Under the pieces are notes generated by a model. That model searched no databases. It was not told the DNA's origin and saw only the letters and a list, made by a program, of their open reading frames with translations. From a virus: a stretch of DNA of 32,454 nucleotides. The first letter of the stretch is position 1; each line of letters opens with the position of its first letter. The position numbers and the translations under genes are program-made. Shown here piece by piece: positions 1-32,454 of this stretch. The stretch covers positions 1 to 32,454 of the IMG/VR virus record IMGVR_UViG_3300010938_000105. One strand, given 5' to 3'.

Positions 1-585
1 ATTCTCGTCTAACTTATACAAGTCGGGAAAGTCTTTCTTTATCGCTTCCGCCTCCGAATATCGGGACGCCTGGCTCATGACCTCCTGTCGGAACGCCTCT
101 TGCGCTTCCCGCTTCGCCTGCTCTTTCGCAATCCAAAGCAGGGTCTTGGTCGCTTCCTTGTCTCCCGCCGCAGCGGCGTCCAAAAGCTCCTCGATATTGA
201 TCTCTGGTTGCGACTTGGTTTCTACCTGCTCGGCTTTGCGGGGCCCTTTGATGTTCCCCCACTCGTCGACTTCGACATAGGGGAGTATCTGCTTGTAAAG
301 CTCCTTCAGCCTTTGTTCCGCACGGTCTCGCTCGCTTTGATACCTGCGAAGGAGTTCCTCGGTGCGGTCGACCTTTGTCTCTTTTTCTTCCTGACCACCT
401 TCCGCTTCCCCTTTCGCTTCTTGCTGACTGCCAGATTCCGAACCAATAGCCGCTTCCCCCTTTCCGGCTTCCGATTCTGAAGGTTTCGTTTCCGCCTCTC
501 CGCTTTCCGAAGGAGCGGTTTCCGCCTCCGAATTCTCGGTCGCCGAATCGGCTGGAATGGTATCGATTTCCTCAACTACTGGCAT
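1..585 (-). CDS. Scaffold-like head assembly protein (3' end beyond left edge)
   Basis: An open frame of 195 codons begins at the ATG at 585 behind a strong ribosome site (AGGAGGTG, 6 bases upstream) and runs off the left edge without a stop. The first ~65 residues are very acidic and low in complexity (Glu, Ser, Ala, Gly, Lys), followed by a charged, probably helical coiled-coil stretch (TEELLRRYQSERDRAEQRLK) and a second helical part. It lies downstream of terminase and portal genes, where phages usually keep the scaffolding protein just before the major capsid gene. Position and composition fit a scaffold; no diagnostic motif is visible, so the role is inferred. Confidence 0.6.
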   Translation of the reverse strand, partial: MPVVEEIDTIPADSATENSEAETAPSESGEAETKPSESEAGKGEAAIGSESGSQQEAKGEAEGGQEEKETKVDRTEELLRRYQSERDRAEQRLKELYKQILPYVEVDEWGNIKGPRKAEQVETKSQPEINIEELLDAAAAGDKEATKTLLWIAKEQAKREAQEAFRQEVMSQASRYSEAEAIKKDFPDLYKLDEN

Positions 586-606
586 GACATTCACCTCCTT
601 GTTTTT

Positions 607-741
607 CTAATTCAATCCTCGCTTGATTTTTGAAACTTCCAACTTTTTCGTCCTTCCCGGAACAGTCTTGCCTTTGACTTTCGTCGTCTTAACCATTTTC
701 GACATCGGAACCGGGTTTGTCTTTCCTGTTGGCCAAGCCAA
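607..741 (-). CDS. Small basic protein, 44 aa, TTG start
   Basis: A short frame starts at TTG 741, 8 bases after GGAGG of a full ribosome site, and ends at TAG 607, just before the scaffold-like gene. The product is strongly basic (many Lys/Arg, e.g. KTTKVKGKTVPGRTKKLEV), with no Cys and no membrane segment. It sits in the head-gene cluster and could be a small nucleic-acid-binding or head-decoration protein, but I do not recognise a family. The start is decided by the ribosome-site spacing; another TTG five bases upstream is in a different frame. Confidence 0.55.
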   Translation of the reverse strand: MAWPTGKTNPVPMSKMVKTTKVKGKTVPGRTKKLEVSKIKRGLN

Positions 742-754
742 GTCAATCACCTCC

Positions 755-976
755 CTATTTCGCAGAACTCGGAAGCGACGCTGCGAACCAACGCCCTTTC
801 CGTCTCGACTTCGACTTCGCTTTCGACTTCGATTTTTTCGAACCTACTCGCTCCGGCAGGGACTTTATGCTCTTTGTCTCATGCGCCCAGCGCCGGGCAG
901 TCCCTGGTTTGATTTTTCCTTCTTTTTCAGCCCAAAACATATATTTTTGTTGCGCTTTGCTACGAAATGGAGACAT
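755..976 (-). CDS. Small head-region protein with SKAQQ N-terminus
   Basis: A 73-aa protein starting MSPFRSKAQQKYMFWAE and continuing with WAHET and SLPERV, then a Lys/Ser/Arg-rich tail. Short proteins of this pattern (S-x-AQ-x-x-[FY]M, a WA-x-ET stretch, LPERV) are common near head genes of tailed phages; their function is unknown to me. The start has GGAGGG 7 bases upstream. The start overlaps the 3' end of the HNH endonuclease gene by 17 bases. The first ~20 codons are paralogous to the first codons of that endonuclease ORF, which is the main oddity here. Confidence 0.7.
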   Translation of the reverse strand: MSPFRSKAQQKYMFWAEKEGKIKPGTARRWAHETKSIKSLPERVGSKKSKSKAKSKSRRKGRWFAASLPSSAK

Positions 977-1550
977 TGCCTACCCTCCTTTCTATATTAC
1001 TTCGCCACCATTTATGTAATTCAAAATGACAATTTGGACATAAAACCAATAAGTTAGACTTTTGATTGTTTTCCCTATTTCCATCGATATGATGAACCAT
1101 CAAAACTTCTTTGACTTTATCCCACCCACATCTTGCACATCTGTTTTCGTTCCATATCAATGCATATTTTCTATATGCTTTTTTAGGCGCAACGGTTGCA
1201 ATTCTTATTCTTTGAAAATAAGATTCACGCAACGAATCTGATATTTTCCTCCTCGTTTCCTCTCTTGGGCTTATTCCCTTGTTCCAACCAGCAATATTTC
1301 CCTTAAATTTCTCTAATTGCTTCGGATAAATCCCTTTTTGGCGAAGACCTTGTAATCTGTTTCGGCACAGCATACTGCATGTTATTGTTCTGCCGTTCCT
1401 TTCTCTTCTTGCTTGAAATTCCCTTCCGCAATAATCGCATACAAATGTTCTTAATTTGTGATGATTCCTTTTCCCCAATATAATCTCGACTTCCCCTCTT
1501 GCTTCCGCCGCAAACATGAACCTTTGCTGCGCTTTGCTTCTGAACGGCAT
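960..1550 (-). CDS. HNH homing endonuclease with NUMOD3 motif, fused to head-gene N-terminus
   Basis: 196 aa. Residues 1-22 (MPFRSKAQQRFMFAAEARGE) copy the start of the adjacent small head protein. Then comes a Cys-based finger (CDYCGREFQ... with two further Cys, ~38-64), a NUMOD3-like DNA-binding motif (GWNKGISPREETRRKISDSL, ~89-108) and a C-terminal HNH nuclease with CxxC, VHHIDGNRENN and CPNCHFELH. Such enzymes cut an unoccupied allele so that their own gene is copied in. The frame uses a strong ribosome site (GGAGGTGAGAAA before ATG 1550) that presumably belonged to the invaded gene. It is noticeably more AT-rich than the portal and terminase genes, as expected for a recent mobile gene. 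Confidence 0.9.
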   Translation of the reverse strand: MPFRSKAQQRFMFAAEARGEVEIILGKRNHHKLRTFVCDYCGREFQARRERNGRTITCSMLCRNRLQGLRQKGIYPKQLEKFKGNIAGWNKGISPREETRRKISDSLRESYFQRIRIATVAPKKAYRKYALIWNENRCARCGWDKVKEVLMVHHIDGNRENNQKSNLLVLCPNCHFELHKWWRSNIERRVGNVSIS

Positions 1551-1563
1551 TTTCTCACCTCCT

Positions 1564-1788
1564 TTAGGCTTCTTTAACCTCTTCCAGAATGTCTTCCGCC
1601 AGCCCTTCTATCCATTCGATCGCCTCGAGTTTCGCCTGTATCTTTATCGCTCTCAGGTTGCTTTCGGAAGCCGTGAAGTCCATGTTCAGCAAGTCCCAGG
1701 TGGCAGTCGATTTTTCTTCTGCTAACTTGTCTTTGAACATCTTCCAGAATTCGGAACTTAAGACTTGTAAGACCTCTTCTTTTTCCAT
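1564..1788 (-). CDS. Small acidic helical protein after portal
   Basis: 74 aa, acidic and probably all helical (ends EWIEGLAEDILEEVKEA). The ATG at 1788 sits one base before the end of the portal stop codon region (portal TGA at 1790-1792), so translation is probably coupled to portal. No motif was recognised. Its place between portal and the SKAQQ genes suggests a head-assembly accessory, which is inference from position only. Confidence 0.6.
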   Translation of the reverse strand: MEKEEVLQVLSSEFWKMFKDKLAEEKSTATWDLLNMDFTASESNLRAIKIQAKLEAIEWIEGLAEDILEEVKEA

Positions 1789-1789
1789 T

Positions 1790-3889
1790 TCAGACCCCCG
1801 TTTGTATCGCTTGCTGAATCATTTGGGTCATATCTTCGGGCTTCGTTCCCGCCTGCAAGTTCGGCGCTTCCGGTGCTTTCGGGGCCATTCCCTTTTCTTT
1901 TTCTGGTGCTGCTCCCGCAGGCATAGGCGGTGGTGGAGGCGGAGCTGGCATCCAGTAATCCTCCACATCCTCGATATCCAAAGCGTAAAGAATGTCGTTC
2001 AGCGCCTTGAAGAAGTTGAACTGCACGAACTCGCCTTTGTCGTTCTTTATCGGGTTTGGCCCGACCAGTTTCATGGCAAGGTCTATCGCCTGCATCAGTT
2101 TATGCTGCGTAATCGCTTCGTCAACCATGTGCTGCGTGCCAAGCATGATAATGTCTATGCCGTCAGAATATATTTGCTCGGGAGTGACTTCTTCCCAAAC
2201 AGATTCTTTTCTCATGACCGGCTGGCCAGTCAAAGGATTGACAGCTGGCTGGCCGGTCAAAGGATTGAGAACTGGGACTTGCTTTTCCATCTCTATCAGC
2301 CAGCTTTTCTGGCGGTTAAGAACAGACATGATATAGGCTCTTGAGAAATACTCTTGGAAAATGTTTCGGTCGATGCGGGAAAGAACGATTCTAATGCCTT
2401 TCAGCGCTTCCCGCTGCATGGTTGCGGTTTCGGTCGCAGTCGCTTTCGGCCTTATCTTTTCCCCGGAAAGCACGCTTTTCAGCCTTGCCGTGCGGGCCAT
2501 CTCCTGCTGCAACTGCTGCAGTAGTAACTGCGCCATTTGAGCATATTCTGCTGGTGGTCTGACAAAGGCGATTACGTCTTCCGCTTTCGCTCCCGGCGGC
2601 AAGTCCTTGAGCTCTATCACCCCGTTCGGCCGAATTTTCAATTGCTCCCGCTTCTTTATGTATCTCATGTTTGCGACCGTCATGCAGTAGATCCCGAGGG
2701 AGTTGACGTCAAGCGACTGGTTCTTCCTCGTGTTGTAGTCCCTGACTATCTTCTCGAGCAGTTGCGGGATGCCAATGCCGAGTTCCGACCCCGGCTGCCT
2801 GAAAAACGGGCAAATAATATAGGGCGGAATTCTGAACGGCGTCGGCTGAATCCTTATGACTTCCCGGTCGTTGGCGATAGTGATAATGCAGAGCACTTTC
2901 TTGCCCTTCAACTCGTCGGGGACAGGGTCGTCTTCCTTGAAGTAGAGCGGGATATGGTGCGCCTCGTAAAGCATGACTTCCTCGTCGATCGTGTGCAAAT
3001 TGTCAGTAGGTTCTATCGCTATTCGTTCCTGCTGTTTGAGTTCTCGGTCGGTTTCTTCCGAAGTTGGGAACGAAGTCAGTTTCGCATTCTCAAGGTTGCC
3101 ATAGAGCCCGTAAAGCCTTGCCTGCTTCTCTATTTCCGACCAGGTGGTGACAATCTTTTCGACAATCCAGGTCTTCTTGTCGTATCTGAAGTAGAGGTTG
3201 CGAATGTCCACCCACTTCAGCGCCGGGCGGTCTTCGATTTCGATTTCCGTTTCCACGAACGTTTCGAACTGGTTGGGAACGGGAACGGTCAAGCCGCCGA
3301 TATTGAAAACCTTCGGCCGCCTCTTGAGGACAAGCGACGGCTCTTCGCTGAGAAGGTATGGGGTCTTGAACGTGAAAGTGCCGAGTTTGACTCCTTCCCG
3401 AACGCCCATTTCCGCCTCTTCCTCGCCTCCGCTCGGAACGAACTGGCAATTCCAAAGGACTTTTTTGATTCTTTCTTTCGTCTCGTTGTCGAGTTTTTTT
3501 CTCTTGCCTTTAACGTCGAATGGCGGAGTCACTCCGAATACCGCATCCATGATCATCGCCGTCCAGTCTTCAACCAAATTGAAAACGTCGGTCGAAGGAA
3601 CGTTCGCCAAAGTTTCTTTGTCCTTCTCGACCGACCCCATTTTCCACATCTGCTCCCACTTATTGCAGAGCTTGACAAAATCATCGTGTCTTGCTCTCAC
3701 CGCTTCCATGCGCTTTTTTACCGCCTGATAAGCCCGGTTTCTCAAGTCCTCGGAACTCAAGTCTATCGTTCCGAAAGTCATTTTCTCTTCGATGATTTGC
3801 TGGGTTTCGGCCTTGTCCTCGGCCCCGTATTCCCTTTCTTTGTGCGGCAAAATAACGTTCAGCTCATCGGACTCAAACAATTCAGCCAT
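1790..3889 (-). CDS. Portal protein
   Basis: 699 aa, the usual size of podovirus-type portals. It directly follows the large terminase gene and overlaps its stop by one base. The middle part has the long helical pattern of portals (QLLLQQLQQEMARTARLKSV, then SGEKIRPKATATETATMQRE, a stretch typical of P22-like and related portals). The N-terminus has the helix bundle with KLCNKWEQMW. Portal forms the dodecameric ring at one capsid vertex through which DNA is packaged and ejected. Near residue ~545 there is an in-frame 9-residue tandem repeat (NPLTGQPAV / NPLTGQPVM). The C-terminus is Pro/Ala-rich, with PPPPPPP before MPAGAAP. The call rests on pattern plus position. Confidence 0.85.
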   Translation of the reverse strand: MAELFESDELNVILPHKEREYGAEDKAETQQIIEEKMTFGTIDLSSEDLRNRAYQAVKKRMEAVRARHDDFVKLCNKWEQMWKMGSVEKDKETLANVPSTDVFNLVEDWTAMIMDAVFGVTPPFDVKGKRKKLDNETKERIKKVLWNCQFVPSGGEEEAEMGVREGVKLGTFTFKTPYLLSEEPSLVLKRRPKVFNIGGLTVPVPNQFETFVETEIEIEDRPALKWVDIRNLYFRYDKKTWIVEKIVTTWSEIEKQARLYGLYGNLENAKLTSFPTSEETDRELKQQERIAIEPTDNLHTIDEEVMLYEAHHIPLYFKEDDPVPDELKGKKVLCIITIANDREVIRIQPTPFRIPPYIICPFFRQPGSELGIGIPQLLEKIVRDYNTRKNQSLDVNSLGIYCMTVANMRYIKKREQLKIRPNGVIELKDLPPGAKAEDVIAFVRPPAEYAQMAQLLLQQLQQEMARTARLKSVLSGEKIRPKATATETATMQREALKGIRIVLSRIDRNIFQEYFSRAYIMSVLNRQKSWLIEMEKQVPVLNPLTGQPAVNPLTGQPVMRKESVWEEVTPEQIYSDGIDIIMLGTQHMVDEAITQHKLMQAIDLAMKLVGPNPIKNDKGEFVQFNFFKALNDILYALDIEDVEDYWMPAPPPPPPMPAGAAPEKEKGMAPKAPEAPNLQAGTKPEDMTQMIQQAIQTGV
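2221..2274. repeat. In-frame 27-bp imperfect tandem repeat in portal
   Basis: Two units of 27 bp beginning GCTGGCC(A/G)GTCAAAGGATT at 2221 and 2248 encode NPLTGQP twice. The period is a multiple of three, so the portal frame is preserved. It is one of many short tandem duplications in the window. Confidence 0.85.
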
Positions 3890-5196
3890 CAGACATAAAC
3901 CTCCTCGTAGTTCCTAATCGGATAGCCGGTCACAGGGTCGAGATTGTGAAATGGGTAATCCTCTTCCGCCTCTTCGGGCGGGCCGTCTTCCGGCGCTTGC
4001 GCTTCGGTAAAGTATGTCGCTATCGCATACCTCAAGGCGTCGACTTCGTCGTCCCTGACTTTCGCCGGTTCCTCCTTGAGGGTATTTTCCTTCCAGCGAT
4101 AGCGCTTGATGCCTGTAATCAATTCTGAACACCTTTCGAATATCTTTATCTTGTCGGCCCTTAAGAGCTGCTTGACCTTGTTTATGCCAGCGATAACTTG
4201 ATTGTTGGCCGCAATGGGTGCAAGTCCCTGCTCGTAGAACTCTTGAAAGATCGAATACTGCACTCCACCTTTGAATCTGTCCTTCCTCAATGTGTCTGGG
4301 GAAATGTAGAAATCGAAGCGCTTGTTTCTCATCTTTTCCTTGATTATCGGGACGTAATAGTCGACGGGCTTTTGGTTGTCGACGATTTCGTCCCAAACGA
4401 TAAAGTTGCCGTCGTAGTCGACGGCGCAGAAAACAATGGCGGTATTGTGAGTAATCCCCCAGTCAAGCCCCACAATGAAGTTCCAGTGTTTCGGAATGTC
4501 GGGATAGTCTTTCTCCCTGATAACGTGCCTGGTTTCGTCGAATTCCTTGTAAATCGCTCCCGACAGGTGCAGCGGGACGCATTCCATCTCCTGCAGGTAT
4601 TCGTCCTCGTCCATCACATCCCGCATGCTTTTCAGTTCCTCTTGTGAGATGACTCCGCTTTCGGAGGCCTTGAACATGTATCGGCTTTCGGCAGTCTGAT
4701 AGTCCTGCCATGCGTGGTTCTCGCCGTTGACGCTTGTGACCTTCAACATCCATCCTTGGCGGTCGGCCAAGGCGGGACGCAAAATCGTTATCTCCTCGTC
4801 GGGCTTCTCGTGGAACGCCCATTCGTCTAAAACCAGTCCGTCCAATCCCGGACCACGCAAGGAGTCGGGCTTGTCGGCCCCTTTGATCGACACTTTCGAG
4901 CCGTTGAAGAAAGCAACCGTCAATTCGCTTTCGTTGATCTTGGGATTAAAGCGTGAGGAGTAGTCTTTCAGCAAATCCCACGCCACCATCTTTCCCTGCT
5001 TGTAGGTCGGGAAAACGATAAAGTAGTTCGTTTTCGGGTCTTTAAGCGCACCCTTGAGAGCGTAGTTCCCGAGAAGACACTTCCAGATGCCGACGCTTGT
5101 CTTATACCACCTGCGGTGGGCAAGCACGACAATGTCTCGGCTCGTGTCTTTCAGAATCGGTTTTGCCCGTTTTGGGATGCGAATGATGATAGACAT
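3889..5196 (-). CDS. terL: Terminase large subunit (packaging ATPase/nuclease)
   Basis: 435 aa. The N-terminal ATPase has a Walker-A-like stretch AHRRWYKTSV (26-35), an adenine-binding-like FPTYKQGK and a Walker B LDGLVLDEWAF (~120). The C-terminal RNase-H-like nuclease shows GLDWGITHNTA and the closing acidic motif DDEVDALRYAI. The family cuts concatemeric DNA and pumps it through the portal. The Walker A loop is odd: the usual R-x-x-G-K-T/S has Tyr (Y31) in place of Gly. The start ATG at 5196 has GGAAGG only two bases upstream, and this site is in one arm of a perfect 10-bp inverted repeat. It lies between the sigma-like gene and portal, in a standard packaging order. Confidence 0.92.
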   Translation of the reverse strand: MSIIIRIPKRAKPILKDTSRDIVVLAHRRWYKTSVGIWKCLLGNYALKGALKDPKTNYFIVFPTYKQGKMVAWDLLKDYSSRFNPKINESELTVAFFNGSKVSIKGADKPDSLRGPGLDGLVLDEWAFHEKPDEEITILRPALADRQGWMLKVTSVNGENHAWQDYQTAESRYMFKASESGVISQEELKSMRDVMDEDEYLQEMECVPLHLSGAIYKEFDETRHVIREKDYPDIPKHWNFIVGLDWGITHNTAIVFCAVDYDGNFIVWDEIVDNQKPVDYYVPIIKEKMRNKRFDFYISPDTLRKDRFKGGVQYSIFQEFYEQGLAPIAANNQVIAGINKVKQLLRADKIKIFERCSELITGIKRYRWKENTLKEEPAKVRDDEVDALRYAIATYFTEAQAPEDGPPEEAEEDYPFHNLDPVTGYPIRNYEEVYV

Positions 5197-5251
5197 AGCC
5201 TTCCATATAAGGGATTTTCAATGCGGAAAATTTACACTTTTGGAAGGCTAT
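5195..5251 (-). promoter_or_regulatory. Inverted repeat covering terL ribosome site and upstream stop codon
   Basis: GGAAGGCTAT at 5242-5251 (plus strand) and ATAGCCTTCC at 5195-5204 form a perfect 10-bp inverted repeat with a 37-base loop. On the transcript the 5' arm contains the UAG stop of the sigma-like gene, and the 3' arm contains the only ribosome-site-like sequence and the start codon of terL. Pairing would hide the terL start; a ribosome finishing the upstream gene would open it. This looks like translational coupling by RNA structure, inferred from sequence. Confidence 0.55.
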
Positions 5252-5484
5252 TTTAGGGTTTTAATTATCTCTTTTCGAAGGCCTTTTAGAATCTTTCGGA
5301 TGCGTCTATACGCCGTCATGTAAGGAATTCCGAGGAGTCGGCTGATAGCGCTGACCGAATGGGGCTGGTAGGGAAAAATTCCGAAATAGCGCTGTAAAAT
5401 TTCACGATTTTCGGAATCGAGAGTTTGCAGCAGCTCGTCCGCCCAATTCTCCCAAACGAACTCTTCCAAGGCTGCCATGTTCAT
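5248..5484 (-). CDS. Sigma-70 region-4-like HTH protein
   Basis: 78 aa. Residues ~22-70 follow sigma-70 region 4: ENREILQRYFGI, then HSVSAISRLLGI and a recognition helix MTAYRRIRKILKGLRKE. Only region 4 is present; no region 2 is visible, so it is not a full sigma factor. It could bind a -35 element, alter host RNA polymerase specificity for late genes, or act as a packaging-site DNA-binding protein. The start ATG overlaps the stop of the GroES-like gene (ATGA). It sits inside the packaging operon, between small and large terminase genes. Confidence 0.65.
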   Translation of the reverse strand: MNMAALEEFVWENWADELLQTLDSENREILQRYFGIFPYQPHSVSAISRLLGIPYMTAYRRIRKILKGLRKEIIKTLK

Positions 5485-5837
5485 TCCACTTTCGCTATTA
5501 CGTCCTTGTGATTGAGCACGTAATAAACTTCGTCGAGATTGATTTCCTGCGCCCCGAACCTTTTGAATATCACTTCGTCTCCAGGCTTTAATTCTTTTAT
5601 TTTGTTTCCTACGGCAACTACAATTCCTTTCAAAGGATAGACTTCACGGAGCAATTGCGACTGCCCGTTCATAAAACCGAGATAGATCGACCCTTTCTTC
5701 TGCTCGGGGAAAATGGGTTTCAGAATCAGGTTGTCGGACAAGGGCTTGAGCGGAAATTTCTTCGGAGTGGAAGCGAAAGCGAAACTCCTTTCGTCAAGAC
5801 AAGTCGGCTTGAAGTCGGAAGTTATCACAAAAGTCAC
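5481..5837 (-). CDS. GroES-like cochaperonin
   Basis: 118 aa. After a ~29-residue N-terminal extension, residues 30-118 follow the GroES (Cpn10) fold order: LKPLSDNLILKPI, then GSIYLG, the loop region, GIVVAVGNKIKELKPGDEVI and the closing EVYYVLNHKDVIAKVE. The region matching the GroES mobile loop is short and has no clear hydrophobic GIVL tripeptide. Host GroES caps GroEL. Phages such as T4 (gp31) carry their own to fold capsid proteins, and its place among packaging and head genes fits that. The start is GTG 5837 behind GGAGGAGCC and overlaps the small terminase stop (GTGA). Confidence 0.75.
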   Translation of the reverse strand: MTFVITSDFKPTCLDERSFAFASTPKKFPLKPLSDNLILKPIFPEQKKGSIYLGFMNGQSQLLREVYPLKGIVVAVGNKIKELKPGDEVIFKRFGAQEINLDEVYYVLNHKDVIAKVE

Positions 5838-6271
5838 GGCTCCTCCTCTTTTCCGTTTGGCTCTGGTTTAGGTAATGCTTTTCTATCGTCTTCGAACTTT
5901 ATGAGAATCTGCCCACCTTCTTTGTTCATGATGGCCATGTCCGGGAATTTCTTCTGCCCGAATTCGTCGGGATATTTTCGCTCCAAGAGGGTCATGGCCG
6001 CCTGCCAGGTGTTTACCGCCGCCTTCTGCACTATCGCTACTAATCTTTGTTTGCATTCGAGTTCCGCCTTTTTTACTGCGGTAGAAAAAGAAGAGTCCGA
6101 ATTCAACCAATTGTAAAAAGTTTTCTTATCTATTCCCGCCAATTCTGCCGAATCATCTCGATTCAAACCAAGTTTAAGATTATCAAGTATCATCTTAACG
6201 GTTTCGGGTGTTTTCTTATAGGCGCCTGCCTTGTATCTTCCGTGTTCGTCTTTCGGATGTCCTTTAACCAT
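5834..6271 (-). CDS. terS: Terminase small subunit
   Basis: 145 aa. The N-terminal half holds a helix-turn-helix (GLNRDDSAELAGIDKKTFYN). This is followed by a helical stretch with NTWQAAMTLLERKYPDEFGQ, the signature ending of many phage small terminases. The tail is charged and Pro-rich. The protein recognises the packaging start on the phage genome and recruits the large subunit. Its ATG overlaps the end of the ParB-methyltransferase gene by 8 bases, and its end overlaps the GroES-like gene, so these are translated as one chain. terS and terL are separated by two genes, which is unusual. Confidence 0.82.
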   Translation of the reverse strand: MVKGHPKDEHGRYKAGAYKKTPETVKMILDNLKLGLNRDDSAELAGIDKKTFYNWLNSDSSFSTAVKKAELECKQRLVAIVQKAAVNTWQAAMTLLERKYPDEFGQKKFPDMAIMNKEGGQILIKFEDDRKALPKPEPNGKEEEP

Positions 6272-7499
6272 TTATTTTTTTCGCCTTTTTTCCCGTGAAA
6301 TTCTGCCAACGGTTGACTATAATGTCACAGTAAATAGGGTCGATTTCCATCATGTAGCATTTGCGGCCGAGCTTTTCGCAGGCAATCATGGTCGAGCCAG
6401 AACCGCCAAACAGGTCAACTATTATCACATTCTGTTTGCTAAATTTTCCAATAAACCATTCACATAATAAAACCGGTTTTTGGGTAGGATGCAACCTCGA
6501 TTTGTTTTCGTCGGGCTCCTTTTCCGTTCCAAATATCCCCGACCATCTACACCTTACTATTTCCCGTCTATGTTTGTTTTTGCTCCAACAAATTTCAAAA
6601 CAACTGCCAATTTGTTTATCAAATCGTTCTATTTGCTCTAAGTCGTCCCCTTCGTTGCTTCTCTTGTCCCATACGAACAAACTTCCACCATCGGGCAACT
6701 TTTTGAAATAATAATCCGCTCCCCATAAGAATATTTCTCTGCAATCCTTGAAAAAATCCAACAGAAATGTAGGATCAAAAGCAACATTATCTCCTATCAC
6801 TTTGTCATATTTTGTGCCTTGCCCTTTACACCTTTTTTCCCTATAAAACTTCAATTTACTTTTAACTCCGCTCCAATCCGTATCTAAATTTATCCCATAA
6901 GGCGGATCAGTAAAAACCATATCCGCCTTCTTCCCGTCCATCAGCCTTTCCACATCCTCCTTCTTCGTGCTGTCGCCGCATAAAAGCCGATGGCCTCCGA
7001 GGATATACAGGTCGCCGGGCTTGGTTGTCGCTTTCTTCGGCGGCTCGGGAACTTCATTGTCTTTATCAGTATCGGGCGCATAGTTGGAAATCAACTCGTC
7101 AAGTCCTTCAGGCAGTTTCAAGTCGATGGAATAGTCGTCAAGGTTTATCTCATCCTTTATCGGATAGATCAGTTCTGCCAAGCGGTCGTCGTCATACCAT
7201 CCCACCCGGTCGTTGTCAGAAAGCGAAATTTCAATCATTTCCGCTTTTGACTTCGGCTTAACTACCGACACCCAGACTTCTTTGTAGCCGAGTTCCTGCA
7301 GTGCTCGCAGGCGCATGTTCCCGCCTATAACCATGCCATCCGGAGTTATGATTAAAGGCTTGTAAACACCGAATTTTTGGATTTGCCTTTTAAGGCGCTC
7401 GAAATCCTTTTTCATTATGCTTCTGGGATTTTCTTCCCAGAGTTTCAATTTTTCAATGGGCCAGATTTCGCTTAACTTCGTAGTTCGCATTGCTTCCAT
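6264..7499 (-). CDS. ParB-domain DNA methyltransferase (N6-A or N4-C)
   Basis: 411 aa. Residues ~10-115 are a ParB/Srx-type domain (ENPRSIMKKDFERLKRQI, then GGNMRLRALQELGY). The methyltransferase part has motif IV FTDPPYGI (~194), HPTQKPVLL and motif I IIVDLFGGSGST (~370). The order IV before I marks a beta-class amino-methyltransferase. ParB-methyltransferase fusions are frequent in phages and may protect DNA from host restriction or mark replication/packaging sites. The start is ATG 7499, or ATG 7490 in the same frame; neither has a strong ribosome site and both lie within the end of the upstream methyltransferase. Confidence 0.9.
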   Translation of the reverse strand: MEAMRTTKLSEIWPIEKLKLWEENPRSIMKKDFERLKRQIQKFGVYKPLIITPDGMVIGGNMRLRALQELGYKEVWVSVVKPKSKAEMIEISLSDNDRVGWYDDDRLAELIYPIKDEINLDDYSIDLKLPEGLDELISNYAPDTDKDNEVPEPPKKATTKPGDLYILGGHRLLCGDSTKKEDVERLMDGKKADMVFTDPPYGINLDTDWSGVKSKLKFYREKRCKGQGTKYDKVIGDNVAFDPTFLLDFFKDCREIFLWGADYYFKKLPDGGSLFVWDKRSNEGDDLEQIERFDKQIGSCFEICWSKNKHRREIVRCRWSGIFGTEKEPDENKSRLHPTQKPVLLCEWFIGKFSKQNVIIVDLFGGSGSTMIACEKLGRKCYMMEIDPIYCDIIVNRWQNFTGKKAKKING

Positions 7500-7759
7500 G
7501 GCAGTTTCTCCGGTATGCTCGCCAACCTTTCCTCGGCTATTTTGCAGTATTCAGGATTGATTTCTATGCCAATGTAATTTCGTCCCAACTTTTTGGCAAC
7601 CACGCAAGTCGTTCCGCTTCCGACAAACGGGTCGAGAACGACTCCCCCTCCTGGACATCCTGCCTTTATCATCGGCTCTATCAGTTTTTCAGGGAAAGTT
7701 GCGAAATGCTTTCCTCTCACTTCCTTCGGCGCAGGACAAGTTACAATCGCCCATAAATC

Positions 7760-8542
7760 GCCTGGGGCATTGACTTTGTCATTGAAATTTGATATGTTTA
7801 TTATATGAGGAAAATTTGTAAAATTTGTAGGAAGACCGCTGTTTGTCGCTCTCTTTGTAGTGGACATTACCATAAACTTCTTAGATATGGAACTACAGAT
7901 GACATCCGCCGAGCAAAGCATACCCTCAACGAAGAATACTTTAGCAAATTTACTTCTCATTCTGCTTATATCTTGGGCCTGCTTTTGACTGATGGTTGTA
8001 TTATGAAAAGAGGAAAGTCTTATACCATCAGATTTGCTTCTAAAGATATTGAGTTGGTTGATTACATCAAAAGGCAGTGGCAGTCCACTCACCCAATTCA
8101 TCAAGATAAGAAATGGGGTGTTTATAATTTTAGTGTTTATAGTAAAAAATTGGCTATTAGTCTTATCCAACGAGGCATCGCTATTAGAAAAACTTTCACT
8201 GCGAAATATCCACCTATTCCTTCCGAATTCAATGCTGATTTCATTAGGGGATTGTTTGATGGTGATGGTGGCGTATGGGTTTCCTCTAATAGAAATAAGA
8301 TTAGGTTGTATTGGTCTGGCACTCAAGAGCTCCTCTCTAAAGTTTCGGAAATTCTTGCTTCCTCTTGTGGCATTCGTTTCATCCATCCTCGCCGACATAG
8401 TAAAAGAACTATTTATGAGCTTATTTACTATAAAAGAGACGAAATTAGAAAAATTTTTAAATTTCTCTATCCCCAAGATTATTGTATGTGTCTCCACCGC
8501 AAATATAGGAAAATCGCTAACTTCTTCAACCGATAGTATGTC
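7760..8542 (+). mobile_element. Intron-less homing endonuclease insertion in methyltransferase gene
   Basis: The methyltransferase reads ...GKNPGD at 8540-8548 and picks up again at ...PGDLWAI at 7757-7765. The 783 bases between equivalent positions hold essentially only the plus-strand LAGLIDADG ORF, with about 40 bases upstream and a few downstream. That leaves no room for a group I intron core, and an intein is excluded because the enzyme is on the other strand. Both junctions contain CC-x-GG-x-GA, which may be a target duplication or simply the conserved codons. Exact ends are uncertain by a few bases. Confidence 0.75.
7805..8536 (+). CDS. LAGLIDADG homing endonuclease
   Basis: 243 aa. 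The N-terminus has a Cys/His cluster (CKICRKTAVCRSLCSGHYH) like a small zinc finger. Two LAGLIDADG motifs follow: SAYILGLLLTDGCI (~53-66) and DFIRGLFDGDGGVW (~144-157), with the catalytic Asp in each. Such single-chain enzymes make a double-strand break at a long target site and spread by repair. The gene is antisense to the methyltransferase it sits in, with codons exactly in register with the methyltransferase codons. By my reading, none of its 19 Leu and 20 Ser codons is TTA, CTA or TCA, the codons that would make stops on the other strand. No clear promoter or ribosome site was seen. Confidence 0.92.
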   Translation: MRKICKICRKTAVCRSLCSGHYHKLLRYGTTDDIRRAKHTLNEEYFSKFTSHSAYILGLLLTDGCIMKRGKSYTIRFASKDIELVDYIKRQWQSTHPIHQDKKWGVYNFSVYSKKLAISLIQRGIAIRKTFTAKYPPIPSEFNADFIRGLFDGDGGVWVSSNRNKIRLYWSGTQELLSKVSEILASSCGIRFIHPRRHSKRTIYELIYYKRDEIRKIFKFLYPQDYCMCLHRKYRKIANFFNR

Positions 8543-9312
8543 CCCGGGATTTTTGCCTAACTCGTGAAATTCTTTATGAGAAGTATACAAGTTTAAAGAT
8601 GATGGTTTAATTATTCCAGCTGGCTGTTGCTTTTTATAAATTCTCCCGCCAGTAATTGGGTTATCACGATAATTAAACTTTGCTCTTACTTGAGGGTATT
8701 GCGTATCATATCCGAACTCTCTTTCCCTGACTATTCCATAGGGTCTATTTTCAAAAGTTTTTGGGGGAACCCTTACCGCATCCAAGTCGAAATAATACTT
8801 CCGACTTTTTACCAAAAAGAAAACTGGTTCATAAGCGTTGGTAAACCTGTCCTTCACCGAAGACGGCATGTGGTTCGGCTTATGCCATATGATGACGTTG
8901 CGTAAGAGCCATCCTTGCTCAAGGATCATTCTGAAAATCAGTTGCCAATTTTGCAAAGCAAGGCACTTTTGGGGGATTGATTGGCTTTTAGGCGTGGGCT
9001 TGTTTTCGCTGTTTCCTTGCCTGTGCCTAATACCCAATCGCTTATAAAGACCATCGCCTCTTTTCCCCCAATCTTCAACACTTTGAGCAAAGGGTTCCGC
9101 TCGGCTTAAGAATTCTTTTTAATTCGGCGGTTACTTTCAAAAGTTTTTCAAGATATTCTTCCAAAGTGTTCTCCAGTCCAATCTGGCCTTCAACCCCGTA
9201 GTCACGCAGTCCCCAAAATGGGGGGCTGGTTACAATGCAGTCCACGCTTTCATCCGGCATTTTCCTCAACACTTCCAGGACATCTTCACAGATTATCTTG
9301 TTCAAAAACTTT

Positions 9313-9555
9313 TCATCCATCTATCGACCCCATAAAAGGACTCTCTTCCCACGGGCAGAATATTGCTTTCAGTTCCTTCGCCTTCTTCTCGGCGTATGCG
9401 TTCGCCGCCTTCAGGGAATGGAACCTTTTCAATTCCCTGTGCGACTTGTAAGTTCCCGTTTCGGTGTCCACGACGTCGAAGTCGACGAAATACCTTCTGC
9501 CCGCATAGGACAGCGGGTCGCCAATGACTGTCACGTATCTCGCAAGGCGTGGCAT
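9313..9555 (-). CDS. Unknown small phage protein, 80 aa
   Basis: Starting at ATG 9555 (MPRLARYVTVIGDPLSYAGR), immediately after the upstream stop (TGA at 9557), the product has a beta-rich first half (RRYFVDFDVVDTETGTYKS) and a helical second half (AANAYAEKKAKELKAIF). A longer frame to 9651 exists but would run deep into the preceding gene, so the shorter start is preferred. No family was recognised. Its stop overlaps the start of the methyltransferase by 8 bases. Confidence 0.6.
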   Translation of the reverse strand: MPRLARYVTVIGDPLSYAGRRYFVDFDVVDTETGTYKSHRELKRFHSLKAANAYAEKKAKELKAIFCPWEESPFMGSIDG

Positions 9556-9556
9556 T

Positions 9557-9799
9557 TCAAGTTTCACTTCGGATGTTAAAAATATACCGATATGTGTTCC
9601 CCCTGACCATTGCGACAAAACCATAGTTGTCGGGATTGTCAGAGAGTTCATTCATTAAAGCATTTCCGAATTTTGCGTTTTCGGAAACGAGAATATATTT
9701 GCCTGCTTCATCGGAGAAAAGTTCGCGATACTCTTTCGGCGCTTTGTCAAAGGGATATATTACGGCTTTCGTTTCTTCGTTTTTCGGTTTTCGAGCCAT
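9557..9799 (-). CDS. Unknown small phage protein, 80 aa
   Basis: The start ATG 9799 is chosen because AGAAGGA lies 8 bases upstream and the preceding gene stops at 9804. A longer frame to 9847 would overlap that gene. The product (MARKPKNEETKAVIYPFDKA..., ending NTYRYIFNIRSET) is mixed helix/strand without Cys clusters or membrane segments. Function unknown; part of the early operon of small genes between the helicase-loader-like protein and the methyltransferases. Confidence 0.6.
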   Translation of the reverse strand: MARKPKNEETKAVIYPFDKAPKEYRELFSDEAGKYILVSENAKFGNALMNELSDNPDNYGFVAMVRGNTYRYIFNIRSET

Positions 9800-9803
9800 A
9801 GAT

Positions 9804-10055
9804 TTATTCCTTCTCTTTTTGCCACCACCAAAGTTTTTCGATGGCAAGTTCGAGAAAACTTTTTACAAGGCATTCCCCGTCACCCCAGAAACGGCAAAGA
9901 GACAAAGCGCTTAAATTTATAGTGCTCCAACATCCGAAATAGGAATATCCTCTTGTTGGAATGGCGTGTTCAACTATCCCATCTTTGCAAACGTCTCGGA
10001 AAATGGGACAGAAGTATTCTTTCCCCTTAATGTCCTTTGCAGTCTTTTTTCTCAT
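9804..10055 (-). CDS. Unknown Cys-containing small protein, 83 aa
   Basis: Contains CPIFRDVC, FGCWST, LSLCRFWGDGEC and an aromatic tail (KLWWWQKEKE). Five Cys in spaced pairs may bind zinc or be structural. The start at 10055 overlaps the end of the preceding Cys-containing gene by 29 bases, with a weak ribosome site (GAGAGA). The two adjacent Cys-rich genes may work together or be distant relatives, but I see no recognisable family. Confidence 0.5.
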   Translation of the reverse strand: MRKKTAKDIKGKEYFCPIFRDVCKDGIVEHAIPTRGYSYFGCWSTINLSALSLCRFWGDGECLVKSFLELAIEKLWWWQKEKE

Positions 10056-10242
10056 TTTTTATCTCTCTCATCCTGAAATGCTTGCAAATTATGCAGTTCA
10101 TCACCGCCAGCCGAAGGTCTGCGAAATCCCTCGGGCCGTTGATGCGGCAAGGGGTCGGCACGCCCTCGAGCCGGATTACCGGGTCGCTGCATGTTTTTCT
10201 TTCGCACCAGATTTCAGCTTTGATTTTCTGATTCGCTCTCAT
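10027..10242 (-). CDS. Unknown Cys-containing small protein, 71 aa
   Basis: Cys residues are arranged as C-x4-C near the N-terminus (WCERKTC), a lone Cys in PTPC, CIIC near residue 50 and one near the end. This suggests metal binding. The phrase NGPRDFADLRLAV is reminiscent of conserved small early phage proteins, but I cannot assign a family. It overlaps both neighbours (29 bases on each side), as is common for compact phage operons. Confidence 0.5.
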   Translation of the reverse strand: MRANQKIKAEIWCERKTCSDPVIRLEGVPTPCRINGPRDFADLRLAVMNCIICKHFRMREIKNEKKDCKGH

Positions 10243-10546
10243 GCCAAACCCTTTCTCTTATACTCTTAAAGTGCACCAAGTCGTAAAACAGTCTCGAAGT
10301 TAACGCTCCGCTTAACCCGCTGTGTCCCTGGATGTTAAACATCCTAACCAATTCCATTGTCGCATGGTAGAGAAGTTTGCTATATTCGTTTGCATCTTTC
10401 CCGAAATAAAGGTGATGCGCTTCTTTCTCAGCAAAATCTACCAGATTGCTTCTCTTGTCCGCTGCCAGCCATAATCCGACCCTTATCATCAGGTATCCGA
10501 ACCACTCTTTGAAACCGCAATGCCTTATATATCTCGTGCGAAACAT
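10214..10546 (-). CDS. Conserved-type phage protein with QGHSG motif
   Basis: 110 aa, helical N-terminus, then LVRMFNIQGHSGLSGALTSR and a short tail. A closely similar FxxQGHSG-x-S stretch recurs in many small hypothetical proteins of tailed phages; no biochemical role is known to me. The start codon at 10546 lies just after the preceding gene's stop (10549). No membrane segment or Cys cluster is present. Confidence 0.6.
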   Translation of the reverse strand: MFRTRYIRHCGFKEWFGYLMIRVGLWLAADKRSNLVDFAEKEAHHLYFGKDANEYSKLLYHATMELVRMFNIQGHSGLSGALTSRLFYDLVHFKSIRERVWHESESENQS

Positions 10547-10548
10547 TT

Positions 10549-10800
10549 TTATCCCCCTTGCTTCCTATCAATACAGGTTTTTATATCAAGAAAGGCAATG
10601 GTAATTTTTGCAATCCCCGTGCCTTTCAACATCTTCAAAAGTTTCTCTACGGTTTTTCTATGATCAGTCGGGCAAGAAGCAATAAATTCGTTTACTTTAT
10701 AATAGGAAATAATTTCAACTTCTACTCCTTCGTCGAAAATGTATCTGACATAATCAGCCCTTTCTCTTTTATAATTTGGACTGCATATCTTTTCCACCAA
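10549..10800 (-). CDS. Unknown small phage protein, TTG start favoured
   Basis: A strong ribosome site (GGAGGT at 10809-10814) is 2 bases from GTG 10806, 8 bases from TTG 10800 and 11 bases from GTG 10797, all in one frame. Spacing favours TTG 10800. The product (~83 aa) has VEKICSPNYKRERADYVRYI near the start and a helical middle (RKTVEKLLKMLKGTG), with a final beta strand (AKITIAFLDIKTC). No known family was recognised. Confidence 0.55.
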   Translation of the reverse strand: MVEKICSPNYKRERADYVRYIFDEGVEVEIISYYKVNEFIASCPTDHRKTVEKLLKMLKGTGIAKITIAFLDIKTCIDRKQGG

Positions 10801-10859
10801 TTGCACCGACCTCCTCTATCAAACTTTTCCGAAAACTTGTTGAATGCCTGCATTTCGAA

Positions 10860-10958
10860 CTATGGCAGTAGAAAAACAATAAGCAAAAACCACCCAATCG
10901 CCAAAACAATCGCAATAAACAATATAACCCAGTCAAGTAATGTTTCTCCTCGTTTCAT
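10860..10958 (-). CDS. 32-aa single-span membrane peptide
   Basis: The start ATG overlaps the stop of the upstream membrane protein gene (ATGA), with GGGAG 9 bases upstream. The peptide begins MKRGETLLDW and continues with about 22 hydrophobic residues (VILFIAIVLAIGWFLL then IVFLLP) up to TAG at 10860. Overlap, ribosome site and a clean transmembrane span make it a credible micro-gene. It may work with the preceding two-segment membrane protein. Confidence 0.5.
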   Translation of the reverse strand: MKRGETLLDWVILFIAIVLAIGWFLLIVFLLP

Positions 10959-11233
10959 CGGTTTTCGCTCCCTTTTCTGCTCTGTATCCATTCGTAAAAC
11001 TTTCCCGCCATCTCGGGGCTGATCCTTCCCAGAATGAACTGGTGCGCTTCGGTTCTTCCGTAAAGAAGTCCTCGCTTGAATTCGGCGGTTTCATCCATTT
11101 TCGCAAGAGCCGTAAAGATTCCGACTCCGTTGATAAGCAATTGCAGAATGCTCGAAAGAACCAGCGTCACCCCAATCACCGCCAGCCAGTTAACTTTCTC
11201 ATACCACCTCAATTCGCTTCTGAAGTCATACAC
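10955..11233 (-). CDS. Small membrane protein, GTG start
   Basis: 92 aa starting at GTG 11233 behind GGGGGTGAT. A hydrophobic segment covers residues ~15-42 (NWLAVIGVTLVLSSILQLLI then NGVGIFTAL). The rest is a soluble, helical, charged tail (ETAEFKRGLLYGRTEAHQFI). The topology suggests an inner-membrane protein with a cytoplasmic C-terminus. No family was recognised. Its coupling to the 32-aa membrane peptide suggests a two-part membrane function such as superinfection control, but that is only inference. Confidence 0.55.
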   Translation of the reverse strand: MYDFRSELRWYEKVNWLAVIGVTLVLSSILQLLINGVGIFTALAKMDETAEFKRGLLYGRTEAHQFILGRISPEMAGKFYEWIQSRKGSENR

Positions 11234-11264
11234 GCCTTATCACCCCCTTTCGCTTAAAACCCTA

Positions 11265-11411
11265 TTAGCGCAAAGATTTTGCGTTTATAGCGATTTTCTG
11301 TTTCTTTTGAGGTTTTCCCTTAACTTTCACTAAAACACTTAAAATACCCCCAAAATCTTTGGCTAATAAGATTTTATAATCCAGCAGAGACTGCATTTGG
11401 TCCTTTGTCAT
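11265..11411 (-). CDS. 48-aa basic protein, coupled to helicase-loader-like gene
   Basis: The ATG at 11411 overlaps the TAA of the preceding gene (TAATG), with GAGGTG 8 bases upstream. The peptide starts MTKDQMQSLLDYKILLAKDF and ends in a basic stretch with GKPQKKQK. It fills the gap between the loader-like gene and the membrane gene at 11233. Overlap and ribosome site support it; the function is unknown. Confidence 0.5.
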   Translation of the reverse strand: MTKDQMQSLLDYKILLAKDFGGILSVLVKVKGKPQKKQKIAINAKSLR

Positions 11412-11911
11412 TAGAATGGCACCTCTTCGAGTTTGAGATTTTCCTGTTCTTTTTCAAAAATATCATCCCATTCCTTTCTTAACACGTGTTTTTTATTTCT
11501 CCACTTATCATCCCAGACTGGGATTTCTTTCTCACGATAGGCCCCGGCTTCGCAAGTGCAGCGAAAGACATAGCTGGTCCAATAGGACATTTCCTCCCAA
11601 TCGCCGTTTTTTTTGCAGGTTGAGACATATCCGGTTCCTTCGCATTTAGGACAATTGACTTTAGGAATTTCCCTTTCTGGTAGGAAAAATCGTGAAACTT
11701 CTTGTAGGACAGATTTTATTCGAGCAATAGTCGGAAAGTGTTCTTCTGTCTCAAGTATTTGTCGGCAAGTGCGTTCCCAGACAAGGTTTGGAACGTTTTT
11801 GAATTCTTCCCACAGAAGTTCCGCTTTGTTTTCGTAATATTCCCCGTCTATCTTTAGTCCAAAGTTCTTGGCTAACTTACTGAGTTGTGTTGCAAAGCAA
11901 GTCTCGTCCAT
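11411..11911 (-). CDS. Helicase-loader-like replication protein with zinc-binding C-terminus
   Basis: The start ATG 11911 (MDETCFATQLSKLAKNFGLK) is chosen because AGGAGG lies 9 bases upstream; the longer frame to 11941 would place that site inside the coding region. 166 aa. The N-terminal ~80 residues are helical, with ELLWEEFKNVPNLVWERTC and EHFPTIARIKSVLQEV. This pattern resembles the phage helicase-loader/inhibitor (G40P-inhibitor type) family. The C-terminal half has CPKCEGTGYVSTC and FRCTC, a DnaJ-like zinc pair. It overlaps the initiator gene by 40 bases, fitting an initiator-loader pair. Confidence 0.55.
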   Translation of the reverse strand: MDETCFATQLSKLAKNFGLKIDGEYYENKAELLWEEFKNVPNLVWERTCRQILETEEHFPTIARIKSVLQEVSRFFLPEREIPKVNCPKCEGTGYVSTCKKNGDWEEMSYWTSYVFRCTCEAGAYREKEIPVWDDKWRNKKHVLRKEWDDIFEKEQENLKLEEVPF

Positions 11912-12633
11912 TTCCCCATGCCTCCTTTCAGCCATTCCCACGGCTTGACAGAATTTATTTTTCCAGCGTTTCGATAAATTTCTTTCTCTATCTCAGCCGC
12001 CGTCCACCCGTTCTTTAAGGCATTCTCCATCTGAAAGACATACTGCTTCAGTTGGTTAGGATAAGCCCGAAAGAATTCTTTGTTCTGACTTTCTAAAAGA
12101 TTAATTAAAAAAGAGAGAGAGGGAGAGGTACCAAACGAGCCGTTAGGCGAGTTTGCTTCTTTTTCTTTCTCTTTATATATTTCTCTTTCTTTTTCTTCTT
12201 CTTTTTCTTTTTCTTTTTCTTTATTCTTATTCTTATTCTTATTCTGGGAACTCCCTTTGGAGTTCTCTGGGAACTCCTTTGGAACTCCTTTGGAACTCCC
12301 AAGGAACTCCTTTGGAACTCCCTCTTCTTCATACCAATTGTGAAGTTCCCAAAAATTGTCTATATAATAACAAAAATCATCAGCTCGGACATGAGGGAAA
12401 ACTTCCATAATTCGCTTAATGTCTGCATTGAAACATTGCTCATCATGAGCATAGTTGATCTTGTTCTGAATAAACCTGAAATTTTTTGGTATTTTATTAC
12501 CAGTTATCCCGGCTAAAACAAGCATCTTAAGATAGAGAAGCTGCTGGCTTTCGTTTAGTTGGTAAAGAAATCGGTCATCTTCCTCAAAGAGGCGAAGGAA
12601 AAGTTTGATGAATACAACTTTCCGATATGGCAT
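11872..12633 (-). CDS. Replication initiator / replisome organizer
   Basis: 253 aa with GGGGGTGA 4 bases before ATG 12633. Residues 1-105 resemble the winged-helix N-terminus of phage replisome organizers (FIKLFLRLFEEDDRFLYQLN, then KIPKNFRFIQNKINY). Residues ~106-165 are a low-complexity linker: degenerate GVPKEF repeats, then alternating NK and EK runs. The C-terminal ~80 residues are a separate helical domain (GWTAAEIEKEIYRN, KPWEWLKGG) of the kind that contacts helicase or loader. The linker DNA carries regularly spaced repeats next to an AT-rich pyrimidine tract, much like lambda O, whose gene contains the origin. Confidence 0.65.
   Translation of the reverse strand: MPYRKVVFIKLFLRLFEEDDRFLYQLNESQQLLYLKMLVLAGITGNKIPKNFRFIQNKINYAHDEQCFNADIKRIMEVFPHVRADDFCYYIDNFWELHNWYEEEGVPKEFLGSSKGVPKEFPENSKGSSQNKNKNKNKEKEKEKEEEKEREIYKEKEKEANSPNGSFGTSPSLSFLINLLESQNKEFFRAYPNQLKQYVFQMENALKNGWTAAEIEKEIYRNAGKINSVKPWEWLKGGMGKWTRLALQHNSVS
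12150..12246. other. AT-rich polypyrimidine tract beside iterons (candidate unwinding region)
   Basis: The plus strand here is nearly pure T/C with TATATATT near its left end and three TATTCT units at the right end. It encodes the Lys/Glu/Asn run of the initiator linker. An easily melted tract next to iterons is typical of phage origins. This is inferred from composition only. Confidence 0.45.
12247..12321. repeat. Iteron-like repeats, candidate replication origin
   Basis: GGAACTCC occurs six times, at 12247, 12270, 12281, 12292, 12303 and 12314. The last five are spaced exactly 11 bp, about one helical turn. An inverted partial copy (GGAGTTC) is at 12259. The 11-bp period is not a multiple of three, so it cannot be explained by amino-acid repetition alone. 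Position in the initiator linker and the adjoining AT-rich tract match initiator-binding iterons of lambdoid origins. Confidence 0.6.
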
Positions 12634-12653
12634 TAAGTCACCCCCTTTTGCTC

Positions 12654-12962
12654 CTAAAAATTAAAGAGGGGCAAAGGAACTGCTTCCACCCCTCTTTTCG
12701 GAACAATTTCTGGTTCTTTTATTTCGACAGGTCTCGGGACCGAGTCGGCATCGATAATGTCCCTTTCCTTGAGAAACAGCCCGTCCAGCCACTTTCCGAC
12801 CCCATGATTTATTACCCACTGCCAATACTTGAAGTTGCGATATATCGGAACGACCATGGTCTTGTAAGACCTGCCGTCCTCACCCTTGAAGAATATGTGA
12901 AAATAACTTCCTTCCCGCTTCGATTTCTTGAGCTCGGTTATCTTTATAACTTTGGCTCTCAT
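12654..12962 (-). CDS. Unknown early protein, possible OB-fold nucleic-acid binder
   Basis: 102 aa. The first ~75 residues alternate strand and turn (MRAKVIKITELKKSKREGSY, HIFFKGEDGRSYKTMVVP, then YRNFKYWQWVINHGVG), followed by DGLFLKERDIIDADS and a Pro/Glu tail. The beta-rich basic pattern with aromatics would suit an OB fold, and similar short proteins sit beside replication genes in other phages, but I cannot name the family. It follows the nuclease gene closely and precedes the initiator. No ribosome site is evident, so translation is probably coupled. Confidence 0.5.
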   Translation of the reverse strand: MRAKVIKITELKKSKREGSYFHIFFKGEDGRSYKTMVVPIYRNFKYWQWVINHGVGKWLDGLFLKERDIIDADSVPRPVEIKEPEIVPKRGVEAVPLPLFNF

Positions 12963-12970
12963 CGTTATGA

Positions 12971-13936
12971 CTATGACTTTAGTTTTTGAATTTTTACTTG
13001 CTGATAAGTTTTTTTCTCGGCATATTGCTCTTTGATTTCTTTCGGAACGTTATAGTTCGTGCGCTCGACTTCCTTGACTGTAATAACCCACCTATCCACA
13101 ATGACTTGACTGTGCCCTTTTATCATTTCCTTAATCTGCGAATTGATCGCTTCATATTCTTCCGTAAAAGGAATTAATGCTTCTCGGCGCTCAAGCAGAT
13201 TTCGCAGTTCTGGAAGGTCAAGAATTTCTGCCCCCTTAAACTGCATGTCGGGACAGCAGATATGAAGAAATTCGCAGTTTCCACATATTTTCTCGTCGTA
13301 TTCTATCGGTGGGGGGACAGTTCCTTCTGCCACATGCCTGTTAATGCGCTCCGCTTTCTGAATGATATTTTTTTCGGCATAGTCCAGCACAAAATCATTC
13401 AGCGGGATCCAGATGTCGTTTTCTTTCGGAAGACCAGTAACTTTGTTTATCGGATAGAATAAGCCCCATTCTTTGTTGTCCATGAGCATGTAGCAGATAA
13501 GTTGAGTCGCATATTTTCGCATGTAGACCGGTAGGTCGTCAGAAAACAAATCTTCCCAGCAGTTTATGATATTGAAATTGTTCGGAGAAAGCCCTTTGAC
13601 TTCGACCGGATAATATCCGCTTCCGTTCTTTGAGATTTTGGCATCAACCTTTCCTGTGATATTATATGCCGGCCAAGAGAACGGCCTCTGCAATTCAGTG
13701 ACTGTAAATCCCGCTTTCTTAAGCCATTCCAACGCCTGCTCTTCAATGCGACTCCCTTGTTCGAACAAGATCTGCATTTTCCCATCGTGCGCTTTCGCTT
13801 CCTGCCAGCGAGTTCTCCAGAATACCAACTTTCTTTCACAAGGATCGCCAAGCATTGAAGCCCGATTGGAATTGCAGGGATAGACCTGAACCTCTCTTTC
13901 TGCTGCTTCTAAAACCTTCTTTCCGACTTCAAACAT
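12971..13936 (-). CDS. Cas4/RecB-like exonuclease with Cys cluster
   Basis: 321 aa. The start ATG 13936 has GGAGG 8 bases upstream and follows the previous stop directly; a longer frame to 13978 is disfavoured. PD-(D/E)XK features: GKVDAKI (Asp), YYPVEVKG (E-x-K) and ATQLICYMLM (Q-x3-Y, RecB motif). One Cys near the N-terminus (PCNSNRASMLGDPCERK) and CGNCEFLHICC after the nuclease core match the iron-sulfur cluster arrangement of Cas4/AddB nucleases. Together with the annealing-like gene upstream this forms a phage recombination pair: end resection, then strand annealing. Confidence 0.8.
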   Translation of the reverse strand: MFEVGKKVLEAAEREVQVYPCNSNRASMLGDPCERKLVFWRTRWQEAKAHDGKMQILFEQGSRIEEQALEWLKKAGFTVTELQRPFSWPAYNITGKVDAKISKNGSGYYPVEVKGLSPNNFNIINCWEDLFSDDLPVYMRKYATQLICYMLMDNKEWGLFYPINKVTGLPKENDIWIPLNDFVLDYAEKNIIQKAERINRHVAEGTVPPPIEYDEKICGNCEFLHICCPDMQFKGAEILDLPELRNLLERREALIPFTEEYEAINSQIKEMIKGHSQVIVDRWVITVKEVERTNYNVPKEIKEQYAEKKTYQQVKIQKLKS

Positions 13937-13937
13937 T

Positions 13938-14785
13938 TTATTTCCCTCCCTTCCCCGGTTGGGCTTCAATCCAGTCAAGCAGAATTGATAGTTCGTTGTT
14001 CGTCAATTCTTTCGTTGACGATTTCTTGAATCGCTTTTCCATCTCTTCTTTCAAGGCCAGTTCAGTCACTCCTTTGGCCATCTGCCGGGCGAATAAAAGC
14101 CGTCTCTGCGCTTCAGAAATAAATTTCCCATTGCCATTTTTGGGCTTTGCGGTCTTATATTCGACTATTCCTATTCTTGAGACATCAATTCCTGCTTGCT
14201 GAAGCTGTTCCCAGGATAAGTTTCTCAATCCCAAAAGCGAAGTTATCGCTCGCACTATCATGTTCGAATGAGCCGATTTGCGAATATTTGTTTCGTCTAT
14301 TTCGGAAAGAGGAAGATAATACACATTGCCGTTTGCATCTTTAGATAATAAACATTGCCGTTAGTATCTTTTCTTTGGGCGAAAAATTGGTCCCGACTTG
14401 AGCACGTTCCTTCGGTCTCTATCGTATGCCCATCCGGCGTGCTTGCTTTACAAGAATAGACATAGAAGTAATACTCCCCCTTGTCATCGTGTCCGACAAA
14501 CTTTTCCGCTTTCGTGTCGTAAATTCTTACCCGGAAAAGATTCGCTATCTTTTCCGCTCCAGAAGCGCAAAGGTATGGCCTTGACTTTTCCCCGAATCCT
14601 TGTTTCACCCAGTCAAAATGATTGGTCACTCTTAAGGCAGTCGTTATGATCTTCTTTACCGCCTCAACTCTCTTTTCCGCCTCATCCGCTAAAACGACAA
14701 TATCTTCTCGCTCAATCGGCGCCTCGTCTTTATCTTTCGGAGCAACAATGATTTCTTCCTCCGGCACGATAATTTGTTCATTCAT
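13938..14785 (-). pseudogene. Putative single-strand annealing protein, split by 29-bp duplication
   Basis: The first frame starts at ATG 14785 (GGAGG 9 bases upstream) and stops at 14297. The second frame continues to 13938. Between them lies a 29-bp imperfect tandem repeat. Removing one unit leaves 819 bases, exactly 273 codons (272 aa), with a smooth join NGNVYYLPLSEIDETNI. The restored protein has ASGAEKIANLFRV, GTCSSRDQFFAQ, AHSNMIVRAITSLLGL and a C-terminal ISEAQRRLLFARQMAKG module. This pattern is seen in phage recombination (SSAP-type) proteins. The neighbouring Cas4-like nuclease supports that role. No name is assigned because the family match is by memory only. Confidence 0.6.
14314..14371. 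repeat. 29-bp imperfect tandem duplication (frame-breaking)
   Basis: Units 14314-14342 and 14343-14371 differ at three positions. 29 is not a multiple of three, so the annealing-protein frame is lost between them. Confidence 0.9.
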
Positions 14786-14790
14786 TTTTA

Positions 14791-14990
14791 TCATCCTCCT
14801 TTTCTTAATTTCTCGAAACAATTCCAACAAACATATTCCGTCCATCCGGCCTTTTTATGGACAGAATTGACTTTCTTACCGCATACCGGGCAGGTATATC
14901 TTTTATCTCCCCCGCTTGCGTTTGCCTTATCATTTCGAGATAGTCCAGAAGCCCCTTCATCTTGCCGGAATAAAGTATCACTCTTTCCAA
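14791..14990 (-). pseudogene. Small zinc-ribbon protein with apparent 1-base deletion
   Basis: From TTG 14990 the frame reads MERVILYSGKMKGLLDYLEM and on through a helical stretch. In the next frame, ending at TGA 14791, is a clear zinc ribbon: YTCPVCGKKVNSVH, then YVCWNCFEKLRKGG. The two join smoothly if the G run at 14909-14913 (five C on the plus strand) had six bases, giving a 66-aa protein. Alternatively an ATT start close to the same ribosome site (GGAGGTGAAC) reads the ribbon frame directly. Such zinc ribbons often bind nucleic acid. Confidence 0.5.
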
Positions 14991-15121
14991 TGACTGTTCA
15001 CCTCCTTAAGACCAAAAGGGCGCCGGTGGGAAGCTGGCACAAAGCATAAAGCCAACCCGACGCCCTTTTTGTCTTCAGAAAATAAAGAAGCTTTGTTTTT
15101 CATCCCGCTTCCCTTAGGCAT
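14978..15121 (-). CDS. First small ORF of the minus-strand early operon, 47 aa
   Basis: The ATG at 15121 follows a perfect ribosome site (AAGGAGGT, 6 bases upstream), the first after the minus-strand promoter and terminator. The peptide starts MPKGSGMKNKASLFSEDKKG and ends KEVNSHWKE, overlapping the zinc-ribbon start. Much of it is encoded by an imperfect inverted repeat (15014-15069). It could be a real micro-gene or a leader peptide whose translation controls folding of that hairpin. Nothing in the protein is recognisable. Confidence 0.4.
   Translation of the reverse strand: MPKGSGMKNKASLFSEDKKGVGLALCFVPASHRRPFGLKEVNSHWKE
15014..15069. promoter_or_regulatory. Long stem-loop in early-operon leader
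   Basis: AAAAGGGCG at 15014-15022 pairs with CGCCCTTTT at 15061-15069. Inside, GGG/CCC and TGGC/GCCA (around a 12-base loop) extend the stem. Both ends carry A/T runs, so it could act as a terminator in either direction or as a regulatory leader structure. It lies inside the 47-aa ORF. Confidence 0.45.
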
Positions 15122-15137
15122 CGTCTTACCTCCTTAC

Positions 15138-15166
15138 TTGACTAACTCGACCTTTCATGCTAAAAT
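15138..15166 (+). promoter_or_regulatory. Possible plus-strand promoter
   Basis: TTGACT at 15138-15143, a 17-base spacer and TAAAAT at 15161-15166. A transcript would meet the hairpin at 15198-15215 within ~50 bases and no gene follows directly, so it may be fortuitous. TGACTAAC is repeated at 15139 and 15172. Confidence 0.25.
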
Positions 15167-15190
15167 CTTTCTGACTAACTTAAAGAAAAA

Positions 15191-15215
15191 TAAAAAAGCC
15201 CCGATTTCTCGGAGC
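15191..15215 (-). terminator. Intrinsic terminator between minus-strand promoter and early operon
   Basis: On the minus strand GCTCCGA-GAAA-TCGGGGC folds with one mismatch around a GNRA-type GAAA loop and is followed by TTTTTTA. It lies about 135 bases downstream of the predicted start of the promoter at 15356-15385 and upstream of the first gene. This suggests a short leader RNA with antitermination or attenuation before the early operon. Confidence 0.6.
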
Positions 15216-15328
15216 CCTTTTGGTAAAATTCGACTATTTCGATTCTAAATAACAGCAGATATATTATGCGACATTCGGCTCCGAAAAAAATTAAACGTGT
15301 CTTTTCTTTAAGTTATGTCAAAGTTCTT

Positions 15329-15346
15329 TACAACCTATCAGTTGTA
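15329..15346. promoter_or_regulatory. Operator-like inverted repeat near minus-strand start site
   Basis: TACAAC-N6-GTTGTA, a perfect 6-bp inverted repeat, lies just downstream of the predicted start (~15349) of the minus-strand promoter. A third TACAAC half-site at 15360-15365 overlaps the -10 box. A repressor bound here would block early transcription. Confidence 0.45.
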
Positions 15347-15355
15347 TTTTGCTCT

Positions 15356-15385
15356 ATTTTACAACCCCCCTTGCTAATTTGTCAA
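15356..15385 (-). promoter_or_regulatory. Sigma70 promoter for minus-strand early operon
   Basis: On the minus strand TTGACA (15385-15380), an 18-base spacer and TAAAAT (15361-15356). The start would be near 15349. It faces away from the regulator promoter at 15553 and is the best minus-strand promoter in the 468-base gene-free control region. Confidence 0.6.
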
Positions 15386-15420
15386 GAGGGAATTTGCATT
15401 TTTTTTATCGGCGCATAATC

Positions 15421-15557
15421 CCCGAAATTTCAGGCGATTCAGAAGAACGCTCTCCCCAATCCCTTGACTGACAAGCAAAAAATCTATGTCGCTTTTTTAA
15501 TTTTTACCTTTCCCCCGAAAATCAAGGCATTCAGAAGAGCTAAAAATCCCCCTTGAC
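15421..15557. repeat. Imperfect repeat of a promoter-like block in the control region
   Basis: The block at 15421-15468 (CCCGAAA... ATTCAGAAGA ... CCCTTGAC) recurs with changes at 15514-15557 (CCCGAAA... ATTCAGAAGA ... CCCCTTGAC). The second copy ends in the -35 box of the regulator promoter; the first has TTGACT but no convincing -10. It may hold duplicate regulator sites or a decayed promoter copy. Confidence 0.55.
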
Positions 15558-15580
15558 ATTATCGGACGCTCTGGTATAAT
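15553..15580 (+). promoter_or_regulatory. Consensus sigma70 promoter of the XRE regulator
   Basis: TTGACA at 15553-15558, a 16-base spacer and TATAAT at 15575-15580, both perfect consensus. The expected start (~15587) is only about 3 bases before the ATG at 15590, so the transcript would be nearly leaderless. Confidence 0.8.
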
Positions 15581-15588
15581 ATTACCAG
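15571..15588. promoter_or_regulatory. Operator-like inverted repeat over the -10 box
   Basis: CTGGTA-N6-TACCAG is a perfect 6-bp inverted repeat covering the TATAAT box and start site of the regulator promoter. It is the natural place for autorepression by the XRE protein encoded immediately downstream; that link is inferred. Confidence 0.5.
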
Positions 15589-15589
15589 T

Positions 15590-15955
15590 ATGATATTCGC
15601 AGAAAGTTTCATTAAACGGGTGCTTGACAATATGAGGCAACTCTTGCCGCTGATGAGAAAGAAGTTAAAGTGGTCACAAACTGAAACGTCCTTGCGATGC
15701 GGTATAAGTTCTGCTACTATATCAAAGTTCGAAGAGGGGCATCTGAAAGATATGCGACTGACTACTTTCTTAAAACTTTGCATCCTGTTTGGCATAAGTC
15801 CGAACGAAATGCTCTGCTGGTATAATTCTCTTCCTCAACCAGAACCAGAGGAACGGCTCGCCCCATACTTTCTGACAAATAATTTCGCACCTATGATAGC
15901 TTCTCCAAGAAATCATTCGCAGGAGACACTATGGTCAGACCAAGAATTAAAATAA
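15590..15955 (+). CDS. XRE-family HTH transcription regulator (putative repressor)
   Basis: 121 aa. Residues ~15-65 are a Cro/C1-type HTH: MRQLLPLMRKKLKWSQTETS, then CGISSATISKFEEGHLKDMR and LKLCILFGISPNEML. The C-terminal ~45 residues are variable and not a peptidase domain, so it is not LexA-like. It is the first gene of the short plus-strand operon, driven by a perfect promoter with an operator-like palindrome on the -10. Opposed to the early minus-strand promoter, it occupies the position of a phage repressor. The ATG at 15590 has no ribosome site and is almost at the transcript end; an internal ATG at 15632 also lacks one. Confidence 0.75.
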   Translation: MIFAESFIKRVLDNMRQLLPLMRKKLKWSQTETSLRCGISSATISKFEEGHLKDMRLTTFLKLCILFGISPNEMLCWYNSLPQPEPEERLAPYFLTNNFAPMIASPRNHSQETLWSDQELK

Positions 15956-16128
15956 TTCCGAAAAACGTTTTATACAAAGAATACTGGCATAACTTTCTTT
16001 CTATCAGAAAGATTGCGAAACTTTATAAAGTCAGCCCAGACACCGTCAACCGCCTTTTGGCAGAATACGACATCCCGGTCAGAAATAAATGGTTTTCCCC
16101 TACCCCAAGTAAGAGAAAAAGGAGGTGA
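15931..16128 (+). CDS. Small HTH DNA-binding protein
   Basis: 65 aa. The start ATG 15931 lies inside the end of the XRE gene with AGGAGA 5 bases upstream. Residues ~19-52 read YWHNFLSIRKIAKLYKVSPD then TVNRLLAEYDIPVR, a homeodomain/resolvase-type HTH. The tail is basic (TPSKRKRR). Overlap with the regulator suggests co-expression, perhaps as a second regulator or an excisionase-like protein; nothing decides between them. Confidence 0.6.
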   Translation: MVRPRIKIIPKNVLYKEYWHNFLSIRKIAKLYKVSPDTVNRLLAEYDIPVRNKWFSPTPSKRKRR

Positions 16129-16131
16129 AAT

Positions 16132-16710
16132 ATGAAAAAGATTTGCGCTTTATTCCTAACTCTCGCTATGTTCCAACTTTCCGCTTTCGCTCTAACAGAA
16201 AAGGAAATTGAATATAAATAGCTTATAATCCATAATTTCTATAGATTATGGAATAAGTTGGACTTGGTCACAACCTACAAGTCAGGGACGACTGTTTCTT
16301 GGACGGAAAGTTTCGGAGTGGGAAAACTTAAGGCAGAAACAGAATATGGCAAAATTGCCGATTGGTATATCACTAAAGGTGGCGAAAAAATATCAGAGAT
16401 TGAATTTCTAAATACTATCGGAAGAACTGACGAAGCAAAGCAGATTGAAGATAGTTTAACTTGGAATAGATATACCATGATCTTCGGAACAGCAGTAGTA
16501 ATCGTAGCAGCGATAACTGGGGCTAATAAAATGGAATTAGATAAGAAATACGTGCCTAATACAGAAACAATTATTGCTCTTTTGGGTGCGATATTATGCT
16601 ATGCGTCGGTGCCCCCAAAACATTATTTGAAATACAGCGAAGCTGGGCACCAAATTGACCTTTATAACCATCAATTAGCCGAGAAGTTAGGACTGGGGAA
16701 TCAAGAATAA
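16132..16710 (+). pseudogene. Secreted/membrane protein gene interrupted by in-frame TAG within a repeat
   Basis: ATG 16132 follows GGAGGTGAAAT and starts a signal peptide (MKKICALFLTLAMFQLSAFA, cut probably after AFA), then stops at TAG 16219. The same frame continues open from 16222 to TAA 16708: ~160 residues with two hydrophobic segments (YTMIFGTAVVIVAAITGA and TIIALLGAILCYASV) and a soluble YNHQLAEKLGLGN end. The stop lies in a 37-bp sequence repeated exactly at the gene's end. TAG is a normal stop for other genes here, so recoding is unlikely. The gene may have been broken by the repeat, or a 493-bp cassette may have joined a short gene. Neither family nor function is known. Confidence 0.55.
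16214..16250. repeat. 37-bp direct repeat, copy 1
   Basis: Identical over 37 bp to 16707-16743. Begins ATAAATAGCTTATAATCC and ends ATAGATTATG. Contains a short inverted repeat (ATAATC/GATTAT) and supplies the TAG stop that interrupts the gene. Confidence 0.9.
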
Positions 16711-16743
16711 ATAGCTTATAATCCATAATTTCTATAGATTATG
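16707..16743. repeat. 37-bp direct repeat, copy 2
   Basis: Identical to 16214-16250, 493 bp away. Here it supplies the TAA of the plus-strand gene and most of a hairpin shared with the convergent VRR-NUC gene end. Confidence 0.9.
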
Positions 16744-16749
16744 AGCTAT
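16711..16749. terminator. Hairpin between convergent genes
   Basis: ATAGCTTATAATC (16711-16723) pairs with GATTATGAGCTAT (16737-16749), 12 of 13 positions, around a 13-base loop. It overlaps the stop codons of both convergent genes. It has no clear T run, so it is a likely but not canonical bidirectional terminator. Confidence 0.5.
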
Positions 16750-17071
16750 CGGAAGGTTGTGTCTCTTTATCTATTTCGTTTAAGAGAGAAACAACCTCGT
16801 CAAGAGAATAAACTATCTTTCCTATTCCCCCAGCATCCCTCCAGTTAGCAATAAAATTCTCTTGAACGACTGTGGGTTTGTTTCCTTTGACCTTTACTTC
16901 CAATGCCAGCGCTTTCCCTTTATAGACCCCTAAAATATCCGCCACTCCCTCTTTGTTTTGCGGTATCCAGCGGTCGTTAAACTTCAACCCGCCAGCATAA
17001 AACTTTATCGCCACACCGCCTTTTAGGCGTATGTAGTCCTTAATTGCCTTTTGTAAGTCCTTTTCTTTCAC
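16739..17071 (-). CDS. VRR-NUC domain nuclease
   Basis: 110 aa, the usual size of stand-alone phage VRR-NUC proteins (PD-(D/E)XK superfamily, Holliday-junction-resolvase-like). It shows KDYIRLKGGVAIKFYAGG, NKEGVADILGVYKG (catalytic Asp), LALEVKVKGNKPTVVQ (E-x-K) and a final helix (VYSLDEVVSLLNEI). Probable role: cutting branched DNA before packaging. The GTG start at 17071 is the only candidate after an in-frame TAG; no good ribosome site is seen. It is the last gene of the lysis-side operon. Confidence 0.85.
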   Translation of the reverse strand: MKEKDLQKAIKDYIRLKGGVAIKFYAGGLKFNDRWIPQNKEGVADILGVYKGKALALEVKVKGNKPTVVQENFIANWRDAGGIGKIVYSLDEVVSLLNEIDKETQPSDSS

Positions 17072-17091
17072 TGACTACTGCGGCGCTTTAT

Positions 17092-17286
17092 TTACTTTAT
17101 CCCCTTGAGAATCGCCACAACATCTATGGCAGTTTCACACCCTACCCATGATAGAATCAAGCCCACCAGCCAAGTGATAACATTATCGGGAACTCCGTAG
17201 GACTTGAGAACCAGAATCAGGATAACTCCCGCTACCGTCAATAGGAACTTTCGTGAAGTCAGGCGTGCGAAAAAATTGTTAAGCAT
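17092..17286 (-). CDS. Holin-like small membrane protein
   Basis: 64 aa behind a strong ribosome site (GGAGGTGAGACGAT). Starts MLNNFFARLTSRKFLLTVAG, followed by two hydrophobic spans (LTVAGVILILVLKSYG and ITWLVGLILSWVGCETAIDV) and a short basic tail. The SRKF start and two-span layout are typical of a common phage holin-like family. Holins form the timed membrane holes that release the endolysin. Its neighbourhood (membrane coiled coil, C39 peptidase) supports a lysis role. Confidence 0.65.
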   Translation of the reverse strand: MLNNFFARLTSRKFLLTVAGVILILVLKSYGVPDNVITWLVGLILSWVGCETAIDVVAILKGIK

Positions 17287-17301
17287 ATCGTCTCACCTCC
17301 T

Positions 17302-17526
17302 TTATTTTAAATCATTTAAAGAATGCTTTTTGAGGCATTCCCGGAAGTGGATTACGGCTTCAAGAATGAAGTAAATCTGGCGCCGCAAAATGACGGCATT
17401 TTCCCCGAGTTCCGCTTCGCAGGACTCGAGCGCCTGCAGAAACTCGAGGCTCTTGTCGTGCAGGTCGCCGAACAGCGGATGCTCCGTTATCGGAGTTCCT
17501 TGGCTTACCCAGTCGTATACCGGCAT
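17302..17526 (-). CDS. Unknown lysis-region protein, 74 aa
   Basis: ATG 17526 follows GAGGGGGTAAGT. N-terminus MPVYDWVSQGTPITEHPLFG, then a helical region (SLEFLQALESCEAELGENAV, ILRRQIYFILEAVIHFREC). No signal peptide or clear membrane span. It is wedged between two small membrane proteins, so it may be part of the lysis set or a tail-associated helper. Not recognised. Confidence 0.55.
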   Translation of the reverse strand: MPVYDWVSQGTPITEHPLFGDLHDKSLEFLQALESCEAELGENAVILRRQIYFILEAVIHFRECLKKHSLNDLK

Positions 17527-17528
17527 AC

Positions 17529-17621
17529 TTACCCCCTCAACTGGCCAAAAAAGTTCTCCATGTAGGCCAGAAACAAATAGGCCAAGGCCAGAAACCCTAT
17601 TACCGCCAAAATGTTAACCAT
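17529..17621 (-). CDS. 30-aa single-span membrane peptide
   Basis: ATG 17621 to TAA 17529, ending two bases before the next start. Sequence MVNILAVIGFLALAYLFLAY then MENFFGQLRG: one hydrophobic span and a short polar tail. Upstream GGGTGGG is a weak ribosome site. The tight junction with the next gene and clean membrane span support it; a second holin or antiholin-like peptide is possible. Confidence 0.4.
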   Translation of the reverse strand: MVNILAVIGFLALAYLFLAYMENFFGQLRG

Positions 17622-17660
17622 CTCTTAACCCACCCTAAAATCGTCCCCAAGGGCATAAAT

Positions 17661-17770
17661 TTGCGCCCTGCGAGGCGATTAGGCCTTCCCAAGTATCAAC
17701 CCCTTGACCCATCCCAAAAACCTCTCCCAGAGCGATTTTCTTGCGTCCTGTGAGGCAACTATATCTTCCC
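17661..17770. repeat. Diverged ~30-bp repeat at the end of the peptidase gene
   Basis: TTGCG(C/T)CCTG(C/T)GAGGC starts similar 30-base stretches at 17661-17690 and 17741-17770 (about 23 of 30 positions match). The first copy is just beyond the stop and still reads like a repeat of the coding tail, suggesting an old tandem duplication. Confidence 0.5.
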
Positions 17771-18387
17771 TGACTAATTCTCTATATTTGTCTTCCGCAT
17801 CCCTCGTGGGCGGATTGTCGGGCTCGGGTGGCCTTGCGGGATACAGTTCTTCGGGCTTTATGTCCAGCATGCTGGACTTTTTGACCGCAAAGAGCCGATA
17901 GCTCAGGCTTTATGTCCAGCATGCTGGACTTTTCAAGTCCTATGCTGGACTTTTTTATCGCAAAGAGCCGATAGCTAACTATCTTATAGGAATTAGGCTT
18001 GACTTTTCCGTCAAGCGGGTCCATCGCTTCTTTAGTCTCTATGTTGTAAAGAAAAAAATGCTGGTCATATCCTTGTTCTTTATAATGGTCGGTTTCGCAC
18101 ACGACCCACGGACTGCCGTTCTTTTTGCAGAATTCTTTCGCAAGGTTTAAGGAATTGGTCTTCCCCTTGAAGCGAAGGTTGAGAACCCTTGCGGCTACGT
18201 CTGACAAAAGCAGTCCCTTGCTGTCAAAGGCGTTTCCCGCATTCAACGCTTCCAAAGTTATATTCGGTTCTTGCTCCATCAGACTGCTTAAGGCAACCAC
18301 GAAACAGCCGTATTTCCCCATCGTGCAATTCGTCTTCCCGATAGTCAAGTCCTTCCACCTTTCGTCTTTCTGGCTGAACGGCTTCAT
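17679..18387 (-). pseudogene. C39-type cysteine peptidase (putative endolysin), tail frame-shifted by duplication
   Basis: ATG 18387 overlaps the previous stop (ATGA). Residues 1-150 match Peptidase_C39-like enzymes: FSQKDERWKD, GKYGCFVVALSSLM (Cys28), DQHFFLYNIE (His110) and AMDPLDGKV (Asp123). In phages such domains act as endolysins or virion peptidases. After ~residue 150 the frame hits a 52-bp duplication (with a nested 21-bp one) and reads nonsense to 17782. The intact tail is in another frame (PEELYPARPPEPDNPPT to FLGWVKGLILGKA, stop 17679). Removing the 52-bp unit leaves 657 bases, exactly 219 codons. The catalytic part is intact either way. Confidence 0.7.
17854..17977. repeat. Nested 52-bp and 21-bp tandem duplications (frame-breaking)
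   Basis: GGCTTTATGTCCAGCATGCT starts at 17854 and at 17906 (period 52). Within the second copy, ATGCTGGACTTTT is repeated again with period 21. GCAAAGAGCCGATAGCT closes both. 52 is not a multiple of three, so the C39 gene's tail changes frame. Confidence 0.85.
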
Positions 18388-18623
18388 TCAAGCCTCCTGC
18401 TCTGCAAAAGTTCGTAGAGCCTGTCAAGTCGGGCCCGGATGTAAGACACGTCTTCCCGAAGGGCATCGACCCTTTCACGGGAAGCGTATCTCGATTCGCA
18501 CTCTGCCATGATTTTTTGCGGGAGCGAATACCAGCTGGCGACAATCGCCCCGATAATGCACATAAGCCAAATCAAGTCCTTGAGCGAAATCTCGATCCCT
18601 CCGTTGAACTTCACCATAGTCAT
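18384..18623 (-). CDS. Membrane-anchored coiled-coil lysis-region protein
   Basis: 79 aa. One membrane span near residues 13-34 (ISLKDLIWLMCIIGAIVASW), then a charged heptad-like helix (ASRERVDALREDVSYIRARL then DRLYELLQSRRLE). This layout is typical of small phage proteins next to endolysins (XhlA- or spanin-like). Its ATGA overlap with the C39 peptidase gene supports joint expression. It overlaps the stop of the ATP-grasp gene by four bases. Confidence 0.6.
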   Translation of the reverse strand: MTMVKFNGGIEISLKDLIWLMCIIGAIVASWYSLPQKIMAECESRYASRERVDALREDVSYIRARLDRLYELLQSRRLE

Positions 18624-19921
18624 TTCCCTTTCCTCGCTAATTCCAGAAATTTCCTATACCTTCTGACCCCGTCCTCGGCAATGTCGGTCCGATACCCGCC
18701 GCCCGGGACTTTCACCCTTTTCGCTTTCGCCATCAAGTCCTGTATCAGCCTCGGTATGTTCATCTTCCACGAAGTCACTTCCATGACTATCCCGTCCGTC
18801 CCCGCCATCTTGAAAGTGTCGTTTTCGTAAACCACGTCTTGGGGATAGAACCCTTCTTCCAAGGGAAACTCCAATTCTATTCCCTTGGTTTGTTCGTATA
18901 TCTTCTGATTGAACTCTTCGTTCTCGGCTTCGAAAGGATAAGGCGGAATCCAGATTCTCAAGGCGCCGCCGAACCCTTTCTTCCAGTCGATTTTCCTTAT
19001 CGTTCCTTTGGCTATTCCTTCGATGAACTCCCCCACTCCCATCGGAAGTATTTCGAACATGGCCAACGCCGCCGACCATCCGAACCGACAAGTCGGCTCA
19101 AGCACGTATGGCTTCCCGTCTTCGGACACGATGACGTTCAAGTCGAGCGGTCCCGTCCAGTCCCCCAACCCCGATATAAGCTTCTTTATCGTATTCCGAT
19201 AGATAAAGTCGTTTGTCTCTCCGCCCCAAACGATGCTCGAAGAACAACCGGTATTTGGCCCAAGGTCGCCGTTCAGAAGTTTTTTCGTCTCTAACGTATG
19301 ATTGACTGGCAGTATCGGCTCTCCCTTGCTCAAGAACAGTTCAGTCGATATTTCCAGCCCCAAGAACAGTTCAGTCGATATTTCCAGCCCCTCGATAAAT
19401 TCCTGAATTATCAGCCCCTTTTTCGTGATATTGTGCTCTTTCATATATGCGAGTTCGTTGGCCAACTGCTCCGCCCCTTCCACGATGGCGGTAGTCATGC
19501 ACGACTGGTTGCCGTTCGGCTTTATCACCCACTTGCCTTCGGCCCCTTTCGCCCAGTCAATCGCCTCGTCCACATGGTCGAAACTGAACGTCTCCGGGAT
19601 TTCGATTCCGTGTCTCACGAACGTTTCCATCGAGAATTCCCTGTCGAGCTCGAGATTGTCCATGAATTCCCCGGCGCCGAATACGACATAGCCCGCTTCC
19701 TTCAACTCGTCGGCCAGCTTCCCCTGCCCAACCATGTCGAATACGCATATGACTCCTTCCTCAAGCCCTTCTTCGAAATGCTCGACCTTGTCGACAATGC
19801 CGTCATACTGAACGGCGTAGCGCTTGTCCCAATACCAGATTCTGACCTCGTGCCCTTCCTGCATGAGCCGCCAGGCAAGCCCGTTCCCATCCCCGCTTTT
19901 CGAAAACACCAGGAACTTCAT
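18620..19921 (-). CDS. PurD-like ATP-grasp ligase
   Basis: 433 aa, about the length of bacterial PurD (glycinamide ribonucleotide synthetase). It has the N-terminal nucleotide-binding start (MKFLVFSKSGDGNGLAWRL), ATP-grasp A/B elements (GKWVIKPNGNQSCMTT, then GLIIQEFIEGLEIS) and the catalytic Mg-binding end (TGPLDLNVIVSEDGKPYVLE, PTCRFGWS). The C-terminal domain ends KVPGGGYRTDIAEDGVRRY, as PurD does (AYxxA region). The classic reaction joins glycine to phosphoribosylamine; the phage enzyme's substrate is unknown. Residues ~187-206 hold a perfect 10-aa tandem repeat (GLEISTELFL twice) inside the ATP-grasp fold, which may disturb it. Its location between lysis and virion genes is unexpected. 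Confidence 0.75.
   Translation of the reverse strand: MKFLVFSKSGDGNGLAWRLMQEGHEVRIWYWDKRYAVQYDGIVDKVEHFEEGLEEGVICVFDMVGQGKLADELKEAGYVVFGAGEFMDNLELDREFSMETFVRHGIEIPETFSFDHVDEAIDWAKGAEGKWVIKPNGNQSCMTTAIVEGAEQLANELAYMKEHNITKKGLIIQEFIEGLEISTELFLGLEISTELFLSKGEPILPVNHTLETKKLLNGDLGPNTGCSSSIVWGGETNDFIYRNTIKKLISGLGDWTGPLDLNVIVSEDGKPYVLEPTCRFGWSAALAMFEILPMGVGEFIEGIAKGTIRKIDWKKGFGGALRIWIPPYPFEAENEEFNQKIYEQTKGIELEFPLEEGFYPQDVVYENDTFKMAGTDGIVMEVTSWKMNIPRLIQDLMAKAKRVKVPGGGYRTDIAEDGVRRYRKFLELARKGK
19331..19390. repeat. Perfect 30-bp in-frame tandem repeat in ATP-grasp gene
   Basis: Units 19331-19360 and 19361-19390 are identical and encode GLEISTELFL twice. The frame is kept. Confidence 0.95.
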
Positions 19922-20080
19922 TCTTTGCCCTCCAACGATTCGCAGTATTCAATGTCCCAATACCAGATCTTGACCTCGTGCCCTTCCTGCATAAGCCGCC
20001 AAACAAGTCCGTTCCCATCCCCGCCTTTCGAAAATACCAGGAACTTCATCTCTTGCCCTCCAACGATTCGCAGTATTCAA
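19826..20080. repeat. 128-bp imperfect tandem duplication at the ATP-grasp gene start
   Basis: 19826-19952 recurs at 19954-20080 with about ten differences. Each copy contains the end of the upstream gene and the first codons of the ATP-grasp gene. 128 is not a multiple of three, but the duplication spans a gene boundary, so both genes stay intact. Confidence 0.9.
19918..20049 (-). pseudogene. Duplicated N-terminal fragment of the ATP-grasp protein
   Basis: A 43-aa frame starting at ATG 20049: MKFLVFSKGGDGNGLVWRLM, a diverged copy of the first ~33 residues of the ATP-grasp protein, then WDIEYCESLEGKE copied from the end of the upstream gene. Its TGA overlaps the ATP-grasp ATG. It is a by-product of the 128-bp duplication; it may be translated and relay ribosomes to the real start. 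Confidence 0.6.
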
Positions 20081-20360
20081 GCCAGTCAATTCCCATCAAG
20101 TCGGCCATGAGTCGCTCGACGGTTTCCGCCGTGAAATGCATCTCCCGATAAGGACATTTCGGGTCTTCTCCCGGCTCATCCTTGTCCGAACCTTTGTCAA
20201 AGTCGTCGATGACACTGTCTGGAATGCCGAGGTTTTTGCACAACGCCTTTTCGACCAACTCGTGTATCGCAAGCAGGAACTCCTTTTGAGGCACCGTCCT
20301 TTTCGTAATAGTCACCAGAAGTGTTATAGCGAAGTTCTTTCCTATCCTTGGTTTCGACAT
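20046..20360 (-). CDS. Unknown phage protein with IHELVE motif
   Basis: 104 aa from ATG 20360 (a TTG at 20363 is also in frame). It has FLLAIHELVEKALCKNLGIP, EPGEDPKCPYREMHF and a helical tail MADLMGIDWLEYCESL. The HELVE segment resembles half of a zinc-peptidase motif and a later PYREMHF His could complete a metal site. I recall this pattern as a recurring hypothetical phage family without known function. It is the first gene of the lysis-side group after the convergent plus-strand gene. Confidence 0.55.
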   Translation of the reverse strand: MSKPRIGKNFAITLLVTITKRTVPQKEFLLAIHELVEKALCKNLGIPDSVIDDFDKGSDKDEPGEDPKCPYREMHFTAETVERLMADLMGIDWLEYCESLEGKR

Positions 20361-20376
20361 CAATTCTCAACATCGG

Positions 20377-20406
20377 TTGACAACCTCGGCAAATGTATGT
20401 TATTAT
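20377..20406 (+). promoter_or_regulatory. Sigma70 promoter for plus-strand membrane gene
   Basis: TTGACA at 20377-20382, 18-base spacer, TATTAT at 20401-20406. The expected start (~20413) is 2-3 bases before the ATG at 20415, again giving a nearly leaderless transcript. Confidence 0.6.
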
Positions 20407-20414
20407 TGCTGGCT

Positions 20415-20711
20415 ATGCTCGCTAAAGCATTAAAAACCATATTTGCCATTTCCCTTTTGTGTTTCTCTTCCTATTTAGCGGCACTATTTATAATTGAGAT
20501 TCTTCTTCTATCCTTCAAAATCCCTTATTATGGAGAAATCTTATCCGACTTATGTGCCAATACTTCTCCCCCCAATATGCTGTCTTTCATGTTTGTCTGG
20601 TCTATAATCGGAATAATCATGCTCGTCTCTATTTATTCCCTTACTTTCGTTCTTATGGTTACATTCTGGTTTCTACTTAAAAAACTCTTCAACTTTGATT
20701 TTCTTTCCTAA
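20415..20711 (+). CDS. Plus-strand membrane protein (possible superinfection-immunity type)
   Basis: 98 aa from ATG 20415 (MLAKALKTIFAISLLCFSSY) with two hydrophobic regions: residues ~8-32, and ~52-90 (MLSFMFVWSIIGIIMLVSIY then SLTFVLMVTFWFLLK). A polar loop with GEILSDLCANTSPPN lies between. The frame stays open upstream to 20136, but the promoter at 20377-20406 and AT-rich shift point to 20415. It is a single plus-strand gene with its own strong promoter amid minus-strand genes, the usual layout of lysogenic-conversion or exclusion genes. Function is inferred from layout only. It overlaps the convergent virion gene end by four bases. Confidence 0.65.
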   Translation: MLAKALKTIFAISLLCFSSYLAALFIIEILLLSFKIPYYGEILSDLCANTSPPNMLSFMFVWSIIGIIMLVSIYSLTFVLMVTFWFLLKKLFNFDFLS

Positions 20712-23455
20712 TCGTTCGATTCTTCCTCTTCTCCTTCTTCTTCCTCTTCTTCTATCTCGAGGTCTCGTTTCCGTCTGACTTCTTCCCTTAAAAGCAGTCC
20801 TCTTTCCCTTGCTTTCTTTATCACTTCCTCTGACGGCCTTGCCTTGACTAATCCTCTCAAAAGTTCTATCCGATTCTGAATTGCTTTTTTCAGGTCGTCC
20901 GTCTTGCTTTTTATTTCCGCTTGGGACAAATTCGGGTCATTAGAAATAATCCTTATTCTTGCTTTCAATTGCCTAATCTCATTCTGCAGTTCCTCAATTT
21001 TCTGAATATATTCGTTCACTCCCCCAGAATAAATGGAAATAGCAATGTTTCTCATTATCGCTTGTGGAAGCGTCCTTTGTCTTAAAATGGGATAACCATA
21101 CATTTCTCCTCTTGCCGAACGATAGAGACGTTCAATGTCAGTAACAAGGGTGGGAAGAAGTGCCTTAGCGACATACCACATCACTTTTATGTTCTTTTCC
21201 TGAGTAGTATCTTTCTTGGGATCGTAAATCGGTTTCCCAAAATATGGATCATAATTGGCTAATGTCGCTCCAAATACTCCGGGAATGCCGCTGGGAAGTC
21301 CCAATTGTGCGTATTGTTTGGGCTCGAGGAACAACCACTTCCAGTCGGACCCAAAAGGCATCGTGTATCCAAGATTGAGATACTGCGGGTCGCCGTTCTT
21401 ATCCAGTCCCAGGAAAACAACCCAGTCGCTCTTTTCGAGATATTTAGGCTTCATAGCCTCTACTTGCTCCTTGGTCAGGTTGTGCTTGTAGGCAGCAAGG
21501 GAAGATATTGCAGCCGCAAGCAGAAGCCACTTGATCATCTTCCATGGTCTGGCCAAAGTAGTCTCAACCACTCTTGGCGCCTGCAACCAATAGAACGAAA
21601 GGAATGGTGCGAACCAACCCCCGACAGCTCCTTTTCGAAGCGCTTCGGCAAAATCGCCTACAAACCGATAGTCGAGCTCGATTTTATTTCCCCAATAGAC
21701 CGCCTCCGCCGGAGTTGCCCCGTGTGCCCTCGCCCACTTATACGCATACAATCGTCCGATATGGTCAATGCTTCCATACCATCTGGCCGCTTCTTTTCCT
21801 TTTCTGCTGACTTCAAGAATCTTGTCCCAAAGCTGTATCGGGTTCTCACTCTCTTGAATGAATTTGTCTATGAAAGACGGCTCGAGTTCTATTGAATAGT
21901 AGTCCGACCCGAATTGCCCGTTGTTCCTCGCCTCGATATACTCCCCGGTTTTTGTTATGTATTCTTTTAACGCTTCTTTGTATAACTTGAAGTTGGAAGT
22001 TGTTTTGCCGGTTATGGCGTGTCTGAAAGGAATAATGCTCCAAACCGGCATGCCGTGCATATCGGTCTGAATATAGTTTCCTGAAACGGCGTTTCTTATG
22101 GAAGTTCCGACTCCGAACGGGACTTTCATAATCTTATACCAGCTCAAAAGTTCCCCCAACGTGGTTTCTAACGGTCCTTTCTTGCTTTGAAAATATACTT
22201 TCAAATCCTCGAAAACCGCCGGGTGAACGTATCCTTCGTTTAGCGGGCCAAGTCGAACATCTCTTGTCTGATGCGGTGGCAAAAGACGGGAAACGGGGAT
22301 AAAATCGTTGTCTCTGGCATATTGCGTATAGGTCTTGGAGAAAAGCTGTGGGCTGTGATAAATGGCGTCAAGATAAGTCATGGTCGCCCATTGGTTGGCA
22401 AGGTCTCTTGCCGTTTTGTCCATCATGGCGTCGCCCAAATAAACCCAGCCATGGGCCACTTTCTCTTCCCTGCCGAGTTTTTTCAGTTCTTCAATGCTTT
22501 TCGGAATGAATTCTTCGGCCGTTTCTGCCTCGGTAAATTTTAATTGAAGCTGCCTGTAAAACTCGGGACTTCTTGCGGCTGGTTCCTTCCCCATCAGTTT
22601 CAATTGTTCTGCGGTAGGTGGGGCAAGATAGTCCATAAGAGCGTCGATCTCTTCTGGTTCCCAGCCACGATTAAGCAAGGCAACTTTTCCCCAATCCTCG
22701 TCGGTCATCTTTCTCTGGAACATCGACTGCGATATTCTTTCCAAACTCCTTGGCGTGCTCGGAGTGATCCTTCTTTCCCCTTTTATGTCCTTAAGGTAAA
22801 ATGTGCGGGCGTATCGCCCCACGTTGCGTTCCACAATTTCGTCTGTCAACTTTACTTCTTCTGGCCGAATTGCCCTTTCTTCCGCCCATTCCTTGAACAG
22901 ATTGCTGATTTCCTTTCCAAACCTCGCCATCTCCACGTCCCATGCCTTGACTATCGGAGCGAACCTTTCCTCAACGGGAATGTATTTGTTTATCATCAAT
23001 CCAACTTCCGCTTTAGTTTGTGGAGATAATTTCTTAATGGGGTTGACATATGTTTCTTTCAATCTTTGATAAGTGGCGTCGGCAATGCGATATTTCTCTC
23101 TCAAAAGATTGAAAGCCGCATATGGTCTCTGCCCAAGAGGAGTCAGACGACGAATACCCGGGATTTTGGCAGAAAACTTGTAGATGCCGCTTAAGGCATC
23201 CATAACCATCTTGCTGTATGGATTCTGATGTTCGAGAGTTGGCGGACGCCAGTCGGCCGCTTCGGGTTGCGGCCTCATCAGGGGCGGCGCCTTCTCTGCC
23301 GCTTCGAGAACTTCTCTTTGATACGCTTCAAAACCCGGACCCGGTCCGGTCAATTCCGGCAGTCTTATTTCCTTTGGCGGCCCGCTTGTGGGAAGTATGC
23401 CAAGCGGTGCACCCGCTCTTTCTATCTCCCTTGCTCTTTCTGCGCCAGCTTCCAA
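20708..23455 (-). CDS. Very large virion/ejection-type protein, C-terminal part
   Basis: 915 codons as an isolated frame, starting at a TTG at 23455 without ribosome site. The frame is open slightly further upstream and reads naturally across (KGIKGPPDILEAGAERARE). It is helical, with GTSIRNAVSGNYIQTDMHGM, a hydrophobic stretch MIKWLLLAAAISSLAAY and GLDKNGDPQYLNLGYTMPFG. These resemble the large polyvalent-protein-associated domain 38 type seen in phage ejection or polyvalent proteins (recognised by pattern, not search). A coiled-coil tail and a very acidic end (EIEEEEEEGEEEESND) close it. It was probably once continuous with the next two frames: the whole region minus 17 bases plus one gives 1622 codons. 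Confidence 0.65.
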   Translation of the reverse strand: MEAGAERAREIERAGAPLGILPTSGPPKEIRLPELTGPGPGFEAYQREVLEAAEKAPPLMRPQPEAADWRPPTLEHQNPYSKMVMDALSGIYKFSAKIPGIRRLTPLGQRPYAAFNLLREKYRIADATYQRLKETYVNPIKKLSPQTKAEVGLMINKYIPVEERFAPIVKAWDVEMARFGKEISNLFKEWAEERAIRPEEVKLTDEIVERNVGRYARTFYLKDIKGERRITPSTPRSLERISQSMFQRKMTDEDWGKVALLNRGWEPEEIDALMDYLAPPTAEQLKLMGKEPAARSPEFYRQLQLKFTEAETAEEFIPKSIEELKKLGREEKVAHGWVYLGDAMMDKTARDLANQWATMTYLDAIYHSPQLFSKTYTQYARDNDFIPVSRLLPPHQTRDVRLGPLNEGYVHPAVFEDLKVYFQSKKGPLETTLGELLSWYKIMKVPFGVGTSIRNAVSGNYIQTDMHGMPVWSIIPFRHAITGKTTSNFKLYKEALKEYITKTGEYIEARNNGQFGSDYYSIELEPSFIDKFIQESENPIQLWDKILEVSRKGKEAARWYGSIDHIGRLYAYKWARAHGATPAEAVYWGNKIELDYRFVGDFAEALRKGAVGGWFAPFLSFYWLQAPRVVETTLARPWKMIKWLLLAAAISSLAAYKHNLTKEQVEAMKPKYLEKSDWVVFLGLDKNGDPQYLNLGYTMPFGSDWKWLFLEPKQYAQLGLPSGIPGVFGATLANYDPYFGKPIYDPKKDTTQEKNIKVMWYVAKALLPTLVTDIERLYRSARGEMYGYPILRQRTLPQAIMRNIAISIYSGGVNEYIQKIEELQNEIRQLKARIRIISNDPNLSQAEIKSKTDDLKKAIQNRIELLRGLVKARPSEEVIKKARERGLLLREEVRRKRDLEIEEEEEEGEEEESND

Positions 23456-24378
23456 AATGTCTGGAGGCCCTTTAATCCCTTTGGTAGCAAAATATCTGGC
23501 TTAAGTTCAATAGGGTCAAATAATTTTGGTTCTTGAGATTTAATAATCTCTAAAACCTCTTTCCCCCACATATCTGGACCAAGCCATTCTCTTTGCCCTT
23601 TTAATGTATCTCTCCCTCCCAAAAAAGTCATTTCTCCCCGATATTTATTGTCAAAAGAAATACTAAATTCGTCGGTTAAGTTTTCTATTTCTTCTTTTGT
23701 AAAATTGGTTTTTCCTTTTTTCAATTTATCTATTGCCGACAATAATGCCTCTTTATTCCTTGCGAAAATCGGTTCAAATTTTTCTCTATACGACTTCGAT
23801 GGTTTGAGTTTAGGAGAAACTGCTTCAGATGGAACAACCGCTAAAGGTTCAAGTTCGGGAGGGATTTCAGGCGGGGCAGTTTCGGCTTTAGGGACAGGCG
23901 GGGCAACTTCAGCCTTTTCGGCTTTGGGAATGCGTTCGGATACAGCCTCGGGTTTCGCAACCGATACTGGCGGACTGACTGGCGGAACTTCTTCAGGATA
24001 GAGAGCCTTTCTCCTTGTTTCATATCTTTCTAACGCCTCCTTTGCCGTAATTATATCAGGATCATCATCGGGAATACCAAGTTCTTTCTGACTTCTCAAA
24101 ACATCCTGATAGAACCTTACCTCATCAGGGGTTAGGACTGGGAACTTCTTATCGAGATCCCTTAATTCCTCAAGCCGATTGACATGCTGTCCAGTTTCGA
24201 TAAGAAAATCAATGTCAGGCGGATATCTTTCTCCTGAATAGTGAACGAATCCTTTTTCCAACCTGTCTCTGGCTACCGCATACTTTTTCCATTTCGCAGG
24301 CCTGAAACCCGGAAATTCCTTCGGCAACGTGCCTTGAGCAAGCTCCCCATCAATTCTTTTGACTTCTTCTTCTACCAT
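23422..24378 (-). CDS. Large virion protein, middle segment
   Basis: 318 aa from ATG 24378, but the frame is open upstream to the 17-bp duplication and reads like protein there (KAESNIAKSKRLIEGILSDL). The first ~130 residues are helical and charged. Then comes a Pro/Ala/Val/Lys linker (residues ~130-195) and a folded part around GGRDTLKGQREWLGPDMWGK. It ends in LLPKGLKGLQTFW, at which point a -1 shift gives the next segment. The A-AAG-GGA heptamer at 23476-23482 could allow programmed slippage; a lost A would give the same picture. No ribosome site precedes the ATG, supporting the idea that this is not an independent gene. Confidence 0.6.
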   Translation of the reverse strand: MVEEEVKRIDGELAQGTLPKEFPGFRPAKWKKYAVARDRLEKGFVHYSGERYPPDIDFLIETGQHVNRLEELRDLDKKFPVLTPDEVRFYQDVLRSQKELGIPDDDPDIITAKEALERYETRRKALYPEEVPPVSPPVSVAKPEAVSERIPKAEKAEVAPPVPKAETAPPEIPPELEPLAVVPSEAVSPKLKPSKSYREKFEPIFARNKEALLSAIDKLKKGKTNFTKEEIENLTDEFSISFDNKYRGEMTFLGGRDTLKGQREWLGPDMWGKEVLEIIKSQEPKLFDPIELKPDILLPKGLKGLQTFWKLAQKEQGR

Positions 24379-24419
24379 TTGCCTTGCCTTAGGAGAAAGG
24401 TCAGACAGAATACCTTCTA

Positions 24420-25589
24420 TCAGTCTCTTACTCTTAGCGATATTTGACTCCGCTTTCTCGCCGACTCTGCTTTCTCACCAAATCCTATGCCTTTTATCCC
24501 TTTCAGCAATACTTCGGGCGGTGGAACGGGTTTTGTCGGAACGACGGGTTTAGTCGGTTTTGCCACTTTAGCTGCAGGAGCAACAACTTCAGGAACAACC
24601 TCGGCAGGTTTCGCAGGCGCAGCTGCAGAAGCAGGCAATGCGGGAACTGCGATTTCTTTCGCTGCTGGTAAAGAGTATATCGGCGGCTCGAATATAACTT
24701 CTTCCCACACGACCGGCGGGGTTATTCTTCTGACAATTTCGTGATACGCTGCCGCTATTTCCGCAAATTTTCTCGTCGCTTCTTCTTTCGGAAGATCAGA
24801 AACGTCAGGATGATACCTTTTCGCCAATTCCCTGAATCTTGCGTTTACTTCATCAAGCGAAGCATCTTTAGGAACTCCTAATGTCTTATATGGGGCGGTA
24901 ATAGCTTTGTATATCTCTCTGAAGGAAAGAGCACTCTTGGCAAAATTGGCAAGGTCGATAATATCCCCTACAGTTGCCCCTACTATCCCAATTCTGAACA
25001 GAAGATCATCAAATCTTTTTCTCGCTTCCGCTGGCCCACCTGCAGGCGGAGTAATCGCAGACACTTCTTCAGCAGGAGCTCTTGCAATCATAGGAGCGAC
25101 TTCTCTTTCCCGCTTTCTCATCCATTCTCCGATATCCCTTTTCAATTTCGGGGAAGTCAGTTCGGGAGCCAATTCGGGCGGTTCTTTCGGAACGATTTTC
25201 TGAAGATATTCGGTAGCGGCTTCTACCCCTTTGCCTAACGGCCTCATCACAGGAGCAGTGATAGGTTCTATCTTACGAGCGAGTTCCTCAAGACTGGCAG
25301 AGGGAATTCTGGCCGTCGGTTCTATCTTCGGCAACGCTTCCCTTGGAGAGAGCACCTCACCTTCTACTTCAAAAAATTTCCTAATTGGAGCGAAGATATC
25401 GGCCTTGGGTTCTTCTTTGGGGGTAGGATACAATCCCTTTTCCTTAAGCACGTTATCTACGGTGTCGACGTCTACCCCCTGCCCCCTCAACCAATCCCTT
25501 TTCGAAAGATAGTATTCGGGAGTTTTCCGCCCTTCTTTCAGGTCGGTTAAAACTTGATAAGTCTTTTCATCTACATCAACGACTACCAT
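24420..25589 (-). CDS. Large virion protein, N-terminal segment with J-domain
   Basis: 389 aa. ATG 25589 overlaps the previous stop. Residues ~230-285 are a DnaJ-type J-domain: YKTLGVPKDASLDEVNARFR, ELAKRYHPDVSD with the HPD triad at ~260-262, and KFAEIAAAYHEIV. J-domains stimulate the ATPase of Hsp70 (DnaK). A hydrophobic-glycine stretch (GIVGATVGDIIDLANFAKSA) precedes it and a long Ala/Pro/Val/Lys linker follows. The frame breaks at a 17-bp duplication (24446-24476) just after LLKGIKGIGFGEKAES; without one unit it continues into the next segment. A J-domain in a virion protein could recruit host DnaK for assembly or after injection. Confidence 0.75.
   Translation of the reverse strand: MVVVDVDEKTYQVLTDLKEGRKTPEYYLSKRDWLRGQGVDVDTVDNVLKEKGLYPTPKEEPKADIFAPIRKFFEVEGEVLSPREALPKIEPTARIPSASLEELARKIEPITAPVMRPLGKGVEAATEYLQKIVPKEPPELAPELTSPKLKRDIGEWMRKREREVAPMIARAPAEEVSAITPPAGGPAEARKRFDDLLFRIGIVGATVGDIIDLANFAKSALSFREIYKAITAPYKTLGVPKDASLDEVNARFRELAKRYHPDVSDLPKEEATRKFAEIAAAYHEIVRRITPPVVWEEVIFEPPIYSLPAAKEIAVPALPASAAAPAKPAEVVPEVVAPAAKVAKPTKPVVPTKPVPPPEVLLKGIKGIGFGEKAESARKRSQISLRVRD
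24446..24476. repeat. 17-bp tandem duplication (frame-breaking)
   Basis: GACTC(C/T)GCTTTCTC at 24446-24459 and 24463-24476, period 17. It separates the J-domain segment from the middle segment of the large virion protein. Confidence 0.8.
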
Positions 25590-26494
25590 TCGAATTTTTT
25601 CTTTTCTTCGACGCTTTCGCCTTGCAGTCGTTTTAATCTTTCGATTTGACTTTCGATATTGTCAATGGACGCTCGAAGTTGTTTTCTATCATTTTCCGTA
25701 AGACCCATCGATGCGACAGGATCAGTCAGCTGCTTTATAATTTCGGCTCTTTTGTCTTCAAGTTGAGCGATAGCTTTCGGTATGTCTGTGGGTTTTAGCG
25801 TAGCTCCTTTCCCTGAAGGCTTTTCCCTTTTCGGGACTTCCACCTTTACCGCCGGCGTCCTTCCTTCCACCTTTACCGCCGGTGTTCTCCCCGCCGACAG
25901 AGCAGCGATATACGCATCTTTCGGCAATAATCCCGACTCAGAAAGAGCTCTTATTAAATCCTGAAGCGTTGGTTGTCTCCAATAGCCCACGTCCCCAACT
26001 GGGAATCTGATTACTCCCTCAGGGATTGTTTCCGCAACTGGAGCTTTGAGCGCAGGCATAGGCACGGATTTGGGTGCAGGAATGGACAATTCAGCAGGCA
26101 ATGGCAAAGTCGCACTTCTCAATCCCACTTTCCCTGCTTGCACTGCTTTAGCGGTTTCCACTTCTGGAGTGGTAACACGTCTCGCTAATCCAGCAGTAGG
26201 CCCGAGATATTGCTCGGCAGTTTGAGTCCGATACGTTCTCGGTTCATAAGGCACGTATCCCGCCTTAAGCATGGTTTCCAGAAGTTCTCTCCTTCCCTTT
26301 TCCTCTTCCTCCCTTCTCTTCGCCTGCTTCTCCATCCATTCGTTGTACCCTTCTGCTACGCCTGGGATGGTCGCTCCTGCATAAGCCAATCCGACGGCTG
26401 GCAAGATAGTCCCCCAATCCGCCTTCTGTATCGCTTCCCAGGTTCCTCCCAAAGCGCTTCCTATCGTTTTCGCTATGTCTTCAATCGTTGGCAT
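25583..26494 (-). CDS. Virion-associated protein, unknown
   Basis: 303 aa with a strong ribosome site (GGAGGGATGAGAC) before ATG 26494. N-terminus has a Gly/Ala-rich, mildly hydrophobic stretch (DWGTILPAVGLAYAGATIPG) followed by a charged coiled coil (NEWMEKQAKRREEEEKGRRE). The middle is Pro/Ala/Val-rich, with an in-frame 9-aa tandem repeat (GRTPAVKVE). The C-terminus is a second coiled coil (KAIAQLEDKRAEIIKQL, SIDNIESQIERLKRLQ). It lies in the cluster of internal or ejection-type virion proteins. No family was recognised. Confidence 0.6.
   Translation of the reverse strand: MPTIEDIAKTIGSALGGTWEAIQKADWGTILPAVGLAYAGATIPGVAEGYNEWMEKQAKRREEEEKGRRELLETMLKAGYVPYEPRTYRTQTAEQYLGPTAGLARRVTTPEVETAKAVQAGKVGLRSATLPLPAELSIPAPKSVPMPALKAPVAETIPEGVIRFPVGDVGYWRQPTLQDLIRALSESGLLPKDAYIAALSAGRTPAVKVEGRTPAVKVEVPKREKPSGKGATLKPTDIPKAIAQLEDKRAEIIKQLTDPVASMGLTENDRKQLRASIDNIESQIERLKRLQGESVEEKKKFEW
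25839..25892. repeat. In-frame 27-bp imperfect tandem repeat
   Basis: TTCCACCTTTACCGCCGG occurs twice with period 27 in the virion-associated gene, encoding GRTPAVKVE and GRTPAVKVE. Frame preserved. Confidence 0.8.
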
Positions 26495-26530
26495 GTCTCA
26501 TCCCTCCTTTAGTTTCGCAAGTTTGCACAG

Positions 26531-28016
26531 CTAAGATCTCCTTCTTTGCGCCGCCGCTTGCGCTTCCGCTATCGCCCGGTTTATTTCCTCGGCTGTCGGG
26601 CCTGTCCCCCCAGTTGCTCGTGCTACCTGATATACTTTTTCCCTTTCCTCGGGAGTTTCATACCCAACCCCCTTCATCATATTCCTTTCGATTTCCTGCG
26701 TTTTCGACAAAAGTTCGTTCCAATAGCCTTTTTCCGCATCCGACAACGCCCATTCGTCCCTTATGGGGACTTTTTTCGAAAAGTTCGTTCCAATAACCTT
26801 TTTCCGCATCCGACAACGCCCATTCGTCCCTTATGGGGACTTTTTTCGGAGTGTTGATCACAACTTCCAATTTCTTAAACAAGTCGTCCAATTGTAAAGC
26901 GCTCAATTTGTTCAGTTCCGGGAATGCTTTTAACATGGCGTTCTGCATGGCAGTTCCGCCAAAAAGTCCTTTATTCCCTTCCGCAAGTTGATAAGCGTAT
27001 CTTATGTATTCGGGATTTTTGCTCGCAAGTTCGTTGTAAGCAGCCAGCGACCTATTCACTGCGTCGGCATGTTCTTGCATCGCCCTATAAGACCCCATGC
27101 GTGCCAACTCTTTCCTTTCCTCGCTTCGGTCCGGCAACAGCCATTTCCTAAACCCTTCGTAAAGCTGGCTTCCAATGTCATAAGCCAGTTTCCACGGCGC
27201 AATCTGGGAAGCGATTTGCCCAACTGTAGAAACCACTTGCCCGACCGGGGTCAGAACTCCCTTCATCGCTTCTCCGACCGCCGATATTGGCTGGACTGGC
27301 GAGCGCTCGAGCACTCCCCCGACCGCTTTGCCGATTTCAACCATTTGGCCCGGCGTGGGTTCGAATTTCACCCCACCAAGACCGACTTTGACTGCTGGTG
27401 CGGTTTTCTCCGCCACTTCGCTCCACTCCCCCAACGCCGGAGTCGGAAGCCTGACTTGCCCAAGCCCGAATCGAGCCCCTTCGGGAAGCCCAATCCCAAG
27501 TTTGGACCAGTCAATCTTCGATAAGTCAATTCCGGAAGGAAGTCCGACTTTTGACAAATCCACGCTTGGCAAATCGACTTTCAGTTTTGCCCAGTCAATC
27601 CCACCACCCGGCAACTGATACTTGCTCCAGTCGATACTGGGCAAAGTCGGAGTAGGAAGTTCAACTTTCGGCAAAGACGGCAAAGTCGGAGCAGGCAACC
27701 GAGCACCTTCGAGTCCGATTTTCCCCGAAAGTTCTGGGAAGTCGATTTTGATTTTGTTCCAGTCTATCTCCCCGCTTGGCAGTTTGTATTTGCCCCAATC
27801 GATTTTGCCCAAATCAATATCTGGGCCTTTCAGGCTTATGTCTGGCCCCTTGAGGTCCAAGCGAATGTCGGGCCATCTTAAGGAAGGCCACTTTACTTTT
27901 GGTAAAGATATCTTTCTGAATGCATCTTCGGGCCTTCCCCCAAAAAGATAGGCAACATTCGCCTCCTCGATTGACGGGTATTCTTCCGAAGTAAGATACT
28001 CTGTTAACGCTGGCAT
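26531..28016 (-). pseudogene. Large virion protein with IDW-x-K repeats, frame broken by 70-bp duplication
   Basis: ATG 28016 starts directly after the preceding gene. Residues ~35-190 contain degenerate repeats of the form IDW-x-K-x-x-LP-x-G (IDWGKYKLPSGEIDWNKIKI, IDWSKYQLPGGGIDWAKLKV, IDLSKIDWSKLGIGLPEG), probably an extended repeat fold. A Gly/Val/Ala region and a helical C-terminus (RMGSYRAMQEHADAVNRSLA) follow. At 26.85 kb a 70-bp tandem duplication shifts the frame. The second half (WNELLSKTQEIERNMMKGVG to AAAQRRRS) ends at 26531. Removing one unit leaves 1416 bases, exactly 472 codons. It probably encodes an internal or ejection protein. Confidence 0.6.
26706..26849. repeat. 70-bp near-identical tandem duplication (frame-breaking)
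   Basis: AAGTTCGTTCCAATA begins at 26711 and again at 26781. The units share CCGCATCCGACAACGCCC and TTATGGGGACTTTTTTCG with only one or two differences. 70 is one over a multiple of three. Confidence 0.95.
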
Positions 28017-28017
28017 A

Positions 28018-28512
28018 TTATCCTATATTCAATAATTTTTTCCAATCAGACGAACTTCCTGCAACTCCTGACAATGCACTGATAATTTGGGCCAACATGT
28101 TAAAGGCTGCTTGCGTCCTTTCAAGCGCTTGTTTATCTTCTGTTTTGCTTAATAGACCCATCTCATATTCTCGCTGCAAGGTTTGCTGGGGAGTTCCTCC
28201 GGCTGGCGTATAATATCCCGTCAACTCCGCCTCCTTGAAAGGTCTTTCGTATGCTTTCTCCATCCCCGTCTGTCTCAACCCCGCTTCGAATTCTCCGAGA
28301 CCACCCAGGTATGACCCCGCAAGCGCTCCCGCAAGCGCTCCCCCCTTCTCCAGCCACGGCGTTCCGTAAAGCGTTCCCCTGCCGCCCAAGGCGGTCTTGA
28401 GCTGCGCCAACTCCCTTTCATACCTCGGCCGCATCGCCTTCTCATACGCCGCCGTCGCCTTGCTTATGTCTTCCTCCGTGAACCCCGGGACCTGATAAGT
28501 TCCGTTTGCCAT
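28018..28512 (-). CDS. Small virion protein, Gly/Ala-rich centre
   Basis: 164 aa, with AGGAGGTGAAGGGAA before ATG 28512. N-terminal helical region (KAMRPRYERELAQLKTALGG), then GRGTLYGTPWLEKGGALAGA and LAGSYLGGLGEFEAGLRQTG, and a final helical part (QAAFNMLAQIISALSGVAG). The ERELAQL-x7-GRG-LYGTPW pattern recurs in short proteins next to podovirus ejection proteins, but I know no function. It is the first of the internal-protein group, right after the tubular tail protein. Confidence 0.6.
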   Translation of the reverse strand: MANGTYQVPGFTEEDISKATAAYEKAMRPRYERELAQLKTALGGRGTLYGTPWLEKGGALAGALAGSYLGGLGEFEAGLRQTGMEKAYERPFKEAELTGYYTPAGGTPQQTLQREYEMGLLSKTEDKQALERTQAAFNMLAQIISALSGVAGSSSDWKKLLNIG

Positions 28513-28553
28513 TTCCCTTCACCTCCTTTAAGGACTACAAGCTTGAAAAAACA

Positions 28554-30389
28554 TCAGGAACTCTCCAGGATGTCGTAGCATATGACCCAATAGACAATCC
28601 CAAAATCATCTTGCCCCATTGCCTGTTCCGTCAAATACCATGAGAAGAATCTGCATTCGTCGTTTACCGGGAAGCGGTGCACGTCTACGATATAAGGCCT
28701 GTCAAATCTATCCACAACAGTATATTTCAAGAAATAAACTTGATCTTTAGATGCGTCGATTTTCCCAAAATCCTTACGATAGTTGAAAACAACGTTCGTT
28801 TGCACATCACCCCCCGTCGGATGAAAGCCGAATTCCACCCAATAAATCTTTAGTTTCTTGTTCGGATACCCGCTGTAGAATGTAGCCGACTCTAAATATC
28901 CCGTAGTCGTGTCGTCCCCATAAGTATTAAACTTCTTCAATTGGTTGCTGGGACTCATGTCGGCAAACACGAATTCCGGTAAGGCCTCACCTCCATAAAC
29001 GAGACACCCGTGCCCGGCGTTGTGATAATGATCCATTCCTATCCACTGCTTTTTCAGATAGTCGTAATGCAAAGCCCAGCCGGGGCCATTTGTATCGGGG
29101 AGAAATAAGGAATAAGTGTGCCGAAAATCGTCCACTATCGCCCAAGGATATTTGTTATCATAACTACCAAGTGAAAAGTAGTTGAACGACCGAGCGGAAC
29201 TGATATTCGTCTCGAAAAATTCCTTCAACGACCCGGAAATGTCTACGTCATCGTTCCCGTTAGTGAAGCGAAGCGATCCGCCCGATAGGTAAATCAGCCC
29301 GTTCTCCACCTGCTGAATCGTCCTGTGGGATATGCACCCGTGGTTGAAAGTCCTGACCAGCACTACCGGCTCGTCTAAGTCGCCTGTCCAGCGATAAACA
29401 TAGTAAGAAAAGTCTTTGAATACAAATAAATAATCGTCCAAGCTCCCCAAGCCAGTTATTATTTCTTTACCTGCGGCATCCCCAACATCAAGGTATCCAC
29501 TACCCATTCCCGACCAATTCTCAGGATCACCTGTTACTGACCAATAAAGACGAGACCAAAAGCGGTCTGAGGTTAAATCACAAGCCGTCCAAAGTTTCCC
29601 TTTGAATACCTTCAAAAAAAGAGGCATTTGCCCGAGTTGCGGCGCTTTTTGCGCACTGCTACTACTTCCAGTAGTCCCCCCATATGATTCCATCAAGGTC
29701 AAAGAAGTGTTAGACTGAATTGTTTTCACTTCATAATAGTCGTCAGACGAATCTTTTCTTATCCAAGCCCCTTGCCATAATTCGCCGGTGAAATTCGTCC
29801 CAGAACCGGTCACCGTTGCGCTTCCATTAGTAAAGGTCAAAGTCCCCGTTAATGTGGTTGGCGTCCCTCCTTTATCCGAACAATGAGGCAAAGCCGATTC
29901 CCAAGATGTATCTCCATGCCACCATTTATGGAGTCCGTTATCAACTAATGTTACATAACATCTGTCTCCCAATTGGGTAAAATCAGCATGATACCCCATT
30001 GCATCACCACCAAGCGTTTTCCAGGTATTGTTTTGCACATCCAAAGCATACATAGTTGTAGGAACATAACACATTAGATAGTATATGTTTAGGCTAAGAT
30101 AAAACGGGAAAATCCCCCTTGTTCTCCCAACAGCGGGCATAGTCGGTCCATAGTTGGAAATCGAAGGGGCTTTAGATATGCATCCCACAATAGGAGTGTT
30201 ATATTGGACGCTTGACAAGTCCACCGTCCCCCTGAAGTTTACGCAGGTCTGCAAAATGTCCGCATTCGCACTATTTATCGGCAAAATCAGTTGGTTTGTC
30301 TTGTCAATCCCCCCAAAAGTATTAACAGTTAAATACTGTTTTGTCTTGTCAATCCCGCCGAAAGTATTAACAGTCAGATACTGTGGCAT
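28554..30389 (-). CDS. Tail tubular protein B-like protein (tail nozzle)
   Basis: 611 aa. ATG 30389 (MPQYLTVNTFGGIDKT) has GGAGGGAG 3-10 bases upstream; a longer frame to 30449 is disfavoured. It is beta-rich, with VFKGKLWTACDLTSDRFWSR, LYWSVTGDPENWSG, VFKDFSYYVYRWTGD and NGLIYLSGGSLRFTNGNDDV. The pattern 'switch on / source location / spreadsheet-like' beta blades, with W-rich SVTGDPENW, is typical of T7 gp12-type tubular proteins and related podovirus tail proteins. An in-frame 45-bp tandem repeat duplicates the N-terminal 15 residues. It probably forms the tail nozzle. Confidence 0.7.
   Translation of the reverse strand: MPQYLTVNTFGGIDKTKQYLTVNTFGGIDKTNQLILPINSANADILQTCVNFRGTVDLSSVQYNTPIVGCISKAPSISNYGPTMPAVGRTRGIFPFYLSLNIYYLMCYVPTTMYALDVQNNTWKTLGGDAMGYHADFTQLGDRCYVTLVDNGLHKWWHGDTSWESALPHCSDKGGTPTTLTGTLTFTNGSATVTGSGTNFTGELWQGAWIRKDSSDDYYEVKTIQSNTSLTLMESYGGTTGSSSSAQKAPQLGQMPLFLKVFKGKLWTACDLTSDRFWSRLYWSVTGDPENWSGMGSGYLDVGDAAGKEIITGLGSLDDYLFVFKDFSYYVYRWTGDLDEPVVLVRTFNHGCISHRTIQQVENGLIYLSGGSLRFTNGNDDVDISGSLKEFFETNISSARSFNYFSLGSYDNKYPWAIVDDFRHTYSLFLPDTNGPGWALHYDYLKKQWIGMDHYHNAGHGCLVYGGEALPEFVFADMSPSNQLKKFNTYGDDTTTGYLESATFYSGYPNKKLKIYWVEFGFHPTGGDVQTNVVFNYRKDFGKIDASKDQVYFLKYTVVDRFDRPYIVDVHRFPVNDECRFFSWYLTEQAMGQDDFGIVYWVICYDILESS
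30295..30384. repeat. In-frame 45-bp imperfect tandem repeat at tail protein N-terminus
   Basis: Units 30295-30339 and 30340-30384 each encode QYLTVNTFGGIDKT plus one residue, with a few silent differences. Silent-only changes indicate the duplication is not very recent or has been shaped by protein-level constraint. Confidence 0.9.
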
Positions 30390-30399
30390 TTTCTCCCTC

Positions 30400-30615
30400 C
30401 TATGCCAAAAGTATTCCGAAACCCAGTCCCAAAATCCCCGCCAGCACATCTTTCCAGTCGAAGAAATTGCCCTTCTGCATACTATCCCAAATTTCCTTGC
30501 CGAAAATAAAAGCCAAAGACAACGCTATGCCGAAGCCGAGATTGATTCTCGACCCGACTATGACTATGGCTGCGGAAACGATACTATGGGACACCAAATC
30601 TCGTCTAAATTGCAT
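30400..30615 (-). CDS. Small membrane protein of the tail region
   Basis: 71 aa. Two hydrophobic segments (SIVSAAIVIVGSRINLGFGI and WKDVLAGILGLGFGILLA) separated by FIFGKEIWDSMQKGNFFDW. The GKE-[IL]-[WY]-D ... DWKD-x-LA-x-x-x-G pattern is common in small phage and bacterial membrane or lipoprotein-like proteins (YfiM type). ATG 30615 has AGGAGG 12 bases upstream, a long spacing. Possible role in lysis or membrane passage; unproven. Confidence 0.55.
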   Translation of the reverse strand: MQFRRDLVSHSIVSAAIVIVGSRINLGFGIALSLAFIFGKEIWDSMQKGNFFDWKDVLAGILGLGFGILLA

Positions 30616-30632
30616 ATTGACAATCGACCTCC

Positions 30633-30694
30633 TTATGAAAATTTGTCAATAAAACTAACCGTCATTTAATCTCCCTCTGAAATTTATCTCTCAT
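30633..30694 (-). other. Two tiny coupled ORFs upstream of the small membrane gene
   Basis: ATG 30694 (10 codons, MRDKFQREIK, ribosome site GGAGGTGAAGGT) stops at TGA overlapping ATG 30665 (10 codons, MTVSFIDKFS). Both have ribosome sites but are too short to judge as genes; leader peptides or remnants are equally likely. Confidence 0.25.
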
Positions 30695-30773
30695 ACCTTC
30701 ACCTCCAGTTTTCTCATGTCTTACGCTATTTTTGCCACCGAAAACTTAACCCACTGTCATGCTTTCGCCTTCC

Positions 30774-31769
30774 TTAAGCTGTTTGATAAAAGAACTGTCC
30801 AGCTACCATCTTTGTTCCCGACGCAGTCCAACCCGTAGCAGCTTCTTGAAAGCATGCAACTGTAGAAACCCCCGAATACATACGGAAAATTCCCGTGCCC
30901 GCAAATGCACCATTATCATAAGTTACACCCAAAGCCCCCCGAACATCTATATCTGAATTGTTTGTAAAGGGAACAGTAAAAGATACACTAGTTGAATCAC
31001 TCGTCCCCGAGAGCAGAAACATCACAAAACATAACTTCCCTATTTTCTTATAATAAATCTTCTTCGTTGTAAAAGAAGACCACCCTACAATCGTTGAAGA
31101 TGCTGAATAGTCTGTCCAGCCAGTAGAGTAGATATCACCATCGGAAGCTACACGCATTCTTTCTGCCTTAATATTATCAAGTGAAGTATAGAATATGAGA
31201 TTGGAACGGGCATCCTCTGCACCTATCCTATCAAAGGTAACGCCCAGCCCCGCAAATGCAATTTGTTTATTACTTACCTCCTGCTTCGTCGATACCCCAA
31301 TATAATACTGAGTAGTTCCAATAGTTGCATCTTTATTTACGATTTCAATATTGCCATTATTAAGTCGCAATTTTCCAGCCGTTTCAGAATTAACATCGTA
31401 AATTTCCGCAAAAGTTGTCCCTATCCCCACCTTGCCGTCGGAAGTTACTGTTATCCTCTGCGCTCCGTTAGTAGCAAACCCCAAAGTATTGCCGGAAGGA
31501 AGGAACATCCCCGTCCCCGTGGAATTCGAGAACGAGAAGCTCGGTGCGGATGCCGAGCCGTTGGCCGTTTCTATCGAACTGACGCTCAAGTCCTTCGTCC
31601 CGTCGCTCAATCCCAACTCTATTCTCTGCCGATTGTCCTCAAGCACCCTTATCAGCACCCTGTTTATTTCGTTCTCCAACTCCCTCGCCCAAGCGGTAAG
31701 TTTCGGGTCGTCGAAATTCGGCGTCGATATTCTCAACGGCCTGATAGTGTTCTGAATGATTTTAGCCAT
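30774..31769 (-). CDS. Tail fibre / tail spike protein
   Basis: 331 aa from ATG 31769 (MAKIIQNTIRPLRISTPNFD), ribosome site GGGGGTTGTTA. Residues ~15-60 are helical (LTAWARELENEINRVLIRVL). Then comes the beta-rich fibre signature FSNSTGTGMFLPSGNTLGFA, TNGAQRITVTSDGKVGIGTT, common in phage tail fibres. The C-terminal ~100 residues (WTDYSASSTIVGWSSFTTKK, then a beta sandwich ending GTKMVAGQFFYQTA) probably form the receptor-binding tip. It sits between the adaptor-like gene and the tubular tail protein. Confidence 0.8.
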   Translation of the reverse strand: MAKIIQNTIRPLRISTPNFDDPKLTAWARELENEINRVLIRVLEDNRQRIELGLSDGTKDLSVSSIETANGSASAPSFSFSNSTGTGMFLPSGNTLGFATNGAQRITVTSDGKVGIGTTFAEIYDVNSETAGKLRLNNGNIEIVNKDATIGTTQYYIGVSTKQEVSNKQIAFAGLGVTFDRIGAEDARSNLIFYTSLDNIKAERMRVASDGDIYSTGWTDYSASSTIVGWSSFTTKKIYYKKIGKLCFVMFLLSGTSDSTSVSFTVPFTNNSDIDVRGALGVTYDNGAFAGTGIFRMYSGVSTVACFQEAATGWTASGTKMVAGQFFYQTA

Positions 31770-31781
31770 TAACAACCCCCA

Positions 31782-32454
31782 TTATAGGAAATTCCCATAA
31801 CTGACTTCGGTGAATCCGAACCTCAAGTCCTCGTCCTCCCCCAGAAAGTTCATGTCCTTCAATTCGTTGACGAATGCGGTCGCTTTCGTGTCCCAAAGGG
31901 TATATTTCGCATCCCCTTGCTCAAATAAAACCTGTGCCGTAACCATGGCGAGAAAGTTTTCCGTATATTCGTCTGGGATGGGCAGCGCTTCTTCGTCGTA
32001 ACTCAAAGGCCACGCCTTGACCTGCGCCGTGTATTCCATGTCGTAAGCATTATCTGGCGTGGGATAGAGCCTTATTTCCCACTTCTCCTCCTCGGTTTCG
32101 CCCGGAAGGAGAGTCGCAATGGTTACCGCCCCGCCATTCGAAGTGAAAGTGACCGTTCCGTTAGTCGTATCCTTGCTTACCGCAAGCAGTTTCACATACT
32201 GGTTAGTCGTGCTAACGGCAGTCGTTCCGTTCAAGGTCAAATTCTCGGTAGATAGTTTGCCATTCGAAAGATAACCTTTCACAACGACCTTGTAGTTGGT
32301 CACATCGCTGGCGGAACTCGAAACGACAGAAATGACCGAAGCGGAAGTCGGCTGGTTCGATACCCTTATCTTTCTCATCGGAACGTAAAGCTCGGGCGTC
32401 CCGGTTCCAGTCGGATTCGGATAATCCCTTTCGAACGCCTTCCTCGACTTGAAG
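31782..32454 (-). CDS. Tail adaptor-like protein (5' end beyond right edge)
   Basis: An internal ATG exists at 32378, but the frame is open to the right edge and reads naturally there (RKAFERDYPNPTGTGTPELY), so the start lies outside. The visible ~224 residues are beta-rich first (NYKVVVKGYLSNGKLSTENL), then EKWEIRLYPTPDNAYDMEYT, AQVKAWPLSYDEEALPIPDE and a helical end (YTENFLAMVTAQVLFEQGDA). The P-x-P-D-x-x-Y...W-P pattern is typical of podovirus head-tail adaptor or tubular protein A-type proteins. The stop at 31782 precedes the fibre gene closely. Confidence 0.65.
   Translation of the reverse strand, partial: FKSRKAFERDYPNPTGTGTPELYVPMRKIRVSNQPTSASVISVVSSSASDVTNYKVVVKGYLSNGKLSTENLTLNGTTAVSTTNQYVKLLAVSKDTTNGTVTFTSNGGAVTIATLLPGETEEEKWEIRLYPTPDNAYDMEYTAQVKAWPLSYDEEALPIPDEYTENFLAMVTAQVLFEQGDAKYTLWDTKATAFVNELKDMNFLGEDEDLRFGFTEVSYGNFL

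What the first reader, a model, noticed from the sequence alone, without database searches (positions are those of the whole stretch)
20708..25589. Ancestral 1621-aa polyvalent-type protein with a J-domain
Three frames join into one protein once a 17-bp duplicate is removed and one base added. It would combine a J-domain, Pro/Ala linkers, a folded middle and an LPD38-like C-terminus with an acidic tail. A J-domain in an injected or internal virion protein would give a phage direct access to host DnaK.
Basis: partly seen in the sequence, partly recalled or inferred. Interest (0 to 1): 0.6.

Follow-up and report, generated by a model that had tools for sequence, protein, structure and literature searches.

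The report
J-domain polyvalent ejection protein, frame-broken contig
A short-tailed phage carries, where its relatives encode one giant protein thought to be injected into the host with the DNA, a gene for a version with a docking module (J-domain) for the host's DnaK chaperone; the gene looks split in three here, most likely because two strain variants were joined in this sequence.

Summary
Largely right, with corrections. On the minus strand, 25589-20708 is one continuous coding stretch whose frame switches twice with no gap. Piece A has a genuine J-domain: Pfam DnaJ E 2.5e-13, HPD intact. Piece C misses Pfam's LPD38 model, but against a 126-row LPD38-family profile it scores 41.5 (E 4e-4); 148 unrelated phage proteins and 180 shuffles stay below 30. 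Phages with the same gene order encode an LPD38 protein here; 85 of 86 homologues are single ORFs of 928-2547 aa, several with swappable cargo upstream of the core (methyltransferase, ART, zeta toxin, lysozyme). None of 80 viral LPD38 records has a J-domain in this gene, and the founding polyvalent-protein paper names none. The 17-bp repeat is real but imperfect; its differences are all synonymous. The contig holds three more frame-breaking tandem repeats; 11 of 15 differences lie at third codon positions, so the copies derive from two intact variants: probably an assembly or recombination chimera, not old decay. Best reading: an intact protein of about 1,620 aa in the real phage, ejected into the host, where the J-domain recruits DnaK. 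Injection and DnaK activity are untested. New variant of a known kind.

The parts
24420..25589 (-). Piece A (389 aa): N-terminal region, J-domain, Pro/Ala-rich linker; its ATG overlaps the stop of the upstream 303-aa gene
   Evidence: ORF; DnaJ PF00226 E 2.5e-13 over the cut-off; coding profile
24741..24893 (-). J-domain (residues 233-283 of A)
   Evidence: PF00226 positions 2-51/63; PDB J-domain matches, best E 3.5e-7
24804..24812 (-). HPD motif codons (residues 260-262 of A), the signature required for DnaK stimulation in known J-proteins
   Evidence: read from sequence; aligned to HPD of solved J-domains
24446..24479 (-). Imperfect 17-bp tandem repeat at the A/B frame switch; both copies encode GEKAES in their own frames
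   Evidence: coding frame switches at about 24466
23422..24465 (-). Piece B: 318-aa ORF from ATG 24378 plus coding in the same frame upstream to the repeat
   Evidence: no family matched
23422..23494 (-). B/C frame overlap (second switch, -1). Contains zero-frame heptamers A_AAG_GGA (23482-23476) and A_AAG_GGC (23473-23467)
   Evidence: modest downstream RNA structure z -2.0
20708..23455 (-). Piece C (915 aa): LPD38-type core, helical C-terminus, acidic tail; no good ribosome site before its TTG
21227..21847 (-). LPD38-like core (residues 537-743 of C)
   Evidence: hhalign against a 126-row family profile: score 41.5, E 4.4e-4; 148 unrelated proteins max 27.5, shuffles max 29.2
20711..20773 (-). 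Acidic C-terminal tail (Glu-rich)
   Evidence: translation
25583..26494 (-). 303-aa gene just upstream; by position an internal virion protein like the 265-aa gene of relative G001
   Evidence: synteny only; no sequence match
26549..28016 (-). 452-aa gene just upstream, itself frame-broken by a 70-bp tandem repeat at 26709-26848
   Evidence: weak tape-measure match
28554..30449 (-). 631-aa tail protein at the head of the same gene run
   Evidence: PHROG tail matches; phmmer E 2.4e-5 to the 946-aa tail protein of G001

Best explanation
In the real phage population this is one gene for a polyvalent ejection protein of about 1,620 aa: an N-terminal region with a J-domain, Pro/Ala linkers, a helical middle, and a distant LPD38-type C-terminal core. 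Shown: coding continuity, the J-domain, distant LPD38 homology, gene position, and single-ORF homologues with other cargo upstream of the core. Inferred: it is packaged in the head and ejected with the DNA; once in the cytoplasm its J-domain docks on host DnaK, most likely to help this protein, which has to leave through a narrow tail, enter and refold, or to place DnaK on other targets at the moment of entry. The break into three frames is most likely a join of two strain variants in the assembled contig.
For: J-domain over the Pfam cut-off with HPD intact. Coding continuous with two in-place frame switches. Relative G001 (TerL 68%) has a single 1266-aa LPD38 ORF after the tail protein and two mid-size genes, a similar order to here. 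85 of 86 homologues unbroken. Homologues carry MTase, His-phosphatase plus zeta toxin, ART-PolyVal, lysozyme or SLT cargo upstream of the core. C matches the LPD38-family profile far above controls. Cultured relatives annotate an internal virion protein B two genes before it. [quoted passage not shown] T7 gp16 is thought to leave the virion partly unfolded and refold in the host (PMC8954989). Frame-breaking repeats: 11 of 15 differences at third codon positions, p 0.0018, and no stops elsewhere in about 1,600 codons.
Against: No homologue with the J-domain in this gene; C has no close relative in any collection scanned. Piece B matches nothing. The second frame switch has no repeat. No Pfam-level LPD38 hit in C. 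Nothing tests packaging, ejection or DnaK binding. A single-sequence AlphaFold run on C gave pLDDT 38, so there is no structural check of C.
Confidence: 0.55

Rival explanations
1. Same single protein, but the J-domain acts in the infected cell before lysis: it brings DnaK in cis to fold or hold the giant protein, or to assist head assembly, and has no role at entry.
For: Phage J-domain proteins are usually read as recruiters of host Hsp70 for folding and assembly (PMC7824862). The phage also encodes a GroES-like protein (5481-5837), suggesting chaperone demand in assembly.
Against: Relatives of similar size do without a J-domain; the cargo region of this family elsewhere holds effectors.
Confidence: 0.25
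2. Same protein, but the J-domain is a counter-defence or reprogramming module: on entry it captures DnaK or competes with host DnaJ, blunting chaperone-dependent phage sensing or altering the heat-shock response.
For: The RB43 J-protein binds DnaK and stabilises sigma32 (PMC3486835, title and abstract). DnaJ is reported as required for sensing by bNACHT25 (cited in PMC12619734). Other cargo in this family is likely host-directed (ART, zeta toxin).
Against: No partner or target evidence in this window; a few ejected copies would be a small dose against abundant DnaJ (inference).
Confidence: 0.12
3. Three separate genes: a stand-alone J-domain protein (A), a small protein (B) and an LPD38-like protein (C).
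For: B has an ATG with a weak AAGG upstream; J-domains occur in several PHROG families of short phage proteins.
Against: Coding extends upstream of B's ATG; C's TTG lacks a convincing ribosome site; A runs into its stop just after a repeat; homologues are single ORFs.
Confidence: 0.1
4. The B-to-C switch is a programmed -1 ribosomal frameshift, so the second break is biological.
For: Two zero-frame X_XXY_YYZ heptamers (A_AAG_GGA, A_AAG_GGC) lie in the overlap, where about 0.17 are expected from the window's rate; downstream structure z -2.0.
Against: The same heptamer sits in unbroken genes of this window; the two heptamers arise from one short KG repeat; homologues read straight through as single ORFs; the contig has other, clearly non-programmed breaks.
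Confidence: 0.08
5. A genuine pseudogene in a decaying phage or provirus.
For: Several genes in the contig are frame-broken.
Against: No stops in about 1,600 codons apart from the switches; copy differences are at third codon positions, as in genes under selection.
Confidence: 0.05

Closest known systems
LPD38 phage-type polyvalent proteins (Pfam PF18857; Iyer et al. 2017), e.g. Pelagibacter phages HTVC034P gp44 and Lederberg gp8, Vibrio phage 1.211.A gp14, Bacillus phage Palmer gp20
   Same: Position after tail and internal-virion genes; giant, mainly helical protein; LPD38-type core near the C-terminus; variable cargo upstream of the core
   Different: C scores below Pfam detection; cargo is a J-domain, seen in this gene in none of 80 viral relatives; reading frame broken in this contig
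Bacteriophage RB43 J-domain protein (Perrody et al. 2012, PMC3486835)
   Same: Phage-encoded J-domain; the RB43 protein is shown to work with host DnaK
   Different: RB43's is a stand-alone protein; here the J-domain is inside a large virion-type protein
T7 gp16 ejection protein
   Same: Size class, place in the virion gene run, cargo domain upstream of a large helical part (PMC8954989)
   Different: No sequence relation shown; T7's cargo is a transglycosylase; the modelled LPD38 core has no PDB match
Stand-alone J-domain frames in two LPD38 phages (G030, G032)
   Same: A J-domain in a phage that also has an LPD38 protein
   Different: 212- and 143-residue open frames about 9 kb from the LPD38 gene, not fused

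Membership tests
J-domain proteins (PF00226) | Match to the DnaJ profile above the curated cut-off | tested here: met
   50.3 bits against a cut-off of 27.8
J-domain proteins (PF00226) | HPD motif between helices II and III | tested here: met
   residues 260-262 of A
J-domain proteins (PF00226) | Complete domain including the last helix | tested here: inconclusive
   profile positions 2-51 of 63 matched
J-domain proteins (PF00226) | Stimulates Hsp70 ATPase | not testable with these tools
   needs biochemistry
LPD38 polyvalent proteins (PF18857) | Match to Pfam LPD38 above cut-off | tested here: not met
   no hit; control relative G001 hits at E 9e-34
LPD38 polyvalent proteins (PF18857) | Distant homology to the family | tested here: met
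   score 41.5 against maximum 29.2 among 148 unrelated proteins and 180 shuffles
LPD38 polyvalent proteins (PF18857) | Several unrelated activities in one polypeptide | tested here: inconclusive
   J-domain plus LPD38-like core if the frames are one gene; broken here, single in 85 of 86 homologues
LPD38 polyvalent proteins (PF18857) | Encoded among phage structural genes | tested here: met
   similar order to G001, L012 and cultured relatives
Phage ejection (internal virion) proteins | Packaged and ejected into the host | not testable with these tools
   needs virion proteomics and injection assays

The most novel reading that the evidence does not exclude
The phage uses host DnaK as an import motor: the J-domain of the ejected protein arrives in the cytoplasm, recruits DnaK to the emerging chain, and DnaK pulls in and refolds the ejection protein, a phage counterpart of the Hsp70 import motor at the mitochondrial inner membrane.
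Probability: 0.15. Interest if true: 0.8.

Novelty: new variant of a known kind. Interest (0 to 1): 0.5.

Why it matters
How giant ejection proteins leave a narrow tail and refold in the host is poorly understood. A J-domain built into one would make the role of host chaperones at entry directly testable, by a single HPD change, and would add a chaperone-recruiting module to the known cargo of polyvalent proteins. The repeat analysis also gives a simple test for strain-chimera breaks that make genes look dead in metagenome contigs.

Tried and rejected
Close relatives of C or A: no hits for C in phages, viral contigs or genome contigs, none for A in viral contigs, and only the J-domain of A matched in phages. 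TerL scan of genome contigs for relatives or a host: none. Structure of C from one sequence: pLDDT 38, discarded. Structure of the LPD38 core of G001 (pLDDT 75): no PDB match with E below 0.001; the BFVD matches below 0.001 that carry a name are mostly polyvalent or uncharacterised phage proteins, so it gives no fold-based function. Programmed frameshift kept as a weak rival. Direct BLASTP of C to one homologue was not significant, and the first five-row profile gave only E 0.0098. Papers on J-domains in ejection proteins: none seen among those returned.

Full report
What is there. The window is an IMG/VR virus record with a portal-type protein, TerL, TerS, tail genes and methyltransferases. 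On the minus strand, A (24420-25589), B (23422-24378) and C (20708-23455) follow one another. In a codon-usage log-likelihood profile trained on other genes of the window, one frame scores best almost throughout from 25569 to 20745, and the best frame changes at about 24466 and at 23495-23422. Coding in the B frame begins at the repeat, upstream of B's ATG. C's TTG has no convincing ribosome site. So the three pieces read as one gene of about 1,620 codons with two frame switches, both -1 in sense.

J-domain. A matches Pfam DnaJ at 50.3 bits (cut-off 27.8) over residues 233-283 and J-domains of solved structures (best E 3.5e-7), with HPD at residues 260-262. The last J-domain helix is not covered by the profile match.

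C-terminal piece. Pfam's LPD38 model does not hit C. The relative G001 (TerL 68% identical) has, after a 946-aa tail protein and genes of 393 and 265 aa, a single 1266-aa ORF with LPD38 at E 1.7e-30. From its homologues I fetched 80 viral loci and built a 126-row profile. C aligns to it over residues 537-743 with score 41.5, E 4.4e-4, ending at ANYDPYFGKPI against the family's N-x-SFF-x-x-RPI. Controls: 148 unrelated phage proteins reach at most 27.5, shuffles of C at most 28.3 (60) and 29.2 (120), other window proteins at most 28.4. C is therefore a distant member of the family, below Pfam's reach.

The family. 85 of 86 homologues are single ORFs of 928-2547 aa (a few cut by the end of a locus); the exception is cultured Pelagibacter phage HTVC010P, whose copy is annotated in several short ORFs that line up along the family profile. 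In several members the region upstream of the core carries cargo: methyltransferase, histidine phosphatase with zeta toxin, ART-PolyVal, lysozyme, transglycosylase. Cultured relatives place the gene two genes after one annotated as internal virion protein B-like and before the tail fibre. Among the 80 viral records a J-domain occurs in two, both as separate small frames about 9 kb away. The main text of Iyer et al. 2017 does not mention DnaJ and lists LPD38 as phage-type only.

Why the gene looks broken. The A/B switch sits on an imperfect 17-bp repeat. The contig has at least three more frame-breaking tandem repeats (29, 70 and 128 bp). Across these four, 11 of 15 differences between copies fall at third codon positions of each copy's own frame (p 0.0018). 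An old duplication in a dead gene would not be expected to show this, and about 1,600 codons of A-B-C show no other stop. In 88 other sequences put through one repeat filter, two-copy tandem repeats have lengths that are nearly always multiples of three; the window has four that are not, besides the 17-bp one. The simplest cause is that sequence from two strain variants was joined in the contig, by the assembler or by recombination. The B/C switch has no repeat; it may be a small indel or, less likely, a programmed frameshift.

How it may work. Shown: a J-domain upstream of an LPD38-type core, where relatives carry other cargo. Inferred from family and position: packaging, ejection, cytoplasmic arrival. 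T7 gp16, a protein of similar size and place, is thought to leave partly unfolded and refold in the host (PMC8954989). A J-domain there would bring DnaK to the incoming protein. Alternatives are chaperoning during assembly, or interference with DnaJ/DnaK-dependent defence or stress control. None is tested.

Verdict.

Noticed in passing
window 26709-26848, 14314-14371, 19825-20080: Frame-breaking tandem repeats (70, 29, 128 bp) whose copies differ mostly at third codon positions: signs that the contig joins two strain variants; they break a 452-aa gene, a gene at 14037-14814, and duplicate the start of the purD-like gene.
   Followed up: yes
window 30292-30381, 2220-2273, 25837-25890, 19331-19390: In-frame tandem duplications (45, 27, 27, 30 bp) in tail, portal, 303-aa and purD-like genes.
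   Followed up: partly
window 10214-10546 (-): Matches Tad3 (PF25185, E 1.6e-11), an inhibitor of type I Thoeris defence.
   Followed up: no
window 5481-5837 (-): GroES-like co-chaperonin (PF00166, E 1e-10) next to TerS: a second chaperone-related gene in the same phage.
   Followed up: no
window 18620-19921 (-): 433-aa ATP-grasp protein related to PurD (GARS_A E 9e-13; well below the NCBIfam purD cut-off), possibly a divergent ligase.
   Followed up: no
L008 4443-8087: The LPD38 gene of Pelagibacter phage HTVC010P (KC465898) is split into several overlapping ORFs that align in order to the family profile; sequencing errors or real breaks.
   Followed up: partly
L045 4108-9804: LPD38 protein carrying a histidine phosphatase domain and a zeta-toxin kinase in its cargo region.
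   Followed up: no
window 12157-12321: TTCTTT repeats followed by an 11-bp GGAACTCCTTT repeat array.
   Followed up: no
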